Of a DNA stretch of 64,000 bases, positions 1-64,000 are shown piece by piece. The notes beneath the pieces were generated by a model. That model saw nothing but the letters and a program-made list of their open reading frames with translations, had not been told where the DNA came from and ran no database searches. Source of the stretch: an archaeon (GTDB taxonomy: Archaea; Nanobdellota; Nanobdellia; Woesearchaeales; UBA9642). Both the position numbers and the translations under genes were made by a program. Where the stretch lies: positions 1 to 64,000 of the forward strand of contig JAGVGF010000005.1 in assembly GCA_020057295.1 (NCBI GenBank). Reading direction: 5' to 3'. Position 1 is the stretch's first letter. Each line of letters begins with the position of its first letter.

Positions 1-188
1 AAAACGGATATCTTTTTGAACCAGAGAACCATAAAGAACTAACAACAAAAATATTACAAGTACTAAAACTATCAAAAAAAGAAAAAAAGAAAATAGAAAC
101 TAACGCAAAAAAAAGAGCAAAAGAATTCGACAATAAATATAGTACAAAAAAATTATTAAAATATTACTATCAACTAATAAAGAAATGA
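1..188 (+). CDS. Glycosyltransferase family 4, C-terminal end (partial)
   Basis: The frame starting at base 3 is open from the window edge to a TGA at 186-188 and encodes about 61 residues. It begins NGYLFEPENHKEL and ends in a lysine-rich helix. The 'G-x-L-(V/F)-x-(P)-x-(N/D)' segment followed by a helical tail is the typical end of GT-B fold family-4 glycosyltransferases, where it contacts the sugar nucleotide. The stop overlaps the next start as ATGA, so it is co-translated with the FkbM methyltransferase and the GT2 gene. It is absent from the ORF track because its start lies outside the window. The family assignment rests on the tail only. Confidence 0.7.
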   Translation, partial: NGYLFEPENHKELTTKILQVLKLSKKEKKKIETNAKKRAKEFDNKYSTKKLLKYYYQLIKK

Positions 189-985
189 AAAATAAAGAAA
201 TACTACAACAATGCAAAAGTAATATAGGATTTATTATCAATACTCTAAAAATACTTGCCATAGTAAAAAGCTGGCATAATTATTTTATCGATTATACTAC
301 CCTAGATAGAAATAAAAAAATCAATCAATTAATTCTTTGGAACGGAATAAGATATTTTATAAGACCAAAAACCACAGATATGCAAATATTCAATGAGGTA
401 TATCTATACAAAGAATATACTCCTAAAAATTTCGATATATACCCTAACGATAATATAATAGATATAGGATCACATATAGGAATATTTTCAATATATGCAG
501 CAAAAAAGGCATATAAAGGAAAAGTGTATGCATTTGAACCAATATCTAGTAATTATAGCATTCTTAAAAAAAACATTTCACTCAACAGTATAAAAAACAT
601 AATTATTGAAAATAAGGGAATATCAAATAAAAGGGGTAAAAAAAAGATATATATAAATAAAGATCCTGGCGGAAATTCATCATATATTTATAAAAATGGA
701 GATAAAAATATAATAAGTAATATGACTACTTTACAGAGAATTATAAAAGAAAATAACATCTCTAAGGTTAATCTGCTGAAGATAGACTGTGAAGGAGCGG
801 AATATGATATATTACTAAACTGTCCAGATAACATCTTTCTTAAAATAGAAAGAATATCCTTAGAATATCATTTTTTTAAAGATAAGAATCCAAAAATATT
901 AGCAAATTTTTTGAGAAAAAAAGGATATATTGTAAATCATGTTAGATGGCCATATCCTATGATGTATGCACGGAGACCTGCATGA
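185..985 (+). CDS. FkbM family SAM-dependent methyltransferase
   Basis: The 266-aa protein carries the FkbM-type methyltransferase fold. Motif I is NIIDIGSHIGIFSIYAAKK (about residues 95-113, SAM binding). It is followed by VYAFEPISSNY (acidic residue binding the ribose) and by LLKIDCEGAEYDIL, the family hallmark (K-I-D-x-E-G-x-E). Such enzymes O-methylate sugars of surface glycans or natural products. The gene overlaps both neighbours by ATGA, in a glycosyltransferase operon, so modification of a cell-surface polysaccharide or glycoprotein glycan is the likely role. The substrate cannot be read from sequence. The N-terminal 60 residues are basic and poorly conserved. Confidence 0.85.
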   Translation: MKNKEILQQCKSNIGFIINTLKILAIVKSWHNYFIDYTTLDRNKKINQLILWNGIRYFIRPKTTDMQIFNEVYLYKEYTPKNFDIYPNDNIIDIGSHIGIFSIYAAKKAYKGKVYAFEPISSNYSILKKNISLNSIKNIIIENKGISNKRGKKKIYINKDPGGNSSYIYKNGDKNIISNMTTLQRIIKENNISKVNLLKIDCEGAEYDILLNCPDNIFLKIERISLEYHFFKDKNPKILANFLRKKGYIVNHVRWPYPMMYARRPA

Positions 986-1887
986 AATATAACTTAATTA
1001 AATTATCCATAATAATACCAACATATAACAGAAATAGCGTATTAGTAGAATGTTTACAATCCATATATCAGAATAAGTCTAAAATAGAATTTGAAGTAAT
1101 AGTTATATTTGATGGAAAAAACGATGAAACAAATAAAGTAATAAAAACACTACAAAAATACAAGAATTTTAAATATATTATTCAAGATAATAAAGGTCCT
1201 GGGGCTGCAAGAAATAAAGGATTAAACATTGCAAAAGGCAAAATAATAGCATTTTTGGATGATGATACGACAGTGAATGCAGATTGGATTAAAAAAATAA
1301 TAGACGCACACAACACTTATCCGGATATCAAAATCATAGCCGGAAAACTATTAACTAATAATCATAAGTTAATGGCAGAGTTTTCTAAGATTCTAGAATA
1401 TGAACCACTAATAGATGGACAAGAAATTAAACCTAGTTTAGTTAATAATGTGTCTTATAAAAAAGATTGTTTTAAAATTGTTAAAAAGTTTGATGAATCA
1501 ATGCGGATAGGTGAAGATATAGATTTTAATTATAGATTGTTTAAGCAAAAAATACGTGCAATTTATTTGTCTAATATTATTATAAAACACCGATATAAAG
1601 AAGATATGTACAGCATGATTAGACAACAATATTCTTTTGGTAAGGGAAGAGTAAAAATCATGTTTAAAGGAGATGATTATCCGTTCGACAAGAAAAGTAT
1701 CTTATTATATATTATTAAAAGGATCCTGACACCATTTTTTGATCCGTGGTTGAGATTTAAGTATGCTATAGCAACGAGAAAAGATAACGCCATACTCTAT
1801 TTATTTTTAGGATATATCCAACAATTCTTTTTTACATTAGGACTTATTCACGGAATAATAAATATAATTTTTAGATCTGATAATTGA
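982..1887 (+). CDS. Glycosyltransferase family 2
   Basis: GT-A fold transferase of about 301 aa. The N-terminal LSIIIPTYNRNSVLVECL is the classic GT2 nucleotide-sugar binding start, GPGAARNKGL the mid motif, and AFLDDDT the metal-binding DxD. A later GEDIDFNYRL is the catalytic-base region (ED). A hydrophobic C-terminal segment (LYLFLGYIQQFFFTLGLIHG) may anchor it to the membrane. The ORF track opens at 946, but the ATG at 982 overlaps the previous stop as ATGA and directly precedes the conserved start, so 982 is preferred. The donor and acceptor are unknown. Confidence 0.85.
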   Translation: MKYNLIKLSIIIPTYNRNSVLVECLQSIYQNKSKIEFEVIVIFDGKNDETNKVIKTLQKYKNFKYIIQDNKGPGAARNKGLNIAKGKIIAFLDDDTTVNADWIKKIIDAHNTYPDIKIIAGKLLTNNHKLMAEFSKILEYEPLIDGQEIKPSLVNNVSYKKDCFKIVKKFDESMRIGEDIDFNYRLFKQKIRAIYLSNIIIKHRYKEDMYSMIRQQYSFGKGRVKIMFKGDDYPFDKKSILLYIIKRILTPFFDPWLRFKYAIATRKDNAILYLFLGYIQQFFFTLGLIHGIINIIFRSDN

Positions 1888-1910
1888 GCTGGTAAAGATA
1901 TAAGCTTATA

Positions 1911-2807
1911 TTATCTCCTTTTCTTCCAAATCTTAGGGAATAATTTTAAAGCATCTATTTTTGCCTTAAAAACAACTAATCCATAACCTTGAAAGATATT
2001 AGATAATACTGTTAACAATTGACAGCTAAATATTATAGGAGAAAGCATTATTAGTTTTATGATACTAAAATTTTTTATAATTAAAAGCAAATTATTTCTT
2101 TGACCATAATATTTTCTAAATGCTATATTATGTTGTGTTGACATAGAATATTTATGGAATGCTATAGCTTTAAGACAGCAGCCACACTTAAAACCAAGTT
2201 GTCTTGCTCTGAGACCTAAATCTGCATCTTCATTGTACATAAAGAAATCTTTATCAAAATATTCCTGTTTATATTTTATCTGTTCTAATAATCTTCTAGA
2301 ATATAGTGCTGCAACGGCCGAAGGACAAACTATCTCTTCTCTTTGATGTAAAGAAGTTATATCTTCAAATAAACCGCATATGTTTTTCTTAAGACCTAAA
2401 GTATTTATTGATCTATTTGTAAATAATGTTTTACTAGAAATCATATCATATCCTTTATTAGAAAATCTTATAATTTCTTTAACAAAATGTCTTTCAATTA
2501 CAACATCATTATTTAATGTTATAATATACTTGATGTTCGCATCTTTAAAGGCCTCTCTTATGCCTATATTATTACCTTCGGCAAATCCTGAATTTTTTTT
2601 ATTTATTATTATCTTTAACAACCCTCTACGAACAAGGTTATCACATTGCTCATTAATAAGAGCAACACTATTATCTGTACTCGCATTATCTACTAAAATA
2701 ATTTTTACACCATCTGGCAAATGTATGCTTTTTATACAATCTATAACATATCTAGAACCGTTCCAATTAACAATAAGTATCACTGTGTGAAATTTAACAT
2801 TTACCAT
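1911..2807 (-). CDS. Glycosyltransferase family 2 (rhamnosyltransferase-like)
   Basis: GT2 enzyme with VILIVNWNGSRYV at the N-terminus, LVDNASTDNSV, TLNNDV (DxD equivalent N-N-D) and FFMYNEDADLGLRARQLG, the pattern of WbbL/rhamnosyltransferase-like GT2 proteins. The end is hydrophobic and then basic, suggesting peripheral membrane attachment. The track opens at 2822. The ATG at 2807 is preferred because GGTG lies six bases upstream of it and it sits next to the conserved start, but the choice is not certain. The gene is convergent with the FkbM/GT2 operon and lies just downstream of the polytopic membrane protein on the same strand, so it is likely part of the same glycan locus. Confidence 0.8.
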   Translation of the reverse strand: MVNVKFHTVILIVNWNGSRYVIDCIKSIHLPDGVKIILVDNASTDNSVALINEQCDNLVRRGLLKIIINKKNSGFAEGNNIGIREAFKDANIKYIITLNNDVVIERHFVKEIIRFSNKGYDMISSKTLFTNRSINTLGLKKNICGLFEDITSLHQREEIVCPSAVAALYSRRLLEQIKYKQEYFDKDFFMYNEDADLGLRARQLGFKCGCCLKAIAFHKYSMSTQHNIAFRKYYGQRNNLLLIIKNFSIIKLIMLSPIIFSCQLLTVLSNIFQGYGLVVFKAKIDALKLFPKIWKKRR

Positions 2808-2844
2808 AAAAAACACCATCATGCAAAGATATCAAAGATAATAA

Positions 2845-4317
2845 CTATATTTTTTCATAAATATACGAATTATTCGAATAAATTGGTTTAAGGAATTTAC
2901 AATTAAGGGGAAATCTACTATAAACAAATGTTATGCTGTTATTTGTTAAAATATCTCGTTTCAATAAACAATTACTATAATAAAACATAAAGATAGGAGC
3001 AGTATCCCCCTCTCCTAAATTGGAGGGAACTAAAGCCATCAAAGTATTTTTAGATATAGGATAAACTCCGAAAGACACATCCCATGGAGCCATAATCTTT
3101 CCATTAATATGAGCATATCGCATATACATTAACGCATCGTAATCATAAGTTGTTACGAGATGCGATGGCTCAAAAGTTTGTTCGGTTACAACATGATAAT
3201 TATAAAAAGACACAATCAAGAATAAAACAGATAAAAGTATTATAATAGATATACTTATAAATTTTTTATGTAGCATATAGTATATTTTACTCATGACAGC
3301 ATACAAACCTATACCTGATAAAGGAGCAAGCAACATTAATAATAATACTATCGCTCGTTGAAAAGGTAAAAAAACAGTATACTGCACCGTATTGTACATT
3401 ATTACAGGGATAAGTATCAATGCTGGAAGTATTATCAATATTTTATTTAATTTTTGTTTTATTATTACATACACACCTATTAATGCTGATATTATTCCTG
3501 CTAAGCCATATAACTCCATCAAGGAATAATTTACCTCAAAACCTGTCGTCCAACCATATTTAAAAGTTAAAGAATACAACACCGCGCCAAAATCTAACTT
3601 AAAATAAAATAATACGATAATAAAAGATAAAGCCATTAAGAATATATAAGGCCAATAATTTTTGATATTATTGAAGTTAAAATTATTATCAAGTAAAAAA
3701 AGTATAAATAATGCTGCTGTGATTACAAAAGTTATTACAGGATAGACAAACATAGAAACTATATAGAATATTATAGACAAATTTCTTATTTCTTTATCGA
3801 AATAAGTGTAAAAGAAGAAAAATAAGAGAAACACACCTAATATAAAAGGCACAAAGAACCATAAGCCAGTAATATTGATATTCTCTCTTATAGATAATAA
3901 AAATACGCTTGATATTATTCCTATATAGAAATTTTTTGTTAAATTATAAACAAATAACGTTAATATCAATAGTATTAATATAGTAAATATCGCTGGCAAA
4001 AATTGATAATTTAACACAGGATCAAGTCCTGTTAATGTAAACAATTGAGCGAGAAATGCATGAAATCCTGATTCTAAATTCACGTGTGGTGTTCCTAGAT
4101 AAGGATTAATATTAGGAAGAGTGCCTGCATCCATCATATAAATGGCTTGTGCTAAGTGTGTCCATTCATCACCGTGTATCGGATAAGGATATAATTCAGA
4201 AATACATCCGTTGCATTTAACATAATCTCTATAATGTAAACCGTAAATTAGAAATACACTAAGTATTATCACTGCTGTCAACAGCAGATATTTAACTTTA
4301 TTACCCCCACTATTCAC
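2845..4317 (-). CDS. Polytopic membrane protein, GT-C-like
   Basis: 490-aa protein with about 11-12 hydrophobic helices. After TM1 there is an external loop with YPIHGDEWTHLAQAIYM; an acidic pair in the first external loop is the usual position of the catalytic Asp/Glu of GT-C lipid-linked-sugar transferases (PMT, AglB and relatives). A conserved AFLAQLF stretch follows, and the C-terminal part is a small soluble domain. The start is a GTG placed about 28 nt below a minus-strand TATA box (4341-4350), consistent with a leaderless message. A sugar transferase or flippase role is inferred from loop chemistry and glycosyltransferase neighbours; the exact family is not recognised. Confidence 0.55.
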   Translation of the reverse strand: MNSGGNKVKYLLLTAVIILSVFLIYGLHYRDYVKCNGCISELYPYPIHGDEWTHLAQAIYMMDAGTLPNINPYLGTPHVNLESGFHAFLAQLFTLTGLDPVLNYQFLPAIFTILILLILTLFVYNLTKNFYIGIISSVFLLSIRENINITGLWFFVPFILGVFLLFFFFYTYFDKEIRNLSIIFYIVSMFVYPVITFVITAALFILFLLDNNFNFNNIKNYWPYIFLMALSFIIVLFYFKLDFGAVLYSLTFKYGWTTGFEVNYSLMELYGLAGIISALIGVYVIIKQKLNKILIILPALILIPVIMYNTVQYTVFLPFQRAIVLLLMLLAPLSGIGLYAVMSKIYYMLHKKFISISIIILLSVLFLIVSFYNYHVVTEQTFEPSHLVTTYDYDALMYMRYAHINGKIMAPWDVSFGVYPISKNTLMALVPSNLGEGDTAPIFMFYYSNCLLKRDILTNNSITFVYSRFPLNCKFLKPIYSNNSYIYEKI

Positions 4318-4340
4318 ATAGTAAATTAGCAGAATATCCT

Positions 4341-4382
4341 ATATAAATTTTACTGAATACATATAAGAAATATTTATAAATA
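4341..4382. promoter_or_regulatory. Divergent TATA promoters, 2845-4317 and 4403-5200
   Basis: The 85-bp divergent spacer holds two archaeal TATA boxes. AAATTTATAT on the minus strand (4341-4350) is centred about 28 nt from the GTG of the membrane protein. TTTATAAATA on the plus strand (4373-4382) is centred about 26 nt from the ATG of the SpoIIM-like gene. Both imply leaderless transcripts. Confidence 0.6.
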
Positions 4383-4402
4383 ACACATTCTAGTATTGTA
4401 TA

Positions 4403-5200
4403 ATGTTAGAGAATATTTTGAAGCCTGATTGGCTTGAACGTAAACCAAGATTTGCATTTGTTATAGGTTTAGTATATGCAATTATCGGCATCGTTGCTGC
4501 ATGGATTGTTTTTCCTAACTCTCAAGGAATAGCTAGTATAGCATTCTTGTCCATGTTGCTTATTCCATCATTGAACAAGATGTTCACTATTGAAGAAAAG
4601 CAGGATAGTGTTTCAAAAAAGTTTAGTTTCAAAAAGATATTTCAGGATCATAACGATATATTACAAGTATATTTTATGTTATTCTTAGGAATATTCTTGG
4701 CATATGCATTGTTTAGTTTAAAGTTTCCAAATCTTCTTGTACAAGGAGTTTTTGATAGTCAATTAAGAATTATAGGAGCTAATGTTGGACAAGCTATTGG
4801 AGGATTTACTTTCTATTCTCTATTCCTTAATAATATAAAAATAATGTTAATATTTTTAGTGTTATCATTAGTTTTTGGTGCAGGATCAATTTTGTTTCTT
4901 GCATGGAATGCTTCAGTATGGGGAGTAGTTTTCGCATATATGGCTACACATTATACTAATGCCTTTGATAATTTTCTTGGAATGTTCTTGAAAGTTATGC
5001 CACACATGTTTCTTGAGGCCGGAGGATATTTTTTTGCAATAGTTGCTGGATGTATAATGAGTCAAGCAGTATTAAGAGAAAGTTTTGGTTCTAAAAAATT
5101 CAATTATGCAATGAAAGATGGATTCACATTTTTGACTATGAGCATAATATTATTAATTATAGGAGCACTTGTAGAAGTTTATGTTTATACACTATTCTAG
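4403..5200 (+). CDS. SpoIIM / DUF95 family integral membrane protein
   Basis: 265-aa protein with five or six membrane segments. The C-terminal half contains LKVMPHMFLEAGGYFFAIVAGCIM, matching the family signature 'P-H-G-x-x-E-x-P/G-A' of stage II sporulation protein M / DUF95 membrane proteins. That family is common in archaea, where sporulation is irrelevant and the function is unknown; a role in membrane or envelope remodelling is only a guess. The N-terminal part (residues 1-90) is a two-helix region with a charged cytoplasmic loop. The gene is transcribed from its own TATA box, with the ATG at the expected transcription start. Confidence 0.75.
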   Translation: MLENILKPDWLERKPRFAFVIGLVYAIIGIVAAWIVFPNSQGIASIAFLSMLLIPSLNKMFTIEEKQDSVSKKFSFKKIFQDHNDILQVYFMLFLGIFLAYALFSLKFPNLLVQGVFDSQLRIIGANVGQAIGGFTFYSLFLNNIKIMLIFLVLSLVFGAGSILFLAWNASVWGVVFAYMATHYTNAFDNFLGMFLKVMPHMFLEAGGYFFAIVAGCIMSQAVLRESFGSKKFNYAMKDGFTFLTMSIILLIIGALVEVYVYTLF

Positions 5201-5231
5201 AGGAACGATATGCTCTATAAGACGCAGTATA

Positions 5232-5261
5232 TTTATAAAGGCTTTATAAACCGTTTATAAA
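5232..5261 (+). promoter_or_regulatory. Three TTTATAAA boxes at 11-bp spacing
   Basis: TTTATAAA occurs at 5232-5239, 5243-5250 and 5254-5261, each exactly 11 bp from the next (one helical turn), directly before the ATG at 5264. Only the first sits at normal TATA distance (about 28 nt) from the start. The others could be decoys, TBP sites for alternative starts or a binding array. Confidence 0.5.
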
Positions 5262-5263
5262 TA

Positions 5264-5914
5264 ATGTTTTTTTCAGCGTCGATAATCGATAGGTTAATAT
5301 ATAACATGTGCTTAATCCCCTTTATGATCGGCAAGGGGTTCGTGGAAGTAGTACTAAATAGCTGTTATATGGTATTTGATAAGCAAGTGCCTGGTTTCAG
5401 AATTATTTATAAGAAAGAAATAGCTAATTTATTTTCTGAAAAACTTCAAGAAAAGAAGCTTAAGACAAAGAACTTGCAAAATCCTAAAGTTTTTGATGTC
5501 TATACATATGCTATGTTCCGAGTCTTTTACAAAAGATTAAGAGATAAACCTAAGATCCAGTTAATATTGAAATTTATAGGTAAAAAGATATATGACGAAT
5601 TCAAGAGAAAGAATAAGCCATACGGAAATGTTAAGAAAGACTTAGCATTAATACAAAAATATTTCCAAAAAAACAAATTCTTTACTAACTCGCAAATTGT
5701 TTGGAGCGATAAGAAGAGATTTAGACAAACTATAAGCAATCCTGTGATTTATGATGCTGCACGAGAAATTTATAATGAGCTAGGATTTTCTATTAACATA
5801 GTTTCTAAGGTCATGGAAGCGTATTTCAATGAATACAAAATAAAAGTATTCGAAAAACATTTCAATCCATACCAACAAAATAAAAAAATAATTGAATTCT
5901 GGGAATTTAAATGA
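5264..5914 (+). CDS. Hypothetical protein, helical, basic
   Basis: 216-aa protein not recognised. The first 45 residues contain a moderately hydrophobic stretch (LIYNMCLIPFMIGKGFVEVVL). The rest is strongly basic and helical (LFSEKLQEKKLKTKNL, IQKYFQKNKFF), suggesting a nucleic-acid or protein contact surface. It overlaps the 79-aa ORF by ATGA, so the two are one translational unit. Codon use matches the neighbourhood. Confidence 0.65.
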   Translation: MFFSASIIDRLIYNMCLIPFMIGKGFVEVVLNSCYMVFDKQVPGFRIIYKKEIANLFSEKLQEKKLKTKNLQNPKVFDVYTYAMFRVFYKRLRDKPKIQLILKFIGKKIYDEFKRKNKPYGNVKKDLALIQKYFQKNKFFTNSQIVWSDKKRFRQTISNPVIYDAAREIYNELGFSINIVSKVMEAYFNEYKIKVFEKHFNPYQQNKKIIEFWEFK

Positions 5915-6150
5915 GCGAACCAACAGAAGTAATAAAAGCAGTTAAGCATTGGAATAGCATAGATGATACAATGAAGAAGATATCAGGAATACATTCAAAT
6001 ATGCACGTCACTATAGGATACGCTACTAATGGAAGAAATCCTATACCTCAAAATATAAGCGGAGTAAACGAAGATTTAGAAAAAGTATCAACTTTACTAA
6101 GTCAAGCATTAACAGAAATAGAATCCGCATCAAAAAAATTAAACGAATAA
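5911..6150 (+). CDS. Small hypothetical protein
   Basis: 79-aa soluble, acidic-to-neutral protein overlapping the upstream gene by ATGA. The second half (DLEKVSTLLSQALTEIESASKKLNE) is an amphipathic helix with a heptad-like pattern, suggesting a coiled-coil partner. No family recognised. Translational coupling makes it likely to act with the 216-aa protein. Confidence 0.6.
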   Translation: MSEPTEVIKAVKHWNSIDDTMKKISGIHSNMHVTIGYATNGRNPIPQNISGVNEDLEKVSTLLSQALTEIESASKKLNE

Positions 6151-6234
6151 ACTTAAATTCTAAGAATAGTTTTCAAAACATTTATAAATTTAATTTCTTG
6201 AGAATGGAATGTAATAAAATATGTGAGGCTACTA

Positions 6235-7584
6235 ATGATAAACGCTCAGGAAATCGAACAAAAATTTATCGGTATTGCAAAAGAACTTGAATCAATGTAT
6301 GCAGATTTTCAATACTCTGATGCACTTGTAAACTTACTTGGCGAACTCGGACTCTTAAATGACACTCAGAAGTTACAAGGTTTTCTTGACATTTTAACAG
6401 TTAAATTTCAACAATCAGTCTATGGAGAACTAATTGGAAGAAACTCTTCTCTTCTCCAATATGTCGCATTTCTAGCACAAAATCCTGTTGGACGATGTTC
6501 TTCTGTACAATCTTTTAAGATTTCATTACAAAAAAATGCTAAGAATCTTGAATTTACTGATCATGAACTAATTATTGTGTTTGAATTAATGAAGATAAAT
6601 TTTGGAAAAATTACGCAAGATATTCAAAAGGAATATGATGTTGTAAACGATGCATTAACTTATCTTCAAAATCTTAAATCTTCGCTTCCAGGAGTTATGC
6701 GCACAAGTACAGGCGATCAATTATCTCTCTTTTTTAAAGGAAAATATGGAGAATATAGAAAATTAAAAAGATGGGAACGAGAAAAATATGGTGAAGGATT
6801 CAATCCATTACGTTATCTTGGAATACTTCCAGAGCAATTAATGATTCTTAAACAGAATCTTAATGCCATCAAAAGTTCACTTCACAACGGCGTTGTATCA
6901 AACATTAATAGCAATGATCTTGCAATATTTTTATGTTTAAACAGTCCAAGATTATACGGAAACAGTGTTAGAGATGCTAAAGAATATTTAAGATATCAAA
7001 ATACTGCGACTGCAAAAAGGTACGAAACTCCAAAGAAACAAACAAGCATCAAAATAATATATGATAATCTTACAGGCGCATCTGATTTAAAACCATCATT
7101 TTCATTACGTAACGTTGTTATAGCATCACTCATGCTTGCAGGAACGACTGCAGCAAGCGCGCAAACAGAAGTACAAGAATATCAAAAATCAACTAATTCT
7201 ACAACGGTTGTTGCTCAAGATCCTGATTATGCTAAGGGAAGCATAATTTTAGATGAGTTTATAGAACAAACTAAAAAAACAGAACACCGTGGAAGCTTAA
7301 ATAGTATATCTGGAAGAGAATTACAAAAACATTGGATGTCTAATGATTTAAGTAATACATTAGGAAAACACCAAGGATTTATCACGGTAAGTGTTGCAGA
7401 TGATGGCTCATATAGCATTAATATATATTCTACAAGTTCAGAAAACGATTTCGTAATAGAATATAATGCAAGACAATCACAATATGGTCTTAGAGCAGAC
7501 GGACATATTAACGGCAATAAGGGTGCCAAGGAAGCATTGAAAGCCATACATCAAATACTCGGCGCATCACACTTCATAAATTAG
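6235..7584 (+). CDS. Hypothetical protein with an internal signal/anchor segment
   Basis: About 449 aa. Residues 1-290 are helical and charged, with no export signal at the start. Around residues 290-310 there is a hydrophobic run ending in AASAQTE, like a signal peptide with its cleavage site, followed by a 140-aa Ser/Thr/Asn-rich beta-like domain. This suggests a cytoplasmic domain, one membrane pass and an exported C-terminal domain, or release of that domain by signal peptidase. The ORF track opens with GTG at 6223; that GTGAGG looks like the Shine-Dalgarno for the ATG at 6235, so 6235 is preferred. A TATA box (CATTTATAAATT) at 6179-6190 is upstream. The 3' end overlaps the convergent gene by 11 bp. 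Confidence 0.65.
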   Translation: MINAQEIEQKFIGIAKELESMYADFQYSDALVNLLGELGLLNDTQKLQGFLDILTVKFQQSVYGELIGRNSSLLQYVAFLAQNPVGRCSSVQSFKISLQKNAKNLEFTDHELIIVFELMKINFGKITQDIQKEYDVVNDALTYLQNLKSSLPGVMRTSTGDQLSLFFKGKYGEYRKLKRWEREKYGEGFNPLRYLGILPEQLMILKQNLNAIKSSLHNGVVSNINSNDLAIFLCLNSPRLYGNSVRDAKEYLRYQNTATAKRYETPKKQTSIKIIYDNLTGASDLKPSFSLRNVVIASLMLAGTTAASAQTEVQEYQKSTNSTTVVAQDPDYAKGSIILDEFIEQTKKTEHRGSLNSISGRELQKHWMSNDLSNTLGKHQGFITVSVADDGSYSINIYSTSSENDFVIEYNARQSQYGLRADGHINGNKGAKEALKAIHQILGASHFIN

Positions 7585-8134
7585 AAGTTTGCTGTTTTCT
7601 TCGTGCAATAACAATTGCTATTATGCCTGCTATAATAAGAGTTAGTATTCCTATAATTATCCAACGTGTTAAATTGCTTTCTTTTACAATATCCGTTGTT
7701 GTTAACAATGCTTTTTCTTCAGATGTTATCTTACAATCTTTTGAACATGAAAAAGATGATTCTGAAAGATCACACTTATTGTTTCCACAATATTCTGTAA
7801 GTGTCGTTAATGATTTTGATGCAAGAAGTGTTTCTCCATCATAAACTCTCAACTCTACACCTCTACTATTATAAGGTATTCCTAAAGTGTATTCGTCATA
7901 AAAATCAATTGGAAAAGTGGTATTATATGTTTTATTGTTTATGTCTATAATTTGAAATATTAGTCCTTCACTAAACGTATCTTCATAAGGCACGTCATAA
8001 TCTTTTGTAATATTATGGATTATCAGTCCTTCTTGCGTGTATGAAAAGGAAATGAAATATTGTTCTTCAATATTCACAGCAATAACTACTGTTGATAATA
8101 AGATACACAATCCAAGCCACAATAATATCTTCAT
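7574..8134 (-). CDS. Secreted, C-terminally anchored membrane protein
   Basis: 186 aa. It has an N-terminal signal peptide (LWLGLCILLSTVVIAV), an external beta-like domain, a short Cys cluster CGNNKCDLSESSFSCSKDC (four cysteines, probably two disulfides or a metal site, seen in many archaeal surface proteins), and a C-terminal transmembrane helix (IIIGILTLIIAGIIAIVIA) followed by a basic tail. It overlaps the preceding gene of the operon by ATGA (8131-8134). Last gene of a three-gene leftward operon; a cell-surface role is inferred. Confidence 0.7.
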   Translation of the reverse strand: MKILLWLGLCILLSTVVIAVNIEEQYFISFSYTQEGLIIHNITKDYDVPYEDTFSEGLIFQIIDINNKTYNTTFPIDFYDEYTLGIPYNSRGVELRVYDGETLLASKSLTTLTEYCGNNKCDLSESSFSCSKDCKITSEEKALLTTTDIVKESNLTRWIIIGILTLIIAGIIAIVIARRKQQTSNL

Positions 8135-9666
8135 TTGCCGTATTTCTCTTCAATTAATGTTTTGAATCGTTCGCGAACAAGATTATCTGTTATTTTTATT
8201 TCTTCTGATGTAAGAATTCTACCCCATTTATTACCTCTTAGAACCCTTCCTTCTAGTTCCTTTATTTGATCCGCCGGAAGATAATTGCTATTTTGACTCA
8301 TATCTTTAGATGTAAGGACGAATCCTAAACTGTTATCTAATTGTATGGTGCCTTCTGCAGATTCTATTTTTTCTCTAGGAACATCATATAATACTATCGA
8401 TACATTTCCTTCTTCCTTATAATTTGGTCGCGCGATTATTTGATTATTTTTTATAAATGCATAATTAATAGTTTTCTTATCGTATAATGCTCTGGTTATT
8501 TTCCAAATATCCATATACAAATCATTACTTGTATCAATTTCTCTCCCCTTTTGTATCGCTTCTTCTTTTCCATAGCTATTTTTTTCTTTTTGAATACAGA
8601 CATCTAATTTTTCTTGAACAGCTTTGTTTCGATCAAAGCTCTTAACTCCTCTAAACCCCTTTTTCAAATAGTCATTTGCAAGAGGGATAATATTTTCACA
8701 TTTAGAATCACTCATAAAAAGCACATATCCTAATTCTTCTTCTAGAAACACATATTTAGTTCCAAATAGGGTATATATATCATTCATATAACCCAGAATT
8801 GGTCCTTCTTTTTCAGAATCTTTAAAATAACATGTTTGAAGAGCTACAACTGCACCATAATTTGTGTTTGCACATTTGGTGTAGAATTTTTGTGCAAACA
8901 TAAGAACGAAATAATCTTCAAAGATTCCTTGATATTTTGTATATTTTTGTGGGTATAACTCCTTAATCGCCAATATACTTGCTGTTATCGCAGTATACCG
9001 CGTTTCTGAAGTAGTTTGTTCCTCAGTTACAGAGTTTACTCCAGGAGCTAACTCTTCCTGCGTAGCATTTATCTCTTTAGCCAGCTTATATTCATCTACT
9101 CCCTCATCAATTAACTCATTATATATAGTATATGTTGTGTCTGCAGCCACCATTCCATCGACATAATGTCTTTCTCTCTGATTTATCTCCGCTTGTATTT
9201 CCTTGAATTCTGCTGCACACTCTTTTTCGCTTGCAAGAGGTGTTATTAAGAACTCTGTTTTTTGTAGATCGTTTACTGATTCTTGAAATCCTGTGCATGG
9301 ATCTGCTGAGAATGTTTTGGAGTATTTTCCTACTAATTTTTTTACTGTTTCTTCTTCGACATTATTTCCATAAAGTATTTTTACACTATTAGTGTCTTTG
9401 GCATATATCAATACAATATCGTTATTTGTTAAATCTGTATTATATGTTTGTGGATCTATCTCTGAAATGTAACTAAATGAAATCTTTATAGTACTCCCAA
9501 AAAGGTTAGGATATTTTAGAACTCCGTTACTACATTGCATATATGCACATTGTTCTCCAAAGCTAGCATTTTTTGCTGGTTGAATGCAATCATCTGCATG
9601 TACAATTCCACAAACTAGTATTATTATAAGTATATATAGCATTCCAAAAGTTATGCTTTTTTTCAT
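8131..9666 (-). CDS. Large secreted protein of unknown function
   Basis: About 511 aa. The track opens at 9720, but MKKSITFGMLYILIIILVCGIVHADDC starts at the ATG at 9666, gives a clean signal peptide, and overlaps the stop of the pilin-like gene as ATGA. The mature protein has scattered cysteines (CIQPAKNASFGEQCAYMQC near the start), a long helical middle (EINQRERHYVDGMVAADTTY) and no recognised domain. Middle gene of an operon with a pilin-like and an anchored protein, so it may belong to a surface assembly. Confidence 0.65.
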   Translation of the reverse strand: MKKSITFGMLYILIIILVCGIVHADDCIQPAKNASFGEQCAYMQCSNGVLKYPNLFGSTIKISFSYISEIDPQTYNTDLTNNDIVLIYAKDTNSVKILYGNNVEEETVKKLVGKYSKTFSADPCTGFQESVNDLQKTEFLITPLASEKECAAEFKEIQAEINQRERHYVDGMVAADTTYTIYNELIDEGVDEYKLAKEINATQEELAPGVNSVTEEQTTSETRYTAITASILAIKELYPQKYTKYQGIFEDYFVLMFAQKFYTKCANTNYGAVVALQTCYFKDSEKEGPILGYMNDIYTLFGTKYVFLEEELGYVLFMSDSKCENIIPLANDYLKKGFRGVKSFDRNKAVQEKLDVCIQKEKNSYGKEEAIQKGREIDTSNDLYMDIWKITRALYDKKTINYAFIKNNQIIARPNYKEEGNVSIVLYDVPREKIESAEGTIQLDNSLGFVLTSKDMSQNSNYLPADQIKELEGRVLRGNKWGRILTSEEIKITDNLVRERFKTLIEEKYGK

Positions 9667-9938
9667 GGGAATAGTTTTCCTGTTGTTATGCCTGCAGATT
9701 CTTTTGTACTCATACAACATTTTCTTCCTTCAGAACATGTCCAAGGTGTAGAAGATCCGATACTGTCACAACTGGCAGCACAGATTCCTCCTCTAGCTGT
9801 ACAATCGTATATCTGATTGTTTGCTTGTGATGAGTTATTAATAAAGAAATATGCTACAATCAATAGAATAAGAAGACCGATTGCGGCTATGATAATCAGA
9901 TTCATTGATAATTCTACAGCGTTTTTATTTAGCTTCAC
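9663..9938 (-). CDS. Type IV pilin-like small protein with Cys-rich tail
   Basis: 91 aa. A short basic leader (MKLNKNAVELSMN) precedes a 20-residue hydrophobic helix (LIIIAAIGLLILLIVAYFF), the N-terminal organisation of archaeal pilins and class III signal proteins. The rest is a 50-aa external part with six cysteines (CTARGGICAASC, CSEGRKCC), probably disulfide-bonded. No canonical processing glycine is obvious, so prepilin-peptidase processing is uncertain. Start is GTG, about 27 nt below an A/T-rich TATA-like sequence (TAAATTTAAAAA, 9958-9972). First gene of the three-gene operon. Confidence 0.55.
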   Translation of the reverse strand: MKLNKNAVELSMNLIIIAAIGLLILLIVAYFFINNSSQANNQIYDCTARGGICAASCDSIGSSTPWTCSEGRKCCMSTKESAGITTGKLFP

Positions 9939-10011
9939 AAATAAATTTAAGTGCGTAGATTTTTAAATTTATCTAAATTAAGAAATAAAAGTAAAATAAA
10001 AAATTAGCAGT

Positions 10012-11019
10012 TTATACTGCTGCTTCTAATCTTTCTTCTTTGACGAAGAATGCACATTCACCATCAGCTATGTTTGGTGCGTCTACTAATTTTGCAACTC
10101 TTGAACCTTTCTTACCCTTTCGTAAGTAGATTCTAAATGTTGAGTTGTGTCCTACGATGTTTCCGCCGATTGCTTCTGTTGGATCTCCAAAGAATGTGTC
10201 TGGCTTTGCCATAACTTGATTTGTAACATATACTGTTAAATTGTACATGTCTGCAAGTTTCGCAAGCACGTGCATGTGTTTGTTTAATTTTTGTTGCCTA
10301 TCAGCAAGAGTTCCTCTCCCAACAAATTCTGCTCTAAAATGTGCTGTTAATGAGTCAACAATTATCAGTTTTACATTAAGACCATTTTTTATTAGCTCTT
10401 CTACTTTTTCTGCGAGTAACATTTGATGGTCCGAATTGTACGCGCGTGCAACTTTAATATTTCTTAATACTTGTTCAGGATCCATTCCTAAACCTTTTGC
10501 AAATTGTACGATTCTTTCAGGTCTAAAAGTGCTTTCAGTGTCAATGTATACTACTGCAGCTGTAGGATCTTGTTTTTGAAGACTTACAGATAATAAATGT
10601 CCTATCTGAGTTTTTCCAGAACCGTATTGTCCAAAACATTCTGTTATCGCTCTAGTTTCAAATCCGCCTTCTAGTAATGCGTCGAATGGTTCACAAAATG
10701 TGGATATTTTATGTATTGTGGATCTCTTTTGCATTGCCTCTTCGCCTGACATGAATCCCATATCCATTGATGCTCTTGATGCCTGAATAATTTTTCTCGC
10801 AACAATCTCACTTACGCCCGATGCTTCAACAATTTCTCCAATTGTAGCTACAGCTATTGCAAGCAGCGTATCAAATCCTGCTAATGATAATTTCTCTGCA
10901 GTTGCAGCTCCTACACCAGGAAGACTTGTTACTGATGTCTCGTTTGATTTTTGAACGTTTTTCAAATCTATATTTACATCGTTGTCTAATTCGTTTTCTT
11001 CTACTCTTCTTCTTGCCAT
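10012..11019 (-). CDS. radA: DNA repair and recombination protein RadA
   Basis: 335-aa archaeal RecA/Rad51 homologue that forms filaments on single-stranded DNA for strand exchange. Residues about 25-80 are the helix-hairpin-helix domain (SLPGVGAATAEKL). The ATPase core has Walker A GQYGSGKTQ (usually GEFGSGKTQ), Walker B LIIVDSL, the VYIDTESTFRPER motif and the VTNQV L2-region segment. Length and order match the family. It is preceded on the same strand by a 100-aa conserved protein and by a perfect 8-bp hairpin in the 95-bp spacer. The Shine-Dalgarno is GAGGGA. Confidence 0.97.
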   Translation of the reverse strand: MARRRVEENELDNDVNIDLKNVQKSNETSVTSLPGVGAATAEKLSLAGFDTLLAIAVATIGEIVEASGVSEIVARKIIQASRASMDMGFMSGEEAMQKRSTIHKISTFCEPFDALLEGGFETRAITECFGQYGSGKTQIGHLLSVSLQKQDPTAAVVYIDTESTFRPERIVQFAKGLGMDPEQVLRNIKVARAYNSDHQMLLAEKVEELIKNGLNVKLIIVDSLTAHFRAEFVGRGTLADRQQKLNKHMHVLAKLADMYNLTVYVTNQVMAKPDTFFGDPTEAIGGNIVGHNSTFRIYLRKGKKGSRVAKLVDAPNIADGECAFFVKEERLEAAV

Positions 11020-11055
11020 TTTACATCCCTCACATAATTATTTTGTTAAATATTA

Positions 11056-11075
11056 GAGATAGCTCGCGCTATCTC
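11056..11075 (-). terminator. Perfect hairpin between 100-aa gene and radA
   Basis: GAGATAGC-TCGC-GCTATCTC is a perfect 8-bp stem with a 4-base loop. In the leftward transcript it follows a T-rich stretch (TTATTTTTTT) and lies about 37 nt before the radA ATG. It may terminate or attenuate read-through from the 100-aa gene, or act on radA translation; sequence alone cannot decide. Confidence 0.45.
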
Positions 11076-11114
11076 GAAAAAAATAAATTATTAAAAATTT
11101 CTTAAACTAATCTC

Positions 11115-11417
11115 TTAGTATATATCGTCTTCGTCAGCATTCAAAGCTAAGTGCTCGTACGCTTTGTTTAGCACAAGTATTGCTTTAGGAATATCTGCTG
11201 TTCTAAGAGAATTAGTCGTTTGCCACTGATCGTTTTTATCCTTGTAACTGCGCTCGAAGGCTACAGTCTTGTACTCTACCTTTTTTCCATCACGAACGGC
11301 CTCATTAGACCATACTGTGGCTGTTATTGCGCCAGACCTGAATTTTGTCTCTGGCATTTTTTTACCCATCACGTCGTTAACGGATGGTAACTTTATCTGT
11401 GTTTTTTTCGCTTCCAT
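11115..11417 (-). CDS. Conserved small protein, possibly ssDNA-binding-like
   Basis: 100 aa with a beta-rich core: FRSGAITATVWSNEA, then VEYKTVAFERSYKDKNDQWQTTNSLRTADIPKAILVLNKAYEHL. This pattern occurs in small uncharacterised proteins of archaea and bacteria. The strand-rich half, the basic and aromatic residues and the position upstream of radA suggest a single-stranded nucleic-acid-binding protein, but no named family is certain. It has its own TATA box (11454-11463) and an AGAGG Shine-Dalgarno. It may be cotranscribed with radA, with the intervening hairpin modulating. Confidence 0.7.
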   Translation of the reverse strand: MEAKKTQIKLPSVNDVMGKKMPETKFRSGAITATVWSNEAVRDGKKVEYKTVAFERSYKDKNDQWQTTNSLRTADIPKAILVLNKAYEHLALNADEDDIY

Positions 11418-11450
11418 TTTTTCCTCTTGCTTGTCGCATTTTATTTCAAA

Positions 11451-11527
11451 TCCCTTTATAGAGCTGCAAACCCGAAGGGTAGGCGCTCAGGGGACGAGGT
11501 GTAGGCATCAATTTTTGACACCTACAA
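11451..11527 (-). ncRNA. Candidate structured RNA or 5' leader
   Basis: GC-rich island in an AT-rich intergenic region. Read on the minus strand, 11526-11500 forms TGTAGGTGTCAA-AAA-TTGATGCCTACA, a 12-bp stem that includes two G-U pairs; these would be C-A mismatches on the plus strand, so the minus strand is favoured. Next is GAGC..ACCCTTCGGGT..GCTC (11488-11461), with a UUCG-type loop, enclosed by TCCC/GGGA (11494-11491 with 11454-11451). A minus-strand TATA box GTATATAAAT (11547-11556) is centred 25 nt before the first stem. It could be a free ncRNA or a regulatory leader of the 100-aa gene. No known RNA family was matched. Confidence 0.4.
11454..11463 (-). promoter_or_regulatory. TATA box for the 100-aa gene / radA
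   Basis: CTCTATAAAG on the minus strand lies about 41 nt upstream of the ATG at 11417, giving a short leader containing AGAGG. It overlaps the 3' part of the candidate structured RNA. Confidence 0.5.
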
Positions 11528-11752
11528 ATACTGTAGAAGCATTGTTATTTATATACCCTGCCAGAGATTGTCCAGTGTGGGAAGTGTAAAACAGAGATAG
11601 AACAACACCTTATTTCTCGTCGACAAAACGCTTGCCTTTATAAATAAAAATATTTATAAACTAGTTTTATTTCACTCAATGATTCGCGTGAATTATTTTA
11701 TTGTTGCGCGTTATATTAGGAGGATGGTTTTTACGAGCTGTATACTAAAAAA
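11528..11752. other. Intergenic region between the structured element and the small ORF
   Basis: Together with the element at 11451-11527 this forms the 450-bp gap between the 100-aa gene and pdaD. Visible signals are the minus-strand TATA (11547-11556), CCTTTATAAATA (11635-11646) and TATTTATAAACT (11651-11662), the latter a plausible plus-strand TATA for pdaD with initiation near 11680. An AGGAGG at 11719-11724 has no start codon at the right distance. The stretch 11560-11640 is moderately GC-rich, without a recognised gene. Confidence 0.4.
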
Positions 11753-11878
11753 GTGTTCAAAAAATATTCATACAAACTTCTGTATAAGTCTTCTAAGTTA
11801 GTTAAACATACAAAGAATCCTATAGTTCTAAGCATATTCATTTTCTTAACGAAGATATTTGGAGGAATAATAGAATGA
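11753..11878 (+). CDS. Candidate 41-aa membrane peptide upstream of pdaD
   Basis: Not in the ORF track because it is too short. From a GTG at 11753 the frame reads MFKKYSYKLLYKSSKLVKHT, then NPIVLSIFIFLTKIFGGIIE and TGA. The stop overlaps the pdaD start as ATGA, the coupling used repeatedly in this window. The N-terminal half is basic and the C-terminal half is one hydrophobic helix, so it would be a single-pass peptide. No Shine-Dalgarno is evident before the GTG, and the frame is open back to 11720, so the start is unsure. It could be a regulatory leader peptide for polyamine synthesis or a coincidental frame. Confidence 0.35.
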   Translation: MFKKYSYKLLYKSSKLVKHTKNPIVLSIFIFLTKIFGGIIE

Positions 11879-12465
11879 ATGGAAAAACCGTTTTAGAATT
11901 TAAATCAAGGAGTAAACAAAAAGAAATTGTTCTAACTCAAAGTGTAATTGTTGGAAATAGAATTCCTAAAGATTATTTTGTAACGTCAGGAAGTGGAGAA
12001 TCTGATATTACAATTCATGCAGGTTCATATCATTTAGCATTAAAAGATGCCGGAATAGAAGTGGGCAATATAATGACATACTCGAGTATTTTACCAGCAA
12101 TAGCAACAGAGATAGAAAAACCAGAATTGACTCACGGAGAGGTTGTTGAAAGTATAATGGCAGTTTCTCATGCAGAGAAAGGTCAAAAGGCCACTGCAGG
12201 AATAATATATGGATGGTTATACAATAAGAAAACAGGAAAGAAACATGGCGGCTTAGTTTGTGAACATAATGGAAATTATGATGAACGAGAAGTTGAAAAA
12301 AAATTAATGGCAAGCATCAACGAACTTTACGTAAATGGATTTAACGATAAGTATAAATTAGAAGATATTAAAATGATAACTAAGAGTTTCACTCCTAAGA
12401 AAAAGCACGGCACAGCACTTGTTGCACTTTGTTTTAAGAATTATGTTGTGCCGATTATTGGATAA
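11875..12465 (+). CDS. pdaD: Pyruvoyl-dependent arginine decarboxylase
   Basis: 196 aa. The enzyme decarboxylates arginine to agmatine, the first step of archaeal polyamine synthesis. The family pattern is clear: VTSGSGESDITIHAGSYHLAL, then AGIEVGNIMTYSSILPA, where self-cleavage between the two serines (about Ser70-Ser71) would create the pyruvoyl group on the new beta-chain start. Later motifs HAEKGQKATAGIIYGW and HGTALVALCF also fit. The N-terminus seems about 15-20 residues longer than the M. jannaschii enzyme as remembered. The Shine-Dalgarno GGAGGAATA lies ten bases upstream. A small ORF overlaps its start. Confidence 0.93.
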   Translation: MNGKTVLEFKSRSKQKEIVLTQSVIVGNRIPKDYFVTSGSGESDITIHAGSYHLALKDAGIEVGNIMTYSSILPAIATEIEKPELTHGEVVESIMAVSHAEKGQKATAGIIYGWLYNKKTGKKHGGLVCEHNGNYDEREVEKKLMASINELYVNGFNDKYKLEDIKMITKSFTPKKKHGTALVALCFKNYVVPIIG

Positions 12466-12476
12466 AGCGGAAAGAA

Positions 12477-12800
12477 TTATTTTCTAGGATTTTTTCCACA
12501 CACATAATAGTATACTATCGCGCCCAATATAGTTAATAGCACAATTACAATAATCCAAACAATCTTTTGAGTATCATCCTTGAATTTTCTCAGGGCACAA
12601 TCAACAATCATATATACTGTAAAGGCAAGCGCGCAGATAATGACCAGAAAGTGTGACAGCATCAACAGGACAAATGATATCCCGAATGTAGGCGTCTCTG
12701 CGCCCACTTGTGAAATGATAAAACTGAAGAAGAAAATTATGTGAAGAATAAACCATACAATGTAAATCGGAATCAGATATTTGAATATCGGCTTAGTCAT
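12477..12800 (-). CDS. Small three-TM membrane protein (PLDc_N-like)
   Basis: 107 aa with three hydrophobic segments. The end, DDTQKIVWIIVIVLLTILGAIVYYYV, resembles the short 'PLDc_N' membrane module, in which a charged residue pair precedes W-x-x-I/V helices and a G-x-x-x-Y-Y. Many archaea carry stand-alone copies with no known function. A TATA-like CTTTAAATATAAC (12818-12830) lies about 25 nt upstream. It is convergent with pdaD. Confidence 0.55.
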   Translation of the reverse strand: MTKPIFKYLIPIYIVWFILHIIFFFSFIISQVGAETPTFGISFVLLMLSHFLVIICALAFTVYMIVDCALRKFKDDTQKIVWIIVIVLLTILGAIVYYYVCGKNPRK

Positions 12801-12914
12801 CGTATACCTTAGATGTAGTTATATTTAAAGATTACTGAACATAAGCCTTAAATAAAACATATTTTCATAATCTTTATATTCTATATTTTATTCTCTAACA
12901 TTTGAGGTGTTTTA

Positions 12915-13748
12915 ATGGAAAATATTCATGCAAATCATAATAAAATTAATACCGGTTCTCAAGAGCATACTCCTGAACTCAAGAATGCTACACTGATTAC
13001 AGGCGCATCTTCAGGTATCGGCCTTGAATTTGCAAAGATATTTGCAAGACACGGACATAACCTCATTCTTGTTGCACGAAGTGAGGAAACTCTTAAATCT
13101 TTAAAAGAACATTTAGAAAAGAATTTTGGTGTTGATGTCAAAATACTCGTTCAAGATCTTAAATATTATAATGCTCCTCAAGCAATATATGATGCAGTTA
13201 AATTAGATAATATTAATGTTAACATCTTGGTTAACAATGCGGGCTTCGGAACATATGGCAAATTTTCTGATACAAACTTAGAGGCAGAGCTTGAGATGAT
13301 TCAAGTTAATATTACAGCATTAACACATTTAACTAAATTATTTTTGAAAGATATGATTACACATAATACTGGCAGAGTATTAAATGTTGCAAGTACTGCA
13401 AGCTTTCAACCAGGACCATTAATGGCAGTATATTTCGCTTCTAAATCTTATGTATTATCATTCTCCGAAGCTCTGGCTGAAGAATTAAGCAATACAAAGA
13501 TTAAAATTACAGCATTATGTCCTGGACCAACACAGACAAATTTTCAAAAGTCTGCAAATATCGATGATGGAAAATTATTCGGAAATAAAGATCCTACAGC
13601 AAAAGAAGTTGCAGAATATGGATATGACGCAATGATTCAAGGAAAAAGAGTTGCTGTTTACGGTCTAAAGAACAAATTCCTTGTACAAACCACAAGATTT
13701 ACTCCAAGAAACGTAATAACAAGAATAGTAAAGAAAATGCAAGAATAA
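12915..13748 (+). CDS. Short-chain dehydrogenase/reductase
   Basis: 277-aa classical SDR. NAD(P)-binding TGASSGIGLEFAKIFARHG (T-G-x-x-x-G-I-G), NNAGFG, catalytic Ser in NVASTAS and YFASKSYV (Y-x-x-x-K), then PGPTQTNF. An Arg in LVARSEETL after beta-2 hints at NADPH preference. The closest pattern is the DltE/YqjQ-like 'SDR family oxidoreductase' group; the substrate is unknown. Residues 1-22 form a polar extension. Shine-Dalgarno GAGGTG. The A/T-rich ATCTTTATATTC upstream is a probable TATA box. Confidence 0.88.
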   Translation: MENIHANHNKINTGSQEHTPELKNATLITGASSGIGLEFAKIFARHGHNLILVARSEETLKSLKEHLEKNFGVDVKILVQDLKYYNAPQAIYDAVKLDNINVNILVNNAGFGTYGKFSDTNLEAELEMIQVNITALTHLTKLFLKDMITHNTGRVLNVASTASFQPGPLMAVYFASKSYVLSFSEALAEELSNTKIKITALCPGPTQTNFQKSANIDDGKLFGNKDPTAKEVAEYGYDAMIQGKRVAVYGLKNKFLVQTTRFTPRNVITRIVKKMQE

Positions 13749-13770
13749 TACATAATTTAAGAGCAATATT

Positions 13771-14499
13771 TTATTTTTCTAATAACATTTTCTTTGTTTG
13801 TGTATAAGATGTTCCATCGTTAAGTCTTACTCTTGCAACTAAATTATATATTCCAGAACTCAAGCCATTACCGTTAAACACTCCGTTATATGTTCCTGGT
13901 TTTAATTGTGAGTTAAATAATGTTGAAACTTCTCTTCCAAGAATATCATAAACTCTTACATCAACATTCGCATTTTCTATAACATCAAAAGATATATTTG
14001 TTTCTGGATTGAATGGATTCGGATAATTCTGATTTAATTTAAAATATGAAGGATTTCCAAGATTTGCAGCATTATTAACTCCTGTTGTTTTTCCTGTGAT
14101 TATGCTATCTATAGTCTTATACGTTACCGGTACATCTATTGTGCTGTCTGGAGCAAATCCTATCGTAAACATCTTTTCTTTAGGAATATTATCAACTATA
14201 GATTTTATTGAATCATTATGTGCTGTTTTAGGCATTAAGTAGAACGTGTTAAAAACCATTGAAGGATTATTTTGTTTTTTACCGAATGCTGACGGGACAA
14301 AGTTTGCCGTATCGTTTCCACTACCTAAATTTATACGATAATCTATACCATCACCATATTTTCCCTTCATAACGTAACCGTGATTCTTGAATTCTTGTCC
14401 TAATTGTTGGAATGCTTGATCTAGCTTAGACTGCGCATTAACTATGTATGATGATGCTAATAGTAATCCTGCAATTATTGTGTTTCGTATTATTTTCAT
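13771..14499 (-). CDS. Secreted protein with T9SS type A C-terminal sorting domain
   Basis: 242 aa. The signal peptide MKIIRNTIIAGLLLASSYIVNAQ ends in NAQ-S. The middle domain (about 25-150) is unrecognised. The last ~85 residues are a textbook Por/type IX secretion sorting domain: NYPNPFNPETNISF, VDVRVYDILGREV, LKPGTYNGVFNG, LSSGIYNLVARV and a KKMLLEK end. In Bacteroidota/Ignavibacteria this tail routes proteins across the outer membrane. Nothing else of that system is in the window, so in an archaeon the domain must be a transferred module with another role or a cell-wall beta-sandwich. Base composition matches its neighbours. The gene lies six bases downstream of the metalloprotease-like gene and is probably cotranscribed. 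Confidence 0.8.
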   Translation of the reverse strand: MKIIRNTIIAGLLLASSYIVNAQSKLDQAFQQLGQEFKNHGYVMKGKYGDGIDYRINLGSGNDTANFVPSAFGKKQNNPSMVFNTFYLMPKTAHNDSIKSIVDNIPKEKMFTIGFAPDSTIDVPVTYKTIDSIITGKTTGVNNAANLGNPSYFKLNQNYPNPFNPETNISFDVIENANVDVRVYDILGREVSTLFNSQLKPGTYNGVFNGNGLSSGIYNLVARVRLNDGTSYTQTKKMLLEK

Positions 14500-14507
14500 T
14501 TTTTTAC

Positions 14508-17500
14508 CTATTGAACAATTTCTCCTACAAGTTTTCCACTCAATACATTAGATACAACAGTTATCGTAAATTGTCTAATATTATCTGCTTTATTAGTCTC
14601 TATTAACACATTATCCGAATCTATAGTTATATTTCCATTAAATGTTCCTGCACTTGTATAATTGAAGTATTCCCATCCATCTATAGGATAATCGAATACT
14701 GGAACTGTTCGTGTTATTGTTTGCTGACCAGTATTTATTGTATATTTGAAATTATTTATATTTTGATTTTCATTTTTCATGATCACAAAGTTCACTCCAA
14801 CGGTCTGTCCTATTTTTGGAGTGGTATTATCTACATAGACACTATCGACGTATGCATTAAATGTTATTATTGGAGGAGTAATTGCTGCTGTTACAGGAAT
14901 TGTTGATTTTACTGTTGTTGAGCCATCTGTTACCGAGATATTAAAGTCGTAATTTCCTGTCAAATTAGTCTGTTTTGCAATGAATGTAATATTTTGAACT
15001 AATGTTTGACCGCCATTAATAATTGTTGGACTTGCAAAGATATAATTCCATGCAGAATTTCCTTCAATTGTTGTGGTAAATGTTCTTGGTAAACAATAAA
15101 TATTATCGTTGTTTGTGATACTTGCTGTTGCAGTTCCGTTAGTCACATCAGCTAATGTATCTATGAAGTTGAACGGTCCTCCATTAATTGTTATTGTTGG
15201 ATTATTACGTATGCAAGGATCAATAAATGATATACTATGAATTCCTGTTACAGATAGTCCTGAATCATTGTTCTTAGCCGTAATACTGAATGTAGTATTT
15301 ATGTATGAAACTGTTGTTACATTGTAAGCTAATCTTTTTTTAACACCTGCACTTATTGTTAAATTGTTAACATCTACAGGAACATAATTTCCAGTACTCA
15401 TATTATAAACTAATAATTGATACGACATAGGATTTGTTGTTGTAATATTAAATATTGCATCAGTACAATATGAATTATCATTATTTGTGACATTGAATTG
15501 CACTACCGTATTATTGTCTATTCCTTGTCTTAATAAGATATCGCTTGGAACAGCGATTGTAGGAGTATTTCTTACGCATGGATCGATTACATTGATGCTA
15601 ATATCTCTTAGCGTACTCATAGCACCATTAAAATTGGTGAAATTAACATTAATATTATAGGTTCCAGGAATTGCATTTACTGGAGTCACATTGTAGAACA
15701 ATATAAATTCTGAGTTGGTATTTCTTCGTATATATTTATTATTATACCATTTTTCAAGTCTATATCCTACAATTGTCCTATTATAAGGCTGTCCTGTTGT
15801 TTGATTGATAAGAGTTACATTATATAAGTAAGATGTGTTGTAATATACCTCTGTAATCCATCCTTCAGGGAATGTGACATTGTATAAAAATACACTATCC
15901 TGACAACTTGAACTGTCATTATTTCTAACTGTTATTGGCATCATAAATGACTCTCCCTGATTGATAGCATAATTTAATACTCCTTTGAATATAGGAGTTC
16001 TTGTTGTACAAGAATCGTTTGAAAATGACATATTAGAATATTTAGAAAGTATTAATCTTTGATAAGTTTGGGCAAATTCTTGAACAGTTACATTCATTGA
16101 TGGAGCAAAAGAATAAGGTTTGCCTCCAAACCATGATCTAGGTATTGTTGCATACACAATAATATTTTTTGAACTTGTTTCATTTAATGTTATTGTTTTA
16201 TCGAAGAATTGAACTAATTCTCCAGAAGGTAATTTCTCAAAGTATTCTAAAGTCCAACTTTCTGGATAATTTGGTTCTAAAATTATATGTGACTCTTTAC
16301 AACCAGCATAAGCTTTACCTTGGAACGTATATCCGAAATTAAATAGATTAGCATAAGGTCTGTGTATTGACATTGTAACTCTTGAAGTATCGGCAGAAAT
16401 TTTTATTGGCTCTCTAAAATAACATGATGGTTGCGTTAAATTGACTTCGAATGTCGCACTACCTTCTGTTGAATTATCAACAGATAAAGTTTTTATTCTT
16501 ATACCCATAGGTGCATCAATGTAAGTTTTGTCAACATTCAGCGTTACATTCATCGTATCATAATATGATGCAGATGTTCCTCCAATAGAGTTTGGAGTCA
16601 TGTCAAGTAAATATGTTCTTGCAAAATTTTCGCTTGTTGAAGAAAATTCATTCATCACATTAACAAATATACCGTTTAAGTTGTCTTTAGTATTTGGCCA
16701 TCCGCCCGTGCTATAATTAGTTTTTGAATCAAAACCTATTGGTCTTCTTATTTCTATATACATGTAAGGTGTTGAAGTGTTTGGATCTGAGCCTATGGGA
16801 TATATTTTTGCTGCATGTATTCCGTTGTTAGATTCCAAAGGATTTATTGTATAAGTTCCATTAGTAACTACAGATTGTATTGTGCTTTGATTTATCCATC
16901 CGTTTAATTCTTTATAATATGCATTTGTATGAAGTGTGAATGAAGTTGTTCCCATAATATCATAATAATTACCGTAATTGTAACTAGCGTACGGATCATT
17001 GAGATTATTTTCATTACATGCTTGTCCATACATTACAATGCCTGGTTCACATCTCATAATTCCTGCATGATTTGCTCCAAATCCGTGTCCTCCAAGTTCG
17101 TGTGAAACAAGATAATCAAGATTTGTCCAATTAAACGGTTGTGTTCCCCATCCTGAAGGGTTTTTGTATGTTGATTGATTGTTAATGTTAATACTTCCAA
17201 CCCAGGAAACAGAAGTGTTCCAGATTTCATTACCGACTTTATTTTGTGAAATACCCACATATGAAGTTCCACCAGTAAAATAATGATGATTAACTAAGAT
17301 TAATATTCTATCATATTGAGTCATATTAATACTTAAAGAATCAGAATATGTTTTAATATCATCTAATGTTGGAGGATATATGCTAAATGATCCTGAAGAA
17401 ACAGAATTATGAGGTATTTGATACCATCCATATACGTCAGCAGTTATGTTGCCTACTTTTCCATATGATTGTTCCTGCATAAATTTTGCAAATGGACCAT

Positions 17501-18401
17501 TCTCTAATCTTTCTTTAACATATGTAGAAGTCATATTTTCAGGATTTGGATTTTGAGAATCAGTAAAACTAACCATGAATACAACAATCTTTTGTGGACC
17601 TATAGTTAGTACAGGACCATTTTCTAATATCTTTACATCTGAAGTTTTTACTGCAATATCATTGTCGATTATCAGACCACTAACAGTGATTTTAGATCCT
17701 GAACGCAATTCAGGGTTTAATTGTAATAAATTGTCTGTAGGATTTATATTATACATCTTGTTATTTGATAATATATTATAAGTATAAATAGAATTTCCTG
17801 CTTTATCCTCACTTACGAGAATATTAAGATATCCTTCTAGAACTATTGGTTGTTCTATATTTTCAGATAAATCTGCATAAGATTCATCAATTGCTACAAC
17901 AGATTTATCGAAGAATTTTTCAACATTGTTTTCCAGTAATTTTTTCATTAAAGGTTTACGTTCAACAATCACTGATTCTGTTACAGTATTATCTATAATC
18001 TGTTCATTGATTTGATCTATGCGATCTGTGTTAGTTATCTGTACGGGCACAGGACTTAATGAAACTGGAGGAGTATATTGCTGACTGTTAGTATTACTTC
18101 CAGATCCTCCGCCGCTAGAACCGCCACCAGAATTTCCTGAGTTTTTTCCATTATTAGTGGTTGTTATCTTTAGAGATACTTGATTAGAATTTTCTTTGTT
18201 TGAATCGTTATTATGTAAATTATTTGTTAATGTGTTATTTGTAGATATATTAGAATCTAATGATTGAATAGAGTCTGTTCTAGGTGTGCCTGGATCACGA
18301 TTAACATTTCCGTTAAAATCATCATTTATAGTGCATCCTACTAGAAATAAAGAGAATAATACTAGTACTACCAATGTATTAAATTTACTTCCCCCATACA
18401 T
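14508..18401 (-). CDS. Very large surface lipoprotein with metalloprotease-like domain and repeated beta domains
   Basis: 1297 aa. Signal peptide with lipobox LVGC (Cys23), then a Ser/Thr/Gly-rich linker (NSGGGSSGGGSG) and an OB-like region (residues ~180-270). A zinc-protease-like domain has SHELGGHGFGANHAGIM near residue 430 and YDIMGTTSF, the metzincin/M11-M6-like zinc site and Met-turn. The site is HExxxH rather than HExxH because of an extra glycine codon. From about residue 680 there are three or four beta-sandwich repeats, several starting DPC(V/I)RN-PTI and carrying NND-x-x-YC, so each probably has one disulfide, then a CARDB-like end. Start follows a TATA (18421-18432) at leaderless distance. 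Likely a surface-anchored protease or adhesin. Confidence 0.7.
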   Translation of the reverse strand: MYGGSKFNTLVVLVLFSLFLVGCTINDDFNGNVNRDPGTPRTDSIQSLDSNISTNNTLTNNLHNNDSNKENSNQVSLKITTTNNGKNSGNSGGGSSGGGSGSNTNSQQYTPPVSLSPVPVQITNTDRIDQINEQIIDNTVTESVIVERKPLMKKLLENNVEKFFDKSVVAIDESYADLSENIEQPIVLEGYLNILVSEDKAGNSIYTYNILSNNKMYNINPTDNLLQLNPELRSGSKITVSGLIIDNDIAVKTSDVKILENGPVLTIGPQKIVVFMVSFTDSQNPNPENMTSTYVKERLENGPFAKFMQEQSYGKVGNITADVYGWYQIPHNSVSSGSFSIYPPTLDDIKTYSDSLSINMTQYDRILILVNHHYFTGGTSYVGISQNKVGNEIWNTSVSWVGSININNQSTYKNPSGWGTQPFNWTNLDYLVSHELGGHGFGANHAGIMRCEPGIVMYGQACNENNLNDPYASYNYGNYYDIMGTTSFTLHTNAYYKELNGWINQSTIQSVVTNGTYTINPLESNNGIHAAKIYPIGSDPNTSTPYMYIEIRRPIGFDSKTNYSTGGWPNTKDNLNGIFVNVMNEFSSTSENFARTYLLDMTPNSIGGTSASYYDTMNVTLNVDKTYIDAPMGIRIKTLSVDNSTEGSATFEVNLTQPSCYFREPIKISADTSRVTMSIHRPYANLFNFGYTFQGKAYAGCKESHIILEPNYPESWTLEYFEKLPSGELVQFFDKTITLNETSSKNIIVYATIPRSWFGGKPYSFAPSMNVTVQEFAQTYQRLILSKYSNMSFSNDSCTTRTPIFKGVLNYAINQGESFMMPITVRNNDSSSCQDSVFLYNVTFPEGWITEVYYNTSYLYNVTLINQTTGQPYNRTIVGYRLEKWYNNKYIRRNTNSEFILFYNVTPVNAIPGTYNINVNFTNFNGAMSTLRDISINVIDPCVRNTPTIAVPSDILLRQGIDNNTVVQFNVTNNDNSYCTDAIFNITTTNPMSYQLLVYNMSTGNYVPVDVNNLTISAGVKKRLAYNVTTVSYINTTFSITAKNNDSGLSVTGIHSISFIDPCIRNNPTITINGGPFNFIDTLADVTNGTATASITNNDNIYCLPRTFTTTIEGNSAWNYIFASPTIINGGQTLVQNITFIAKQTNLTGNYDFNISVTDGSTTVKSTIPVTAAITPPIITFNAYVDSVYVDNTTPKIGQTVGVNFVIMKNENQNINNFKYTINTGQQTITRTVPVFDYPIDGWEYFNYTSAGTFNGNITIDSDNVLIETNKADNIRQFTITVVSNVLSGKLVGEIVQ

Positions 18402-18420
18402 GTTACTGTTCAGTAGCTAC

Positions 18421-18432
18421 ACTTTATAAAGT
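18421..18432 (-). promoter_or_regulatory. TATA box for the 1297-aa lipoprotein gene
   Basis: ACTTTATAAAGT, itself palindromic, is centred 26 nt from the ATG at 18401. The start region contains TACTG-AA-CAGTA. Confidence 0.5.
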
Positions 18433-18477
18433 TTACGTTTAGAACGTTTCCACAATAAAAGAAATTCCCATTTCTTA

Positions 18478-18504
18478 ATTGTGAAAATTTCAGATTTTCA
18501 CAAT
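18478..18504. promoter_or_regulatory. Perfect 27-bp palindrome, likely operator of ackA
   Basis: ATTGTGAAAAT - TTCAG - ATTTTCACAAT has two exact 11-bp arms around a 5-bp spacer. It sits just upstream of the likely ackA TATA (CTATATATAG, 18519-18528, or TCTTTAAAAG, 18504-18513), the position for a dimeric regulator acting on basal transcription factors. A related CCACAAT half-site lies at 18450-18456. Confidence 0.6.
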
Positions 18505-18548
18505 CTTTAAAAGTAGCTCTATATATAGTATCAAAAAAGAGGGTGTGT

Positions 18549-19973
18549 ATGAAGATTAATCCTGAGCATTATTTTGTTCTTAACGGCGGCAGAATTATTA
18601 AGAATCTTGATGAATTAATCGAAGTTCTAAAGACTATTGACAAAAAGACGTTCGAATATCATGTTAATGATAATAAAAATGATTTTGTTAATTGGATACA
18701 ATATGTTTTTAAGAGCAATAAATTGGCTGCAAGTATAGAAAATTTAAGGTATAAAGATATAAAAGCCATTATAGGATTTATACGTAAACATTTGGATGAA
18801 TTAAAGATTCTAGTGGTTAATGGAGGAAGTTCCTCGTTAAAATTTCAATTAATAGATTTAACTTCGAAGAACGTTCTTATTAAAGGAATGATAGATGCTA
18901 TAAATCTTGATAGAGGCAATATATCTTTAATATTTAATGGTGAAACAATCAGCAGAAACGTTGTTGTAAAGAATCATGATGAAGCAGTAATGTTAATGAT
19001 TAGAAGTTTAATAGATAATAACATAATTAGCGATGTCTCGGAAATAAAAGCTCTAGGACATAGAGTAGTACATGGTGGAGAAACATACACTGAGCCAGTA
19101 ATAATTGATAATATAGTTATAGAAAGATTAAAAGAACTATCTGTACTTGCGCCGTTACACAATCCACCAAACATTTCATGTATTCAAGCATGTCAGAAAA
19201 TTTTTGAGTGTCCACATGTTGCTGTATTTGATACAGCGTTTCATTCAACAATACCTGTTGAAAAATTCTTATACGGTCTACCATACGAATATTATGAAAA
19301 ACACAAGATTAGAAAATATGGTTTTCATGGCTCAAGCCATAAATATATTAGTAAATTAATCTCTGAATATTATAAAATAAAAGGTAAAAAAAACTCTAAA
19401 GTAATAATTTGTCATCTAGGAAACGGATGCAGTATTACAGCAGTTAATAATGGTAAATCATTAAATACAACGATGGGATTCACACCATTAGATGGGCTAA
19501 TAATGGGTACAAGATGCGGACATTTAGATCCTGCAATATCAATACACTTAGGAAATACACTAAATCTTAATTATGAACAACTAGGAAAGATATTAAATAA
19601 ACAATCAGGACTTTTAGGAATTAGCGGATTTAGCGATATGAGAGATTTGCGTAAGAATAAGAACGATCCTAAAGCAAAACTTGCAATGAAAATGTTCGCA
19701 GACCGCGTAACGCATTATATAGGAGCATACATCGCTGAATTAAATGGTGTTGATGGAATAGTTTTTACAGCAGGCATTGGAGAAAATGCAGCATATATAA
19801 GAAAGCTTATACTAGATAACTTTAAATTTTTAGGATTAAAGATAGATAATAGAAGAAATGATAAGAACGAATTTATCATAACTACTAAGGATTCTAAAAT
19901 AACAGTATTTGTTATGCAAACAAACGAAGAATTACAAATTGCAACAGATACAAGAAAAGCTCTTAAATTATAA
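18549..19973 (+). CDS. ackA: Acetate kinase with extra N-terminal DUF5752-like domain
   Basis: 474 aa. Residues ~80-474 are acetate kinase (acetyl-phosphate + ADP to acetate + ATP): VVNGGSSSLKFQL, GHRVVHGG, DTAFHSTIP, YGFHGSSHKYI, HLGNGCSITAV, GTRCGHLDPAI, SGFSDMRDL and FTAGIGENA are all present. Residues 1-77 are a separate domain (YFVLNGGRIIKNLDEL, FEYHV, NDFVNWIQYVF), like the DUF5752-type module of DPANN proteins. The same domain ends the ABC-2 permease at 28185-30185. The track opens with GTG at 18543; the ATG at 18549 after GAGGGTG is preferred. No phosphotransacetylase is in the window. Confidence 0.9.
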   Translation: MKINPEHYFVLNGGRIIKNLDELIEVLKTIDKKTFEYHVNDNKNDFVNWIQYVFKSNKLAASIENLRYKDIKAIIGFIRKHLDELKILVVNGGSSSLKFQLIDLTSKNVLIKGMIDAINLDRGNISLIFNGETISRNVVVKNHDEAVMLMIRSLIDNNIISDVSEIKALGHRVVHGGETYTEPVIIDNIVIERLKELSVLAPLHNPPNISCIQACQKIFECPHVAVFDTAFHSTIPVEKFLYGLPYEYYEKHKIRKYGFHGSSHKYISKLISEYYKIKGKKNSKVIICHLGNGCSITAVNNGKSLNTTMGFTPLDGLIMGTRCGHLDPAISIHLGNTLNLNYEQLGKILNKQSGLLGISGFSDMRDLRKNKNDPKAKLAMKMFADRVTHYIGAYIAELNGVDGIVFTAGIGENAAYIRKLILDNFKFLGLKIDNRRNDKNEFIITTKDSKITVFVMQTNEELQIATDTRKALKL

Positions 19974-20003
19974 GAAATACAATTTAATAGAAATTCTTAT
20001 GAA

Positions 20004-20429
20004 TTATTCTCCTAGTCCTGCATAAGATAGTACTTTGTCTTTAAGGTTCTTTTCATCTAAAAACTTTTCAGCCTTAAATATGGCATAATCTATAGCCTCA
20101 TCATAAGGAGCAGAACCTTCCCAAGATTTTCTAATCAAATCCTTATACTTGCTATCTAAGTTTTTCAGAACAACACACGTTAAATATAAATCGTCAAGAT
20201 AACCATATGCGCCGTATACTTCTTCAGGCACAACATCTGACGGACTTACAAAATATGCTAATGCACTATTAATTAGCATTCTAGAATTTTTATCAACTTC
20301 ATCCTTGTCTAATAAAGCACAGAGCAACCCAAAAAAATCAGGTAAATACAACACAGCCTTATCAACATCCTCACCCTTATCTTGTAATTCTTGTATCGAC
20401 TCCTTCAAATAATCATAATAACTCTTCAT
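20004..20429 (-). CDS. YkvA/DUF1232-like protein, copy A
   Basis: About 141 aa. The core ALAYFVSPSDVVPEEVYGAYGYLDDLYLTCVVL matches the DUF1232/YkvA pattern (A-Y-x-x-x-P-x-D-x-x-P-D-x-x-x-x-x-G-x-x-D-D), with PEE for the usual PD. The function of the family is unknown. The ORF track opens with TTG at 20450. A TATA box (GTTTATAAAT on plus, 20451-20460) lies 27 nt from the internal ATG at 20429, so that is preferred as a leaderless start. It is a close paralogue of the next gene and has its own promoter. Confidence 0.75.
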   Translation of the reverse strand: MKSYYDYLKESIQELQDKGEDVDKAVLYLPDFFGLLCALLDKDEVDKNSRMLINSALAYFVSPSDVVPEEVYGAYGYLDDLYLTCVVLKNLDSKYKDLIRKSWEGSAPYDEAIDYAIFKAEKFLDEKNLKDKVLSYAGLGE

Positions 20430-20496
20430 AAGAGAAATATTGGGAGACAAGTTTATAAATTTTAAGAAATATTCATTATAAGGTCAGAATATAAAT

Positions 20497-20925
20497 CTAT
20501 TCAGACAAACCACAATATATCAATAATTTTTCTTTAAGATTTTTTTCTTCTAAGAATTTTTCAGAACTAAATTTACAAAAATCTAGAACTTTATCGAATT
20601 CTTCAGTGTTGTCCCATAACGAAGATATTAAATCATAATATTTTACTCGAAGATTCGACAATATTATACAAGATACATACATATCGTCAATATATCCATA
20701 TGCTCCATAAACTTCCTCGGGAACCATATCATTCGGAATTACAAGATATCCTAAAGCTATATTTGCATGCACCCTTGATTCTTTATCAACTAATTCATTA
20801 TCCAAAAGATCACACAACAATTGGACTAAATCCGGAAAATGCAACAGACTTCTGTCAAAATCTTCCCCCGAATTTCTTAAAATATCTATTTCTTCTCTAA
20901 GATAATCTATATATGTTCTAACCAT
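20497..20925 (-). CDS. YkvA/DUF1232-like protein, copy B
   Basis: 142 aa, paralogue of the downstream gene along its whole length: same YxxYLRExI start, ALGYLVIPNDMVPEEVYGAYGYIDDMYVSC core, and KFLEEKNLKEKLLIYCGLSE end. The two differ at about half the positions, so the duplication is not recent. The ATG at 20925 is about 25 nt from an AT-rich TATA-like CTTTTAATATAG (20946-20957). Divergent from truD. Confidence 0.75.
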   Translation of the reverse strand: MVRTYIDYLREEIDILRNSGEDFDRSLLHFPDLVQLLCDLLDNELVDKESRVHANIALGYLVIPNDMVPEEVYGAYGYIDDMYVSCIILSNLRVKYYDLISSLWDNTEEFDKVLDFCKFSSEKFLEEKNLKEKLLIYCGLSE

Positions 20926-20996
20926 ATGTAACTATTGTAGAGTACTATATTAAAAGTTTTCGATAAAGTTATAAAATTACTTCAATATAGCCCTTT

Positions 20997-22049
20997 ATGA
21001 TTATTAAAAAATCTCCTGAAGACTTTATTGTAGAAGAATTGCCTGTAAAAGAATGGGATGATGCAGGACATTATGCAGTATTTAAACTTATTAAAACCAA
21101 TTTGAACACTGAACGTGCTATAGAGATTATTTCTGGAAAATTTCACGTTTCTCGATCTATAATCAAATATGCTGGATCTAAAGATAGACATGCCATAACA
21201 ACACAATATATTAGTATACCTTCAAAAAATATTGTCGTTAGTAAAATTTGTATGGATGATGAGGATCTTAAACTCTCACATGTAGGATATACTGATGAAC
21301 CATTGAGTTTAGGAAGTTTAAAAGGTAATAGATTCGTAATTACGGCGAGAGAATTGACTCCTAAAGAATCTAGTAACATAAAATCCAAAAATATACGTGA
21401 CACTAACAATGATGAAACGCATATTATACCAAACTATTTTGATGATCAAAGATTTTCCATCAATAATTACAACATAGGACTGAACATTTTGAAGCGTAAT
21501 TATAAAAAAGCGGTAGAGTTTATGTGTGAATCAAGTAGCATTTACAAGGACGCAACAGATATCTATATACTTTCAAACCCTAACGATTACATAGGCGCAT
21601 TAAAACATATCCCTAAAAAGACACTGCTAATGTTAATACATTCAGTACAATCATATATATATAATGAAGCATTAACTAAAATTTTAATAGAATACGCTGA
21701 AAGAAATAGTATTGAATATTATATTGTAGAATATAGTATGGGACGATTAATATTCTATAGAGATATTTCAAACTATGAAAAATGTGGTATTGAGAATTTA
21801 GAATTATTAGGTTTTGACACTAAAACAGTAAATCATTATGTAAATAATATAATTAAAGAATTAGGATTAACACAACGTGATTTTATAGTGAGAGCTATTC
21901 CTGATTTGAGTGTTGAAGGAACAACAAGAGAATGTTTTGTAAATGTAGAAAATCTAGAAATCATATCGATGAATGAAAGAACAATATTAGAGTTCGAACT
22001 TCCAAAAGGATCATATGCAACAATGGTCTTGAAAGCGTTGTTTAATTAA
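20997..22049 (+). CDS. truD: tRNA pseudouridine(13) synthase TruD
   Basis: 350 aa. TruD-family enzymes convert U13 of tRNA (and sites in other RNAs) to pseudouridine. The N-terminal SPEDFIVEELP, catalytic-Asp motif YAGSKDRHAITTQ, GNRFVITARE and IPNYFDDQRFS (family N-Y-F-G-x-Q-R-F-G, with G to D and G to S changes) are all visible. A TRUD insertion domain follows and a short C-terminal strand YATMVLKAL closes the fold. Slightly short for archaeal TruD. A TATA (GTTATAAAAT, 20968-20977) sits about 25 nt before the ATG, so it is leaderless. Confidence 0.93.
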   Translation: MIIKKSPEDFIVEELPVKEWDDAGHYAVFKLIKTNLNTERAIEIISGKFHVSRSIIKYAGSKDRHAITTQYISIPSKNIVVSKICMDDEDLKLSHVGYTDEPLSLGSLKGNRFVITARELTPKESSNIKSKNIRDTNNDETHIIPNYFDDQRFSINNYNIGLNILKRNYKKAVEFMCESSSIYKDATDIYILSNPNDYIGALKHIPKKTLLMLIHSVQSYIYNEALTKILIEYAERNSIEYYIVEYSMGRLIFYRDISNYEKCGIENLELLGFDTKTVNHYVNNIIKELGLTQRDFIVRAIPDLSVEGTTRECFVNVENLEIISMNERTILEFELPKGSYATMVLKALFN

Positions 22050-22069
22050 TTATTAGACCACAAGAAGGG

Positions 22070-24049
22070 TTAGTTAGAATTCGTTGTATATCTGTTCGTG
22101 TGTCTTTCATCCTCTATAAATACATTAATAACGGCATCAATATTTTTTATTTCTTGTATTAATTTATGTATATCTAAAACAGGCGATTTTCTAATATCCA
22201 TAGTTATTATTACTCTCCCATCTTTTCCTAACCTAGTATTTACTGATTCTACATTATGTTTTTCATTGGCAATATAATTTAGTAATTCAGCCAGTATTCC
22301 TACTCTATCTTTAACATCTACTCTCAAAGGGTATATTTGACTTTCAACATGCTGTAATAATAGTTTTACTTCTTTAGTCATATCGCATGTGTAAACATTT
22401 GGACAATCTACCCTATGCACTACAATTTTACCATCTTTAGTCTTAAATGCTCTCGTTTTTTCTGATTGTCTTGGTGTACAACATTTTGGTATCTTCAAAT
22501 CATACTTTTTACCTTCTACAGTTATCTCTTCTGGGAAGTCTGAATCATCATCTAATAATTCTACAGGATCCCTCTTTTTCTGTTTAGTGTCTACATCAAT
22601 ATTTAGTGCAGCTCTTATTTTTGTTCTAGTATGCGCAGATTTTGCAAATGATAGCCATGATCTTGATGGTGCAGCATTCTTCTGTGTTAATATATCTACA
22701 ACATCTCCTGAAGACAGAGTATAATCTAAAGTAACTACAACTCCATTAACTTTTGCTTGTTTACAATGATTACCTATATCAGTATGTACAGCATATGCAA
22801 AATCAACAGGTGTAGCCTCTTCTGGCAAAGCAATAGGATCACCGTTAGGTGTGAATACAAATATCTCTTTCTCAAAAAGATCTATCTTCAAATTTTCTAT
22901 GAATTCTTGCGCGTTAGCACTATAACGTTGCCAATCCATTATTTGTTTCATTAACGCAATATGTCTATCAAATTTCTTATCTTTATCATCTCCTTTATAT
23001 CTCCAGTGTGCCGCAACACCTTCTTCAGCAGCCATATGCATATCTTTAGTTCTAATTTGTACTTCTAATATACTTCCGTGACTAACAAACACACCTGTAT
23101 GTAATGATTGATAACCATTAGCTTTAGGAACTGCAACATAATCTTTTAATCTTCCAGGCATTGGTTTCCATAAACTATGTATTATCCCTAAAACTTTGTA
23201 GCAATCATCCACACTATCTACTATTATTCTTATAGCCATTAAATCATATATTTCATCAAATTGTTTATCTTCGCTAATAATTTTTTTATAAATGCTATAG
23301 AAATGTTTTGCTCGTCCTGATATTTGTGCTTTTATATCATGTTTAATTAATGAATCATTTACTAATTCCATTATCTTATCGACTTCTCCTTCACGCTGTT
23401 CACGAGTCTTAGCAACCTTATCTTTTAGTTCTACATATTGAGTATTTTCCAAGAATCTGAATGATAAATCTTCTAATTCACCCTTAATATTATTCATTCC
23501 TAGTTTGTGTGCTATAGGTGCGTATATGGTCATTGTTTCCGTGGCGACAATCTTTCTCATATCTTCTGGAAGATATTTTAGTGTACGCATACTGGCTAAT
23601 CTTTCAACAATTTTAATAATTATTACTCTAATATCTTTAGAACTTGCTAGCATTATCTTACGTGTGTTTTCTGCTCTACGTTCTTCTTCTGCTTCCGGAT
23701 TAAAATTCTTATTAACATTTCGTAACCTAGATAATGCTTCTATTAATGTCAATACTTCCTTATCAAACTCTTTTTCTATAACTTCAGGCTTAATATTTGA
23801 TTCTTCTAGAATAGCATGTAACAACCCTACTACCAGAGTGTGAGATCCTACTTTAAGATCTGCTAGCATCATAGCTACATCATATGAGTATGTGAAAAAA
23901 TCTTCATCCGATAATCGTTTTTTGTCATGCAAATGTTGATATGAAAATCTTACAGCTTTTTCTATTAACGGAATGTCGGCGTTAGGATTATATAATCTAA
24001 CCTTATTCACTAATTCTTCAATTTTTTGTTGTAAATCTATAGTTGTCAT
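22070..24049 (-). CDS. RelA/SpoT homologue: ppGpp synthetase with degenerate hydrolase domain
   Basis: 659 aa with the long-RSH layout. The HD domain (~20-190) is degenerate: LLHAILEE at 76-83 replaces HD-x-x-ED, the first His is missing (TYSYDVA) and IVERLASMRTL lacks the usual Asp. The synthetase domain is intact (RAKHFYSIYKK, FDEIYDLMAIRII, GRLKDYVAVPKANGYQSLHT, EVQIRTKDMH). TGS follows (IFVFTPNGDPIALPEEATPVDFAYAVHT) and then a C-terminal ACT domain. So it should make (p)ppGpp but probably cannot degrade it. The RxKD motif (RLKD) is that of bifunctional enzymes. RSH proteins are rare in archaea; bacterial origin by transfer is inferred. Convergent with truD. Confidence 0.93.
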   Translation of the reverse strand: MTTIDLQQKIEELVNKVRLYNPNADIPLIEKAVRFSYQHLHDKKRLSDEDFFTYSYDVAMMLADLKVGSHTLVVGLLHAILEESNIKPEVIEKEFDKEVLTLIEALSRLRNVNKNFNPEAEEERRAENTRKIMLASSKDIRVIIIKIVERLASMRTLKYLPEDMRKIVATETMTIYAPIAHKLGMNNIKGELEDLSFRFLENTQYVELKDKVAKTREQREGEVDKIMELVNDSLIKHDIKAQISGRAKHFYSIYKKIISEDKQFDEIYDLMAIRIIVDSVDDCYKVLGIIHSLWKPMPGRLKDYVAVPKANGYQSLHTGVFVSHGSILEVQIRTKDMHMAAEEGVAAHWRYKGDDKDKKFDRHIALMKQIMDWQRYSANAQEFIENLKIDLFEKEIFVFTPNGDPIALPEEATPVDFAYAVHTDIGNHCKQAKVNGVVVTLDYTLSSGDVVDILTQKNAAPSRSWLSFAKSAHTRTKIRAALNIDVDTKQKKRDPVELLDDDSDFPEEITVEGKKYDLKIPKCCTPRQSEKTRAFKTKDGKIVVHRVDCPNVYTCDMTKEVKLLLQHVESQIYPLRVDVKDRVGILAELLNYIANEKHNVESVNTRLGKDGRVIITMDIRKSPVLDIHKLIQEIKNIDAVINVFIEDERHTNRYTTNSN

Positions 24050-24091
24050 GTTTAGTGTATTATGTCCTATAATACCACTAGGAGTGGTGGT

Positions 24092-24730
24092 TTACTTATA
24101 AATATTCTTTAGAATCTTTACTATTTCGTTATTTACTAATTTTATTGGTCTTGCACCGTTTATAGTGTATAAGATTTTTTGTTTCTTATATTCTTTCTTT
24201 AACGGTTCTGTCTGTGTATGATATATCTTTAATCTGCGTTTAATTTCAAGAGGTTTATCATCCTCTCTATGTATTAATTTTGCATGATCAATATCACAAT
24301 ATCTTGAGATTTTTGGTTTTAACCATATAGTATTATAATTATGCCCACACTTCGGACAAACTCTTCTGCTAGCAATCCTTCTTACGGATTCTTTTTCAGA
24401 TAAAATTATTTCTATAGTTGCACCTATTTTAAAATTATTTTTTAGAAATATCCATTGTTCCATGCTTCTGGGATAACCATCGAATATTATGCCGTTCTTG
24501 CATTCTTTGCGTTTAGATATCTTTAAAGAAATGTTGTTTGTTATTTTGCTTGGAACTAAATCTCCTCTATTCACTATCTTCGAGATTTTCTTGCCTAAAG
24601 GTGTGCCTTTCTTTATTTCTTTACGTAATTCATCACCCATAGATAAATGATAGAGTTTATATTTTTCTACAAGCAAGTCTGCTTGCGTTCCCTTTCCAGA
24701 TCCTTGCGGACCAAATAAAATTATATTCAT
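24092..24730 (-). CDS. adk: Adenylate kinase (bacterial type, zinc LID)
   Basis: 212 aa; catalyses 2 ADP to ATP + AMP. P-loop GPQGSGKGTQ, AMP-binding FDGYPRSMEQW, and a LID with RVCPKCGHNYN and YCD, three cysteines plus Asp being a common zinc-binding set in Adk. IKRRLKIYHTQTEPL matches the R-x-x-x-Y-x-x-x-T-x-P/x-L signature. Archaeal spc operons often carry adk downstream of secY; here it is separate, after relA. Start ATG follows GGTGAG. Confidence 0.92.
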   Translation of the reverse strand: MNIILFGPQGSGKGTQADLLVEKYKLYHLSMGDELRKEIKKGTPLGKKISKIVNRGDLVPSKITNNISLKISKRKECKNGIIFDGYPRSMEQWIFLKNNFKIGATIEIILSEKESVRRIASRRVCPKCGHNYNTIWLKPKISRYCDIDHAKLIHREDDKPLEIKRRLKIYHTQTEPLKKEYKKQKILYTINGARPIKLVNNEIVKILKNIYK

Positions 24731-24776
24731 AAAAACTCACCAATTAATGTTGTAAATAGCGTATAAAACAGTTGAT

Positions 24777-25232
24777 TTACCCGAAATATCTCTGATTATC
24801 TTTCTTTATATCTCTTTTCCATGATCCTTGCATCTTATCTGCTATTGCAAGCATCTGTGGTTTCACAGATCGTATTTCTTCATGAACTAATTGTATTGTT
24901 GATAAGGTGTTTTTTTCTTCATTTATTATTTCTGCCTTTAATACTTCTCTGTAAACAATAATTACGCTCTTATATAAATCAAATAATTTAATTTTATCCT
25001 TATCATCAAATACCGAGCATTCATGTAATGCATGAAATTCTTCTGGCTGTAATATCTGTTGTATCATCTTTAAGTATAGTTCTAATGTTTCTGACATTTT
25101 ACGTAAAATACTGTTTATTGTAAGATGTTCTTCTACTAACTCGTAATCTTTTTTTAGAGTATTAAAATTTTTTATCTTAGTAGTTATTGAGGCATCTGTA
25201 TTCTTTGTTTTCTTGTCTTTTATAGGTTTCAT
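24777..25232 (-). CDS. Hypothetical helical protein
   Basis: 151 aa, almost entirely predicted helix with heptad-like stretches (SILRKMSETLELYLKMIQQI, FDLYKSVIIVYREVLKAEI) and a basic C-terminus (GSWKRDIKKDNQRYFG). No signal peptide or membrane segment. Not recognised. Same strand as adk and relA, with 46 bp to adk, so cotranscription is possible. A CTTTAAAAATAC TATA-like sequence is upstream. Confidence 0.6.
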   Translation of the reverse strand: MKPIKDKKTKNTDASITTKIKNFNTLKKDYELVEEHLTINSILRKMSETLELYLKMIQQILQPEEFHALHECSVFDDKDKIKLFDLYKSVIIVYREVLKAEIINEEKNTLSTIQLVHEEIRSVKPQMLAIADKMQGSWKRDIKKDNQRYFG

Positions 25233-25356
25233 GACATATTCATTCTACGAGTATTTTTAAAGTTGACGAAAGATAGATATACAATATATAGACTAATTTG
25301 GACATAACATTTTTAAACTTATTTCTACAAACACAGTATAATTATAGCAGGTGATT

Positions 25357-26517
25357 ATGTTGAGAACCATTAAAGACATGAATTTTGATAATAAGAGAGT
25401 ATTAATTAGAGTTGATTATGATATTCCATTAGATGAAAAAGGAGACATAGTTTCAGATACACGAATAAGAGAATCTCTTCCAACAATCAAATATATATTA
25501 GAACATAACTGTAAGCAAGTAGTATTAATTAGTCACATAGGTAGACCTGCAGGTAAAATTGTTGAAAAATTGAAGATGGATAAGGTGGCATTAAAATTAG
25601 AAAAACTTTTAGGAACAATTGTTGTCAAACTCGATGATTGTATTGATATAAAAATACCTGATGCTAAAGTAGTTTTACTAGAAAATCTTAGATTTCATGA
25701 AGAAGAAGAAAAAAATGATGAAGCGTTCGCTAAAAGATTATCAGTAAATGGAGATGTTTTCGTTAATGAAAGTTTTGCAACAACACATAGAGCACACGCA
25801 TCTACTGTAGGTATCACTAAATTTTTACCAGCATGTATAGGATTTACACTTGAAAAAGAATTAAGATATCTAGATCTATCCAATGCTGAAAGACCGTTCA
25901 TTGCAATACTTGGTGGTGCAAAGATTTCAACAAAATTCGGTGTGATTAAGGAGTTGTTGAAGAAGGTAGATTATTTGCTTCTTGGTGGGGCTATGATATT
26001 TACATTATACAAAGCTAAGGGATATAACATTGGTAAAAGCTTATATGAAGAACAATTCTTAGCTGAAGCTAAAATGTTGCTTAATAATGAGAAGATAATT
26101 CTTCCGGATGACATTGTTGTTGCTAAAGAGATATCTGTAGATGCAGAAACAATGGTTGTTCCAGATTTTGATATGCCTGAAGGATGGATTGGCTTAGATA
26201 TAGGTCATGAATCTGTACAATTATTTAAGGATTATATTAATAAATCTAAAACAATCTTTTGGAATGGTCCCTTAGGATATTTTGAGATATCAAAATTTGC
26301 AGAAAGCACAAATAATATTGCAGAATATCTAGCAAATTCAGGAAAAACAGTCATAGTTGGCGGCGGAGATACTGAAGATGCAATCCAGCCATGGAAAGAA
26401 AAGTTCACACACGTTTCTACAGGTGGCGGTGCAAGTCTTGAATTGATCTCAGGAAAAGAATTGCCAGCTGTTCGCGCATTAAAAGAGAATGAAATAGAAT
26501 TTCACGATGTAGTATAG
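25357..26517 (+). CDS. pgk: Phosphoglycerate kinase
   Basis: 386 aa glycolytic/gluconeogenic enzyme (1,3-bisphosphoglycerate + ADP to 3-phosphoglycerate + ATP). Substrate-binding RVDYDIPLD (usually RVDFNVPLD), SHIGRPAGK, THRAHASTVG, nucleotide-binding GGAKISTKFGV, FWNGPLGYFE, and VGGGDTEDAI plus STGGGASLELISGKELPAV at the hinge. The track begins at GTG 25351, but AGGTGATT there is the Shine-Dalgarno of the ATG at 25357, which gives the usual MLRTIKDMNF start. Confidence 0.95.
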   Translation: MLRTIKDMNFDNKRVLIRVDYDIPLDEKGDIVSDTRIRESLPTIKYILEHNCKQVVLISHIGRPAGKIVEKLKMDKVALKLEKLLGTIVVKLDDCIDIKIPDAKVVLLENLRFHEEEEKNDEAFAKRLSVNGDVFVNESFATTHRAHASTVGITKFLPACIGFTLEKELRYLDLSNAERPFIAILGGAKISTKFGVIKELLKKVDYLLLGGAMIFTLYKAKGYNIGKSLYEEQFLAEAKMLLNNEKIILPDDIVVAKEISVDAETMVVPDFDMPEGWIGLDIGHESVQLFKDYINKSKTIFWNGPLGYFEISKFAESTNNIAEYLANSGKTVIVGGGDTEDAIQPWKEKFTHVSTGGGASLELISGKELPAVRALKENEIEFHDVV

Positions 26518-26553
26518 TTATATAATATTATAAGAAATAATTTAAAAAATTAT

Positions 26554-27135
26554 CTAAAAATTTCTGTTTCCATCTATAACATGATGTTGCTTAAGATATT
26601 TTCCTTGTGAAGCCAATCTAGGTCCAAACTGTTTAGGTCTAGCTTTGCTTGAAGCAGCATATTTATTATATTCTATTCTTAATAATTTGTTATCTACAAA
26701 ATGTCTCTTCACAGCATGATTAAGTAAGGTGTAAAGACCTACACGTAACGCAGAATCCTCCGGTGTTTGAATAAGATATAAATAATCACACAACACTCTT
26801 GGTGCATCATCTTCTGAGTGTTCTGTAACCATACGATATGGATCAGGAGCGATTTTAACAGAATTACATGCACGTTTATAGAATAATAATGCACCATTTA
26901 ATGATCTTTCTAACAATCCTTTATCATAATGAGTAGGATGACTAAACCTTGATAATACTGCGCGAATACTTTGTATAGTTACAGGATTTTGAGCAGATGC
27001 ATACTTTAATTCCTCTAGTTTAGAAGATAATAACATTAAAGTGTCAGAAGTAATATTTGACGTTATAGAAGGGCGTAGTGATTCTGTTTCTATTATACGT
27101 ATTCTATCAGTTAATTTTAACTGTTTAACACTCAT
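26554..27135 (-). CDS. Hypothetical protein
   Basis: About 193 aa from ATG 27135; the track uses a TTG at 27183, just below a TATA-like sequence, so the longer form cannot be excluded. The protein is helical and basic, with SKARPKQFGPRLASQGKYLKQHH at the end. No membrane segment or known motif. A 7-bp inverted repeat (AAGTATC/GATACTT, 27159-27178) lies in the presumed leader. Convergent with pgk. Confidence 0.55.
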   Translation of the reverse strand: MSVKQLKLTDRIRIIETESLRPSITSNITSDTLMLLSSKLEELKYASAQNPVTIQSIRAVLSRFSHPTHYDKGLLERSLNGALLFYKRACNSVKIAPDPYRMVTEHSEDDAPRVLCDYLYLIQTPEDSALRVGLYTLLNHAVKRHFVDNKLLRIEYNKYAASSKARPKQFGPRLASQGKYLKQHHVIDGNRNF

Positions 27136-27263
27136 GTGTAATCTCTCGTAGTATCTCTCTAAGTATCTAAATCGATACTTCAACGTAAGGAGTTATTTAA
27201 AAATGTTTCTACTTCAGAATTAATAATATTCCCTAAAATAAACAATTTATAAACCGAATTTAA

Positions 27264-27566
27264 CTATTTCTTCTCTAGATTTAACTTGATATTCAATCCG
27301 TCCTTAGAATACAAGCTCAGAACTACATTATCTGTTAATTGTGCTGACCAACTTAAGTTAGATACAACGTTTATTGGAGGAGCAAATGTGCCTGTTTCTG
27401 CCCCGAACATTCCGACTGTATGAACAAAAAGTAGTCCATTTCCATAAGTAATCTTGAAATTTGAATCTTTGAACAGAATAATATTATGTTCTACTTTTTT
27501 AGGTTCTATAGTAGTTAGTATATTTACAGATTTTATTCCGTCAGTTAAACTATATATTAAATCCAT
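27264..27566 (-). CDS. Hypothetical small protein
   Basis: 100 aa, beta-rich by residue pattern (alternating hydrophobics: VNILTTIEPKKVEHNIILF, VVLSLYSKDGLNIKLNLEKK). No signal peptide or known motif. Start supported by GGTGATA six bases before the ATG. Flanked by same-strand unknown and NIP7-like genes, but spacers of 60-80 bp suggest separate promoters. Confidence 0.55.
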   Translation of the reverse strand: MDLIYSLTDGIKSVNILTTIEPKKVEHNIILFKDSNFKITYGNGLLFVHTVGMFGAETGTFAPPINVVSNLSWSAQLTDNVVLSLYSKDGLNIKLNLEKK

Positions 27567-27630
27567 AGTATCACCAATGAAATCTTATCGCACACTAATT
27601 GTATTATATAAATATATTATATCTTATTAA

Positions 27631-28128
27631 TTAAGTATGTAATTTTCCTTTTTCTTTATTCTTTCCCCTTTCGTCTATTCTGAGGTATTTTCCTTTATCT
27701 AGAATGTGTTTTATTATAAGTGTATCTTCCTGTTTAAACAGACCATATCCTAAGTTTTCATCATGCTCGTTTTGAACTAAAACCAATCCATTAGATAAAT
27801 TATTAGGATTCTTAACTATTGATTCAGGAAGAATATTACGTCCACACAAAAATAACCATTCGGATTTTTTGTTGATAAATATCTTTTTAGACTGTGTGTC
27901 TGGAAATTTTGATATCATATCTATCAGTAAAGGGCTTGGACTAAATCCTTGTTTTTCCTCGCCCAAATATGCTCCTACAGCGAATATATCTCTATTTATT
28001 CTGTTCTTTATATCCCATAAATTTTGTTCAGCTTTATAGAAGTTTCTACCGACTCTTCGCACATCAGCTATATCTTCTGATGTAAATTGTCCTATGAATT
28101 TTTTGAATAATACTAAGTCAGAACTCAT
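27631..28128 (-). CDS. NIP7-like / pre-PUA and PUA domain protein
   Basis: 165 aa. The C-terminal half reads KSEWLFLCGRNILPESIV, LVLVQNEHDENLGYGLF and ILDKGKYLRIDERG, the PUA fold pattern of NIP7-like proteins (C-G-R-D, V-L-V-x-N, G-x-G, D-x-G-x-Y-L-R). The N-terminal half is a helical pre-PUA region. Eukaryotic NIP7 acts in large-subunit rRNA maturation; the archaeal homologue is thought to bind rRNA or tRNA. Strand and composition match the chromosomal core. Confidence 0.65.
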   Translation of the reverse strand: MSSDLVLFKKFIGQFTSEDIADVRRVGRNFYKAEQNLWDIKNRINRDIFAVGAYLGEEKQGFSPSPLLIDMISKFPDTQSKKIFINKKSEWLFLCGRNILPESIVKNPNNLSNGLVLVQNEHDENLGYGLFKQEDTLIIKHILDKGKYLRIDERGKNKEKGKLHT

Positions 28129-28184
28129 GTTATTAGAAAACCTCTATCGATTATAAATCTATTTCTTTTAAATCACTTTTTTAC

Positions 28185-30185
28185 TTACTTCTTTTCTTCT
28201 ACAGGAACTATAATATCATCTCTATACTTTTTTAATATTACAATCATTTCCTTTCTAGTTTTGCATTGAGCCATCTTTTTAGATAGTTCCTTATTCTTAT
28301 TCAACTCAAACCAAGATGCAAAGTCATTATGTCTCTTACCAACATACTCCTCGAATTCTTTATCAGTCATTTTTTCTAATTCTTCCAATAAATCCTTTTC
28401 GCTCATCAATAATACACCATTCTTTAACTTGAAATATTTGTCTATTGTTGGTTCTTTATGTACTAATTGCTTAGCGATTGGTTTTTTGCTTATGAATTGT
28501 ACTTTTGAAGCCTTCTGGATTAATAACACTAAAATGAACAACACAACAATATATGCTCCTAATAGTATAAATTCCATGTATACATCATTCCACGATGATT
28601 CAAATACCGTTAATCTCTTTAACAATTCTGATGCCATCACATAAGGATTATATTTTGCGGCTTCTTGAATATACGGTGCCATAGTCTCTAATGGCAATAT
28701 CAAATTCGACAGGAATAAGAACACACTGCCTATGCTTATACTTGCCATAGTTACAGCATCCTGACTGTTGAACATATAACCAATGAGCATTCCGATTAAT
28801 GTAAATAAAGATATTGCTCCAACTATTAATAATGCTGTTAACGCAAGATTTGAGAATATTGAAGTATTCAAGAAATAATACGCTAACGCTAATATGAATA
28901 TTATCTGTAATATTACAACAAAGAAACTTGTTAAGAATACAGACATTACAAATGTCAAATCTTTAGTTGGCGTTGTAAAGTTTCTGAAGTAAGCCTTACT
29001 TGTCTTCTCCATAATGATTATATTACTGGATAACATTATTCCTATGAATACAATAATTAATATTATGAAGTAAGGGAATATAAAATTCAGATTGCTTGTT
29101 TTGGATGTTATTGGTTTTATTGTTGTCTTTATAGGATTAACAATACTTTCTGCGCTAGTGACTTTTAATGCATTAATTTGCGAGTTGGCTGTCTCTATTA
29201 ATGATTTTAGTTCATCAAGGTTAGTCTTTACCTCTGCTAGTGTTTGTATATTTTGTGTTATAGCAGTTGACGAGTCTGAAGTTGCAGTCTTTGCAGTATT
29301 TAACTTCTGATTCATTTTGTCAACATCATCTGATAAACTGTTAATCTTATTCATTAACGTGTCAAGATCGGCTGTTGTAGTATTAGCTTGAGTATTTATT
29401 GCAGTTTGCATAGTTACTAAATTGCTATTGAATGAAGACATTATGTTGCTTCCATTGCCTGCTGTATTCCCATTCATTGCAGTTACTACAGCTTGTCCTG
29501 CTGTAACAACATCGCTACCTTTCGTTTTTAACGAAGTTATATCTGTTCTTAGAGTATCTGATTGTGTTGTGACTGATCCTAAATTAACGCTAGAAGTTGA
29601 TAAGTCTAAACTACCAAGTTTACTACTTACAGTATCTAACTTTCCAGAAATGTCGTTTACTGAAGATTTTAGTTTTATTACACGTAATAATTCTTCATTA
29701 TTGGATTTCTTTGTACTATCTATTACGTTTATAAGATCATTAGTCATTTGATAACTTAATTGTGTACTTGTTAATGCAATCTTTGAAGATACAGTATCGA
29801 TGACAGCGTACACAAAATTTGCTCTTGACTGGTCTACATAGAATTGTAATTCATTCGTTTTATTGTTGTCAATTCTGAAATCCGAAGGGAATATTATACA
29901 TAAATGTACTTTACCTTGTTCTATCATTCCAGTACACTGTTTTTCAGATTCATAAGATATAACTAAAAAATTAGGATTTTCTTCTAATGCTTTAACAAAA
30001 GATGTTGTTAATTCTGTTTTATTATCAGAATAATATCCTACATTAAGTTTAGACATTGTGGTGTTATTGAATGCGAATCCTACAAGCAACATTATTAGTA
30101 ATGGTCCAAAAACTACCACAAGCATCGAAGTCTTAGATCTCATCAATAATTTCAAATTTTTGGATGTTATTTTTAAAACTTTCAT
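28185..30185 (-). CDS. ABC-2 type exporter permease with C-terminal DUF5752-like domain
   Basis: 666 aa. TM1 at ~16-38, then a large external region (~40-365) of Ser/Thr-rich coiled coil (DKMNQKLNTAKTATSDSS), then five TM helices (~370-570) of the ABC2 membrane family (NPYVMASELLKRLTVF). This is the YhgE/Pip-like architecture. Unusually, the cytoplasmic tail (~590-666) is KYFKLKNGVLLMSEKDLLEELEKM, FEEYV, HNDFASWFELNK, the same domain that precedes acetate kinase at 18549-19973. The partner ATPase ends 25 bp upstream. Exported substrate unknown. Confidence 0.85.
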   Translation of the reverse strand: MKVLKITSKNLKLLMRSKTSMLVVVFGPLLIMLLVGFAFNNTTMSKLNVGYYSDNKTELTTSFVKALEENPNFLVISYESEKQCTGMIEQGKVHLCIIFPSDFRIDNNKTNELQFYVDQSRANFVYAVIDTVSSKIALTSTQLSYQMTNDLINVIDSTKKSNNEELLRVIKLKSSVNDISGKLDTVSSKLGSLDLSTSSVNLGSVTTQSDTLRTDITSLKTKGSDVVTAGQAVVTAMNGNTAGNGSNIMSSFNSNLVTMQTAINTQANTTTADLDTLMNKINSLSDDVDKMNQKLNTAKTATSDSSTAITQNIQTLAEVKTNLDELKSLIETANSQINALKVTSAESIVNPIKTTIKPITSKTSNLNFIFPYFIILIIVFIGIMLSSNIIIMEKTSKAYFRNFTTPTKDLTFVMSVFLTSFFVVILQIIFILALAYYFLNTSIFSNLALTALLIVGAISLFTLIGMLIGYMFNSQDAVTMASISIGSVFLFLSNLILPLETMAPYIQEAAKYNPYVMASELLKRLTVFESSWNDVYMEFILLGAYIVVLFILVLLIQKASKVQFISKKPIAKQLVHKEPTIDKYFKLKNGVLLMSEKDLLEELEKMTDKEFEEYVGKRHNDFASWFELNKNKELSKKMAQCKTRKEMIVILKKYRDDIIVPVEEKK

Positions 30186-30210
30186 GATTTATTGTCTAGA
30201 GTTGAAGCAC

Positions 30211-31248
30211 TTATCTCTTTTTACGCTCTTTCTTCTCCTCTTCCTCTTCTTCTTTTTCTTCAGCTTTATCTTGTTCAGAGCCGCTAATATTAATGAATAT
30301 CTCATCTAAAGTTGGTCTTGTAACTTTTAAATCTACGATTGTCTCTTTTAGTTCTTCTAATTTCTTCATTAAGGCATTTAGTACAACTTCAGGTTTTGAA
30401 GTATATATTACTAATTTCGTACCCTTATCTTCTATTCTTGCAATCTCTTTTAATGCTTCAGCGTTTTTAATATTAGATATCTGATCATAATTTCCTGGGA
30501 ATGTTTCTAAATGTATTTCTTCATGCTGTGAGAATCTTTGTTTTAATTCGTTTGGTGTTCCTATAGCCAATACTTTACCTTCTTTTAATATAGCAATTCT
30601 ACTACATAATAATTCTAATTCTGATAAATGGTGTGACGCGAGAATTATTGTTGTTCCACGCTTATTGATTTTTCTAACTAATCTCCATATATGATTTCTT
30701 AGTAATGGATCTAAATCTGCTGTTGGCTCGTCTAAAATTAATATTCTAGGATCATGTATTAATGAGCAGGCCATATCTAGTCTTCGCTGCATTCCGCCAG
30801 AAAGATTTTTAGCTTGCCTATTTTCTGAACCTTGTAAATCCATAAGATTAATTAGCGTTGTAACATTAGATTTTAATGTATCAGGAGTCAAACTATATAA
30901 TGTTCCAAAATAATTTAAATTTTCTTTAACTGTTAATGTAGTATAGAACGAAGGATTTTGTGCAGCCATTCCAACAACCTTCTTTAATTCATCAGTATGC
31001 TTGAATACTGATTTGAATATGTGTGAATCTTTATGTTCAAGTAAATGTTCAGTCCTAAATGAGACTTCTCCTGTTTCTGGTTTCAAAAATCCTATAAGTA
31101 TGCTTAATAACGTGCTTTTACCTGATCCTGATGCTCCAATTATTCCAAATATTTCTCCAGCATTTATCTCTAAATCAATATTATCTAGAACAACTCTTCT
31201 GTCGAAAACCTTACTTACCCCTTTTACCTTAAATATTGGTGTAGACAT
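30211..31248 (-). CDS. ABC transporter ATP-binding protein
   Basis: 345 aa. Walker A GASGSGKST, Q-loop GMAAQNPSF, signature LSGGMQRRLDMACSL, Walker B ILILDEPTADLD and switch His in ILASHHLSEL. Residues ~235-320 form a C-terminal regulatory domain like those of ABC-2 (drug/polymer/lipid) exporters. The last 25 residues are a Lys/Glu run (EEKEEEEEEKKERKKR), probably disordered. Upstream neighbour of the permease, forming one exporter unit. Confidence 0.93.
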   Translation of the reverse strand: MSTPIFKVKGVSKVFDRRVVLDNIDLEINAGEIFGIIGASGSGKSTLLSILIGFLKPETGEVSFRTEHLLEHKDSHIFKSVFKHTDELKKVVGMAAQNPSFYTTLTVKENLNYFGTLYSLTPDTLKSNVTTLINLMDLQGSENRQAKNLSGGMQRRLDMACSLIHDPRILILDEPTADLDPLLRNHIWRLVRKINKRGTTIILASHHLSELELLCSRIAILKEGKVLAIGTPNELKQRFSQHEEIHLETFPGNYDQISNIKNAEALKEIARIEDKGTKLVIYTSKPEVVLNALMKKLEELKETIVDLKVTRPTLDEIFINISGSEQDKAEEKEEEEEEKKERKKR

Positions 31249-31324
31249 AACGATATAATCTCTATAATTCGTATATATAAATATTTCGAAAGATAAATAG
31301 TAAAATCGACCATACGAAAGGCGA

Positions 31325-32338
31325 CTATGCTAAACGTTTAATCTTATATCTATTAGAAGTAACAATTTCAGCTATAATTCTATTGTTTGTAGTATAATCT
31401 AATCCTGCTTCTTGTCTTGGCGATAATAAGTCTGCCAGTACCATAATATTTCTTATATATCCTACTGTTTCAGGAATGTTTGGTAAACCTTGATTGTTTC
31501 TTGTAGTTCCTAAGCCAGAATTATATGATGCTATTCCTCTTAGAATATTATGCCACCATTTTCCACCAAAATGCCTTTCGCACTCTCTACATAATAATGC
31601 TAGATACTTTGCAGATTTTTCTATCGCTAATTCAGGGTTTAATCTATCATCAACAATCGAATTCTTATGAACTCTAAATGCTTGCTCAAACTCTAATAAT
31701 AGTTTTCCGCGTTTAGAAATAACAGCATCATATTCTAATTTGTAACGTTCAGCATCCTTGAAATTGTTTCTCTTAAAATTACGCATGGCAGCATTAAATA
31801 ATCTTGAAGAATTTTTATTAACTTGTGCTAATGTTGTTTCATACATGAATAGTTCTGGATGTGTCCCTTTAGTATAAACATGCATCCCCATATCTGAAGC
31901 TGTTGGACGCATAAATTGTGCAATACCCATCGCTGGAGCCGGAGAAATTGCGTAAGGATTGAATGAAGATTCTTGTATTAATAATGCAAAGTGATATTCT
32001 GGAGGAACATCAAATATTGCCCTAAAGTCGCTATTATGTTTTAATATTAATTCTAAGTAAGGTCTAGATTTAGGATGTTTTCGTTCTGTTATTTGTCCGA
32101 CTATTTCACAATATCGTGTACGATTATAATTATCTGACAAAGGTTTTTCGTAAGATGTATCAATTATATCTCCGCCGACATCTTTGACAGCATCATCAAT
32201 TGAAGAAACAGTACTCGACATAACATTGCCTTGGCTTTTACCTGATTGACTGGATATTCTAAACGACATATACCCTACGCCTAATGCTGGTACGACCGTT
32301 TTTAAGAATGTTTTTCTATCCATTGTATTGCCAAACAT
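31325..32338 (-). CDS. Lytic transglycosylase-like (SLT fold) exported protein
   Basis: 337 aa. N-terminal MDRKTFLKTVVPALGVGYMSF is Tat-signal-like with R-K instead of R-R. The core matches soluble lytic transglycosylases: LLIQESSFNPYAISPAPAMGIAQFMRPTASDMG (catalytic Glu in ES, G-x-A/M-Q-F-M), IASYNSGLGTTRN (A-Y-N-x-G) and ETVGYIRNIM. A helical insertion of ~90 residues separates the halves. These enzymes cut bacterial peptidoglycan, which archaea lack, so action on other cells or another polymer is inferred. A TATA-like GATTATAAGA (32357-32366) supports ATG 32338. Divergent from the DUF3108-like gene. Confidence 0.75.
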   Translation of the reverse strand: MFGNTMDRKTFLKTVVPALGVGYMSFRISSQSGKSQGNVMSSTVSSIDDAVKDVGGDIIDTSYEKPLSDNYNRTRYCEIVGQITERKHPKSRPYLELILKHNSDFRAIFDVPPEYHFALLIQESSFNPYAISPAPAMGIAQFMRPTASDMGMHVYTKGTHPELFMYETTLAQVNKNSSRLFNAAMRNFKRNNFKDAERYKLEYDAVISKRGKLLLEFEQAFRVHKNSIVDDRLNPELAIEKSAKYLALLCRECERHFGGKWWHNILRGIASYNSGLGTTRNNQGLPNIPETVGYIRNIMVLADLLSPRQEAGLDYTTNNRIIAEIVTSNRYKIKRLA

Positions 32339-32492
32339 AATTATATACTCTTCTTATAATCGTACAATAAAAACTTTACTCTTTCGAAATTTTAATTTTT
32401 CGTCCATAGAGAGTTACAAAAAAAGAAACTTTTCCGTCTGTATTTTCGAAAGATTAATATATTCTCACTGTGCAATTCAGTGTAGATGTTTT

Positions 32493-33455
32493 ATGCTTAG
32501 AAACAAAAATAAAAAATTAAGTTTAACTGCTCTAGTTCTCACGGCAATTCTTTCTACAACCACGCCAGAAATTCTTGTGTCACAAGAAATTATTGCATCT
32601 CGTAGCGATTCAGAGAATGCTTCTGGAAGCAAATTTCCAAAAAAATATCCTAACTTAGTAATACCTGAATTTAATCAATCATATCATATAGTTATTCCGA
32701 ATTTCTTTATCGTTAAAGACGCTGTATTTGACAGTGCTGCATCATGGAAAAGTTTTATTACAACAAATAATGAAGAGCTAATACAAGTTATTGATGGAAA
32801 AGCAGATATAAAAATACCTTTATTATATGCTCTGAATGTAGAGTTCAAAACAAAACTTGGTTATAGCAAGAAAGCAAAATCTTACATTCCTCTTGAAAGT
32901 ATTGTAGCTACCAGAACAGGAAATTCTGATTTAACATCTTATGACAGTTCAGTAGCACGTCGAGAATTTGCTGACTGGCAAAATATAAGAACAATTTCAC
33001 ACATGATATTCAATTACGACAGAGGAACAGTAAGAACACCCACAAATACATATAAAAAAGGAGTGAGAGATACATTAACATACATCGATGAAACAGTACT
33101 TGATATGCAATCAGCATATTTTATACTTGTAGAACATGCATTTAATACTAAATCACCTTCAGATACTACGATTAATATGATATATAATGGGACAATACAT
33201 CATGTACATGTCGATGTAGAAGATTTTTTGTTGGAAAAGAATGGAAGGACTTACAAAGGCAAAAAAATAATCGGACATTTGACAGAAAAGAAAACAATTA
33301 ATGGAAAAGTAATGTATAAACCTTTTTTTGATGGAATAGAAAAACTTACACTTTACGTTGACGAGAAAACAAGATGTCCTATCAAAGTAGAAGCGGAAGT
33401 AACAATTATGTTCAAATTAAAACCTTACGCAGCTATAGAAGAATTAAGAAATTAG
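32493..33455 (+). CDS. Secreted DUF3108-like protein
   Basis: About 320 aa. The track opens at 32328 inside the divergent gene, but the ATG at 32493 gives a proper signal peptide (MLRNKNKKLSLTALVLTAIL..LVSQ). The second half resembles DUF3108: DTLTYIDETVLDMQSAYFIL, then alternating strands, and LTLYVDEKTRCPIKVEAEV at the end (W/Y-x-S/D-D-x-x-R-x-P-V). DUF3108 proteins are bacterial periplasmic proteins of unknown role. Divergent pairing with an SLT-like exported protein suggests a shared surface function. ATTAATATATTC (32453-32464) is a possible TATA. Confidence 0.6.
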   Translation: MLRNKNKKLSLTALVLTAILSTTTPEILVSQEIIASRSDSENASGSKFPKKYPNLVIPEFNQSYHIVIPNFFIVKDAVFDSAASWKSFITTNNEELIQVIDGKADIKIPLLYALNVEFKTKLGYSKKAKSYIPLESIVATRTGNSDLTSYDSSVARREFADWQNIRTISHMIFNYDRGTVRTPTNTYKKGVRDTLTYIDETVLDMQSAYFILVEHAFNTKSPSDTTINMIYNGTIHHVHVDVEDFLLEKNGRTYKGKKIIGHLTEKKTINGKVMYKPFFDGIEKLTLYVDEKTRCPIKVEAEVTIMFKLKPYAAIEELRN

Positions 33456-33513
33456 TTTAAAATTTCAGAAACAAATTTGATAAAATATAAGAAAAGAAGA
33501 ATTAATAAAAAAA

Positions 33514-33972
33514 TTATTCTTTTTCAGCTACAAAATTTACTTTTATAGTTCCTTTAGCTGTTTGAACCTTTTCAATTGCAGACTTAGTTGCAAAATCTGT
33601 GGTTATATTGTAAACTTTAGTAACAATGCCTGATCCTAACAATTTATTACAGCCTAAGTCTTTCAAGTTTATATGATACACATTACCTTCCTTTCTTGCT
33701 TTTCCTTCTTTAATTAAAAGGTCTAAGTGTGTTTCTATATAGAATAAATTAGTATACTTTATTTTTACAGTATTTTTTGAATCGAAACCATGTCTACCAA
33801 AATATTTTGTATCTTTCCATATCATTGTCTTCTTTTGGTCTGCTTTCTTTCCAGTACCAGCCATTCCGACACCGCCCTGATGGCCTGATCCTCTATGCTT
33901 CTTCTTACTACCGTAACCGTGAGTGTGATGTCCTCTTAATTTGATTGCTTTTTTTCTTTTGTTTAATGACAT
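33514..33972 (-). CDS. rpl15: Ribosomal protein uL15
   Basis: 152-aa large-subunit protein binding 23S rRNA near the central protuberance. RGHHTHGYGSKKKHRGSGHQGG is the basic Gly-rich N-terminal arm of archaeal L15, followed by GMAGTGKKADQK and the globular C-terminus (LGSGIVTKVYNITTDFAT). Last gene of the cluster; secY, which usually follows in archaea, is absent and the next gene converges. Shine-Dalgarno GAGGTCAC. Confidence 0.95.
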   Translation of the reverse strand: MSLNKRKKAIKLRGHHTHGYGSKKKHRGSGHQGGVGMAGTGKKADQKKTMIWKDTKYFGRHGFDSKNTVKIKYTNLFYIETHLDLLIKEGKARKEGNVYHINLKDLGCNKLLGSGIVTKVYNITTDFATKSAIEKVQTAKGTIKVNFVAEKE

Positions 33973-34021
33973 TTTGTGACCTCAATAAATATTATTTGTT
34001 AATAGCATTCTAAACATTGAA

Positions 34022-34390
34022 TTATATCATCTTTTTTAATAAGATATTTATCTTTTCCTTCCTGTATCCTAATGCGCCTTTATCACTGAATGGATTTTTT
34101 ATGCCTCTTCGCTCAAAGCCGCCTCTTGGAGGATTTAAATGGAAATAGTTAACTGGCTTTCCTGCCTTAATCATACCACGTTTCTCAACTAATAATTTAT
34201 ATGTTTCATCATCAATTTCGCCGTATGTGGTATAATCTTTTATTTTGTCTAACATACCCATTAATGAATCTGTTTTTGGATATACTGAACATGTATGTTT
34301 CTTGTGTAGTTTCAACATTCTCATTGTTGATTCTATTGTACTCTTAACATCGTCTGTTCCCCTTATCCTGATAATTGCAATCTTAGTCAT
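34022..34390 (-). CDS. rpl30: Ribosomal protein uL30
   Basis: 122 aa. The N-terminal ferredoxin-like core (IAIIRIRGTDDVKSTIESTMRMLKLHKKHTC) is the universal L30 fold, and the C-terminal extension with FHLNPPRGGFERRGIKNPFSDKGALGYR is typical of archaeal/eukaryotic L30/L7. Somewhat shorter than the usual archaeal ~150 aa. Follows uS5 by 16 bp. Confidence 0.93.
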   Translation of the reverse strand: MTKIAIIRIRGTDDVKSTIESTMRMLKLHKKHTCSVYPKTDSLMGMLDKIKDYTTYGEIDDETYKLLVEKRGMIKAGKPVNYFHLNPPRGGFERRGIKNPFSDKGALGYRKEKINILLKKMI

Positions 34391-34405
34391 TTTTTACCTG
34401 CTATT

Positions 34406-35203
34406 TTACTCTTTTTTTTGTTCAGATTTTTTTGGTCCTGTGATTATGGACAATTGTTTTATATGCTTTTCCTGTATCTTTGTACTGTTTAATTTATTTA
34501 ATGCATCTTCTAATGCCTTAACTACATTAATCATGTTTCTTGATTGTCCTCTAATCTTTGACCATATATCTTGAATTCCTGCTAACTTTAACACTTTAGC
34601 TATTTCTTTTTGTGCTTTTAATCCAGTTCCTTTAGGTGCTGGTTTTAATTCGACAGTTACTGAACCACATTTTCCAATTACTGTAAATGGGATACTGTTT
34701 GGTTCTGTTCTTGCATCTGCCCATGATCCTGAACCTCTAACAACTCTGATTAATGATAATTTTGCTTTTCTAACTGCCTTTTCTCTTGCAGGGACTGTTT
34801 CTTTTGCTTTACCGAAACCAAGTCCTACATATCCGTCCTTGTTACCAACCACAGCATATGTTGAAAACTTAGGTTTATTACCTTCTTTAGTTTTTTTCTG
34901 TGTTTGTCTGAATACTCTTCTGGATCCTCCGCCGAATTTACCTTTGGATTGTCCGATCATTAACAAGTCTGATTCTATATCTGGTAATAACATATCAACT
35001 ATTTCTGGTTCTAATATAGGTTTACCAGTTGCTAAAACATCTTCCATTGAAGTGATTTGTCTAGACTTAACTTTTCTACCAAGATCTGTTTTTGGATGCC
35101 ATTTGTCTAAATTTGCACTCATCTTAACAGTCTCTATTTTATCTTCTTCAATAGGAACTATTAATACCTTCTCTGTTTCTTTTTCAATTGGTTGTGGTGA
35201 CAT
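34406..35203 (-). CDS. rps5: Ribosomal protein uS5
   Basis: About 265 aa decoding-fidelity protein of the small subunit. Central dsRBD-like region RVFRQTQKKTKEGNKPKFSTYAVVGNKDGYVGLGFGKAKE and C-terminal RGSGSWADARTEPNSIPFTVIGKCGSVTVELKPAPKGTGL, then KVLKLAGIQDIWSKIRGQSRN. Long N-terminal extension. The track opens with TTG at 35218; TGAGGATT there is the Shine-Dalgarno for ATG 35203. Confidence 0.95.
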   Translation of the reverse strand: MSPQPIEKETEKVLIVPIEEDKIETVKMSANLDKWHPKTDLGRKVKSRQITSMEDVLATGKPILEPEIVDMLLPDIESDLLMIGQSKGKFGGGSRRVFRQTQKKTKEGNKPKFSTYAVVGNKDGYVGLGFGKAKETVPAREKAVRKAKLSLIRVVRGSGSWADARTEPNSIPFTVIGKCGSVTVELKPAPKGTGLKAQKEIAKVLKLAGIQDIWSKIRGQSRNMINVVKALEDALNKLNSTKIQEKHIKQLSIITGPKKSEQKKE

Positions 35204-35246
35204 TTTATTAATCCTCAATTATTTTGATAATCTCTATAAACATAAT

Positions 35247-35777
35247 TTACTTTGATAATTTAGCTTTCAAATCAGCAAATGATTTCTCCATATCTGCTGG
35301 TGAAGTCTTAAACTGTTTACTGATTGCACCGTATGCAACAATATGTTTACCCATTATTCTATCTTCTGATGGGAAAATATCTTCTGATGCTGGAACTTCT
35401 AAACCGTTATCTCTTGCGCCTTTTAATGCAGCATATAATCTTGATGATGCTTTTGGTTGTAGACCAAAATCTGCTATTGCTTTCTTTACGCCCTTCTTCT
35501 TAGCTTTTTGTGCTGCAAGCATTCCTGTTAAATATGCTGCTGGAAGATTTCCTGTAGCATGTTTCCATCCTAATTTTTTTAATTCTGTACTGTTAACAGT
35601 TACGATTACTTTATCTCCTGCATCTGCATAATCTACAACTTGAACAATGATATTCTTGTTAGTTCGTCTTATAACTAATCTAGATATTCCACTAACTAAC
35701 ATCTTTAAACGTTTTTTATAGTCTGTTCGACCTTCAGTTTTTCGTCTGTATGCTGCAACTTTTATAGTATGTCTCAT
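35247..35777 (-). CDS. rpl18: Ribosomal protein uL18
   Basis: 176 aa 5S-rRNA-binding protein. RRKTEGRTDYKKRLKMLVSGISRLVIRRTNKNIIVQVVDYADAGDKV is the archaeal L18 signature, then GNLPAAYLTGMLAAQKAKKKGV and DNGLEVPASEDIFPSEDRIMGKHI. Shine-Dalgarno GTGATT. Lies between eL19 and uS5 as in other archaea. Confidence 0.95.
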   Translation of the reverse strand: MRHTIKVAAYRRKTEGRTDYKKRLKMLVSGISRLVIRRTNKNIIVQVVDYADAGDKVIVTVNSTELKKLGWKHATGNLPAAYLTGMLAAQKAKKKGVKKAIADFGLQPKASSRLYAALKGARDNGLEVPASEDIFPSEDRIMGKHIVAYGAISKQFKTSPADMEKSFADLKAKLSK

Positions 35778-35787
35778 TGTTAATCAC

Positions 35788-36312
35788 TTATTTGTTATTT
35801 ATTAATCTCTTTGATTTCTTTTCAGATTTTTCTTCGACATTAACTTTCTTTAATGCTTCTTTGTTTACGAATAATTCTTCGTGCTCTTCTAAGTATAATT
35901 TAATGTGTCTCTTACTTCTGAAATATCCGCCTTTACTCTTTAAGTATAATTCTCTGTATGCTAATCTTGTTATAATTCCTTTTTCTAATAATAATTTTAT
36001 GAATGCTCTTTGAACTCGTACTAGGCGCATCCAAGTTTGTTTAGGCTTAAATCGTGCACCAAACTTACCTTTCTTTGTACCTTCGCCTTTTCTTCGTCCT
36101 TTTCTTTTCTGCATTGCTAACTTTCTAGCATTTACTTTTGAAGTGAAATTTCCTGGCTTCTTACTGATTGCACCGTCACCAATTAATAACTTTAGATCTC
36201 TCTTAGTTATTGCTTGTTTAATATCTTCTAATCTATCATTATCAAATACTACTCTGTCCGGTCCACAATTCAATACTTGTGCTGCCAATCTTTTTTGAAC
36301 TTTTAAATCCAT
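35788..36312 (-). CDS. rpl19e: Ribosomal protein eL19
   Basis: About 174 aa archaeal/eukaryotic-specific protein. MDLKVQKRLAAQVLNCGPDRVVFDNDRLEDIKQAITKRDLKLLI, then the basic helix RKGRRKGEGTKKGKFGAR and KQTWMRLVRVQRAFIKLL. The track's MINM comes from reading GTGATT (Shine-Dalgarno) as codons; the ATG at 36312 gives the normal MDLK start. Confidence 0.95.
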   Translation of the reverse strand: MDLKVQKRLAAQVLNCGPDRVVFDNDRLEDIKQAITKRDLKLLIGDGAISKKPGNFTSKVNARKLAMQKRKGRRKGEGTKKGKFGARFKPKQTWMRLVRVQRAFIKLLLEKGIITRLAYRELYLKSKGGYFRSKRHIKLYLEEHEELFVNKEALKKVNVEEKSEKKSKRLINNK

Positions 36313-36364
36313 ATTAATCACTCGTTATATTGATAGTTATTTTATTTAATGTTATATTTTATTT

Positions 36365-36985
36365 TTAATTTTGACCATGTATGATTACATCATCTTTTAC
36401 TTTCTTCTCTTCGGCCTTTTGCTCATCTATCTCTTCAGGAGTTTCTACAGACTTATCCTTTTTCTCTTTGTCTTTCTCCTTCTTTTCTGCCTTCTTTAAT
36501 GAGTCTTCTATTGTCTTTTTCTTCTTTTCTGTCTTTTGTTCTTTATCCTTCTTTTTATCTTCTGCTACCTTAGCAACCTTTGCCTTGAACTTATCGACTT
36601 TGATATTTAATACTTGTAATTTTAATGTTTCAGCTTTATTGACTATTTCTAATCTTTTCTTATTGCCTACTGTTGCTGCAATCATTACACCTTGACTTGC
36701 TGGTTTGATTGTTTCTAATTCTTTAACGTTATGAATCATTACAACTTCTAATCCTTTTTGGTGTAAACCTCGAACTTCTACTGGACTTCTCCATCCTTGT
36801 TTTACTCTTCGAGCGTAACCTTTGAATTGGTGTCGCATCTTACTCTGTAAACCAGTTGGTCTTCTCCAATGATCTCCGATTCTCTTCTTCTTGTGGAAGT
36901 CTTGCTGCTTAAACTCTGGTTTCTTATCTTTTATTGTCTTTCGGACTTCGAGTAGTTTCTTTTTGTCGCTTTTCTTTTCGGTCAT
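36365..36985 (-). CDS. rpl32e: Ribosomal protein eL32 with long charged C-terminal tail
   Basis: 206 aa. Residues 1-130 are L32e (HWRRPTGLQSKMRHQFKGYARRVKQGWRSPVEVRGLHQKGLEVVMI, AATVGNKKRLEIV). Residues ~140-206 are a Lys/Glu/Asp-rich tail (KKKKTIEDSLKKAEKKEKDK) that seems to be lineage-specific and is probably disordered. Such Lys/Glu tails recur in uS3 and the ABC ATPase of this window. Shine-Dalgarno AAGGTG. Confidence 0.94.
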   Translation of the reverse strand: MTEKKSDKKKLLEVRKTIKDKKPEFKQQDFHKKKRIGDHWRRPTGLQSKMRHQFKGYARRVKQGWRSPVEVRGLHQKGLEVVMIHNVKELETIKPASQGVMIAATVGNKKRLEIVNKAETLKLQVLNIKVDKFKAKVAKVAEDKKKDKEQKTEKKKKTIEDSLKKAEKKEKDKEKKDKSVETPEEIDEQKAEEKKVKDDVIIHGQN

Positions 36986-37005
36986 TTTACACCTTGAATA
37001 TAATC

Positions 37006-37554
37006 TTATTTCATATCTACGCCATCTTTGTTAGTGATATATATTCCATCTTGAAATATTCTTCTATCAAAGTTTGGTCTTCTTGTTATTTGTTCTATTG
37101 CAGCTGCTGTTTGTGCTGCTAATTCTTTATTAGGACTTGTAACTGTGATATCTGGTTCTTTTACAACAACATCAACGCCAGGTTTTATCTTTAATGTTCT
37201 TGGAACTGTTTCTCCCATATAATTTTTTACTTCTAACACACTATTTTTATATGTTATTTTCATTGGGAAGTGTCCTGAACATATTTTTAATTTGTATACA
37301 CAAGTATTTAGTACTCCTTTGAACATATTCTTTAAGTGTGCTTCTGTACTGAATATCGCTGCTTTTTCTCTTTTGGAAGGTTTTAGTGCAACAAATACTA
37401 TGTTGTTTCCTTCCTTAGTTATTTGAATTTTTGGAAATATGAAACTTCTCTTTACTTCTCCTTTAGGACCTTTAACAGTAAATAAGCCTGCATGTATATC
37501 TACAGCGACCTTTTCAGGAATTTCTATTTCATATTTCATTTGATCTGCTTTCAT
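37006..37554 (-). CDS. rpl6: Ribosomal protein uL6
   Basis: 182 aa with the duplicated L6 fold. VAVDIHAGLFTVKGPKGEVKRSF, HLKNMFKGVLNTCVYKLKICSGHFPM, YMGETVPRTLKI, then VTSPNKELAAQTAAAIEQIT and FDRRIFQDGIYITNK. Located near the sarcin-ricin loop. Start supported by GTGAT upstream of ATG 37554. Confidence 0.95.
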   Translation of the reverse strand: MKADQMKYEIEIPEKVAVDIHAGLFTVKGPKGEVKRSFIFPKIQITKEGNNIVFVALKPSKREKAAIFSTEAHLKNMFKGVLNTCVYKLKICSGHFPMKITYKNSVLEVKNYMGETVPRTLKIKPGVDVVVKEPDITVTSPNKELAAQTAAAIEQITRRPNFDRRIFQDGIYITNKDGVDMK

Positions 37555-37590
37555 TGTATCACTTTGTTAATTAATAATCATAATTTAATT

Positions 37591-37980
37591 TTAGTAACAG
37601 TAACAAACTAATCTTCCGCCTAAGTTCTTTTCCTTAGCCTGAATGTGTGTCATTAATCCTTGCGATGTTGATATAATCATTATACCGAAATCTTTTGCTG
37701 GTAAGTATCTCTTCTCGAATTTTTCGTAATCATCCTTTTTAACATTGAATCTTGGCTTGATTACTCCGACCTTGTTGATTGCACCGATTAATTGTATTGA
37801 TAATAATTTTCCTTTGCCATCTTCAATCTCTTTATATTCTCCTAGATACATTTGTTCATTAAGTATTGTTAATACTTGTCTGATGAATTTTGAATTGTTA
37901 CCTACTACAATCTCTTTTCTTCCTAACTTTTCATGATTGTTTACGTAAGACAATACGTTTGCTAATGGGTCATTTAACAT
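37591..37980 (-). CDS. rps8: Ribosomal protein uS8
   Basis: About 129 aa 16S rRNA-binding assembly protein. MLNDPLANVLSYVNNHEKLGRKEIVV, LLSIQLIGAINKVGVIKPRF and DFGIMIISTSQGLMTHIQAKEKNLGGRLVCYCY fit archaeal S8. The track start 37989 reads the Shine-Dalgarno AGGTGTATAAA as MYK; ATG 37980 matches the usual MLND start and length. Confidence 0.95.
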   Translation of the reverse strand: MLNDPLANVLSYVNNHEKLGRKEIVVGNNSKFIRQVLTILNEQMYLGEYKEIEDGKGKLLSIQLIGAINKVGVIKPRFNVKKDDYEKFEKRYLPAKDFGIMIISTSQGLMTHIQAKEKNLGGRLVCYCY

Positions 37981-37993
37981 TTTATACACCTAA

Positions 37994-38224
37994 TTAATTA
38001 TATTTTTTGAATCCTATTTTTGTAGCTATATCTCTAAAGCAGTGTCTGCATAAATTTATGCCGTACTTGCTGATATGTGCTCCTGTTCTGCCGCATCTCT
38101 TACACTTCTTGTTCAATGCACCACCAGTTCTAATCTTTGGTACACTGTACTTTGTATGTTTTGCAAGCTTTCCAGGTTTTGATTGTAATTGTTTTAATAC
38201 TTTAGTATGATCTGTAGTAGTCAT
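37994..38224 (-). CDS. rps14: Ribosomal protein uS14 (zinc-binding)
   Basis: 76 aa. The four-cysteine zinc ribbon [22 protein letters not shown] and the end [14 protein letters not shown] are S14. The N-terminal extension (~25 residues) is longer than in many archaeal S14 proteins of about 50-60 aa. Separated from uL5 by one base. Confidence 0.94.
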
Positions 38225-38225
38225 T

Positions 38226-38759
38226 TTATTCCTCGTCCTCGACAGCGAATATTGCTCCGAATTTTTCTTTCATATAATTCATTGCGTCTTGCTGTGATAT
38301 CCTGTGATTTATTGGGATAACTCTTTTCAATACTTTTCTTATCTTGATTCTGTAACCTGCTCTTTCTAGAGTTATTGAGCATTGTAGACCCATTGATCCT
38401 ATATCTGGATCGTATCTTGCATCTTTAATGTCAATATATTCTTTTATTCCGAATGAAACATTTCCATTAGCATCAAAATTGTTTGGTGCTAATTTGTTGT
38501 CTTTAGAGTATAATAATTTAGGTATTAATGCTAATGCCTTATCTTTTCTTAATGTAACCTTAACACCAATTGGTAATCCTGGTCTTAATCCCCATGCTGC
38601 GATTCTTTTCTGAGTTATAGTTCTTATTGGCGATACGCCGGTTATAGTTCCTAATAACTTTTGAGCTTTCTCTAAAGCAACTTGGTCTTTTCCAGTACCA
38701 ATATTTAGAGTTAACTTCTGTACTCGAATTTCTCGCATCGGATTTGTTTCTTTTGTCAT
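38226..38759 (-). CDS. rpl5: Ribosomal protein uL5
   Basis: About 177 aa, binds 5S rRNA with uL18. [51 protein letters not shown], then [21 protein letters not shown]. Track start 38768 (MIKM) is replaced by ATG 38759, whose TGATT preceding sequence resembles the local GTGATT ribosome-binding sites. Confidence 0.95.
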
Positions 38760-38786
38760 TTTAATCATTGAATATAATTATATTTT

Positions 38787-39476
38787 TTATAAGTTCATTT
38801 TTAATAAAGGATTTTCCTTACCGATTACTAGTGCATATTCTTTACTAGTCTCGAATTTTTCGTCCTTTGCTTTAACAATCATCGAGTCTTTCTTGATTTC
38901 TTCTATCTTTCCGACTTTTCCTATGTGTTTACCTTGATACAATACTACTATTGCACCTTTTTCGAATGCTAAATGTTCTTTAACAATCTGATCAGGAAGA
39001 GTTAATAATAATGAATCCTTGACTTTGTAGTGATGTTTATCGAATAAAACGTTTCTTCCATCAAGTAAATTTAGTTGTACTTTTCCTTTAACAAATGTCT
39101 TACCAACTATTTTTACAAGTTTTAACAATGATTCCTCTTTAGTTATTGTTGCTAATTTTAATATTCCATCAGTATCAATTATTAATCTGTAATATGTTCC
39201 TAATTTTGGGAATGATACTACATCAGTGAAACATACTGGATATTTGTACGAGTCAACTTTTTTGCCGTTAACAAGTATCTCTTCACTTAATACTAAATGT
39301 TTAACTTCTTTGATTGTGCTTGCTAATTTTAATTCATATTTTAATATGTTCGATAATGGTAGTGTTAAATTCTTTGACATACCACCAGGATTGCTTCTCG
39401 TAATGAAAGTTATTCCTCTACGTTGAATCTTCCAAGTTTTTGGTGCGTTTAATCGAAATAAATGTCTTTTAACCAT
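38787..39476 (-). CDS. rps4e: Ribosomal protein eS4
   Basis: 229 aa archaeal/eukaryotic S4e. RLNAPKTWKIQRRGITFITRSNPG, S4-like RNA-binding VKHLVLSEEILVNGKKVDSYKYPV, then central and KOW-like parts (HKYKV-type KHHYKVKDSLLLTLPD, GAIVVLYQGKHIGKVGKIEEI). Order between uL24 and uL5 is the archaeal pattern. Shine-Dalgarno AAGGAG. Confidence 0.95.
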   Translation of the reverse strand: MVKRHLFRLNAPKTWKIQRRGITFITRSNPGGMSKNLTLPLSNILKYELKLASTIKEVKHLVLSEEILVNGKKVDSYKYPVCFTDVVSFPKLGTYYRLIIDTDGILKLATITKEESLLKLVKIVGKTFVKGKVQLNLLDGRNVLFDKHHYKVKDSLLLTLPDQIVKEHLAFEKGAIVVLYQGKHIGKVGKIEEIKKDSMIVKAKDEKFETSKEYALVIGKENPLLKMNL

Positions 39477-39487
39477 TTTAATACTCC

Positions 39488-39982
39488 TTATTTAGTGACC
39501 TTTTTAGCAGGTTTCTTTTCAACAGTGTCTTTTGATTCTGTCTTAACCTTTGCTACTTTTGGTGCAACAGGTTTTGATTCTGATTTTACTTTAACAACTT
39601 TTTCAGTAGTTGTTTTCTTTTCAGGCATTCTCTTCTTATCATCAAGATTTAATTCAACAAGTAAAAGATTTGATGGATCAATAGGATATCTTGCTTTTGA
39701 ACCGTCTCTTTTAACATGCTCTATCTTTGAAATGTAAACTTTTAAGTGCTTCATATTTACTTCTTCAATTTTTCCTTCTTGTCTCTTGAATTGTCCACGC
39801 ATTATCCTGACCTTATCTCCTGTTCTTACTCTTAATGCTCTTATACCATATTTTGTTCGTAATTCTTTTGATAAATGTACATTCATGAAATTTCCTCTTA
39901 AATGTAGAGGAGCATTGAATCTAAATTTCCTTTGCTTGTTTGGTTTCTTGCTTGATACCCAATTTGGTGAAAATGTTTTCAT
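39488..39982 (-). CDS. rpl24: Ribosomal protein uL24
   Basis: 164 aa. RKFRFNAPLHLRGNFMNVHLSKELRTKYGIRALRVRTGDKVRIMRGQFKRQEGKIEEVNM is archaeal L24 with its KOW motif. After residue ~115 comes a Lys/Glu/Val tail (KKTTTEKVVKVKSESKPV), probably disordered. Shine-Dalgarno AAGGTAT. Confidence 0.95.
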   Translation of the reverse strand: MKTFSPNWVSSKKPNKQRKFRFNAPLHLRGNFMNVHLSKELRTKYGIRALRVRTGDKVRIMRGQFKRQEGKIEEVNMKHLKVYISKIEHVKRDGSKARYPIDPSNLLLVELNLDDKKRMPEKKTTTEKVVKVKSESKPVAPKVAKVKTESKDTVEKKPAKKVTK

Positions 39983-40021
39983 GTTATACCTTGTGTTTTA
40001 CTTTTATTTTTTGAATGTTAT

Positions 40022-40423
40022 TTATACAATCATACTCGCAATCTTTGCAACTGCTGGCCATCTGTCAGCAACTTCTTTTGCAATTGGTCCTTTGAATATT
40101 GTTCCTTTAGGATTTCCTTTTTCATCTTTTAATACAACAACTGCGTTGTCTTCGAATTTGATTCTCATGCCATTGCTTCTTCTGTATTCTTTCTTTTGTC
40201 TTACAACAATAGCGTATACGACTTGTTTTCTCATCTCAGGTTTACCACGCTTTACAGCAGCCATTACTAAATCTCCCACGCCTGCTCCTGGCTTTTGACC
40301 CTTGACAGTTTTATGACCAAATACAGCAAATATTCTTACAATCTTTGCACCACTATTATCACAACTATTTACTTCTGAACCTACTGGTAAAGATTTTACA
40401 ATGTTTGCTTTTAATCCTTTCAT
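40022..40423 (-). CDS. rpl14: Ribosomal protein uL14
   Basis: 133 aa, part of bridge B8 in the ribosome. SEVNSCDNSGAKIVRIFAVFGHKTVKG, GVGDLVMAAVKRGKPEMRKQVVYAIVVRQKKEYRRSNGMRIKFEDNAVVVL and GTIFKGPIAKEVADRWPAVAKIASMIV. Complete and of normal length. Shine-Dalgarno GAGTGATT. Confidence 0.97.
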   Translation of the reverse strand: MKGLKANIVKSLPVGSEVNSCDNSGAKIVRIFAVFGHKTVKGQKPGAGVGDLVMAAVKRGKPEMRKQVVYAIVVRQKKEYRRSNGMRIKFEDNAVVVLKDEKGNPKGTIFKGPIAKEVADRWPAVAKIASMIV

Positions 40424-40439
40424 TTTTAATCACTCAATT

Positions 40440-40793
40440 TTAATTAGTATATTTTTTTACTATTTCAATAACTACGAAATTTTTAGTCTTTGATAAAGGT
40501 CTTGTTTCTGCAATTCTTACAGTGTCTCCTTCTTTTGCATCAATACTTTCTGGATTGTGAGCTTTGACTCGTGTTCTTCTCATTTCGAATCTTTCGTATT
40601 TCTTAACGAATTTTCTACGAGGCCACTCTACTGTAACAGTTTTCTGCATTTTTGCACTCTTAACTACGCCAGTGAATATTCTACCACGTACTTTGACCAT
40701 TCCATGGAATGGATCCTTAGGATCTACACTCTTAGGTGTCTTTTCAGGCTTCTTTGTTTCGATGCCTATATTTTTTATTTCAGTTTTTGCCAT
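40440..40793 (-). CDS. rps17: Ribosomal protein uS17
   Basis: 117 aa. OB-fold core PFHGMVKVRGRIFTGVVKSAKMQKTVTVEWPRRKFVKKYERFEMRRTRVKAHNPESIDAKEGDTVRIAETRPLSKTKNFVVIE, with a short N-terminal extension typical of archaea. Shine-Dalgarno AAAGGTC. Confidence 0.96.
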   Translation of the reverse strand: MAKTEIKNIGIETKKPEKTPKSVDPKDPFHGMVKVRGRIFTGVVKSAKMQKTVTVEWPRRKFVKKYERFEMRRTRVKAHNPESIDAKEGDTVRIAETRPLSKTKNFVVIEIVKKYTN

Positions 40794-40802
40794 TTTTGAC
40801 CT

Positions 40803-41066
40803 TTAATCTTTTAATTTTGATTTTATTCTATCTTCAGGTTTCTTCGCAATCTTGTTTCCATCGACTAAGAGGTTTCCGATTTTGAATACGTTGCCTTTTT
40901 TGAATATTATTTTGAATTCTTTGAAATTTTTCTTGTTCACTAAAATTTTTAGCGAATCACGAGTTTCATCAACAATTTTTCCAGTTAAACCTTCAAGTTG
41001 CCGACTATTGGAACGTACTATTTCAACTTGTTCGCCGATGAATTCATCTCGTATAGTCTTTATCAT
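40803..41066 (-). CDS. rnp1: Ribonuclease P protein component 1 (Rnp1/Pop4)
   Basis: 87 aa. Sm-like barrel protein that stabilises the RNase P RNA specificity region with its partners. Visible pattern IRDEFIGEQVEIVRSNSRQLEGLTGKIVDETRDSL and KGNVFKIGNLLVDGNKIAKKPEDRIK. Position between uS17 and SUI1/uL29 is the conserved archaeal location. Confidence 0.93.
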   Translation of the reverse strand: MIKTIRDEFIGEQVEIVRSNSRQLEGLTGKIVDETRDSLKILVNKKNFKEFKIIFKKGNVFKIGNLLVDGNKIAKKPEDRIKSKLKD

Positions 41067-41092
41067 ATTGTTTTTTTGCCAAACAGTTTTTT

Positions 41093-41407
41093 TTACTTAT
41101 TTTTTAATTCAATAGTTTCAGGTGCAAAGCCAATTTCTATAAGTGCTTCTTGAACTTTCGTTATATGATTTCCCTGCAGTTCAACATATCCGTCTTTTGC
41201 AGTTCCGCCACATGCGAATTTATTCTTTAACTTCTTTGCTACATCTTTGATATCGATTTCGTTAGTATCGATACCCTCGATCATTGTGTACTGTTTTCCG
41301 AATTTCTTCTTCACTAACTTGACAACAATCTTTTGGCTCTCCCTAGCTATTTGCTCACAAACACATAACTCTTTTGGCAAACCACAAACGTTGCATATAT
41401 TAGTCAT
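41093..41407 (-). CDS. Translation initiation factor aIF1 (SUI1)
   Basis: 104 aa. A small zinc-ribbon-like start (CNVCGLPKELCVCEQ) is followed by the SUI1 fold: KKFGKQYTMIEGIDTNEIDIKDVAKKLKNKFACGGTAKDGYVELQGNH. aIF1 monitors start-codon selection on the small subunit. Location in the ribosomal cluster next to rnp1 and uL29 is typical. Confidence 0.94.
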   Translation of the reverse strand: MTNICNVCGLPKELCVCEQIARESQKIVVKLVKKKFGKQYTMIEGIDTNEIDIKDVAKKLKNKFACGGTAKDGYVELQGNHITKVQEALIEIGFAPETIELKNK

Positions 41408-41458
41408 TTTTGTTTTTTATTTTTTTGAATATTATTTTTATTATTTATCTACAAGAGT

Positions 41459-41692
41459 TTACAAGCTCTTATAATTCTTTGTACGTAATTCCTTGACCTT
41501 CTTTTCAAAATTTTGTTGCTTTAATGTTTCTACTTTTGCTACTGTTCTCTTAATATCACGTATCTGTTTAGTATTCTTTGGTGTTGTTCCTACAGCGATT
41601 TGAGCGTTTAGTTTCATTAATTCTGTTCTTAATTCAACTATCTTTTTCTCAAGTTCTTCTTTAGGCATCTTTTTTATATCGTTGAATTTCAT
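41459..41692 (-). CDS. rpl29: Ribosomal protein uL29
   Basis: About 77 aa helical hairpin at the polypeptide exit. MKFNDIKKMPKEELEKKIVELRTELMKLNAQIAVGTTPKNTKQIRDIKRTVAKVET. Track start 41701 uses a GTG that is part of the GTGATACTA Shine-Dalgarno; ATG 41692 gives the normal start. Confidence 0.94.
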   Translation of the reverse strand: MKFNDIKKMPKEELEKKIVELRTELMKLNAQIAVGTTPKNTKQIRDIKRTVAKVETLKQQNFEKKVKELRTKNYKSL

Positions 41693-41701
41693 TAGTATCA
41701 C

Positions 41702-42502
41702 TTATTCTTTTTTCTCTTCATCTTTTGATTCTGACTTTTTAACAGGTTTCTTCTTAGCTGCAGGCTTTTTCTCAGCAGCATCTTTTGATTCTGACTTTTT
41801 AACAGGTTTCTTCTTAGCTGCAGGCTTTTTCTCAGCAGCATCTTTTGATACTGTGTCTGCAGTTAATGTTTCTACTTTTCCTGTAGTCATGTCCTGTAAT
41901 TTTGCTTGATCAATAAATATGATGTCGTCAGGCATTTTTGTTGTTGATGGCATTATTCTTACTTGTACACCAACTAGTCCTGTCTTTAATTTTGCTGAAT
42001 TGTATGCTGTATCTACACCTGATACTGCTATGTCTCCTGATTTTTTTAAGTATCCTAAGTAGAATCTCCATTTCTTAGCTCTACTGCTTGGAATCTTTCC
42101 TGAAATTAATATTTCTACACCACGTGCACCATTAGACATTACATCTGTAATTGCCTTATGTCCTATTCCTTTGAATCTTGCAGTGCCGAATCTTTCTAAT
42201 GAATTTGCAATACCTTCTGCAACAATACTTGCATCAGCCATCGGATTTTCTTCCTCTAATAATTCTATTTGAGGATTTTCTAATTTGAATCTCTCTTTTA
42301 ATTCTCTTGTTAATTTAGTAATGTTTGAACCTGATTTTCCTACTATTAATCCTGGTCTGCTTGAACAGATTATTATCTTCTCGCCAAGTGGCGTTCTTTG
42401 AACTCTTATATAACTTAATCCTGCTTTTCCTAATACACTTCGTAAGTATTCTTCTATTTGATATTCTTTAAGATTTTCTGCGACGAATTTTCTTTCTATC
42501 AT
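41702..42502 (-). CDS. rps3: Ribosomal protein uS3 with repeated Lys/Ala/Glu tail
   Basis: 266 aa. KH domain GEKIIICSSRPGLIVGKSGSNITKLTRELKERF, then AEGIANSLERFGTARFKGIGHKAITDVMSNGARGVEILISGKIPSSRAKKWRF and GVQVRIMPS. The last ~50 residues contain two identical 20-residue units (KDAAEKKPAAKKKPVKKSES) encoded by an exact 60-bp tandem duplication. The tail is probably disordered and may vary in copy number. Confidence 0.95.
   Translation of the reverse strand: MIERKFVAENLKEYQIEEYLRSVLGKAGLSYIRVQRTPLGEKIIICSSRPGLIVGKSGSNITKLTRELKERFKLENPQIELLEEENPMADASIVAEGIANSLERFGTARFKGIGHKAITDVMSNGARGVEILISGKIPSSRAKKWRFYLGYLKKSGDIAVSGVDTAYNSAKLKTGLVGVQVRIMPSTTKMPDDIIFIDQAKLQDMTTGKVETLTADTVSKDAAEKKPAAKKKPVKKSESKDAAEKKPAAKKKPVKKSESKDEEKKE
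41721..41849. repeat. Exact 60-bp tandem duplication in the uS3 gene
   Basis: Bases 41721-41780 and 41781-41840 are identical and the first nine bases recur a third time (41841-41849). Encodes the KDAAEKKPAAKKKPVKKSES unit twice. The identity at silent positions means the duplication is recent or gene-converted. Confidence 0.95.
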
Positions 42503-42503
42503 T

Positions 42504-43028
42504 TTAATTGTCCTTCTTTACTGTCTTCTTAACAGTCTTTGTTTCTTTAGTAGTATCTTTTGTCCTAGCTGCGTTTTTTGATGCTGCTAGTCCTTTTACT
42601 TCTTTTAATACTACTTCTATATGTGAATTTTTGAATATGCTTCTCTTCTTTCTACCATAATGCCAATTCTTTGGTCCTATTTGCATTGCGATATGTACAA
42701 CTTTTAAATCTGAACTGTTGAATCCTTTATTTTTTGCATTTGCTTCTGCTGATTTTATTACAGCTAATATTGCCTTACATGCTTTTGGATAATATCTTCC
42801 AGCACTCATTCCAGATTTATGACCTACACCATTACTAAATCTTACTATTGGTACTGGTCTTATAAAATCTATGGATTGTTGTAATAACATTTTAGCTTGA
42901 TTTACTGGTCTTCCACGAACATAATTACATATTTCTGTTGACTCTTTTGGTGAAATATCTAAATTTCTACCAACTGCCTTTACAGTGTTTTCTTCGCTTT
43001 TTTGGTACGAGTAATTGTGTTCTGCCAT
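42504..43028 (-). CDS. rpl22: Ribosomal protein uL22
   Basis: About 174 aa. NLDISPKESTEICNYVRGRPVNQAKMLLQQSI, GKHGR-type region KSGMSAGRYYPKACKAILAVIKSAEANAKNKG, then GRKKRSIFKNSHIEVVLKEV. The tunnel-lining hairpin region is present. A Thr/Lys tail ends the protein. ATG 43028 (MAEHNYSYQ) is preferred to the track's MIKM start. Confidence 0.95.
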   Translation of the reverse strand: MAEHNYSYQKSEENTVKAVGRNLDISPKESTEICNYVRGRPVNQAKMLLQQSIDFIRPVPIVRFSNGVGHKSGMSAGRYYPKACKAILAVIKSAEANAKNKGFNSSDLKVVHIAMQIGPKNWHYGRKKRSIFKNSHIEVVLKEVKGLAASKNAARTKDTTKETKTVKKTVKKDN

Positions 43029-43047
43029 TTTAATCATTAATTATTAT

Positions 43048-43428
43048 TTATTTGACCGATAAGTTGCTGGATGATTTTGTTGCTCCAACTCCTGGTGCAT
43101 TGTGTTGAACCTTTCTTCGTGTTTGTGACAACTCACCGAAGAAGCATCCTATCATATCTTCTTGAATTATTACTGGGAAAAATTCTTTACCATTATGAAC
43201 TTTTATTGTTTTACCGACGAATTGTGGTAATACAATCATGTCTCTAACATGTGTTTCTATTGAATCTAATTTTGATAGTTTCTTCATTACTTTTTTCTTA
43301 CCTTCGTCAAATCCTCTACTTATGGATCTTCGTTGTCTTGCTGGTAATAATTCTGCAAATTCTGTCAAAGTCATATTTTGTAATTCTTCTAAGCTTTTTC
43401 CTCTGTAAGTAAATAATTTTTTAGCCAT
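43048..43428 (-). CDS. rps19: Ribosomal protein uS19
   Basis: 126 aa. Archaeal S19: FTYRGKSLEELQNMTLTEFAELLPARQRRSISRG, then IETHVRDMIVLPQFVGKTIKVHNGKEFFPVIIQEDMIGCFFGELSQTRRKVQHNAPGVGATKSS. Complete. Confidence 0.97.
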   Translation of the reverse strand: MAKKLFTYRGKSLEELQNMTLTEFAELLPARQRRSISRGFDEGKKKVMKKLSKLDSIETHVRDMIVLPQFVGKTIKVHNGKEFFPVIIQEDMIGCFFGELSQTRRKVQHNAPGVGATKSSSNLSVK

Positions 43429-43440
43429 TTTGTTTCAACC

Positions 43441-44178
43441 TTATCTTCTTGGAGCTTCTCTAATTATAGCTTTTGTTTTTGATTGACCTGTTCTCTTTGG
43501 TCTTATGTAACCGACATTTCTACCTGGTGGAGCGTTCTGTGGAGCTGGTCTTGCCTTACTCTTTCTTGAACTTCTCTTGTTACCAAATGGATGGTCGACT
43601 GCGTTTTGTGCTGATCCTGACATTTGTGGGAATCTCTTCTTTCTTGCATTTCTGTAATGAGCCATTGTACCTGCTTTTAAGAATGGTTTATCCTTTCTTC
43701 CAGCACCTGCTACAATTCCTAATGTTGCTCTGCAATTTAAATGGAATTCTTTGATTCTCTTTGATGGTAATAATACTGATATTGCCTTATCTGTCTTTGA
43801 AACTACTTTTCCAAATGTTCCTGTTGTTCTACAGTATTTACCGCCGTCTCCTGGCATTCCTTCAATATTAAATACTGTTGTACCTTCTGGAACATCTTTT
43901 AATTGTAATGTATTTCCTAATTCTAATTCTGCATCCGGACCGACTTTTAATATTTGTCCTGTTCTTATTCCTTCTGGTGCAATCATTAAACCTGATGTGC
44001 CGTCATTATATTTTACTGATAATAATGGTGCTAGATGTCCTTGAGATTTAACTACATCTAATACTTCAGCACTAGTTACGCCATATTTTACTTTTGCTTC
44101 TCCTAAGTATCTGAAACTTGGAGCTGTAAAACTAGGTCCGCCTTTTCCACGTGCCTGTTGTGTTAAATTCTTACCCAT
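43441..44178 (-). CDS. rpl2: Ribosomal protein uL2
   Basis: 245 aa peptidyl-transferase-centre protein. GKGGPSFTAPSFRYLGEAKVKYG, EGTTVFNIEGMPGDGGKYCRTTGTFGKVV, CRATLGIVAGAGRKDKPFLKAG and the essential AVDHPFGNKRSSRKSKARP region with its histidine. Normal archaeal length. Confidence 0.97.
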   Translation of the reverse strand: MGKNLTQQARGKGGPSFTAPSFRYLGEAKVKYGVTSAEVLDVVKSQGHLAPLLSVKYNDGTSGLMIAPEGIRTGQILKVGPDAELELGNTLQLKDVPEGTTVFNIEGMPGDGGKYCRTTGTFGKVVSKTDKAISVLLPSKRIKEFHLNCRATLGIVAGAGRKDKPFLKAGTMAHYRNARKKRFPQMSGSAQNAVDHPFGNKRSSRKSKARPAPQNAPPGRNVGYIRPKRTGQSKTKAIIREAPRR

Positions 44179-44188
44179 TTGATTTACC

Positions 44189-44440
44189 TTATATTAATCC
44201 TAATTTTGTTGCGATGTCAATTGCTGGTGTTTCGTTACTGAACTTGACGTATGCTCTTTTCTTTGCATCTGGTCCGATTCTTGTTGTAACGCCAACGACT
44301 TTAACTTTGAAAAATGATTCAATCTCGCTCTTTATTGCTTGCTTTGTTGCTTTCTTATCTACTTCGAATATCAACTTATTTTCTGATTCCATTAACTTAA
44401 TGGACTTTTCTGTTGATAATGGATTTTTTACAACTTGCAT
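44189..44440 (-). CDS. rpl23: Ribosomal protein uL23
   Basis: 83 aa exit-tunnel protein and docking site for SRP and nascent-chain factors. VVKNPLSTEKSIKLMESENKLIFEVDKKATKQAIKSEIESFFKVKVVGVTTRIGPDAKKRAYVKF is complete. A 93-bp spacer with two hairpins separates it from uL4. Shine-Dalgarno GAGGAA. Confidence 0.96.
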   Translation of the reverse strand: MQVVKNPLSTEKSIKLMESENKLIFEVDKKATKQAIKSEIESFFKVKVVGVTTRIGPDAKKRAYVKFSNETPAIDIATKLGLI

Positions 44441-44475
44441 TTTTTCCTCAATGATTTTGATTTTTTCGTTTTTTA

Positions 44476-44534
44476 GATGAACTCACGTTTTCGTGACGTT
44501 CATCACTTTTTACGAGATTTTTTGTAAAAATCTC
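44476..44534 (-). other. Two stem-loops in the uL4-uL23 spacer
   Basis: 44514-44534 is GAGATTTTT-TGT-AAAAATCTC, a 9-bp stem directly at the uL4 stop. 44476-44504 is GATGAAC..CACG-TTTT-CGTG..GTTCATC, a two-part stem. Neither is followed by a U-run, so they look like RNA-processing or stability elements, or protein-binding sites, rather than terminators. This is the largest spacer (93 bp) inside the cluster. Confidence 0.55.
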
Positions 44535-45337
44535 TAATACTTGAATGATTTTGCTATTTCGTCTATTGCGCCTTCAGTGTATAATGTTAAACGTCCAATT
44601 GAACATCCTGGTGCTAATAATTCTGCACTTAGATGTGTTGGTGTTACAATGTCTACTCCTGAAATGTTTGCTGCTGCACTGTTTAATGCACATTTTTTTG
44701 ATACAACAAATAATACTGATTTTTTAACTTTGTATGGTCTGCCCCTATTCTTTCCAAGGCCTGCTCTATGAATTTTTTCTTTTGTTCTGTCTAATTCTGC
44801 TTTGAATCCTAAGTCGTGTAATAATGTTATTACATCTTTAGTTTTATCTATTGATTCAACATCATTTGATAGTATGAATGGGAATTCTTTTGGAAGTATA
44901 TGTCCTCTTGTTACTACTAAATCTTTAACCATTGTTGCAGCTAATGCTGAACATAATGCTTTCTTTCTCTCCTTAGTGTTTAATTTCTTAGACCAGATTC
45001 TGTCTGCTTTTGGAGGATGTGCTCTTCTTCCACCGACCGTATTTGGTGCTAATGCTCCAACCCAGTTGAATCTTGTTCCTCTCTTAGTCATTATTTTTCT
45101 AGGAGATCTTGCAATACCAATACCGTATGATCCTTTGTAGTCTCTTCTTCGTCTTGATAATTTTGCTGAAACCATCATTCCTGCATCTGGATTTGATCCG
45201 TATGGTTGTCTTGAATTTGCTTGTACAGTTAATACTGCTTTGTATATTAAATCAGGTCGAACTGTTTCACTAAATTGTGCTGGTAACTCTTTCTTTCCTG
45301 TTTCTTTTCCTTTTTTATCGAATATTGGTAATTTCAT
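44534..45337 (-). CDS. rpl4: Ribosomal protein uL4
   Basis: 267 aa. Archaeal L4: KKELPAQFSETVRPDLIYKAVLTVQANSRQPYGSNPDAGMMVSAKLSRRRRDYKGSYGIGIARSPRK, GRRAHPPKADRIWSKKLNTKERKKAL, then HRAGLGKNRGRPYKVKKSVLFVVSKK and VDIVTPTHLSAELLAPGCSIGRLTLYTEGAI. Normal length. Confidence 0.97.
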   Translation of the reverse strand: MKLPIFDKKGKETGKKELPAQFSETVRPDLIYKAVLTVQANSRQPYGSNPDAGMMVSAKLSRRRRDYKGSYGIGIARSPRKIMTKRGTRFNWVGALAPNTVGGRRAHPPKADRIWSKKLNTKERKKALCSALAATMVKDLVVTRGHILPKEFPFILSNDVESIDKTKDVITLLHDLGFKAELDRTKEKIHRAGLGKNRGRPYKVKKSVLFVVSKKCALNSAAANISGVDIVTPTHLSAELLAPGCSIGRLTLYTEGAIDEIAKSFKY

Positions 45338-45344
45338 TTTGATT

Positions 45345-46322
45345 TTATTTTGCGTTTGTATTTATTTCTGATATTGTTGGCACTGTTTCTTGTGCTCTAT
45401 GTCTTAATGGTTTTGTGAATAGTATTGCTCTCTTTTGGGGACCAGCAACACTTCCTTTGATTATAATATATGTACTTTTTATTAATCCGTAATGTGGCCA
45501 TCCGCCTTTAGGATTTACATCTTCAGGTTTTGATCCTATCTTGAATATTTGTTTATTGTATTCTGTTCTTTGATGATAGCCCATTTGTCCTGGGTGAGCA
45601 ACTCTGTATAATACATGTCCTTGTCCGCTCCATGCGCCAAGTGTTCCTACTCTTCTAACTCCTTTCTCTGTCTTATGGTTCTTGAAGTGTACACCAAATC
45701 TTTTTACTGGACCTTGTAATCCTTTACCTTTAGTTACTGCATGTAAGTCTACAAATTCTCCTTCTTTGAAGAATGTTGAAACTGGTAATTCTTTATCGTG
45801 ATTTTCTCTAACAAATTTGATTTTATCTTCGACTTTTCCACTTAAACCGAGTTCGAATATTTCTGGTTTTTTCTTAGAAAGTCCTGCTAATCTTGGTTGT
45901 GTATAAACAAGTAATTTTACATCTGTATAATCTGCTGCATTTAATGCATCTATTTCAGAATTTCCTGTATGTGTTTTTGTAGGGACTATCTTTCTTGCTA
46001 AGTCCTTGTCTGTTTTGAATAATAATTCTTTAGAAACGCTCTTGCCCTTGTATGCTTGCTTGTATAATCTTACACCAGCAATTTTTATTGGTGGACATTC
46101 AACAACTGTTACTGGTGTTGCAATTTCTTCGCCTTTTGTAGTTGAAGTTTTTCTTGTATCGATGCCCATTAGTGTTGTCATGCCTACCTTGTAGCCCATG
46201 AATCCTAATAGAACATCTTTTGTTGGCTGAATCCATGATCTAACACGTGCATATTGTCTCTTAGCCTTTACTCTAGGCCAATACTGCATGCTTCCATGTC
46301 TTGGTGAATGAATTTTTGCCAT
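45345..46322 (-). CDS. rpl3: Ribosomal protein uL3
   Basis: 325 aa, first gene of the cluster. HSPRHGSMQYWPRVKAKRQYARVRSW is the archaeal/eukaryotic start; GFMGYKVGMTTLM, FKEGEFVDLHAVTKGKGLQGPVKRFGV and GTLGAWSGQGHVLYRVAHPGQMGYHQRTEYNK follow. The ATG is 25 nt from a minus-strand TATA box (46342-46353), so the operon message is probably leaderless. Confidence 0.97.
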   Translation of the reverse strand: MAKIHSPRHGSMQYWPRVKAKRQYARVRSWIQPTKDVLLGFMGYKVGMTTLMGIDTRKTSTTKGEEIATPVTVVECPPIKIAGVRLYKQAYKGKSVSKELLFKTDKDLARKIVPTKTHTGNSEIDALNAADYTDVKLLVYTQPRLAGLSKKKPEIFELGLSGKVEDKIKFVRENHDKELPVSTFFKEGEFVDLHAVTKGKGLQGPVKRFGVHFKNHKTEKGVRRVGTLGAWSGQGHVLYRVAHPGQMGYHQRTEYNKQIFKIGSKPEDVNPKGGWPHYGLIKSTYIIIKGSVAGPQKRAILFTKPLRHRAQETVPTISEINTNAK

Positions 46323-46341
46323 TTTGTTAAATTGACTTAAA

Positions 46342-46353
46342 CATTATATAATC
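46342..46353 (-). promoter_or_regulatory. TATA box of the ribosomal protein operon
   Basis: GATTATATAATG on the minus strand is centred 25 nt before the uL3 ATG. This places the operon start at or next to the first codon. Confidence 0.6.
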
Positions 46354-46389
46354 TACATAACTTAGACTACCCCGCCTAAAGTCATATTA

Positions 46390-46553
46390 TCATATTATTG
46401 CGGCATTGTGGTTTGCTTTTCGCATCGACCAATGCAATAATTGAGCCTCTCCGTGAATATCCTCTAGAAACATAAGTTTCGGGACATCCTTTTCAGGCCT
46501 TTGAACAATTCGCTTGATTAAAAGCGAATCCACATCGACGAATCAACGTTATA
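46390..46553 (-). ncRNA. Candidate ~160-nt structured RNA upstream of uL3
   Basis: The 300-bp gap before uL3 holds a minus-strand TATA box (CTTTATAAAT, 46574-46583) with a predicted start near 46553. Downstream on that strand are ATTCGCTT-TTAATC-AAGCGAAT (46529-46508, perfect 8 bp), ATGTCC..GAAAC-TTAT-GTTTC..GGATAT (46487-46457) enclosed by GGCCT/AGGCT, and GCATT-GGT..TGC-GAAAA-GCA..ACC..AATGC (46435-46403). uL3 has its own closer TATA, so this looks like a separate transcript. A 47-codon frame (GTG 46533 to TGA 46390) is also open; the stems make RNA more likely. No match to RNase P, SRP or tRNA patterns was seen. Confidence 0.42.
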
Positions 46554-46573
46554 GATAATAGGAACTTTTATTC

Positions 46574-46583
46574 ATTTATAAAG
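46574..46583 (-). promoter_or_regulatory. TATA box for the candidate RNA upstream of uL3
   Basis: CTTTATAAAT on the minus strand. With the usual 25-nt spacing, transcription would begin near 46553, just before the first strong stem. Confidence 0.45.
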
Positions 46584-46623
46584 TTAATGGTAAACTTAGA
46601 AAGGGTAAAATGTTGAAAAAGAG

Positions 46624-47799
46624 TTAAGAATGAATTATTTTTTCTTTCAATAATATTCCTCTCTTCTTCCATTCATCAACAAATTCTGCTGGAGGAATAT
46701 GTTGTTCTATTGTTAGTACACCGTTTTCGACGATTAAATCTTTTGCCATCATCTGTGCTACAATCGCTGCGGAATATCCTGTTGTTCTCTGCATCGCAGT
46801 ATGTCCTGTTTGTTCATTTTGAAAATCCACCAGATCATATTCTGCGTGGTAATTACCTTTTTGTAATGTGACGCGAACTAAGAGTATGTCTGGTGATTCA
46901 TAACTAATCATACCATCAATCAAATTTTCCGTAATAGCTCTCGGAGTAGTTCTCGTCTTCCCTATTGTTTTTTCTATCTCGCTAAAAAATCCTGAATCTT
47001 TAAATGCCTTCATCAGTTCCCAATGTCCTTTGTAACGCAGGGTCTTATAATCTAGAGAAGTTATAATTCCTTCGTATGTTTTCCCTAATGTTGACGATCC
47101 TCCAGAAGTATATGCTGCTTCGAGTTCTAGCATACCATTCTTAAATCGTGCATCTTTAAATATTATTTTCTCAATGCCTTCGAGTGATTCTACAATAGTT
47201 AATTCTCCATTATGTAATATTTCTGTAGGTTCTATATATTCATTTAGTAATCCGTGAACAGAAAATACTTTCTTATACCCTAGCGGACCTTTAGGATGTT
47301 GAGGTAAGCCTCCTACTCTAATATGCACGCTCTCGGGCATACCTTTGCCTAATTCAATCATTTTTGCAATACCATATTGAACTATAGTGCTTACTGCACC
47401 TGGAGCAATACCACAATCTGGAATAATTTTTACGCCAACAGATTTTGCTTGATGATTTAATGCAAACTGTCTACTAACAACAGTGTTATTTCCACCAAGG
47501 TCACAAAAATGTGAGCCAGTACTTATGGCTGCCCTGGTTAGAATTTCGTTAAACTCATAACTTGCAGCGCCTATAGCAACATCCATATGCCTCATTAACT
47601 CATGCATTTCTTGATAGTTATTAGCATCTGCTACAATAGTGTGTAATCTTTTATCTTTTATTCTCTTAAAAGCTCCTAAGAGATTTTCTGAAGATTTATC
47701 AACAAGTTCAACTCTGAAGGTTTCTTTATCTTGTAATAAATCGTACGCTATTGCTTCACCCATCGAACCTGAACCAACAATAAGATAGTTATAAGACAT
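46624..47799 (-). CDS. Saccharopine dehydrogenase-like oxidoreductase
   Basis: 391 aa. N-terminal Rossmann fold with YLIVGSGSMGEAIAYDL (G-x-G-x-x-G) and LVDKSSENL; then ADANNYQEMHELM, DVAIGAASYEFNEILTRAAISTGSHFCDLGG, and PDCGIAPGAVSTIVQYGIAKM, the saccharopine/lysine 6-dehydrogenase pattern. The C-terminal half has GGLPQHPKGPLGYKKVFSVHGLLNEY. Such enzymes act on lysine-type or carboxynorspermidine-type substrates; a link to the polyamine gene pdaD is possible but unproven. Confidence 0.85.
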   Translation of the reverse strand: MSYNYLIVGSGSMGEAIAYDLLQDKETFRVELVDKSSENLLGAFKRIKDKRLHTIVADANNYQEMHELMRHMDVAIGAASYEFNEILTRAAISTGSHFCDLGGNNTVVSRQFALNHQAKSVGVKIIPDCGIAPGAVSTIVQYGIAKMIELGKGMPESVHIRVGGLPQHPKGPLGYKKVFSVHGLLNEYIEPTEILHNGELTIVESLEGIEKIIFKDARFKNGMLELEAAYTSGGSSTLGKTYEGIITSLDYKTLRYKGHWELMKAFKDSGFFSEIEKTIGKTRTTPRAITENLIDGMISYESPDILLVRVTLQKGNYHAEYDLVDFQNEQTGHTAMQRTTGYSAAIVAQMMAKDLIVENGVLTIEQHIPPAEFVDEWKKRGILLKEKIIHS

Positions 47800-47899
47800 A
47801 TACTCTGGATAACTCTTTATTTTAAAAATATTATGTTATTACCTATCTTAGAATAGTTACAAATCAAGAGTTAACTATTTATTTTTTTATCTTAGAAAT

Positions 47900-48262
47900 T
47901 TATTCTATTTTACATCCACTATTTTTTGCTAAATTATAGAATGTTTGTTCTCCAGGATAATTTGTACCATTGACGTGCCATGTAGGATATCCATTCACAC
48001 CCGCACTCTTACATGTTCCGGGAGTTTTATCACAGTCTACAAAATCTATGTACTGAAACGAATTTCCAAATAATTTCTTTTGAGCCTGACAATGTGAACA
48101 CCATTCTGTACCATACATCGTAACATTTTTCTCAGTTAAACATTTGGCGAAACTGTCGAATTTTCCTGGCGTAACATCTGTAGAACATGCTGTAGTAATT
48201 ACTGTTAAAATAATTAATATTGTTAATGATAACATTTTCGTAGTATTTCTCAAAATATTCAC
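47900..48262 (-). CDS. Thioredoxin-like lipoprotein
   Basis: 120 aa. Signal peptide with lipobox TTAC (about Cys26), then a short thioredoxin-like domain: FAKCLTEKNVTMYGTEWCSHCQAQKKLFG (redox WCSHC), DFVDCDKTPGTCKSAGVNGYPTWHVNG (cis-Pro in YPT) and YPGEQTFYNL. It looks like the Trx module attached to VKOR proteins, here free and lipid-anchored outside the cell. Extra cysteine pairs suggest a disulfide relay. Start is GTG 48262 or TTG nine bases later; AGGTGA overlaps. It follows the pyrophosphatase stop directly. Confidence 0.82.
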   Translation of the reverse strand: MNILRNTTKMLSLTILIILTVITTACSTDVTPGKFDSFAKCLTEKNVTMYGTEWCSHCQAQKKLFGNSFQYIDFVDCDKTPGTCKSAGVNGYPTWHVNGTNYPGEQTFYNLAKNSGCKIE

Positions 48263-48814
48263 CTACTTTTTATTTTTCTTTTTCTTTCCAAACTTATCAG
48301 AATATATCTTCATCGCTTGTTGAATATATTTTCTTGCATAGGATGCATGCTGTATTGCTAATACTTTAACATGTTTGCCTTGTAATTGTTTATATGTTTC
48401 AAAGAAATGCCTTAATTCTAGTAATGAATGTTCTGGAATATCTGTTATATCTCTATATTTGTTAAATCTTGGATCTCCCGTATACACAGCTATAATTTTA
48501 TCATCCTTTTCATCTGCGTCAACCATATGTATTACTCCAATAGGTCTTACATGTACAATAGTTCTTGGATATACTGGAAATGATGATAATATTATTATAT
48601 CTAATGGATCATTATCTTCCCAATATGTTTGTGGGATAAATCCATAATCACCAGGATAATGTACTGCACTATATAGTACGCGGTCTAACTTCATTAAACC
48701 TGTTTCTTTATCAAGCTCGTATTTTAGCATAGAATTTTTCGGTATCTCTATGATTGCGTTTAATTCTTCAGGAGCTTCCTTCCCTACATGTACATCGTGC
48801 CACGGATTTGTCAT
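48263..48814 (-). CDS. ppa: Inorganic pyrophosphatase (family I)
   Basis: About 183 aa. Hydrolyses PPi to drive biosynthesis. AIIEIPKNSMLKYELDKETGLMKLDRVLYSAVHYPGDYGFIPQTYWEDNDPLDIIIL contains the metal-binding acidic residues; VDADEKDDKIIAV and HFFETYKQLQGKHVKV are family motifs. The track opens at 48889; a TATA (minus ACCTTATATATT, 48834-48845) 25 nt from ATG 48814, and the normal MTNPWHDV start, decide for 48814. Confidence 0.95.
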   Translation of the reverse strand: MTNPWHDVHVGKEAPEELNAIIEIPKNSMLKYELDKETGLMKLDRVLYSAVHYPGDYGFIPQTYWEDNDPLDIIILSSFPVYPRTIVHVRPIGVIHMVDADEKDDKIIAVYTGDPRFNKYRDITDIPEHSLLELRHFFETYKQLQGKHVKVLAIQHASYARKYIQQAMKIYSDKFGKKKKNKK

Positions 48815-48876
48815 AGTATAAAAGAATATTAGTAATATATAAGGTTTATGAAAATAAAAAAATAAAGAAAGAAGGT

Positions 48877-49695
48877 TTATGTTAAACAAGCATTATAGCA
48901 TGTTTCTAATGCTGCATCAGACAAATCCTTACTATCGCATTCAGCATAACATTCTCCTATAACATTTAAGTTAACTGTATCATTGCCATATTCTTGTCTT
49001 ATTTGAGTTAATTCTGCGTTCAAATCTATGATTTCTGCACCTGCAGGAAGATCAAAGTCAGAATCACTTACTGTTGTAGAATAACTTTTTGCAATGAATT
49101 CATTTGTTTCATTAACGTCTGTAAATTTATGATATAATAATACTCCTTCGTTTGAGAAACATAATTTTTCTTTTGATATATCATACTCAAATGCATAACA
49201 TTTTGCAGTATTTCCTACTACAGTCATTGTTCCATCGCGATATACTTTGAAACGCGCACTTTCATTGCCTTCTGATGTAATATTATTTTCATATTCTGTT
49301 ACTGCAAAATTTTCTGTAGGATCCTTTACCTCTTCAGGTTTTGCTGTGAAACAAGTGAATTTACCTGCTTCTTTGGTACAGATTGTGGCTTGAGTACCAA
49401 TCATATAAGATCGTGATTCTACGCCTTCAGATAATGTGTCCATACGATATTTACTTTCATTTTTCCAATATGTAGTAATTTCCGTTTTAGGATTTCCTGG
49501 TCCGAAGTCCATATCATATTTTATTGTGTGCTGTCCAGTAGGACCTTTTGATATCATATCTGTTAACTCTTTAAGTGTCGATAGTGTAGAGACAGTATCC
49601 AGAATAGATGTTCCTGTGTTGTTTTCTGATGTACCCGTCGAACAGCCATATAAAAAAATCGAAAGAACCAAAATCATAGACAAAATTATTTTCAT
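48877..49695 (-). CDS. Putative lipoprotein
   Basis: 272 aa. Signal peptide with lipobox LYGC (MKIILSMILVLSIFLYGCS), then a Ser/Thr linker and a beta-rich domain (HTIKYDMDFGPGNPKTEITTYWKNESKYRMDT, RFKVYRDGTMTVVGNTAKCYAFEYD) resembling lipoprotein carrier-like folds that bind hydrophobic ligands. Six cysteines, with CYAECDSKDL..CYNACLT at the end. Shine-Dalgarno GGTGATAT. Not assigned to a family. Confidence 0.65.
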   Translation of the reverse strand: MKIILSMILVLSIFLYGCSTGTSENNTGTSILDTVSTLSTLKELTDMISKGPTGQHTIKYDMDFGPGNPKTEITTYWKNESKYRMDTLSEGVESRSYMIGTQATICTKEAGKFTCFTAKPEEVKDPTENFAVTEYENNITSEGNESARFKVYRDGTMTVVGNTAKCYAFEYDISKEKLCFSNEGVLLYHKFTDVNETNEFIAKSYSTTVSDSDFDLPAGAEIIDLNAELTQIRQEYGNDTVNLNVIGECYAECDSKDLSDAALETCYNACLT

Positions 49696-49796
49696 TATAT
49701 CACCTTTATTTGTATTTCAGTCTTAAGGCAATATATAAATATTTCTGAAAAGCGAGTATAAACAAATATTACATTAGGAAAAATAATTAAAAAAAA

Positions 49797-50123
49797 CTAT
49801 CTCTGACTTCTAGCACGAAAATATTCTCCTGCAGTTAAAAATTTACAAACAGGACTCTTCTCGTTATATGAATTCATTATTTCTGCTGCCTTAGCAGTTC
49901 TGTCTTTAGAATGCGCGATCCTTACCTCGGTGCCCATATAATATCCGAATTGCAAGACACCGTATAGGCAAGCAGTCAAAAAAGTATATTTTACGCCTTT
50001 GCTAAAAACTCTCCATCCGAAATCTCCGATCTTTGTGTCTAACGAATTTACACTTGTCGAATCATTATTTTTAGACAAATCCAAAAAATCATCATCTATA
50101 TCCTCTAAATGTTGTTGTGTCAT
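49797..50123 (-). CDS. Hypothetical single-TM protein
   Basis: 108 aa. Acidic N-terminus (DIDDDFLDLSKNND), one probable membrane segment around residues 45-66 (YTFLTACLYGVLQFGYYMG), then a basic helical C-terminus. No family recognised. GGTGAAAAA precedes the ATG. Nine bases after the next gene's stop, so it is the second gene of a pair. Confidence 0.55.
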   Translation of the reverse strand: MTQQHLEDIDDDFLDLSKNNDSTSVNSLDTKIGDFGWRVFSKGVKYTFLTACLYGVLQFGYYMGTEVRIAHSKDRTAKAAEIMNSYNEKSPVCKFLTAGEYFRARSQR

Positions 50124-50132
50124 TTTTTCACC

Positions 50133-50870
50133 TTACCCCATTATTAATCTTCCAAGTAACCTATTTCTTGTATTGACAAATTCTAATGTATGAAGATCTG
50201 ATGGGAATGTAAATAATCCTCCATATTCATGTCCTGTAGTATATATTGTATCTCTTCCGAGTTGTCTTCCATATACGAATTCGAAATAGCCTTTTTGTCC
50301 AAAGTATGTATCATGTATTCTTGTAATATCTGATTTTCTTAGAAATCCTTTAGTAATCGCAACGTCATCACCATCTATGCATGCATGATCTAAATATTGA
50401 CTAATATTTTCTTTTGGTTGACTTAATTCTCTTTGATTGCATACTCCCGGCTTATGTAGTGTTTCTATAAACATTCTTCCATTTCCATCTGTTATTGCTG
50501 TTCCAACAAACCCGTTTCCAGGATTGAATATTTGTGTAGTTATCAAAAAGGAATAATGTTTCAACTGACTATAATGCATTCTAATCCATTTTTCTACTTC
50601 TTCAGGATTTGTAACGCCAAATAGGAAATCTTTTTTGAGTCCATTACGTGATGTTGGGTCAAATATAAATAAGCAAGGTTTGTTTTTTTGTATGAAAGAA
50701 TGTATTTTTGCAGTATCTCGTACTTCTTCTCCATAATACGTTTCCCACAGTACTGTTTCTAGACCGAGGCTTTTGATTTGTGAATATACTTCTGAAGTCG
50801 GTCTTCTAGTGTAAGGAATATATACTCCTCGAGCACCCAGTGCATCAACCCAATCTTGCGTATTAGCCAT
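50133..50870 (-). CDS. Hypothetical soluble protein
   Basis: About 245 aa. Mixed alpha/beta sequence with VDALGARGVYIPYTRRPTSEVY, FLFGVTNPEEVEKWI and GNGFVGTAITDGNGRMFIETLH. No motif could be assigned; there is no signal peptide or TM segment. Track start TTG 50891 is replaced by ATG 50870, which lies 25 nt from a minus-strand TATA (TTTTATATAT, 50891-50900). Confidence 0.55.
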   Translation of the reverse strand: MANTQDWVDALGARGVYIPYTRRPTSEVYSQIKSLGLETVLWETYYGEEVRDTAKIHSFIQKNKPCLFIFDPTSRNGLKKDFLFGVTNPEEVEKWIRMHYSQLKHYSFLITTQIFNPGNGFVGTAITDGNGRMFIETLHKPGVCNQRELSQPKENISQYLDHACIDGDDVAITKGFLRKSDITRIHDTYFGQKGYFEFVYGRQLGRDTIYTTGHEYGGLFTFPSDLHTLEFVNTRNRLLGRLIMG

Positions 50871-50950
50871 GCAATAGAAATTAAATAGCAATATATAAAA
50901 TTATTGTTTTGTATCTACTTTAAAATGAATATTGAACTAATATGATTTTG

Positions 50951-51778
50951 TTAATATTTCTTCACCAAGTATCCGACATAATTGTAAAGTATTTCGGCTA
51001 GCTCGAATGTTAATCCTTCTACAAATGTTTTTTGTTCTAACTTATTTCTGAATGTTCTTAGTACTGAATATGCTTTTTCGAAATCGTTTGAATAAAGGCA
51101 TTTAGAATATTCTGCACAATTTATAGCAATAGTATTTGCAAGTTTAGTGTCTTTTTTTATTCTTTTAGCAATTTGTACAAGTACGTCGCCTGCAGATTCT
51201 ATCGTCGAACATAATAGGAAATGTCTGTATGAGTCTTGCTGTGTATTATATTTGTTGATGAATCTGAAACAATAATATATATTTGTATCTAGTAATCTTT
51301 CTTGATCTTTAACATCTTCAATAGTTAATTTTCCTTTAGATAAATCCTCTACTGATAATGCTAACTGTCCAAACATGTGTCCTATTCTTCGCAATATTGA
51401 GGAAATATCTGATTCTGGAACTGCAATCATACTTCTAAGAATGGATTTTGTTGCAGTATGCTTTTCTAGAATCATTCCAATTAAAAATCTTGAATGATAC
51501 TGAATTATTGATGGATTATCGTGTGTTATTGATATGGAATCATATCCTGAAATATATGCGCCAAGTATTGTATGCCATATCATTGATCGCTCAAATCCGG
51601 TTACATTTAGAGATATTTCTGAATGCTTTGATAATGCTCCTGCAGAAACTATTATCGAGGAGTCTTTGATGTCTAAATTTACTGAGTTTCCTGCCTTTAG
51701 TCCTTTTTGTTGAATCCATTTGGCTGGAAGCGTTACTGTTAATGCGTCTCGCCCTTGTTTTACTAGCTTTCTCTCCAT
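50951..51778 (-). CDS. AbrB-PhoU fusion regulator
   Basis: About 275 aa. Residues 1-45 are a SpoVT/AbrB swapped-hairpin DNA-binding domain (ERKLVKQGRDALTVTLPAKWIQQKGLKAGNSVNLDI); the rest is a helical PhoU-like domain. Archaeal proteins of this layout are annotated as phosphate-uptake regulators. The ATG at 51778, after GGGGGTT, is preferred to TTG 51796. A palindrome in the upstream divergent region (51808-51836) would suit autoregulation. Confidence 0.8.
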   Translation of the reverse strand: MERKLVKQGRDALTVTLPAKWIQQKGLKAGNSVNLDIKDSSIIVSAGALSKHSEISLNVTGFERSMIWHTILGAYISGYDSISITHDNPSIIQYHSRFLIGMILEKHTATKSILRSMIAVPESDISSILRRIGHMFGQLALSVEDLSKGKLTIEDVKDQERLLDTNIYYCFRFINKYNTQQDSYRHFLLCSTIESAGDVLVQIAKRIKKDTKLANTIAINCAEYSKCLYSNDFEKAYSVLRTFRNKLEQKTFVEGLTFELAEILYNYVGYLVKKY

Positions 51779-51807
51779 AAAAATAACCCCCAACAATCAA
51801 TAAATGC

Positions 51808-51836
51808 CTATGTTATATAACTAATATAACACATAG
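51808..51836. promoter_or_regulatory. Imperfect palindrome between AbrB-PhoU and IMPase genes
   Basis: CTATGTTATAT and ATATAACACATAG pair as an inverted repeat with a two-base insertion (29 bp in all). It lies between the divergent starts and overlaps the minus-side TATA region. Probable operator, with the AbrB-PhoU product the nearest candidate binder. Confidence 0.45.
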
Positions 51837-51877
51837 AAATTATATATTTATATGTGTTTCGCTTATTTAGTATTGAG

Positions 51878-52771
51878 ATGAACAAAATGAAAACCTTAAC
51901 CGAAAAACAACTGGAAAAAATAATTCTAGACACGTGCTACGATGCAGGAAGATATGTTAAAGAAAGAGCATTCGGAGAGCTAGAAACACAATGGAAAAAG
52001 AAAGATGACCCTGTAACAAAACTAGATAGAGAAGCAGAACAAATCATAAGGAAAGCAATAACAAAACACATTGACGCAACAATCTATGGAGAAGAATATG
52101 GACAAAGCAGAGGAAAATCAGGAATCACGATTTATGTAGATCCTATAGACGGAACAAAATCTTTTGTAAAAAAAGAATTCTTTTCAAGCACAAGCATTGC
52201 AGCAGAGATAAATGGAGAAATAATGTTTGGATGCGTATACGACTTCATGAGAGGAATAATGTATTTCGCAAACAGAGAAGGTGCATTCATCACATACAAT
52301 GGAAAGACGTCAAAACTTCCAATGAAAGACATTCCAAAACTTAGCAAACCAGCAATCTACTTCAGAGATTCTGACGATGGTGAAAAAGATTTATCTGAAG
52401 AATTCGATGGACCTTACAATGTAAGAAAACAAATAGGATCAATCGCACTAACCATGGCACAATTAGCTTCTGGATCGTACAACGGAATGATATTATCTCC
52501 ACTAAAGCACGTAGGAACTCACGATATTGCAGCAGGATATTACATAATGAAGCAAGCAGGAGTATACATAACAAACTATAAACTCGAACCATTCGATCAC
52601 AAAAAACCATTAGAGGGAATAATAGCTCTCGATAAAAGAGTAAAGAAAGATGCTGTTGAAATAATAAAAGATAATACAGACCCTCAAAGAATCGCACAAC
52701 TTGAGAGAGAAAGAGAAGATTCTGTATTAAGAGCATATGCCGCTTGTGAAGAACGAAGGAGGTATGACTAA
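51878..52771 (+). CDS. Inositol monophosphatase family phosphatase
   Basis: About 297 aa. Metal and phosphate sites of the IMPase/FBPase/CysQ superfamily: KKDDPVTKLDREAEQII, IYGEEYG, DPIDGTKSF and, near the end, GTHDIAAGYYIMKQAG. Possible substrates are inositol phosphates, fructose-1,6-bisphosphate or PAP; not decidable here. Track start GTG 51854 is within the TATA-like TATATATTTATATG; ATG 51878 is about 30 nt from it. The next gene follows directly, with a GGAGGT inside this gene's last codons. Confidence 0.88.
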   Translation: MNKMKTLTEKQLEKIILDTCYDAGRYVKERAFGELETQWKKKDDPVTKLDREAEQIIRKAITKHIDATIYGEEYGQSRGKSGITIYVDPIDGTKSFVKKEFFSSTSIAAEINGEIMFGCVYDFMRGIMYFANREGAFITYNGKTSKLPMKDIPKLSKPAIYFRDSDDGEKDLSEEFDGPYNVRKQIGSIALTMAQLASGSYNGMILSPLKHVGTHDIAAGYYIMKQAGVYITNYKLEPFDHKKPLEGIIALDKRVKKDAVEIIKDNTDPQRIAQLEREREDSVLRAYAACEERRRYD

Positions 52772-53401
52772 ATGGGAAATACGATATATTTGATAAGACA
52801 TGGAGAAAGCCACCACAATAAGTACACAATGCATCTTGTTGGAGGACATCAAGAAGACAGTCCGTTAACAGAACTTGGAGAAAAACAAGCAGAAGCTCTT
52901 GGAAAGAGATTACAAACTGAAGGAATTGCATTTGATAGAATATATGCATCGACAATGAAGCGTGCAAGTAGCACTGCAGATATTGCATGTAAACAGCAAG
53001 GAATTCCACTTGAAAGAATAATTCGTACAGACAGGATTGTGGAATTAAATCATGGAAATGTAAATGGAAGATTAAGATCTGAAATATACACTCCAGAACT
53101 GAAAAAATATCTTGATGAAAACTCGTGGGAATTTAAAATGGAAGGCGGAGAGTCACAGCGAGGAGTTGCAGATAGAATGTATTCAGTAGTTGAAGAAATA
53201 CTTTCTGAAAACATACCAACAGCAGCAATATTCACTCACGGTACAGCAACTAAATGTTTGCTTAGAAAAATTTTAGAATTTAATCCAAAACATATTTACA
53301 GAACATACATCGATAACACATCAATAACAGAACTAAAATATGATAATGAAGGATGGCATCTAGTAAGATTAAACGACATAAATCATCTGAGAAATTTATA
53401 G
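52772..53401 (+). CDS. Histidine phosphatase (phosphoglycerate mutase-like)
   Basis: 209 aa. Catalytic IYLIRHGESHHN (R-H-G), DSPLTELGEKQAEALG, YASTMKRASSTADI and the second His in IFTHGTATKCLL. The family includes cofactor-dependent PGM and many small-molecule phosphatases; the short length and IMPase partner favour a metabolite phosphatase. Shine-Dalgarno GGAGGTATGAC overlaps the end of the IMPase gene, so the two are translated together. Confidence 0.9.
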   Translation: MGNTIYLIRHGESHHNKYTMHLVGGHQEDSPLTELGEKQAEALGKRLQTEGIAFDRIYASTMKRASSTADIACKQQGIPLERIIRTDRIVELNHGNVNGRLRSEIYTPELKKYLDENSWEFKMEGGESQRGVADRMYSVVEEILSENIPTAAIFTHGTATKCLLRKILEFNPKHIYRTYIDNTSITELKYDNEGWHLVRLNDINHLRNL

Positions 53402-53462
53402 AATTGGAAAAGGAAAATTATAAAAAGAAAAAAAGAAAATAAAAAAAACTAAAAAAATTATT

Positions 53463-54509
53463 TTATTTCTTTCCAGAAACATACTTGAACAACTGATTAT
53501 CTTTGTCAAGAACCAATGTTGCACCCTTTGCATTATCTCTCATGACTTCTAGGCTTTTGGTGAAAGAGTAGAATTCTGGGTCGAGACTATATGTTTGCGC
53601 ATATATTCTGGTTGCTGTAGCATCTGCCTTACCCTTAATTTCTTCAGCTTTCTTGTAAGCTTCAGAAGTTATGCTCTGAAGTTCACGATTCTTCTCTCCC
53701 ATTATTTTTTGGTATTCACCATCTCCTTCTGAAAGATATTTCTGTGTTATCCTATTCCTTTCAGCAATCATTCTAGATTCTACACTTGCTTTTACTTGGT
53801 CAACATACACTATCCTTTTTATAAGGAAGTCTGTTACTGTAATTCCGTATGTTGCACATTGGTTGTTTACTTGAGCAGTTATGCTAGATACTAATTTTTC
53901 TCTACCATCATAGATTTGGTCTACTGCTACAGTACTCTCAAGTTCCTTGTCTGTTACAAGCATTTTTCTATTACTGCTTCGAATACTTTCTATCGCATCA
54001 CGCTTACTGATTTGCTCTCTGACAATTCCATCAACAACATCATCAAGTTTTCCGTGTCCTCTTGACTCATCACCACTTAGTGTTGCTAAGTAGATGAACG
54101 GATTATGGATATGCCATCTTGCAGTTCCATCTACAAAAAGATATTTTTTATCTTTTGTCGGAACTTGTTCTGGTGCACCATCCCATTCAAGCATTCTATG
54201 GTCGAAGTAGTGTACTGACTGCCATGGCATCTTTACTTTTAACCCTGCACCACTTTCATCAACGACAGGCATAGATACATTTTCTTTCAATACATAGTCT
54301 TGTATCTGTCTTTTTACTTGTGCATTGATTGAGTCTCTGTCTGCAGTGTTTGTCGCTATCGGATTTAATACTACTTCTACAGGTTTACCGAATGATGTTA
54401 TTACAGCTTGTTCCGTCTGATCAAGTCTATACAAAGTACTATTTGCAATTACTAGTGCAGATAATCCTATCGCTGTATTTCTGATTAGTTTCTTTATCAT
54501 GTTACTCAT
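53463..54509 (-). CDS. hflC: SPFH/Band 7 protein, HflC-like
   Basis: 348 aa. N-terminal membrane anchor (residues ~8-25), then the Band 7 domain: RLDQTEQAVITSFGKPVEV, GAGLKVKMPWQSVHYFDHRMLEWDG, VDGTARWHIHNPFIYLATLSG and the helical REQISKRDAIESIRSSNRK part, then a coiled-coil EKNRELQSITSEAYKKAEEIKGKADATATRIYAQ region. HflC and HflK form a membrane cage around FtsH in bacteria. Overlaps hflK by ATGA. HflKC is unusual in archaea. Confidence 0.87.
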   Translation of the reverse strand: MSNMIKKLIRNTAIGLSALVIANSTLYRLDQTEQAVITSFGKPVEVVLNPIATNTADRDSINAQVKRQIQDYVLKENVSMPVVDESGAGLKVKMPWQSVHYFDHRMLEWDGAPEQVPTKDKKYLFVDGTARWHIHNPFIYLATLSGDESRGHGKLDDVVDGIVREQISKRDAIESIRSSNRKMLVTDKELESTVAVDQIYDGREKLVSSITAQVNNQCATYGITVTDFLIKRIVYVDQVKASVESRMIAERNRITQKYLSEGDGEYQKIMGEKNRELQSITSEAYKKAEEIKGKADATATRIYAQTYSLDPEFYSFTKSLEVMRDNAKGATLVLDKDNQLFKYVSGKK

Positions 54510-55663
54510 TTTGCACCTCCATCAAGGTCTAACTTTTTCAAAAGTAGACTCGAATTACCGTTGCCTTGTTCCAGATAGAATATCTGTTTGGAATTTTTCA
54601 AAATGTCCGGCATCGCTTCTAAGTACATTCTGTTTCTTGTTACTGCTGGTGCGTTCTTGTATTCTGCATAGATTTGTCTAAATCTTGCAACATCACCTTG
54701 TGCATTGTTGACTCTTTGTGAAGCATATCCTTCTGCATTTTGTATTGTTGCTAATGCATCTCCTCGAGCTTTTGGTATTTCCTTGTTGTATTGCTCCATA
54801 GCATTGTTGATTTTTTGTTGTTTCTCTTGCATTGCACTGTTTACTGCATTAAATGATGGTCTTACTCCTTCTGGAGGATTGCTAGACTGCAATTGTACAA
54901 GAACTACTTCTAATCCTGTATTGTACATTCGAAGTTTATCTTGTAGTTTTTTCTTGACATCTATTTCTATGTCTGCTCTTCCTGTTGTAAGAATTTCATC
55001 AATGCTTGCATCTCCAACAACTACTCTTGTTACTGCTTCAGATACATCTCTCAATGTCTTTTTTGCATTTCTTATGTTGAAACTATACGCTACAGGATCG
55101 CTTATCTTGTATTGTACAATCCATTCAACATCTGCCATGTTTAAATCTCCAGACAACATCAAATATTCTCCACGCAATATTGACCTGGCTTTCTCTGCTA
55201 AGTCTCCATCTGTAGAAAGTCCTTCTCCTTCGATAATTTCTTGAAGTTGGTCTTTTGATGCTGTTCCAGAATTTATTTCTGACACTCCAAGATATTCTGA
55301 TTTCACGCCAGGCTTTACTGATCTGAATCCGAATGATTCAGTAAATATTGCCTGATTCTGCACTTCATTTACGCTTTCAACCATTGGTATTAGAAAGTGT
55401 AATCCTGGTTTTGTTGTTCCTGAATATCTGCCGAATGTTTTTTCTATTCCTACACTATCGTTTGGTATTGTATAACAGCTTGCCATTGTTGTCATCAATA
55501 ATCCTGCTGTTGCTACACCAACTTTTACTTTCCTACTATATTTTTCCCAAAAATCTCTTAACATATACTCAGCACTATCTGAGTCTAGGTTGTTACGCCA
55601 ATCATCAGGCTTGGGATCGCTTGATGGTGGAGTCTCATCCATGTTCGTTGTTTTTCTTACCAT
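54506..55663 (-). CDS. hflK: SPFH/Band 7 protein, HflK-like
   Basis: About 385 aa. A polar N-terminal region is followed by a membrane helix (~50-68, VGVATAGLLMTTMASC) and Band 7: IPNDSVGIEKTFGRYSGTTKPGLHFLIPMVESVNEV, VEWIVQYKISDPVAYSFNIRNAKKTLRDVSEAVTRVVVG, and VVLVQLQSSNPPEGVRPSFNAVNSAMQEKQQ, a HflK hallmark. The ATG at 55663 with GGAGCGTGA upstream is preferred to GTG 55672. No ftsH is in the window. Confidence 0.88.
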   Translation of the reverse strand: MVRKTTNMDETPPSSDPKPDDWRNNLDSDSAEYMLRDFWEKYSRKVKVGVATAGLLMTTMASCYTIPNDSVGIEKTFGRYSGTTKPGLHFLIPMVESVNEVQNQAIFTESFGFRSVKPGVKSEYLGVSEINSGTASKDQLQEIIEGEGLSTDGDLAEKARSILRGEYLMLSGDLNMADVEWIVQYKISDPVAYSFNIRNAKKTLRDVSEAVTRVVVGDASIDEILTTGRADIEIDVKKKLQDKLRMYNTGLEVVLVQLQSSNPPEGVRPSFNAVNSAMQEKQQKINNAMEQYNKEIPKARGDALATIQNAEGYASQRVNNAQGDVARFRQIYAEYKNAPAVTRNRMYLEAMPDILKNSKQIFYLEQGNGNSSLLLKKLDLDGGAK

Positions 55664-55827
55664 TGTATTCACGCTCCAATATTTTTCTATCTAATCCTAA
55701 CTCGCCCCTAATTTCGATTCAATGCTTGTTGCACCCCCATCGACATAGCTATCGCTACATCGAACAATTATTTCACAAAAAAATTAAAAAATAAAGTTTA
55801 TAAGTTTAATTTATGGAAAAACTAAAA

Positions 55828-56130
55828 CTATTTTGTCGATGCATATTTTAGCATCAAAGTATCATTTGTTAATTTGGTTACATCATACTTCGAATTTCCA
55901 AAATATACTCCATCTACTGGTGCTATTTGTTGTGTATCAGTTCCGTTTTTACCTCTGATAGTTATTGATAAAGTACTATCGCTATTCAGACCAAGATATC
56001 TTGTAGGATAATGTTCTACGAATTCTGTTTCTCCTTTTACTAAAGTGTATTCTGGATTCTTATCACAGCTTGTTAATCCAAGCGATAACCCTAAAACTAT
56101 CATTCCTAATGTTTTCCTTATAGTATTCAT
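55828..56130 (-). CDS. Small lipoprotein
   Basis: About 100 aa. Signal peptide with lipobox LTSC (MNTIRKTLGMIVLGLSLGLTSCDKN) and a 75-aa beta-rich mature part. Start at ATG 56130 after GGAGGGATT; the track adds five codons from that site. Lies between the beta-rich secreted protein and hflK on the same strand; function unknown. The signal style (SCDKN) is Bacteroidota-like. Confidence 0.65.
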   Translation of the reverse strand: MNTIRKTLGMIVLGLSLGLTSCDKNPEYTLVKGETEFVEHYPTRYLGLNSDSTLSITIRGKNGTDTQQIAPVDGVYFGNSKYDVTKLTNDTLMLKYASTK

Positions 56131-56160
56131 TTCAATCCCTCCCATATTTTCCGATTAGTT

Positions 56161-57204
56161 TTATAACTCCTTATTTAGTGTTAGATATCCGTCGACATTT
56201 TTTGTTCGTCCGTTGTAATTCACTTCTACCGATCCTTTTATTCCGCTAACGTTGAATTTATTGTAGTAGCTGGCGTAAACTCCTGTCTTTTTTGATGAAG
56301 ATTCAGATTCTGTTCCTATTCCTAGATATCCTAAAGTTGTTTTTATTCCTGGAAGTATTTTTGTTGTTGTGTTATTGTTGTTTTTTGTTACATCAAATCC
56401 TAGAGTGTAATCTCCTCTTGTTTGAGGGGGATTTAGATGAATGCTAAAGAACTGAGGCACAGTAAACAATTTAGTGATATTTGTTTGTGATTCTGCACTG
56501 TAAAATTTTTCATCTACATTTTCTGCAGCAGTTCTTGTTTTTATTTGCCAACTTCCATTATTGTTGTGTTTATACCATGTGAATTGTCCAAAATCTTTCG
56601 TATTTATTCCTGTAAATAATTGTTTAGCTGTTGGGAGATAGCTGACACTTGCGAACAACTTGTTTGTATGCATTGCAGTCCATCCATAGTAGCTGTTTTT
56701 TGTTTCGTTGTTCAATGGATCTTTTGTAACAAGTGCTCCTTCAAGACTTGCTTTTATTCCGTATGTTAACGGAATATTTTCTACTGTTCCTATTGCAAAT
56801 TGTCTTGGAATGCTTGTTTTTCTAAGGCTTGATCCTGCTTCTAAGCTGTAAGTAATGTTGTTATGATTTACGGTGCTCATTAAATCTAGGAACAATTCAT
56901 CTTTTCCATCAAAGTTTCCAGCATTTACAAGAATCCCTGTTATTGCAAGATTTTCTTTTTTTATGATATCAGTTAATGATAACATACTTACATCTGTCGT
57001 GTTAGATTCATGTTTTAACGTAACTTTTCCTACGTCTAGGCTTGTCATATGCATAGGCACTCCAGAAGGTGTTATACTTGTCTGTGTTGCTACTGATGTT
57101 TGTATTCTATTTTCTGCAACACCAGAAGTTTGTGCAGTTAATCCTGTATTTAACGCATATAGCATAGCTATTGATGTTATTATATTTCTAGCAATATTTT
57201 TCAT
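56161..57204 (-). CDS. Secreted beta-rich protein (possible beta-barrel)
   Basis: About 347 aa. Signal peptide MKNIARNIITSIAMLYALNTGLTAQ-TS. The mature protein alternates polar and hydrophobic residues in short strands with turns (GIKGSVEVNYNGRTKNVDGY), and ends in a strand (YLTLNKEL), a pattern like outer-membrane beta-barrels, though an archaeal cell has no bacterial outer membrane. No cysteine is obvious. ATG 57204 follows GGGGCGTGAATACT and is preferred to 57231. Shares the GCGTGAATAC start context with hflK. Confidence 0.55.
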   Translation of the reverse strand: MKNIARNIITSIAMLYALNTGLTAQTSGVAENRIQTSVATQTSITPSGVPMHMTSLDVGKVTLKHESNTTDVSMLSLTDIIKKENLAITGILVNAGNFDGKDELFLDLMSTVNHNNITYSLEAGSSLRKTSIPRQFAIGTVENIPLTYGIKASLEGALVTKDPLNNETKNSYYGWTAMHTNKLFASVSYLPTAKQLFTGINTKDFGQFTWYKHNNNGSWQIKTRTAAENVDEKFYSAESQTNITKLFTVPQFFSIHLNPPQTRGDYTLGFDVTKNNNNTTTKILPGIKTTLGYLGIGTESESSSKKTGVYASYYNKFNVSGIKGSVEVNYNGRTKNVDGYLTLNKEL

Positions 57205-57350
57205 AGTATTCACGCCCCTTGATTGACGCATTTTTGCGTCTTATTTTTCCGTTAATCCCTTTTTGCCCTTTTGTTACTATTTTCTAATAGTAGAATAGAT
57301 AGACAAATATATCAAATATCTGTGCTTATTTTGGTGCAAAAAAGAAATAT

Positions 57351-57360
57351 TTTTATATAA
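57351..57360 (+). promoter_or_regulatory. TATA box of the first Lrp-like regulator
   Basis: TTTTATATAA is centred 26 nt before the ATG at 57382, so the message is leaderless. A second TATA-like box, GATATATTTG on the minus strand near 57308-57317, probably serves the divergent beta-rich gene. Confidence 0.5.
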
Positions 57361-57381
57361 AATGTAAATAATGACTCAAAT

Positions 57382-58392
57382 ATGACTGAACTTGACTTAA
57401 AAGATAGAAAAATCCTTTATGAATTAGATAAGAATTGCCGTCAATCTAATAGTCAAATAGCAAAGAAAGTAAGATTGAGTAAAAACGCTGTGCGATACCG
57501 CATAGACAGGATGATTCAGAAAGGGATAATCAAGAAATTTCATACATTAATTAACATCGGAAAACTAGGATATACTGGCTTTCGAATATATGTTAATCTA
57601 AAAAACACTACATCAAAAATAGAAGAGGAAATAATACAATTCTTAAGAAACAGGTCTGAAGTAGTATGGATTGCAAGTCTTGAAGGAGAATATAATCTTG
57701 GGATGTTAATAGTTGCAAAAAATATACGGGAAATAGATAATGTGTGGAATCATTTAATAGAAAACTATATTAATTATTTCTATGAACGTGCACTATCTAT
57801 TGTTGTAAAATCTAGCTATTTTTCTATGGGATATATTATCGATAAAGAACGTAGCGATTATAAGATTACTACAACAACTCTTCCAGATGATAGTATAGAT
57901 AAGATAGACAAGCATATAGTGCAGATGCTTGCCGAAAATGCTAATATATCAATTGTAGAAATAGCAAATCATCTTGATTATAGTTCTAAAACTATAATTG
58001 AAAGAATAAAAAGACTTGAAAAGAAGGGAGTTATTGTTGCATACAAGGCGTTTATAGACTACGAAAAACTAGACTATCAACATTATAAGATAAGTTTCAT
58101 TCTTTCAAAGGTTAGTAAGGAAAAGGAAATGATATTTAGGGAATTCACTAAACAACACCCAAATATTGTAAATTATGAAAAACACATTGGTGGAGGAGAT
58201 GTAGAAATAGATATACATGTTAAAAACCACAGTCATCTTCGAAGAATATTAAGTGAGATTCGAGATAAATTTTCAGACATATTATACGATCACACAATAC
58301 TACAAGTGTATGAAGAACATAAAAATACATATTTCATTTCAGATGAACACAAATTAAGAGATAAAAAAAATTCAGTAGATAAGAAAAAATAA
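57382..58392 (+). CDS. Lrp/AsnC-type regulator, two-unit (A)
   Basis: 336 aa made of two Lrp-like units. Each has a winged-helix: LKDRKILYELDKNCRQSNSQIAKKVRLSKNAVRYRIDRMIQKGII (~5-50) and IDKHIVQMLAENANISIVEIANHLDYSSKTIIERIKRLEKKGVI (~172-216), each followed by a RAM-like ferredoxin domain. Tandem Lrp proteins are found in archaea. A paralogue lies at 59926-60927. Confidence 0.82.
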   Translation: MTELDLKDRKILYELDKNCRQSNSQIAKKVRLSKNAVRYRIDRMIQKGIIKKFHTLINIGKLGYTGFRIYVNLKNTTSKIEEEIIQFLRNRSEVVWIASLEGEYNLGMLIVAKNIREIDNVWNHLIENYINYFYERALSIVVKSSYFSMGYIIDKERSDYKITTTTLPDDSIDKIDKHIVQMLAENANISIVEIANHLDYSSKTIIERIKRLEKKGVIVAYKAFIDYEKLDYQHYKISFILSKVSKEKEMIFREFTKQHPNIVNYEKHIGGGDVEIDIHVKNHSHLRRILSEIRDKFSDILYDHTILQVYEEHKNTYFISDEHKLRDKKNSVDKKK

Positions 58393-58407
58393 TTCTATAT
58401 TTATTCT

Positions 58408-58806
58408 TTATTTATACTTGAACGAATTATATAATATTATTAGATAGAATATTAATCCGTAAACACATGTTGGAACTCCTAGAGAATATGAACATCCTCC
58501 AGCACATGTGATTACGAAAAGTTCTTGATACATGAAGTATAATGCGAATAATACGCTGATTACTGATAAATATTTTAACATATTTTTTGCGATTACATCT
58601 TTAGGAAGTGCATTTAATGTAAGTGCTGAAATTAATAATGCTATAAAGAATATTAATCCATAAACGCACACAGGATATCCCCATAGAAATGGACATGGTT
58701 CTGTTAATGGACAGTATCCTAAAATCATTTTTGTAAATGTCAAGTATCCTGCAAATAATATTCCTGCAATTGATGCTCCTGTTATCCATACTAAGTTTTT
58801 GTTCAT
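58408..58806 (-). CDS. VKOR-like membrane protein with twofold Cys motif
   Basis: 132 aa with four hydrophobic helices. Two similar halves: CPLTEPCPFLWGYPVCVYGLIFF and CAGGCSYSLGVPTCVYGLIFY, each three cysteines with the C-V-Y-G-L-I-F start of a helix. The G-x-P-x-x-x-x-G pattern recalls vitamin K epoxide reductase membrane thiol oxidases. The internal repeat is atypical for VKOR. A role in extracytoplasmic disulfide formation is inferred, possibly with the lipoprotein at 47900-48262. Confidence 0.55.
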   Translation of the reverse strand: MNKNLVWITGASIAGILFAGYLTFTKMILGYCPLTEPCPFLWGYPVCVYGLIFFIALLISALTLNALPKDVIAKNMLKYLSVISVLFALYFMYQELFVITCAGGCSYSLGVPTCVYGLIFYLIILYNSFKYK

Positions 58807-58858
58807 GATGAATTTATGAATGACTTGTTTTTAAAGTTTATGAAAAAAATAAACTAAA

Positions 58859-59764
58859 TTATAGTCTTAATTTCATTCCTGGTGTTGCCATAACTATTTT
58901 AGATTCTAAACCAACCACAAGTGCATACTCTTGAGCTTTAGCATGCATTTCATCTATGAATTTATCGTCGTGTTCTGGATCATGGTGTGTTAATATTAAT
59001 ACTTCTGGCTGAACTTTTAACATGAAGTCTACTAATTGTTTGAAGTCTGCATGTCCCCATCCTGCTTTTGGAACTCCCTTTAGTCCGTACTGTGCAGGAT
59101 TTCTCTCCTCTGGTAAGTATTGGCAATCGTGTAGGATTATTTGAGAGTTCTTGTAAAAATCTCTTAATGTGTCATCTATGCTTTGCACTCCAAATTCGTG
59201 ATCTCCGCTGAATGCAAATATTTTTCCATTCTCATTAAATTTGTATGCAACACATCCTCCAGGATGGTTTGTTTGCTCGAAAGTTATATCTACGGATTTT
59301 GAGATTCTTTTCCCATTTAATGAGTAATGTATTTTTTTCGCCATCATAAATGGCACTGCATCTCCTGTACTTACTGCCTGATATGCTACAGGGAAGTATG
59401 CTTTATTCTGTCTTGTCCCGAGTAATTCTTCAACAACTCTTGGATCTGCATTTCCGTGTATATGGAATGTGTTTCTTGGATCATATAATGGTTTTAAGTA
59501 TGGTGTTCCTTCTGTATGGTCTGCATGGAAGTGTGTGATTAATACTGTATGTTCCTTGCCTTCTTTCGAGTAAGTTCCTCTATTGATTAAGTCTATTCCT
59601 GCCTGCGTGCTTCCGCTTCCTAGATCTACATGGATTAATTCATCGCCTTGTGGTTCAACAAGTAGTGATGTGGTATGTCCTCCGTATTTATCTGTATAAA
59701 AGCTTCTGCCTCTATCTGATGGGCTTGGATAACTTCCTCTTGTTCCGTATATTGTTATATTCAT
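58859..59764 (-). CDS. MBL-fold metallo-hydrolase
   Basis: About 301 aa. Metal site THFHADHTEG, later GGHTT, SGDHEF, HDCQY and LTHHDPEHDD. Similar to the phosphodiesterase/RNase Z-like MBL group (GTRGSYPSPSD at the start resembles the GTRGSxP class). The track's first five codons (MEMMK) look like the GGAGATGAT ribosome site, so ATG 59764 is preferred; uncertain. Substrate unknown. Confidence 0.83.
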   Translation of the reverse strand: MNITIYGTRGSYPSPSDRGRSFYTDKYGGHTTSLLVEPQGDELIHVDLGSGSTQAGIDLINRGTYSKEGKEHTVLITHFHADHTEGTPYLKPLYDPRNTFHIHGNADPRVVEELLGTRQNKAYFPVAYQAVSTGDAVPFMMAKKIHYSLNGKRISKSVDITFEQTNHPGGCVAYKFNENGKIFAFSGDHEFGVQSIDDTLRDFYKNSQIILHDCQYLPEERNPAQYGLKGVPKAGWGHADFKQLVDFMLKVQPEVLILTHHDPEHDDKFIDEMHAKAQEYALVVGLESKIVMATPGMKLRL

Positions 59765-59892
59765 TTTCATCATCTCCATTGTTTGTAATTGTTTATTATT
59801 TGTTAATATTATTCTGTTAATTCTGACTTATACTACTATAAGGTGTGTAGAATATATAAAATAAAACACTCTATTTTTATGAATAATTCTTA

Positions 59893-59903
59893 AAATTTAT
59901 ATA
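59893..59903 (+). promoter_or_regulatory. TATA box of the second Lrp-like regulator
   Basis: AAATTTATATA is centred 28 nt before the ATG at 59926. Confidence 0.45.
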
Positions 59904-59925
59904 TTAATTAAGCATTTTTCTTATT

Positions 59926-60927
59926 ATGAAGGTACTTTTTGAGAAAGAATCAACAATCAAGCTTGATGCTAAAGATTGGGCAATACTCAATGCTTTAATA
60001 GATAATGAACGTCAACCTATTTCTAAGATTGCAAAAAAATGTTTATTATCAAGACAGTCTGTTGATTACAGAATTAAGCAGATGACTGAAAATGGTTTGA
60101 TTACTGGTTATAGGACTGTTGTTGATGTAAAAAAGTTCGGATATAATTCGTATCACGTGTTTATTAATGTAAATAATAAGATTCAGGAAGCGTTATTAAA
60201 AAATTCTGCAGTACATTCTGAATCTGCAAATGCAATAATTAGTTATAAAGGAAAATATTGTTATGAATTATCTATAATGGCAAGAAACCCTGAAGAGTTT
60301 CAGAAAAAATATTCTGAAATTATTAAAGGAATATCAATAACTGATGATGAGCCGCTGCTTTTAGTAAAAACTGTAACAGGAAAGGTCCTTCCTGAAAAAT
60401 TTATTAAAAAGATTAAGAAACCGGAACAAAAGATTCCTGAAAAGAAACATGAAGAATACGTTGCAGATGAAATTGATATAAAATTACTTAAATTATTATC
60501 TAATAATGCTAACATAAATAATATTGCGCTTGCAAAAAAGTTAGAAATATCCAAAGATACTGTGACATACAGAATACGTAAATTAGTTAATTCTGGATAT
60601 ATAATAAATTTTAGGCCTGCAATAAATTATGATTCTATAGGATTATCAATCGAAACAGTTCTTTTAAAACTAAACACTCAAGATGGCATTGAAGAACTTG
60701 AAAAATATATGCGCGGTAATGATAATATTTTGTGGGCTGCAAGAACATTCGGCTCATATGATTATATAATATATATTTTAAGTGAAGATATTTCAGAATT
60801 TCACAAAACATTTAATCTATTTAAGGATAAGTTCGGGAATATGATACGAGATTATGAGTTATTATTTGCATACTCTCAAGAAAAATATTCATTCATGGCC
60901 GAGTGTATTGGCAAGGAAAAGGTATAA
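59926..60927 (+). CDS. Lrp/AsnC-type regulator, two-unit (B)
   Basis: 333 aa, same two-unit layout as the gene at 57382. HTH units LDAKDWAILNALIDNERQPISKIAKKCLLSRQSVDYRIKQMTENGLI and IDIKLLKLLSNNANINNIALAKKLEISKDTVTYRIRKLVNSGYI, each followed by a ligand-binding-like domain. A Lys-rich linker (KKIKKPEQKIPEKKHEE) joins the units. The 397-aa gene starts 4 bp downstream. Confidence 0.82.
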   Translation: MKVLFEKESTIKLDAKDWAILNALIDNERQPISKIAKKCLLSRQSVDYRIKQMTENGLITGYRTVVDVKKFGYNSYHVFINVNNKIQEALLKNSAVHSESANAIISYKGKYCYELSIMARNPEEFQKKYSEIIKGISITDDEPLLLVKTVTGKVLPEKFIKKIKKPEQKIPEKKHEEYVADEIDIKLLKLLSNNANINNIALAKKLEISKDTVTYRIRKLVNSGYIINFRPAINYDSIGLSIETVLLKLNTQDGIEELEKYMRGNDNILWAARTFGSYDYIIYILSEDISEFHKTFNLFKDKFGNMIRDYELLFAYSQEKYSFMAECIGKEKV

Positions 60928-60931
60928 AAAA

Positions 60932-62125
60932 ATGGATGCAAAAAAATATGTTGGGGAAAATGGGAGAATAAGCTGTGAATTCATATTTGATGAGTATAAT
61001 GGTAATAATTATCAAAGTGATTTAAAGAATTGGATAGCATATCAGGAACGAAGGACCGAGGAAAATCCTGAAGATTTAAGTTACAAATTTTTAGATCTTA
61101 AACATTATCCTATTATCCCTTATCAAACTTTCAAAGATGAGGTTGTAAGATTATTCGGGATGTGTCTTACACAGATGATTAAGAATGATTCTCAATTAGT
61201 TAAAGGAGATAAATTAAATATACAGATAAAATTGCTTAGTGTAAAAGCTTCTGAAGATTATTTTAATTATGATGAAGATTCTTCAAATCCTGAAGTTGCA
61301 TGTTTTACGGGGCCAGGAGGATGGTTTTTACAACATTTAGTCTCACAATGGATATATTTGAAACGAATAGATTATAGAAATGTAGAACGTTTCTTTACGG
61401 AAAGGATAAGATTACATTATGGATATCAAGAAAAAGAATACTCGTTTGCAAATAAATACGAGAAAAACTTTAAAGGACTTCCTGGAATTGCGCATACTTA
61501 CTGTCTTAAATATCTTTATGCTTCAGTATTTTATTTGAAAGAAGATGGTTTAAAAGATTTTATAGTTAAGACAAGAGATTTTGGTGCTTTTGAGATAAGA
61601 CCTAATGCTATAGAAGCATACAGTTCACATATTGCGCATCTTGCAGAATTAACATCTAAATATGCTAAGACATATTATGAATCTTATCTTGGTGAGGGGA
61701 ATGTTACTGCAGAAAGTGAAACTTCAATAGGAAGAGTTATTTGTACGATTATTGCAATGCATATTTCTAAGACTCAAGGAAGAAATTATACTGTTGTTGT
61801 GAAATCACAAGAATTCAAGAATACTGATATCACAAGCTTTGATGCACTTTTCGCTTCTCAATATGCTCAGAAGATAATTATTAAAGATTTTCATCCAAAA
61901 GTCATAACTGAAACTATAGACACACTAAAGAATATTGATCAACCCATAATCTTTCTTAAAGTGTATGAGGAAGCATGTAAGAGTCTTGGAGTAAGTAATA
62001 AGAATATAGCACTTACTGCTACACAATTCTATTCGCTTGTTCGAAAAGCTATTTCTACTGCTGAAGTATATTATGCTAGTAAAATGACTGAAAAAGGTTT
62101 TGATGGTACAGTCATGAAAAGTTAA
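60932..62125 (+). CDS. Hypothetical protein, operon partner of Lrp-like B
   Basis: About 397 aa. Track start 60854 lies inside the regulator; ATG 60932 after GGAAAAGGT is preferred. Soluble, aromatic-rich (FEIRPNAIEAYSSHIAHLAELTSKYAKTYYESYLGEG). GPGGWFLQHLVSQWIYLKRIDYRNVERFF is a notable stretch. No family recognised. The 4-bp gap to the regulator implies joint expression. Confidence 0.65.
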   Translation: MDAKKYVGENGRISCEFIFDEYNGNNYQSDLKNWIAYQERRTEENPEDLSYKFLDLKHYPIIPYQTFKDEVVRLFGMCLTQMIKNDSQLVKGDKLNIQIKLLSVKASEDYFNYDEDSSNPEVACFTGPGGWFLQHLVSQWIYLKRIDYRNVERFFTERIRLHYGYQEKEYSFANKYEKNFKGLPGIAHTYCLKYLYASVFYLKEDGLKDFIVKTRDFGAFEIRPNAIEAYSSHIAHLAELTSKYAKTYYESYLGEGNVTAESETSIGRVICTIIAMHISKTQGRNYTVVVKSQEFKNTDITSFDALFASQYAQKIIIKDFHPKVITETIDTLKNIDQPIIFLKVYEEACKSLGVSNKNIALTATQFYSLVRKAISTAEVYYASKMTEKGFDGTVMKS

Positions 62126-62239
62126 TGTTTCTGTACGTATTTATAATCATTCTATCATAGAAAATTTGTGTTACTACGCAAAAATTTATAAATAGATGAT
62201 TACATACTTAAGGTATTGATAGTTTGAGGGTGTATTCGT

Positions 62240-63061
62240 ATGAATATGAAAAAATTCAAGAAATTTTTTGTTAACATTTTTCACGGTTTAAAGGGTGCAG
62301 CGATATTTTTTATGCTTAGTGTTATGTTCTTCGCATTCCTAAAGATATTATATATTTTACTTGATAGAAACTTATTATTATCTAAATATACTATCGGATG
62401 GATAATGGCCGCGTTTGTCGTTGTAGGATTCATCTATGGCTTGATTGCGTATAGAAAGAAGAATCATCATTATAAAGTTTATACGTTAACTGCAAAGAAT
62501 TTTGTGATTAATCTTTTGTTGACTATAGTATTCACAGGATATTTCTGGTATGTTCTACGTAATAAGATAATTCCATCTAATACAATATACTTATTTTTTG
62601 TATTAGCATTTGTTCTATTTTACGCGTTCAGTGCTCTAATAAGCAATATTCATCATCACGTCAGTAAGAAACAGCATAAGAGAATAAGAAAGAGCACAAT
62701 ACTTGCTGCTATTGTTTTTAATCCTATATTTGTATTAATATATTTATGGCTATTCAGCATGGTCGTATATAATGCAGTATATGTTCCATGTGGTGTGAGT
62801 GCTGTAGGTGTGGATAGAAATGTTTATGCTACTAGTACTAAGAATTTGGGCATTATGCCTCAGGAAAGAATTATTTCTATTGATAATGTTCCTGTGAAAT
62901 CTTTACAAGATGTTAAGGATTATATGAATTCTTTACAAGTTACTAAAGAGGTTACTGTAGAAACAATTAATCAAACATATCTTGTTAAAACATATCAAGT
63001 TGATGATAAGCGTTACATGGGATTGTTGTTACAGGAAGAAGTTTGTCCTAGAACATACTAA
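62240..63061 (+). CDS. Multi-pass membrane protein with C-terminal PDZ domain
   Basis: 273 aa. About five TM helices in residues 15-185 and then an external PDZ-like domain: LGIMPQERIISIDNVPVKSLQDVKDYMNSLQVTKEVTVETINQTYLVK. The arrangement recalls site-2-protease-like or PDZ scaffold proteins, but no HExxH is present, so no peptidase activity is proposed. TATA AAATTTATAAAT (62183-62194), Shine-Dalgarno GAGGGTG, ATG 62240. Confidence 0.7.
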   Translation: MNMKKFKKFFVNIFHGLKGAAIFFMLSVMFFAFLKILYILLDRNLLLSKYTIGWIMAAFVVVGFIYGLIAYRKKNHHYKVYTLTAKNFVINLLLTIVFTGYFWYVLRNKIIPSNTIYLFFVLAFVLFYAFSALISNIHHHVSKKQHKRIRKSTILAAIVFNPIFVLIYLWLFSMVVYNAVYVPCGVSAVGVDRNVYATSTKNLGIMPQERIISIDNVPVKSLQDVKDYMNSLQVTKEVTVETINQTYLVKTYQVDDKRYMGLLLQEEVCPRTY

Positions 63062-63119
63062 TTTTTTATTCTATTTCTTATAACAAACTATTTAAAGGAG
63101 TTTGGAGTATTTTATTTCT

Positions 63120-63701
63120 ATGAGTGGTGAGTTTGGTAGTTATAATAAGTTTTCTATGCCTCCAGAGCATGTGAAATTAATTGAGATTAAGATTAAGAGG
63201 ATTGGACAATTATTTAATTCATTTGATCCTAGCCCGTTTCTTGAAAAAGATCTTGATGATGATGCATTCGAGTATATTGTTAGTAGTGTTTCTGAACATG
63301 CTCATAAAATTAAGCAGAAAATACTTATACATTTGCCTAAGAATCAGCGTACTAAAATGTCTGAAGTTGAAATAAGGAGAGCTATTCATAATTATTTTGA
63401 GTATAAGAAGATTCTTGCTGAACGTGAAATTAAATTAAAATTACGTGAAGGAGAATTTAGCCTAATAATTGGTATAATCTTTTTAGTGGCTTGTTTATGG
63501 ATTAGGAATTGGCTTTTAGGAATTCCTGATATTGCACAAACTGTATGGACACATATTCTTATTGAAGGTTTACTTATTGGTGGATGGGTTGCAATGTGGA
63601 AGCCAATCTCTGATATATTGTATGAATGGTGGCCATTATACAAAGAAAAAAGTATTTTCCACAAGATTTCTGATATGGATATAGAATTTAGATATACTTA
63701 A
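63120..63701 (+). CDS. Conserved two-TM membrane protein
   Basis: About 193 aa. Cytoplasmic helical N-terminal half, then two helices (FSLIIGIIFLVACLWI and HILIEGLLIGGWVAMW) and a short end with ILYEWWPLYKEKSIFHKI. The W-W-P-x-x-x-E motif after the second helix occurs in uncharacterised membrane proteins of bacteria and archaea. Track start TTG 63102 is replaced by ATG 63120, 27 nt from a TATA (CTATTTAAAG, 63088-63097). Confidence 0.65.
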   Translation: MSGEFGSYNKFSMPPEHVKLIEIKIKRIGQLFNSFDPSPFLEKDLDDDAFEYIVSSVSEHAHKIKQKILIHLPKNQRTKMSEVEIRRAIHNYFEYKKILAEREIKLKLREGEFSLIIGIIFLVACLWIRNWLLGIPDIAQTVWTHILIEGLLIGGWVAMWKPISDILYEWWPLYKEKSIFHKISDMDIEFRYT

Positions 63702-63713
63702 ATTAATATATTC

Positions 63714-64000
63714 TTATACTAGTCCTTGTAAAGCATATCCTATAAGATATGCTGCTCCAGAAGCAATTCCGCCAACAACGAGCATTTCCAATCCTGATAA
63801 GAACCAGTTCTTTCCTGTAACATACGTTTTTAACGCTCCTAGCGCGAAAAGTGTTAATGCTGTAAGAATTATTGCAACCAAAAGCATATTTAGAACTATT
63901 CCAAAAAATATTGCTAGAACAAACGCAAGCAAAGGAATAAATCCGAATAAAATAAAAGATCCAAATGTTACTAACGCGTTTTTTATTGGAGATTCCTCGT
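63714..64000 (-). CDS. VIT1/CCC1-family metal transporter, C-terminal part (partial)
   Basis: The ORF track lists 63714-63932, but the frame stays open to the window edge (ESPIKNALVTFGSFILFGFIPLLAFV). This and the end GALKTYVTGKNWFLSGLEMLVVGGIASGAAYLIGYAL match the last membrane helices of VIT1/CCC1 iron/manganese transporters. The 5' part lies beyond base 64000. Confidence 0.8.
   Translation of the reverse strand, partial: EESPIKNALVTFGSFILFGFIPLLAFVLAIFFGIVLNMLLVAIILTALTLFALGALKTYVTGKNWFLSGLEMLVVGGIASGAAYLIGYALQGLV

Follow-up and report, generated by a model that had tools for sequence, protein, structure and literature searches.

The window (the whole 64,000-nucleotide stretch of archaeal DNA analyzed here) encodes on its reverse strand a tail protein that consists of a signal peptide, a domain of about 125 aa with unknown function, and a T9SS type A sorting domain (CTD) at its C-terminus (Table 1). 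The putative Sec signal peptide, judged by eye, has a K/R start, a hydrophobic core, and an 'AQ'-type end (...IVNA followed by Q). The N-terminal domain has no Pfam or NCBIfam match in profile searches, and AlphaFold2 pLDDT is below 70 across this part of the protein.

Table 1. Genes and domains discussed in the text. Positions without a prefix are those of the window.
Feature	Position	Strand	Basis or description
Tail protein, 242 aa	13771..14499	-	ATG-start ORF; PF18962/TIGR04183 above cut-off
Putative Sec signal peptide, residues 1-22 (MKIIRNTIIAGLLLASSYIVNA followed by Q)	14434..14499	-	by eye
N-terminal domain, residues ~23-152	14044..14433	-	low-confidence model
C-terminal sorting domain, residues ~153-242	13774..14043	-	profiles, motifs, AlphaFold2 model
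Upstream surface protein, 1297 aa	14508..18401	-	lipobox (LVGC), HELGGHGFGANH protease-like motif, Ig-like repeats
Convergent short-chain dehydrogenase, downstream bound of unit	12915..13748	+	PF00106, E = 5e-48
Acetate kinase	window:18543-19973	+	
Lytic transglycosylase	window:31325-32338	-	SLT, E = 2e-17
DUF3108-like exported protein	window:32328-33455	+	E = 0.03
DUF3108-like exported protein	L142:12615-13523	+	E = 8.5e-5
Barrel-like AQ protein	window:56161-57231	-	
Barrel-like AQ protein	L017:12365-13708	-	weak OMP_b-brl match, E = 0.006
PorV/PorQ-family protein	L179:8847-9758 = G004:C1 about 237,850-238,760	-	NF033709
Orphan AQ family	L016:7911-9221	-	
Orphan AQ family	L129:6673-7743	-	
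Orphan AQ family	L130:7686-8789	+	
Orphan AQ family	L143:5533-7104	+	
Orphan AQ family	L158:9525-10601	+	
Orphan AQ family	L159:9930-11105	+	
Orphan AQ family	L160:5440-6966	+	
Orphan AQ family	L161:9593-11203	-	
Probable contaminant contig (G020:C4)	L146, 1-4118		

Sequence, position, and fold all identify the C-terminus of this protein as a genuine T9SS type A sorting domain. PF18962 matches residues 159-221 (E = 5.9e-9, 36.5 bits; curated GA cut-off 27 bits), and the TIGR04183 match (E = 6.1e-8, 32.5 bits; curated cut-off 23 bits) confirms the preliminary description, which had recognized a T9SS sorting domain in an archaeal gene. PF18962 is above its cut-off in none of the 14 named control genomes. 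The overall sorting-domain match covers residues 159-229 of 242, the landmarks NYPNPFNP, G188, G202, SG215-216, Y218, and a terminal KKMLLEK can be recognized, and the conserved lysine near the C-terminal end is present. An AlphaFold2 model, computed from an alignment with 43 bacterial tails, folds residues ~165-240 into a beta-sandwich of six to seven strands (pLDDT > 90), in agreement with a seven-stranded domain. Foldseek matches of this model include the T9SS-bound RemA CTD (8gl6_D), the best-scoring ones being other beta-sandwich proteins, and a sequence search against the PDB found the CTD chain 8glj_D. The tail is like the T9SS type A CTD (PF18962 Por_Secre_tail/TIGR04183) in profile, strict C-terminal position, NPFN and SG.Y motifs, C-terminal lysines, and beta-sandwich fold.

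Only 8 bases separate the tail gene from the gene for the lipobox surface protein on the same strand, and the two are probably cotranscribed. The lipobox protein has no Pfam match, and its relatives occur in just two of the 192 other genomes of the order. It contains a metallopeptidase-like region (HELGGHGFGANHA...DIMG) with the spacing HExxxH, not HExxH. The GC3 of the tail gene (0.20) is the same as that of its neighbors (0.18-0.23), as the earlier claim of local base composition held, and this value rules out a recent unameliorated transfer. Archaeal neighbors had also been claimed, and RadA (TIGR02236) and ribosomal protein L3 (TIGR03626) are indeed found nearby by named archaeal models. 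The acetate kinase encoded in the window carries an extra N-terminal piece of ~85 aa that weakly resembles DUF5752 (22.1 bits; cut-off 23).

The window's own genome (G000; 1.2 Mb, 6 contigs, 100% complete, 0.46% contamination) has five tails above the cut-off, each in a full-length open reading frame, on contigs C2, C3 (two), C4, and C5. Their flanks are archaeal by named archaeal models (RadA, L3, proteasome alpha, and Rrp41). Across the same archaeal phylum, tails above the cut-off are present in 34 of 371 genomes, an upper figure because some of the matches are probably contamination; the bearers include G004 (four matches) and G317, each assembled as a single contig. One 4.1-kb contig, G020:C4, has an insertion-sequence-like ORF and bacterial-like genes including a tail, and it probably contaminates an archaeal bin, so a context filter is needed when tails are counted across MAGs. 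The occurrence of five tails on four contigs, and of tails in genomes from other families that consist of one contig, means that a chimeric assembly at a single gene is no explanation for the window gene, and with the GC3 agreement it sustains the earlier view that the gene is integrated. The tail is a gene family in G000 that recurs in the phylum, often within a conserved operon, and it is no isolated oddity.

This operon, or cassette, has the order large surface protein, Ig-type protein, tail protein, and orphan AQ protein in G000 (contig C4), G216, and G224. The large protein has a C-terminal membrane anchor, and the Ig-type protein has CarboxypepD_reg/He_PIG domains (CARDB in G216). The tail protein (232-241 aa) and the orphan partner (356-436 aa) both have AQ signals. 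A rearranged cassette with the order partner, tail, Ig-type protein, and large protein occurs in G068, G289, and G090, so that an operon of tail, Ig-type surface proteins, and orphan is found in six genomes from three families. The window's own tail gene lies outside the cassette with no orphan gene beside it, and the pairing in G000 is on C4. Similarity of its N-terminal domain to the cassette tail proteins is marginal (pairwise z = 4.9 against G216) and has no HMM support, and membership in their family is not claimed.

The orphan partners have no Pfam or NCBIfam match and none to the PorV or PorP profiles. By profile, the family is found in eight archaeal genomes, the six with the cassette plus G073 and G226, and it is missing from all 20 Ignavibacteria/Bacteroidota genomes searched; judged from these sequences, it would be an undescribed family that is so far restricted to archaea. 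Its members share the motifs N[IL]xG, YGG, and LENxLRxxPR, with 58% identity between G216 and G224 and E = 3e-10 between G000 and G216. The tail gene adjoins the orphan gene in six of the eight genomes. In the other two, both single-contig, the partner cassette lacks a tail in the slot, so the orphan partner has a role without the tail. The cassette adjoins the exosome/proteasome cluster in both G000 and G073, which belong to different taxonomic orders, and this placement suggests an old residence in archaea. A strand-amphipathicity scan was also applied to the orphan family to look for the 14-strand beta-barrel of PorV/PorP carriers, and this method fails to separate known OMPs from other proteins.

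Purifying selection acts on the CTD in archaea, and the other parts of these proteins are less constrained. Between the two C3 paralogues of G000, the CTD is 82% identical with a dN/dS of 0.20, whereas the remainder is 31% identical with a dN/dS of 0.72; two G219 paralogues give 0.07 in the CTD versus 0.43 in the rest. Among 20 archaeal tails, 75% have K and 95% a basic residue at the C-terminal lysine position, and 90% end in K. The bacterial tails used for comparison were picked for their resemblance to the window protein, which makes the bacterial residue frequencies lean high. In bacterial CTDs, most of the conserved residues specify the fold, and conservation by itself therefore says little about binding. 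The C-terminal lysine is a nearly invariant residue in Flavobacterium, where it matters for function and is not fold-specifying (PMC10994853).

The preliminary description had suggested an exapted domain or transfer from a Bacteroidota partner. The nearest tails in GTDB do belong to Ignavibacteria/Bacteroidota and related bacteria (54% identity), which favors this source. The tail tree, based on 90 columns, is too poorly resolved to count transfers: 4 of its 101 branches are well supported, 11 label changes are needed at best, and a single archaeal clade of tails is not rejected (p-AU = 0.51). Bacteria have both the domain and its machinery in abundance, which points to transfer from bacteria to archaea, and the donor would have been Ignavibacteria/Bacteroidota-like. 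The N-terminal domain of the window protein is unmatched in the 80 nearest bacterial loci, and two loci considered as full-length bacterial relatives (L109 and L071) are unconvincing outside the CTD.

The search for T9SS machinery covered SprA, Omp85, Peptidase_C25, and PorV. SprA (TIGR04189) is found in none of 14 tail-bearing archaeal genomes, G000 among them, while the same search finds it in all eight Ignavibacteria, Bacteroidota, and Marinimicrobia control genomes. Omp85 (PF01103) is likewise found in none of the same 14 genomes, and diderm controls are positive. Peptidase_C25 (the PorU-type sortase) is not detected in G000; of the 16 genomes searched, 14 lack it and two, G119 and G068, have a match, and the family is broad and unspecific for PorU. 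A profile search for PorV in G000 is also negative. These results agree with the earlier claim that T9SS is absent. The window protein is thus unlike T9SS type A cargo in that its host is archaeal and that SprA, Omp85, a C25 sortase, and PorV are not found in its genome, and on these four counts it does not qualify as cargo of a known T9SS.

Several proteins encountered in these searches deserve mention. A 303-aa PorV-family protein of G004 matches NF033709 with E = 9e-14 and 51.8 bits, below the curated cut-off of 90. This complete, single-contig genome combines a distant PorV-family protein with four T9SS-type tails. G000 itself encodes two barrel-like proteins with bacterial-style AQ signal peptides (Table 1), and an AlphaFold model of the one in the window, computed alone, has a pLDDT of 29.

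We consider it reasonably likely that the tail is a laterally acquired sorting domain that has been exapted for cell-surface docking or attachment without a T9SS translocon. Lateral transfer from a source resembling Ignavibacteria/Bacteroidota would have brought the CTD into the archaeal lineage, where it would then have been copied into the five proteins of G000 and retained by selection without any of the searched T9SS parts. A tail protein would cross the single membrane by Sec, and its CTD may fold outside, bind a surface receptor, and be held there with the Ig-type membrane-anchored surface proteins. That the tail is kept by selection, often beside an archaeal partner gene, suggests that it probably has a new archaeal cell-surface job.

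In bacteria, the binding partner of type A CTDs is PorV, and type B CTDs remain attached to PorP-like proteins as surface anchors (PMC9143113, PMC12618676, PMC10994853). A bacterial CTD gene can lie beside its receptor gene and is often nearby (PMC9143113, PMC12618676). If the cassette is analogous to the CTD-PorV and CTD-PorP pairs, then the likely receptor would be the orphan AQ protein encoded beside the tail gene. The archaeal arrangement is like CTD-PorV and CTD-PorP/SprF in that a CTD gene is found beside the gene for an exported protein, the proposed receptor, and in that tail-bearing G004 encodes a distant PorV-family protein. It is unlike them in that the partner has no PorV or Pfam profile match, SprA is absent, and the receptor is putative. 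By this analogy, it resembles the anchoring half of a CTD system without the translocon.

The CTD could instead be a generic Ig-like beta-sandwich that serves as an adhesin or spacer with no specific receptor, which we regard as possible though unlikely. Weak FlgD_ig matches in three other G000 tail proteins, the broad beta-sandwich structural matches of the CTD, and the abundance of Ig-type domains in neighboring genes are all compatible with such a module. However, the CTD is strictly C-terminal and keeps its terminal lysines, it evolves under tighter constraint than the remaining protein, and in three archaeal families it is tied to a single specific operon. It is very unlikely that a T9SS or an outer membrane exists in these archaea in hidden or strongly diverged form, with the tail still acting as a secretion signal. 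The below-cut-off PorV-family protein of G004 and the barrel-like AQ proteins, one with a weak OMP_b-brl match, would fit this explanation, but neither SprA nor Omp85 is detected in 14 genomes by searches whose controls are positive, PorV is absent from G000, and a PorU-type peptidase is absent from 14 of 16 genomes.

A recent, neutral gain of whole bacterial genes that are functionless in the archaeon is highly improbable. The 54% identity of the CTD to an Ignavibacteria tail might suggest it, but the purifying selection on the CTD, the paralogue expansion, the local base composition, and an N-terminal domain unmatched in the nearest bacterial loci argue otherwise. Bacterial contamination or chimeric contigs in these metagenome-assembled genomes probably do explain some matches in the phylum, such as the 4.1-kb contig of G020. 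As an account of the window gene, this is scarcely credible given the five tails on four contigs in a genome with 0.46% contamination, the archaeal flanks (proteasome alpha, Rrp41, RadA, and L3), the tails of G004 and G317 (one contig each), the shared position of the cassette next to the exosome/proteasome cluster in both G000 and G073, and a GC3 equal to that of the neighbors.

A T9SS sorting domain is usually taken as a marker of T9SS cargo, and automatic annotation will label the archaeal tails 'T9SS type A sorting domain-containing'. Here selection maintains the CTD in genomes in which neither SprA nor Omp85 is found, and the domain is operon-linked to an apparently undescribed, archaea-only family. 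If the docking proposal is correct, then the ancestral property of the CTD may be surface receptor binding that can be uncoupled from translocation. The small archaea would in that case possess a system for surface attachment made of Bacteroidota parts, a possible handle on partner contact. A bolder and rather doubtful idea is that DPANN-type archaea have their own translocon-free sorting module in which CTD-tagged exports are held by dedicated barrel-type receptors (the orphan AQ proteins and the G004 PorV relative). This would imply that an archaeal envelope holds barrel proteins while having no Omp85, or that it has an unseen outer layer.

The sole archaeal precedent found is a table entry for Thermoprofundales (MBG-D archaea), in which a C25 peptidase is annotated with a Por C-terminal sorting domain (PMC6461988). 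That entry is like the present case in that such a domain is annotated in an archaeal genome, and it differs in that it is a single table row on a C25 peptidase from another archaeal group, left without comment in the passages found. A literature search, with subscription papers and preprints outside its scope, found no paper joining DPANN or Woesearchaeales with T9SS, and a conserved archaeal CTD cassette without detectable T9SS appears to be undescribed in the literature so covered.

DUF3108 is a bacterial-type family, and DUF3108-like exported proteins occur in two of these archaea, one of them encoded in the window (Table 1). The window also encodes a lytic transglycosylase with an apparent export signal in this archaeal genome; peptidoglycan-cleaving enzymes of bacteria-killing archaea have been published (PMC12352652).
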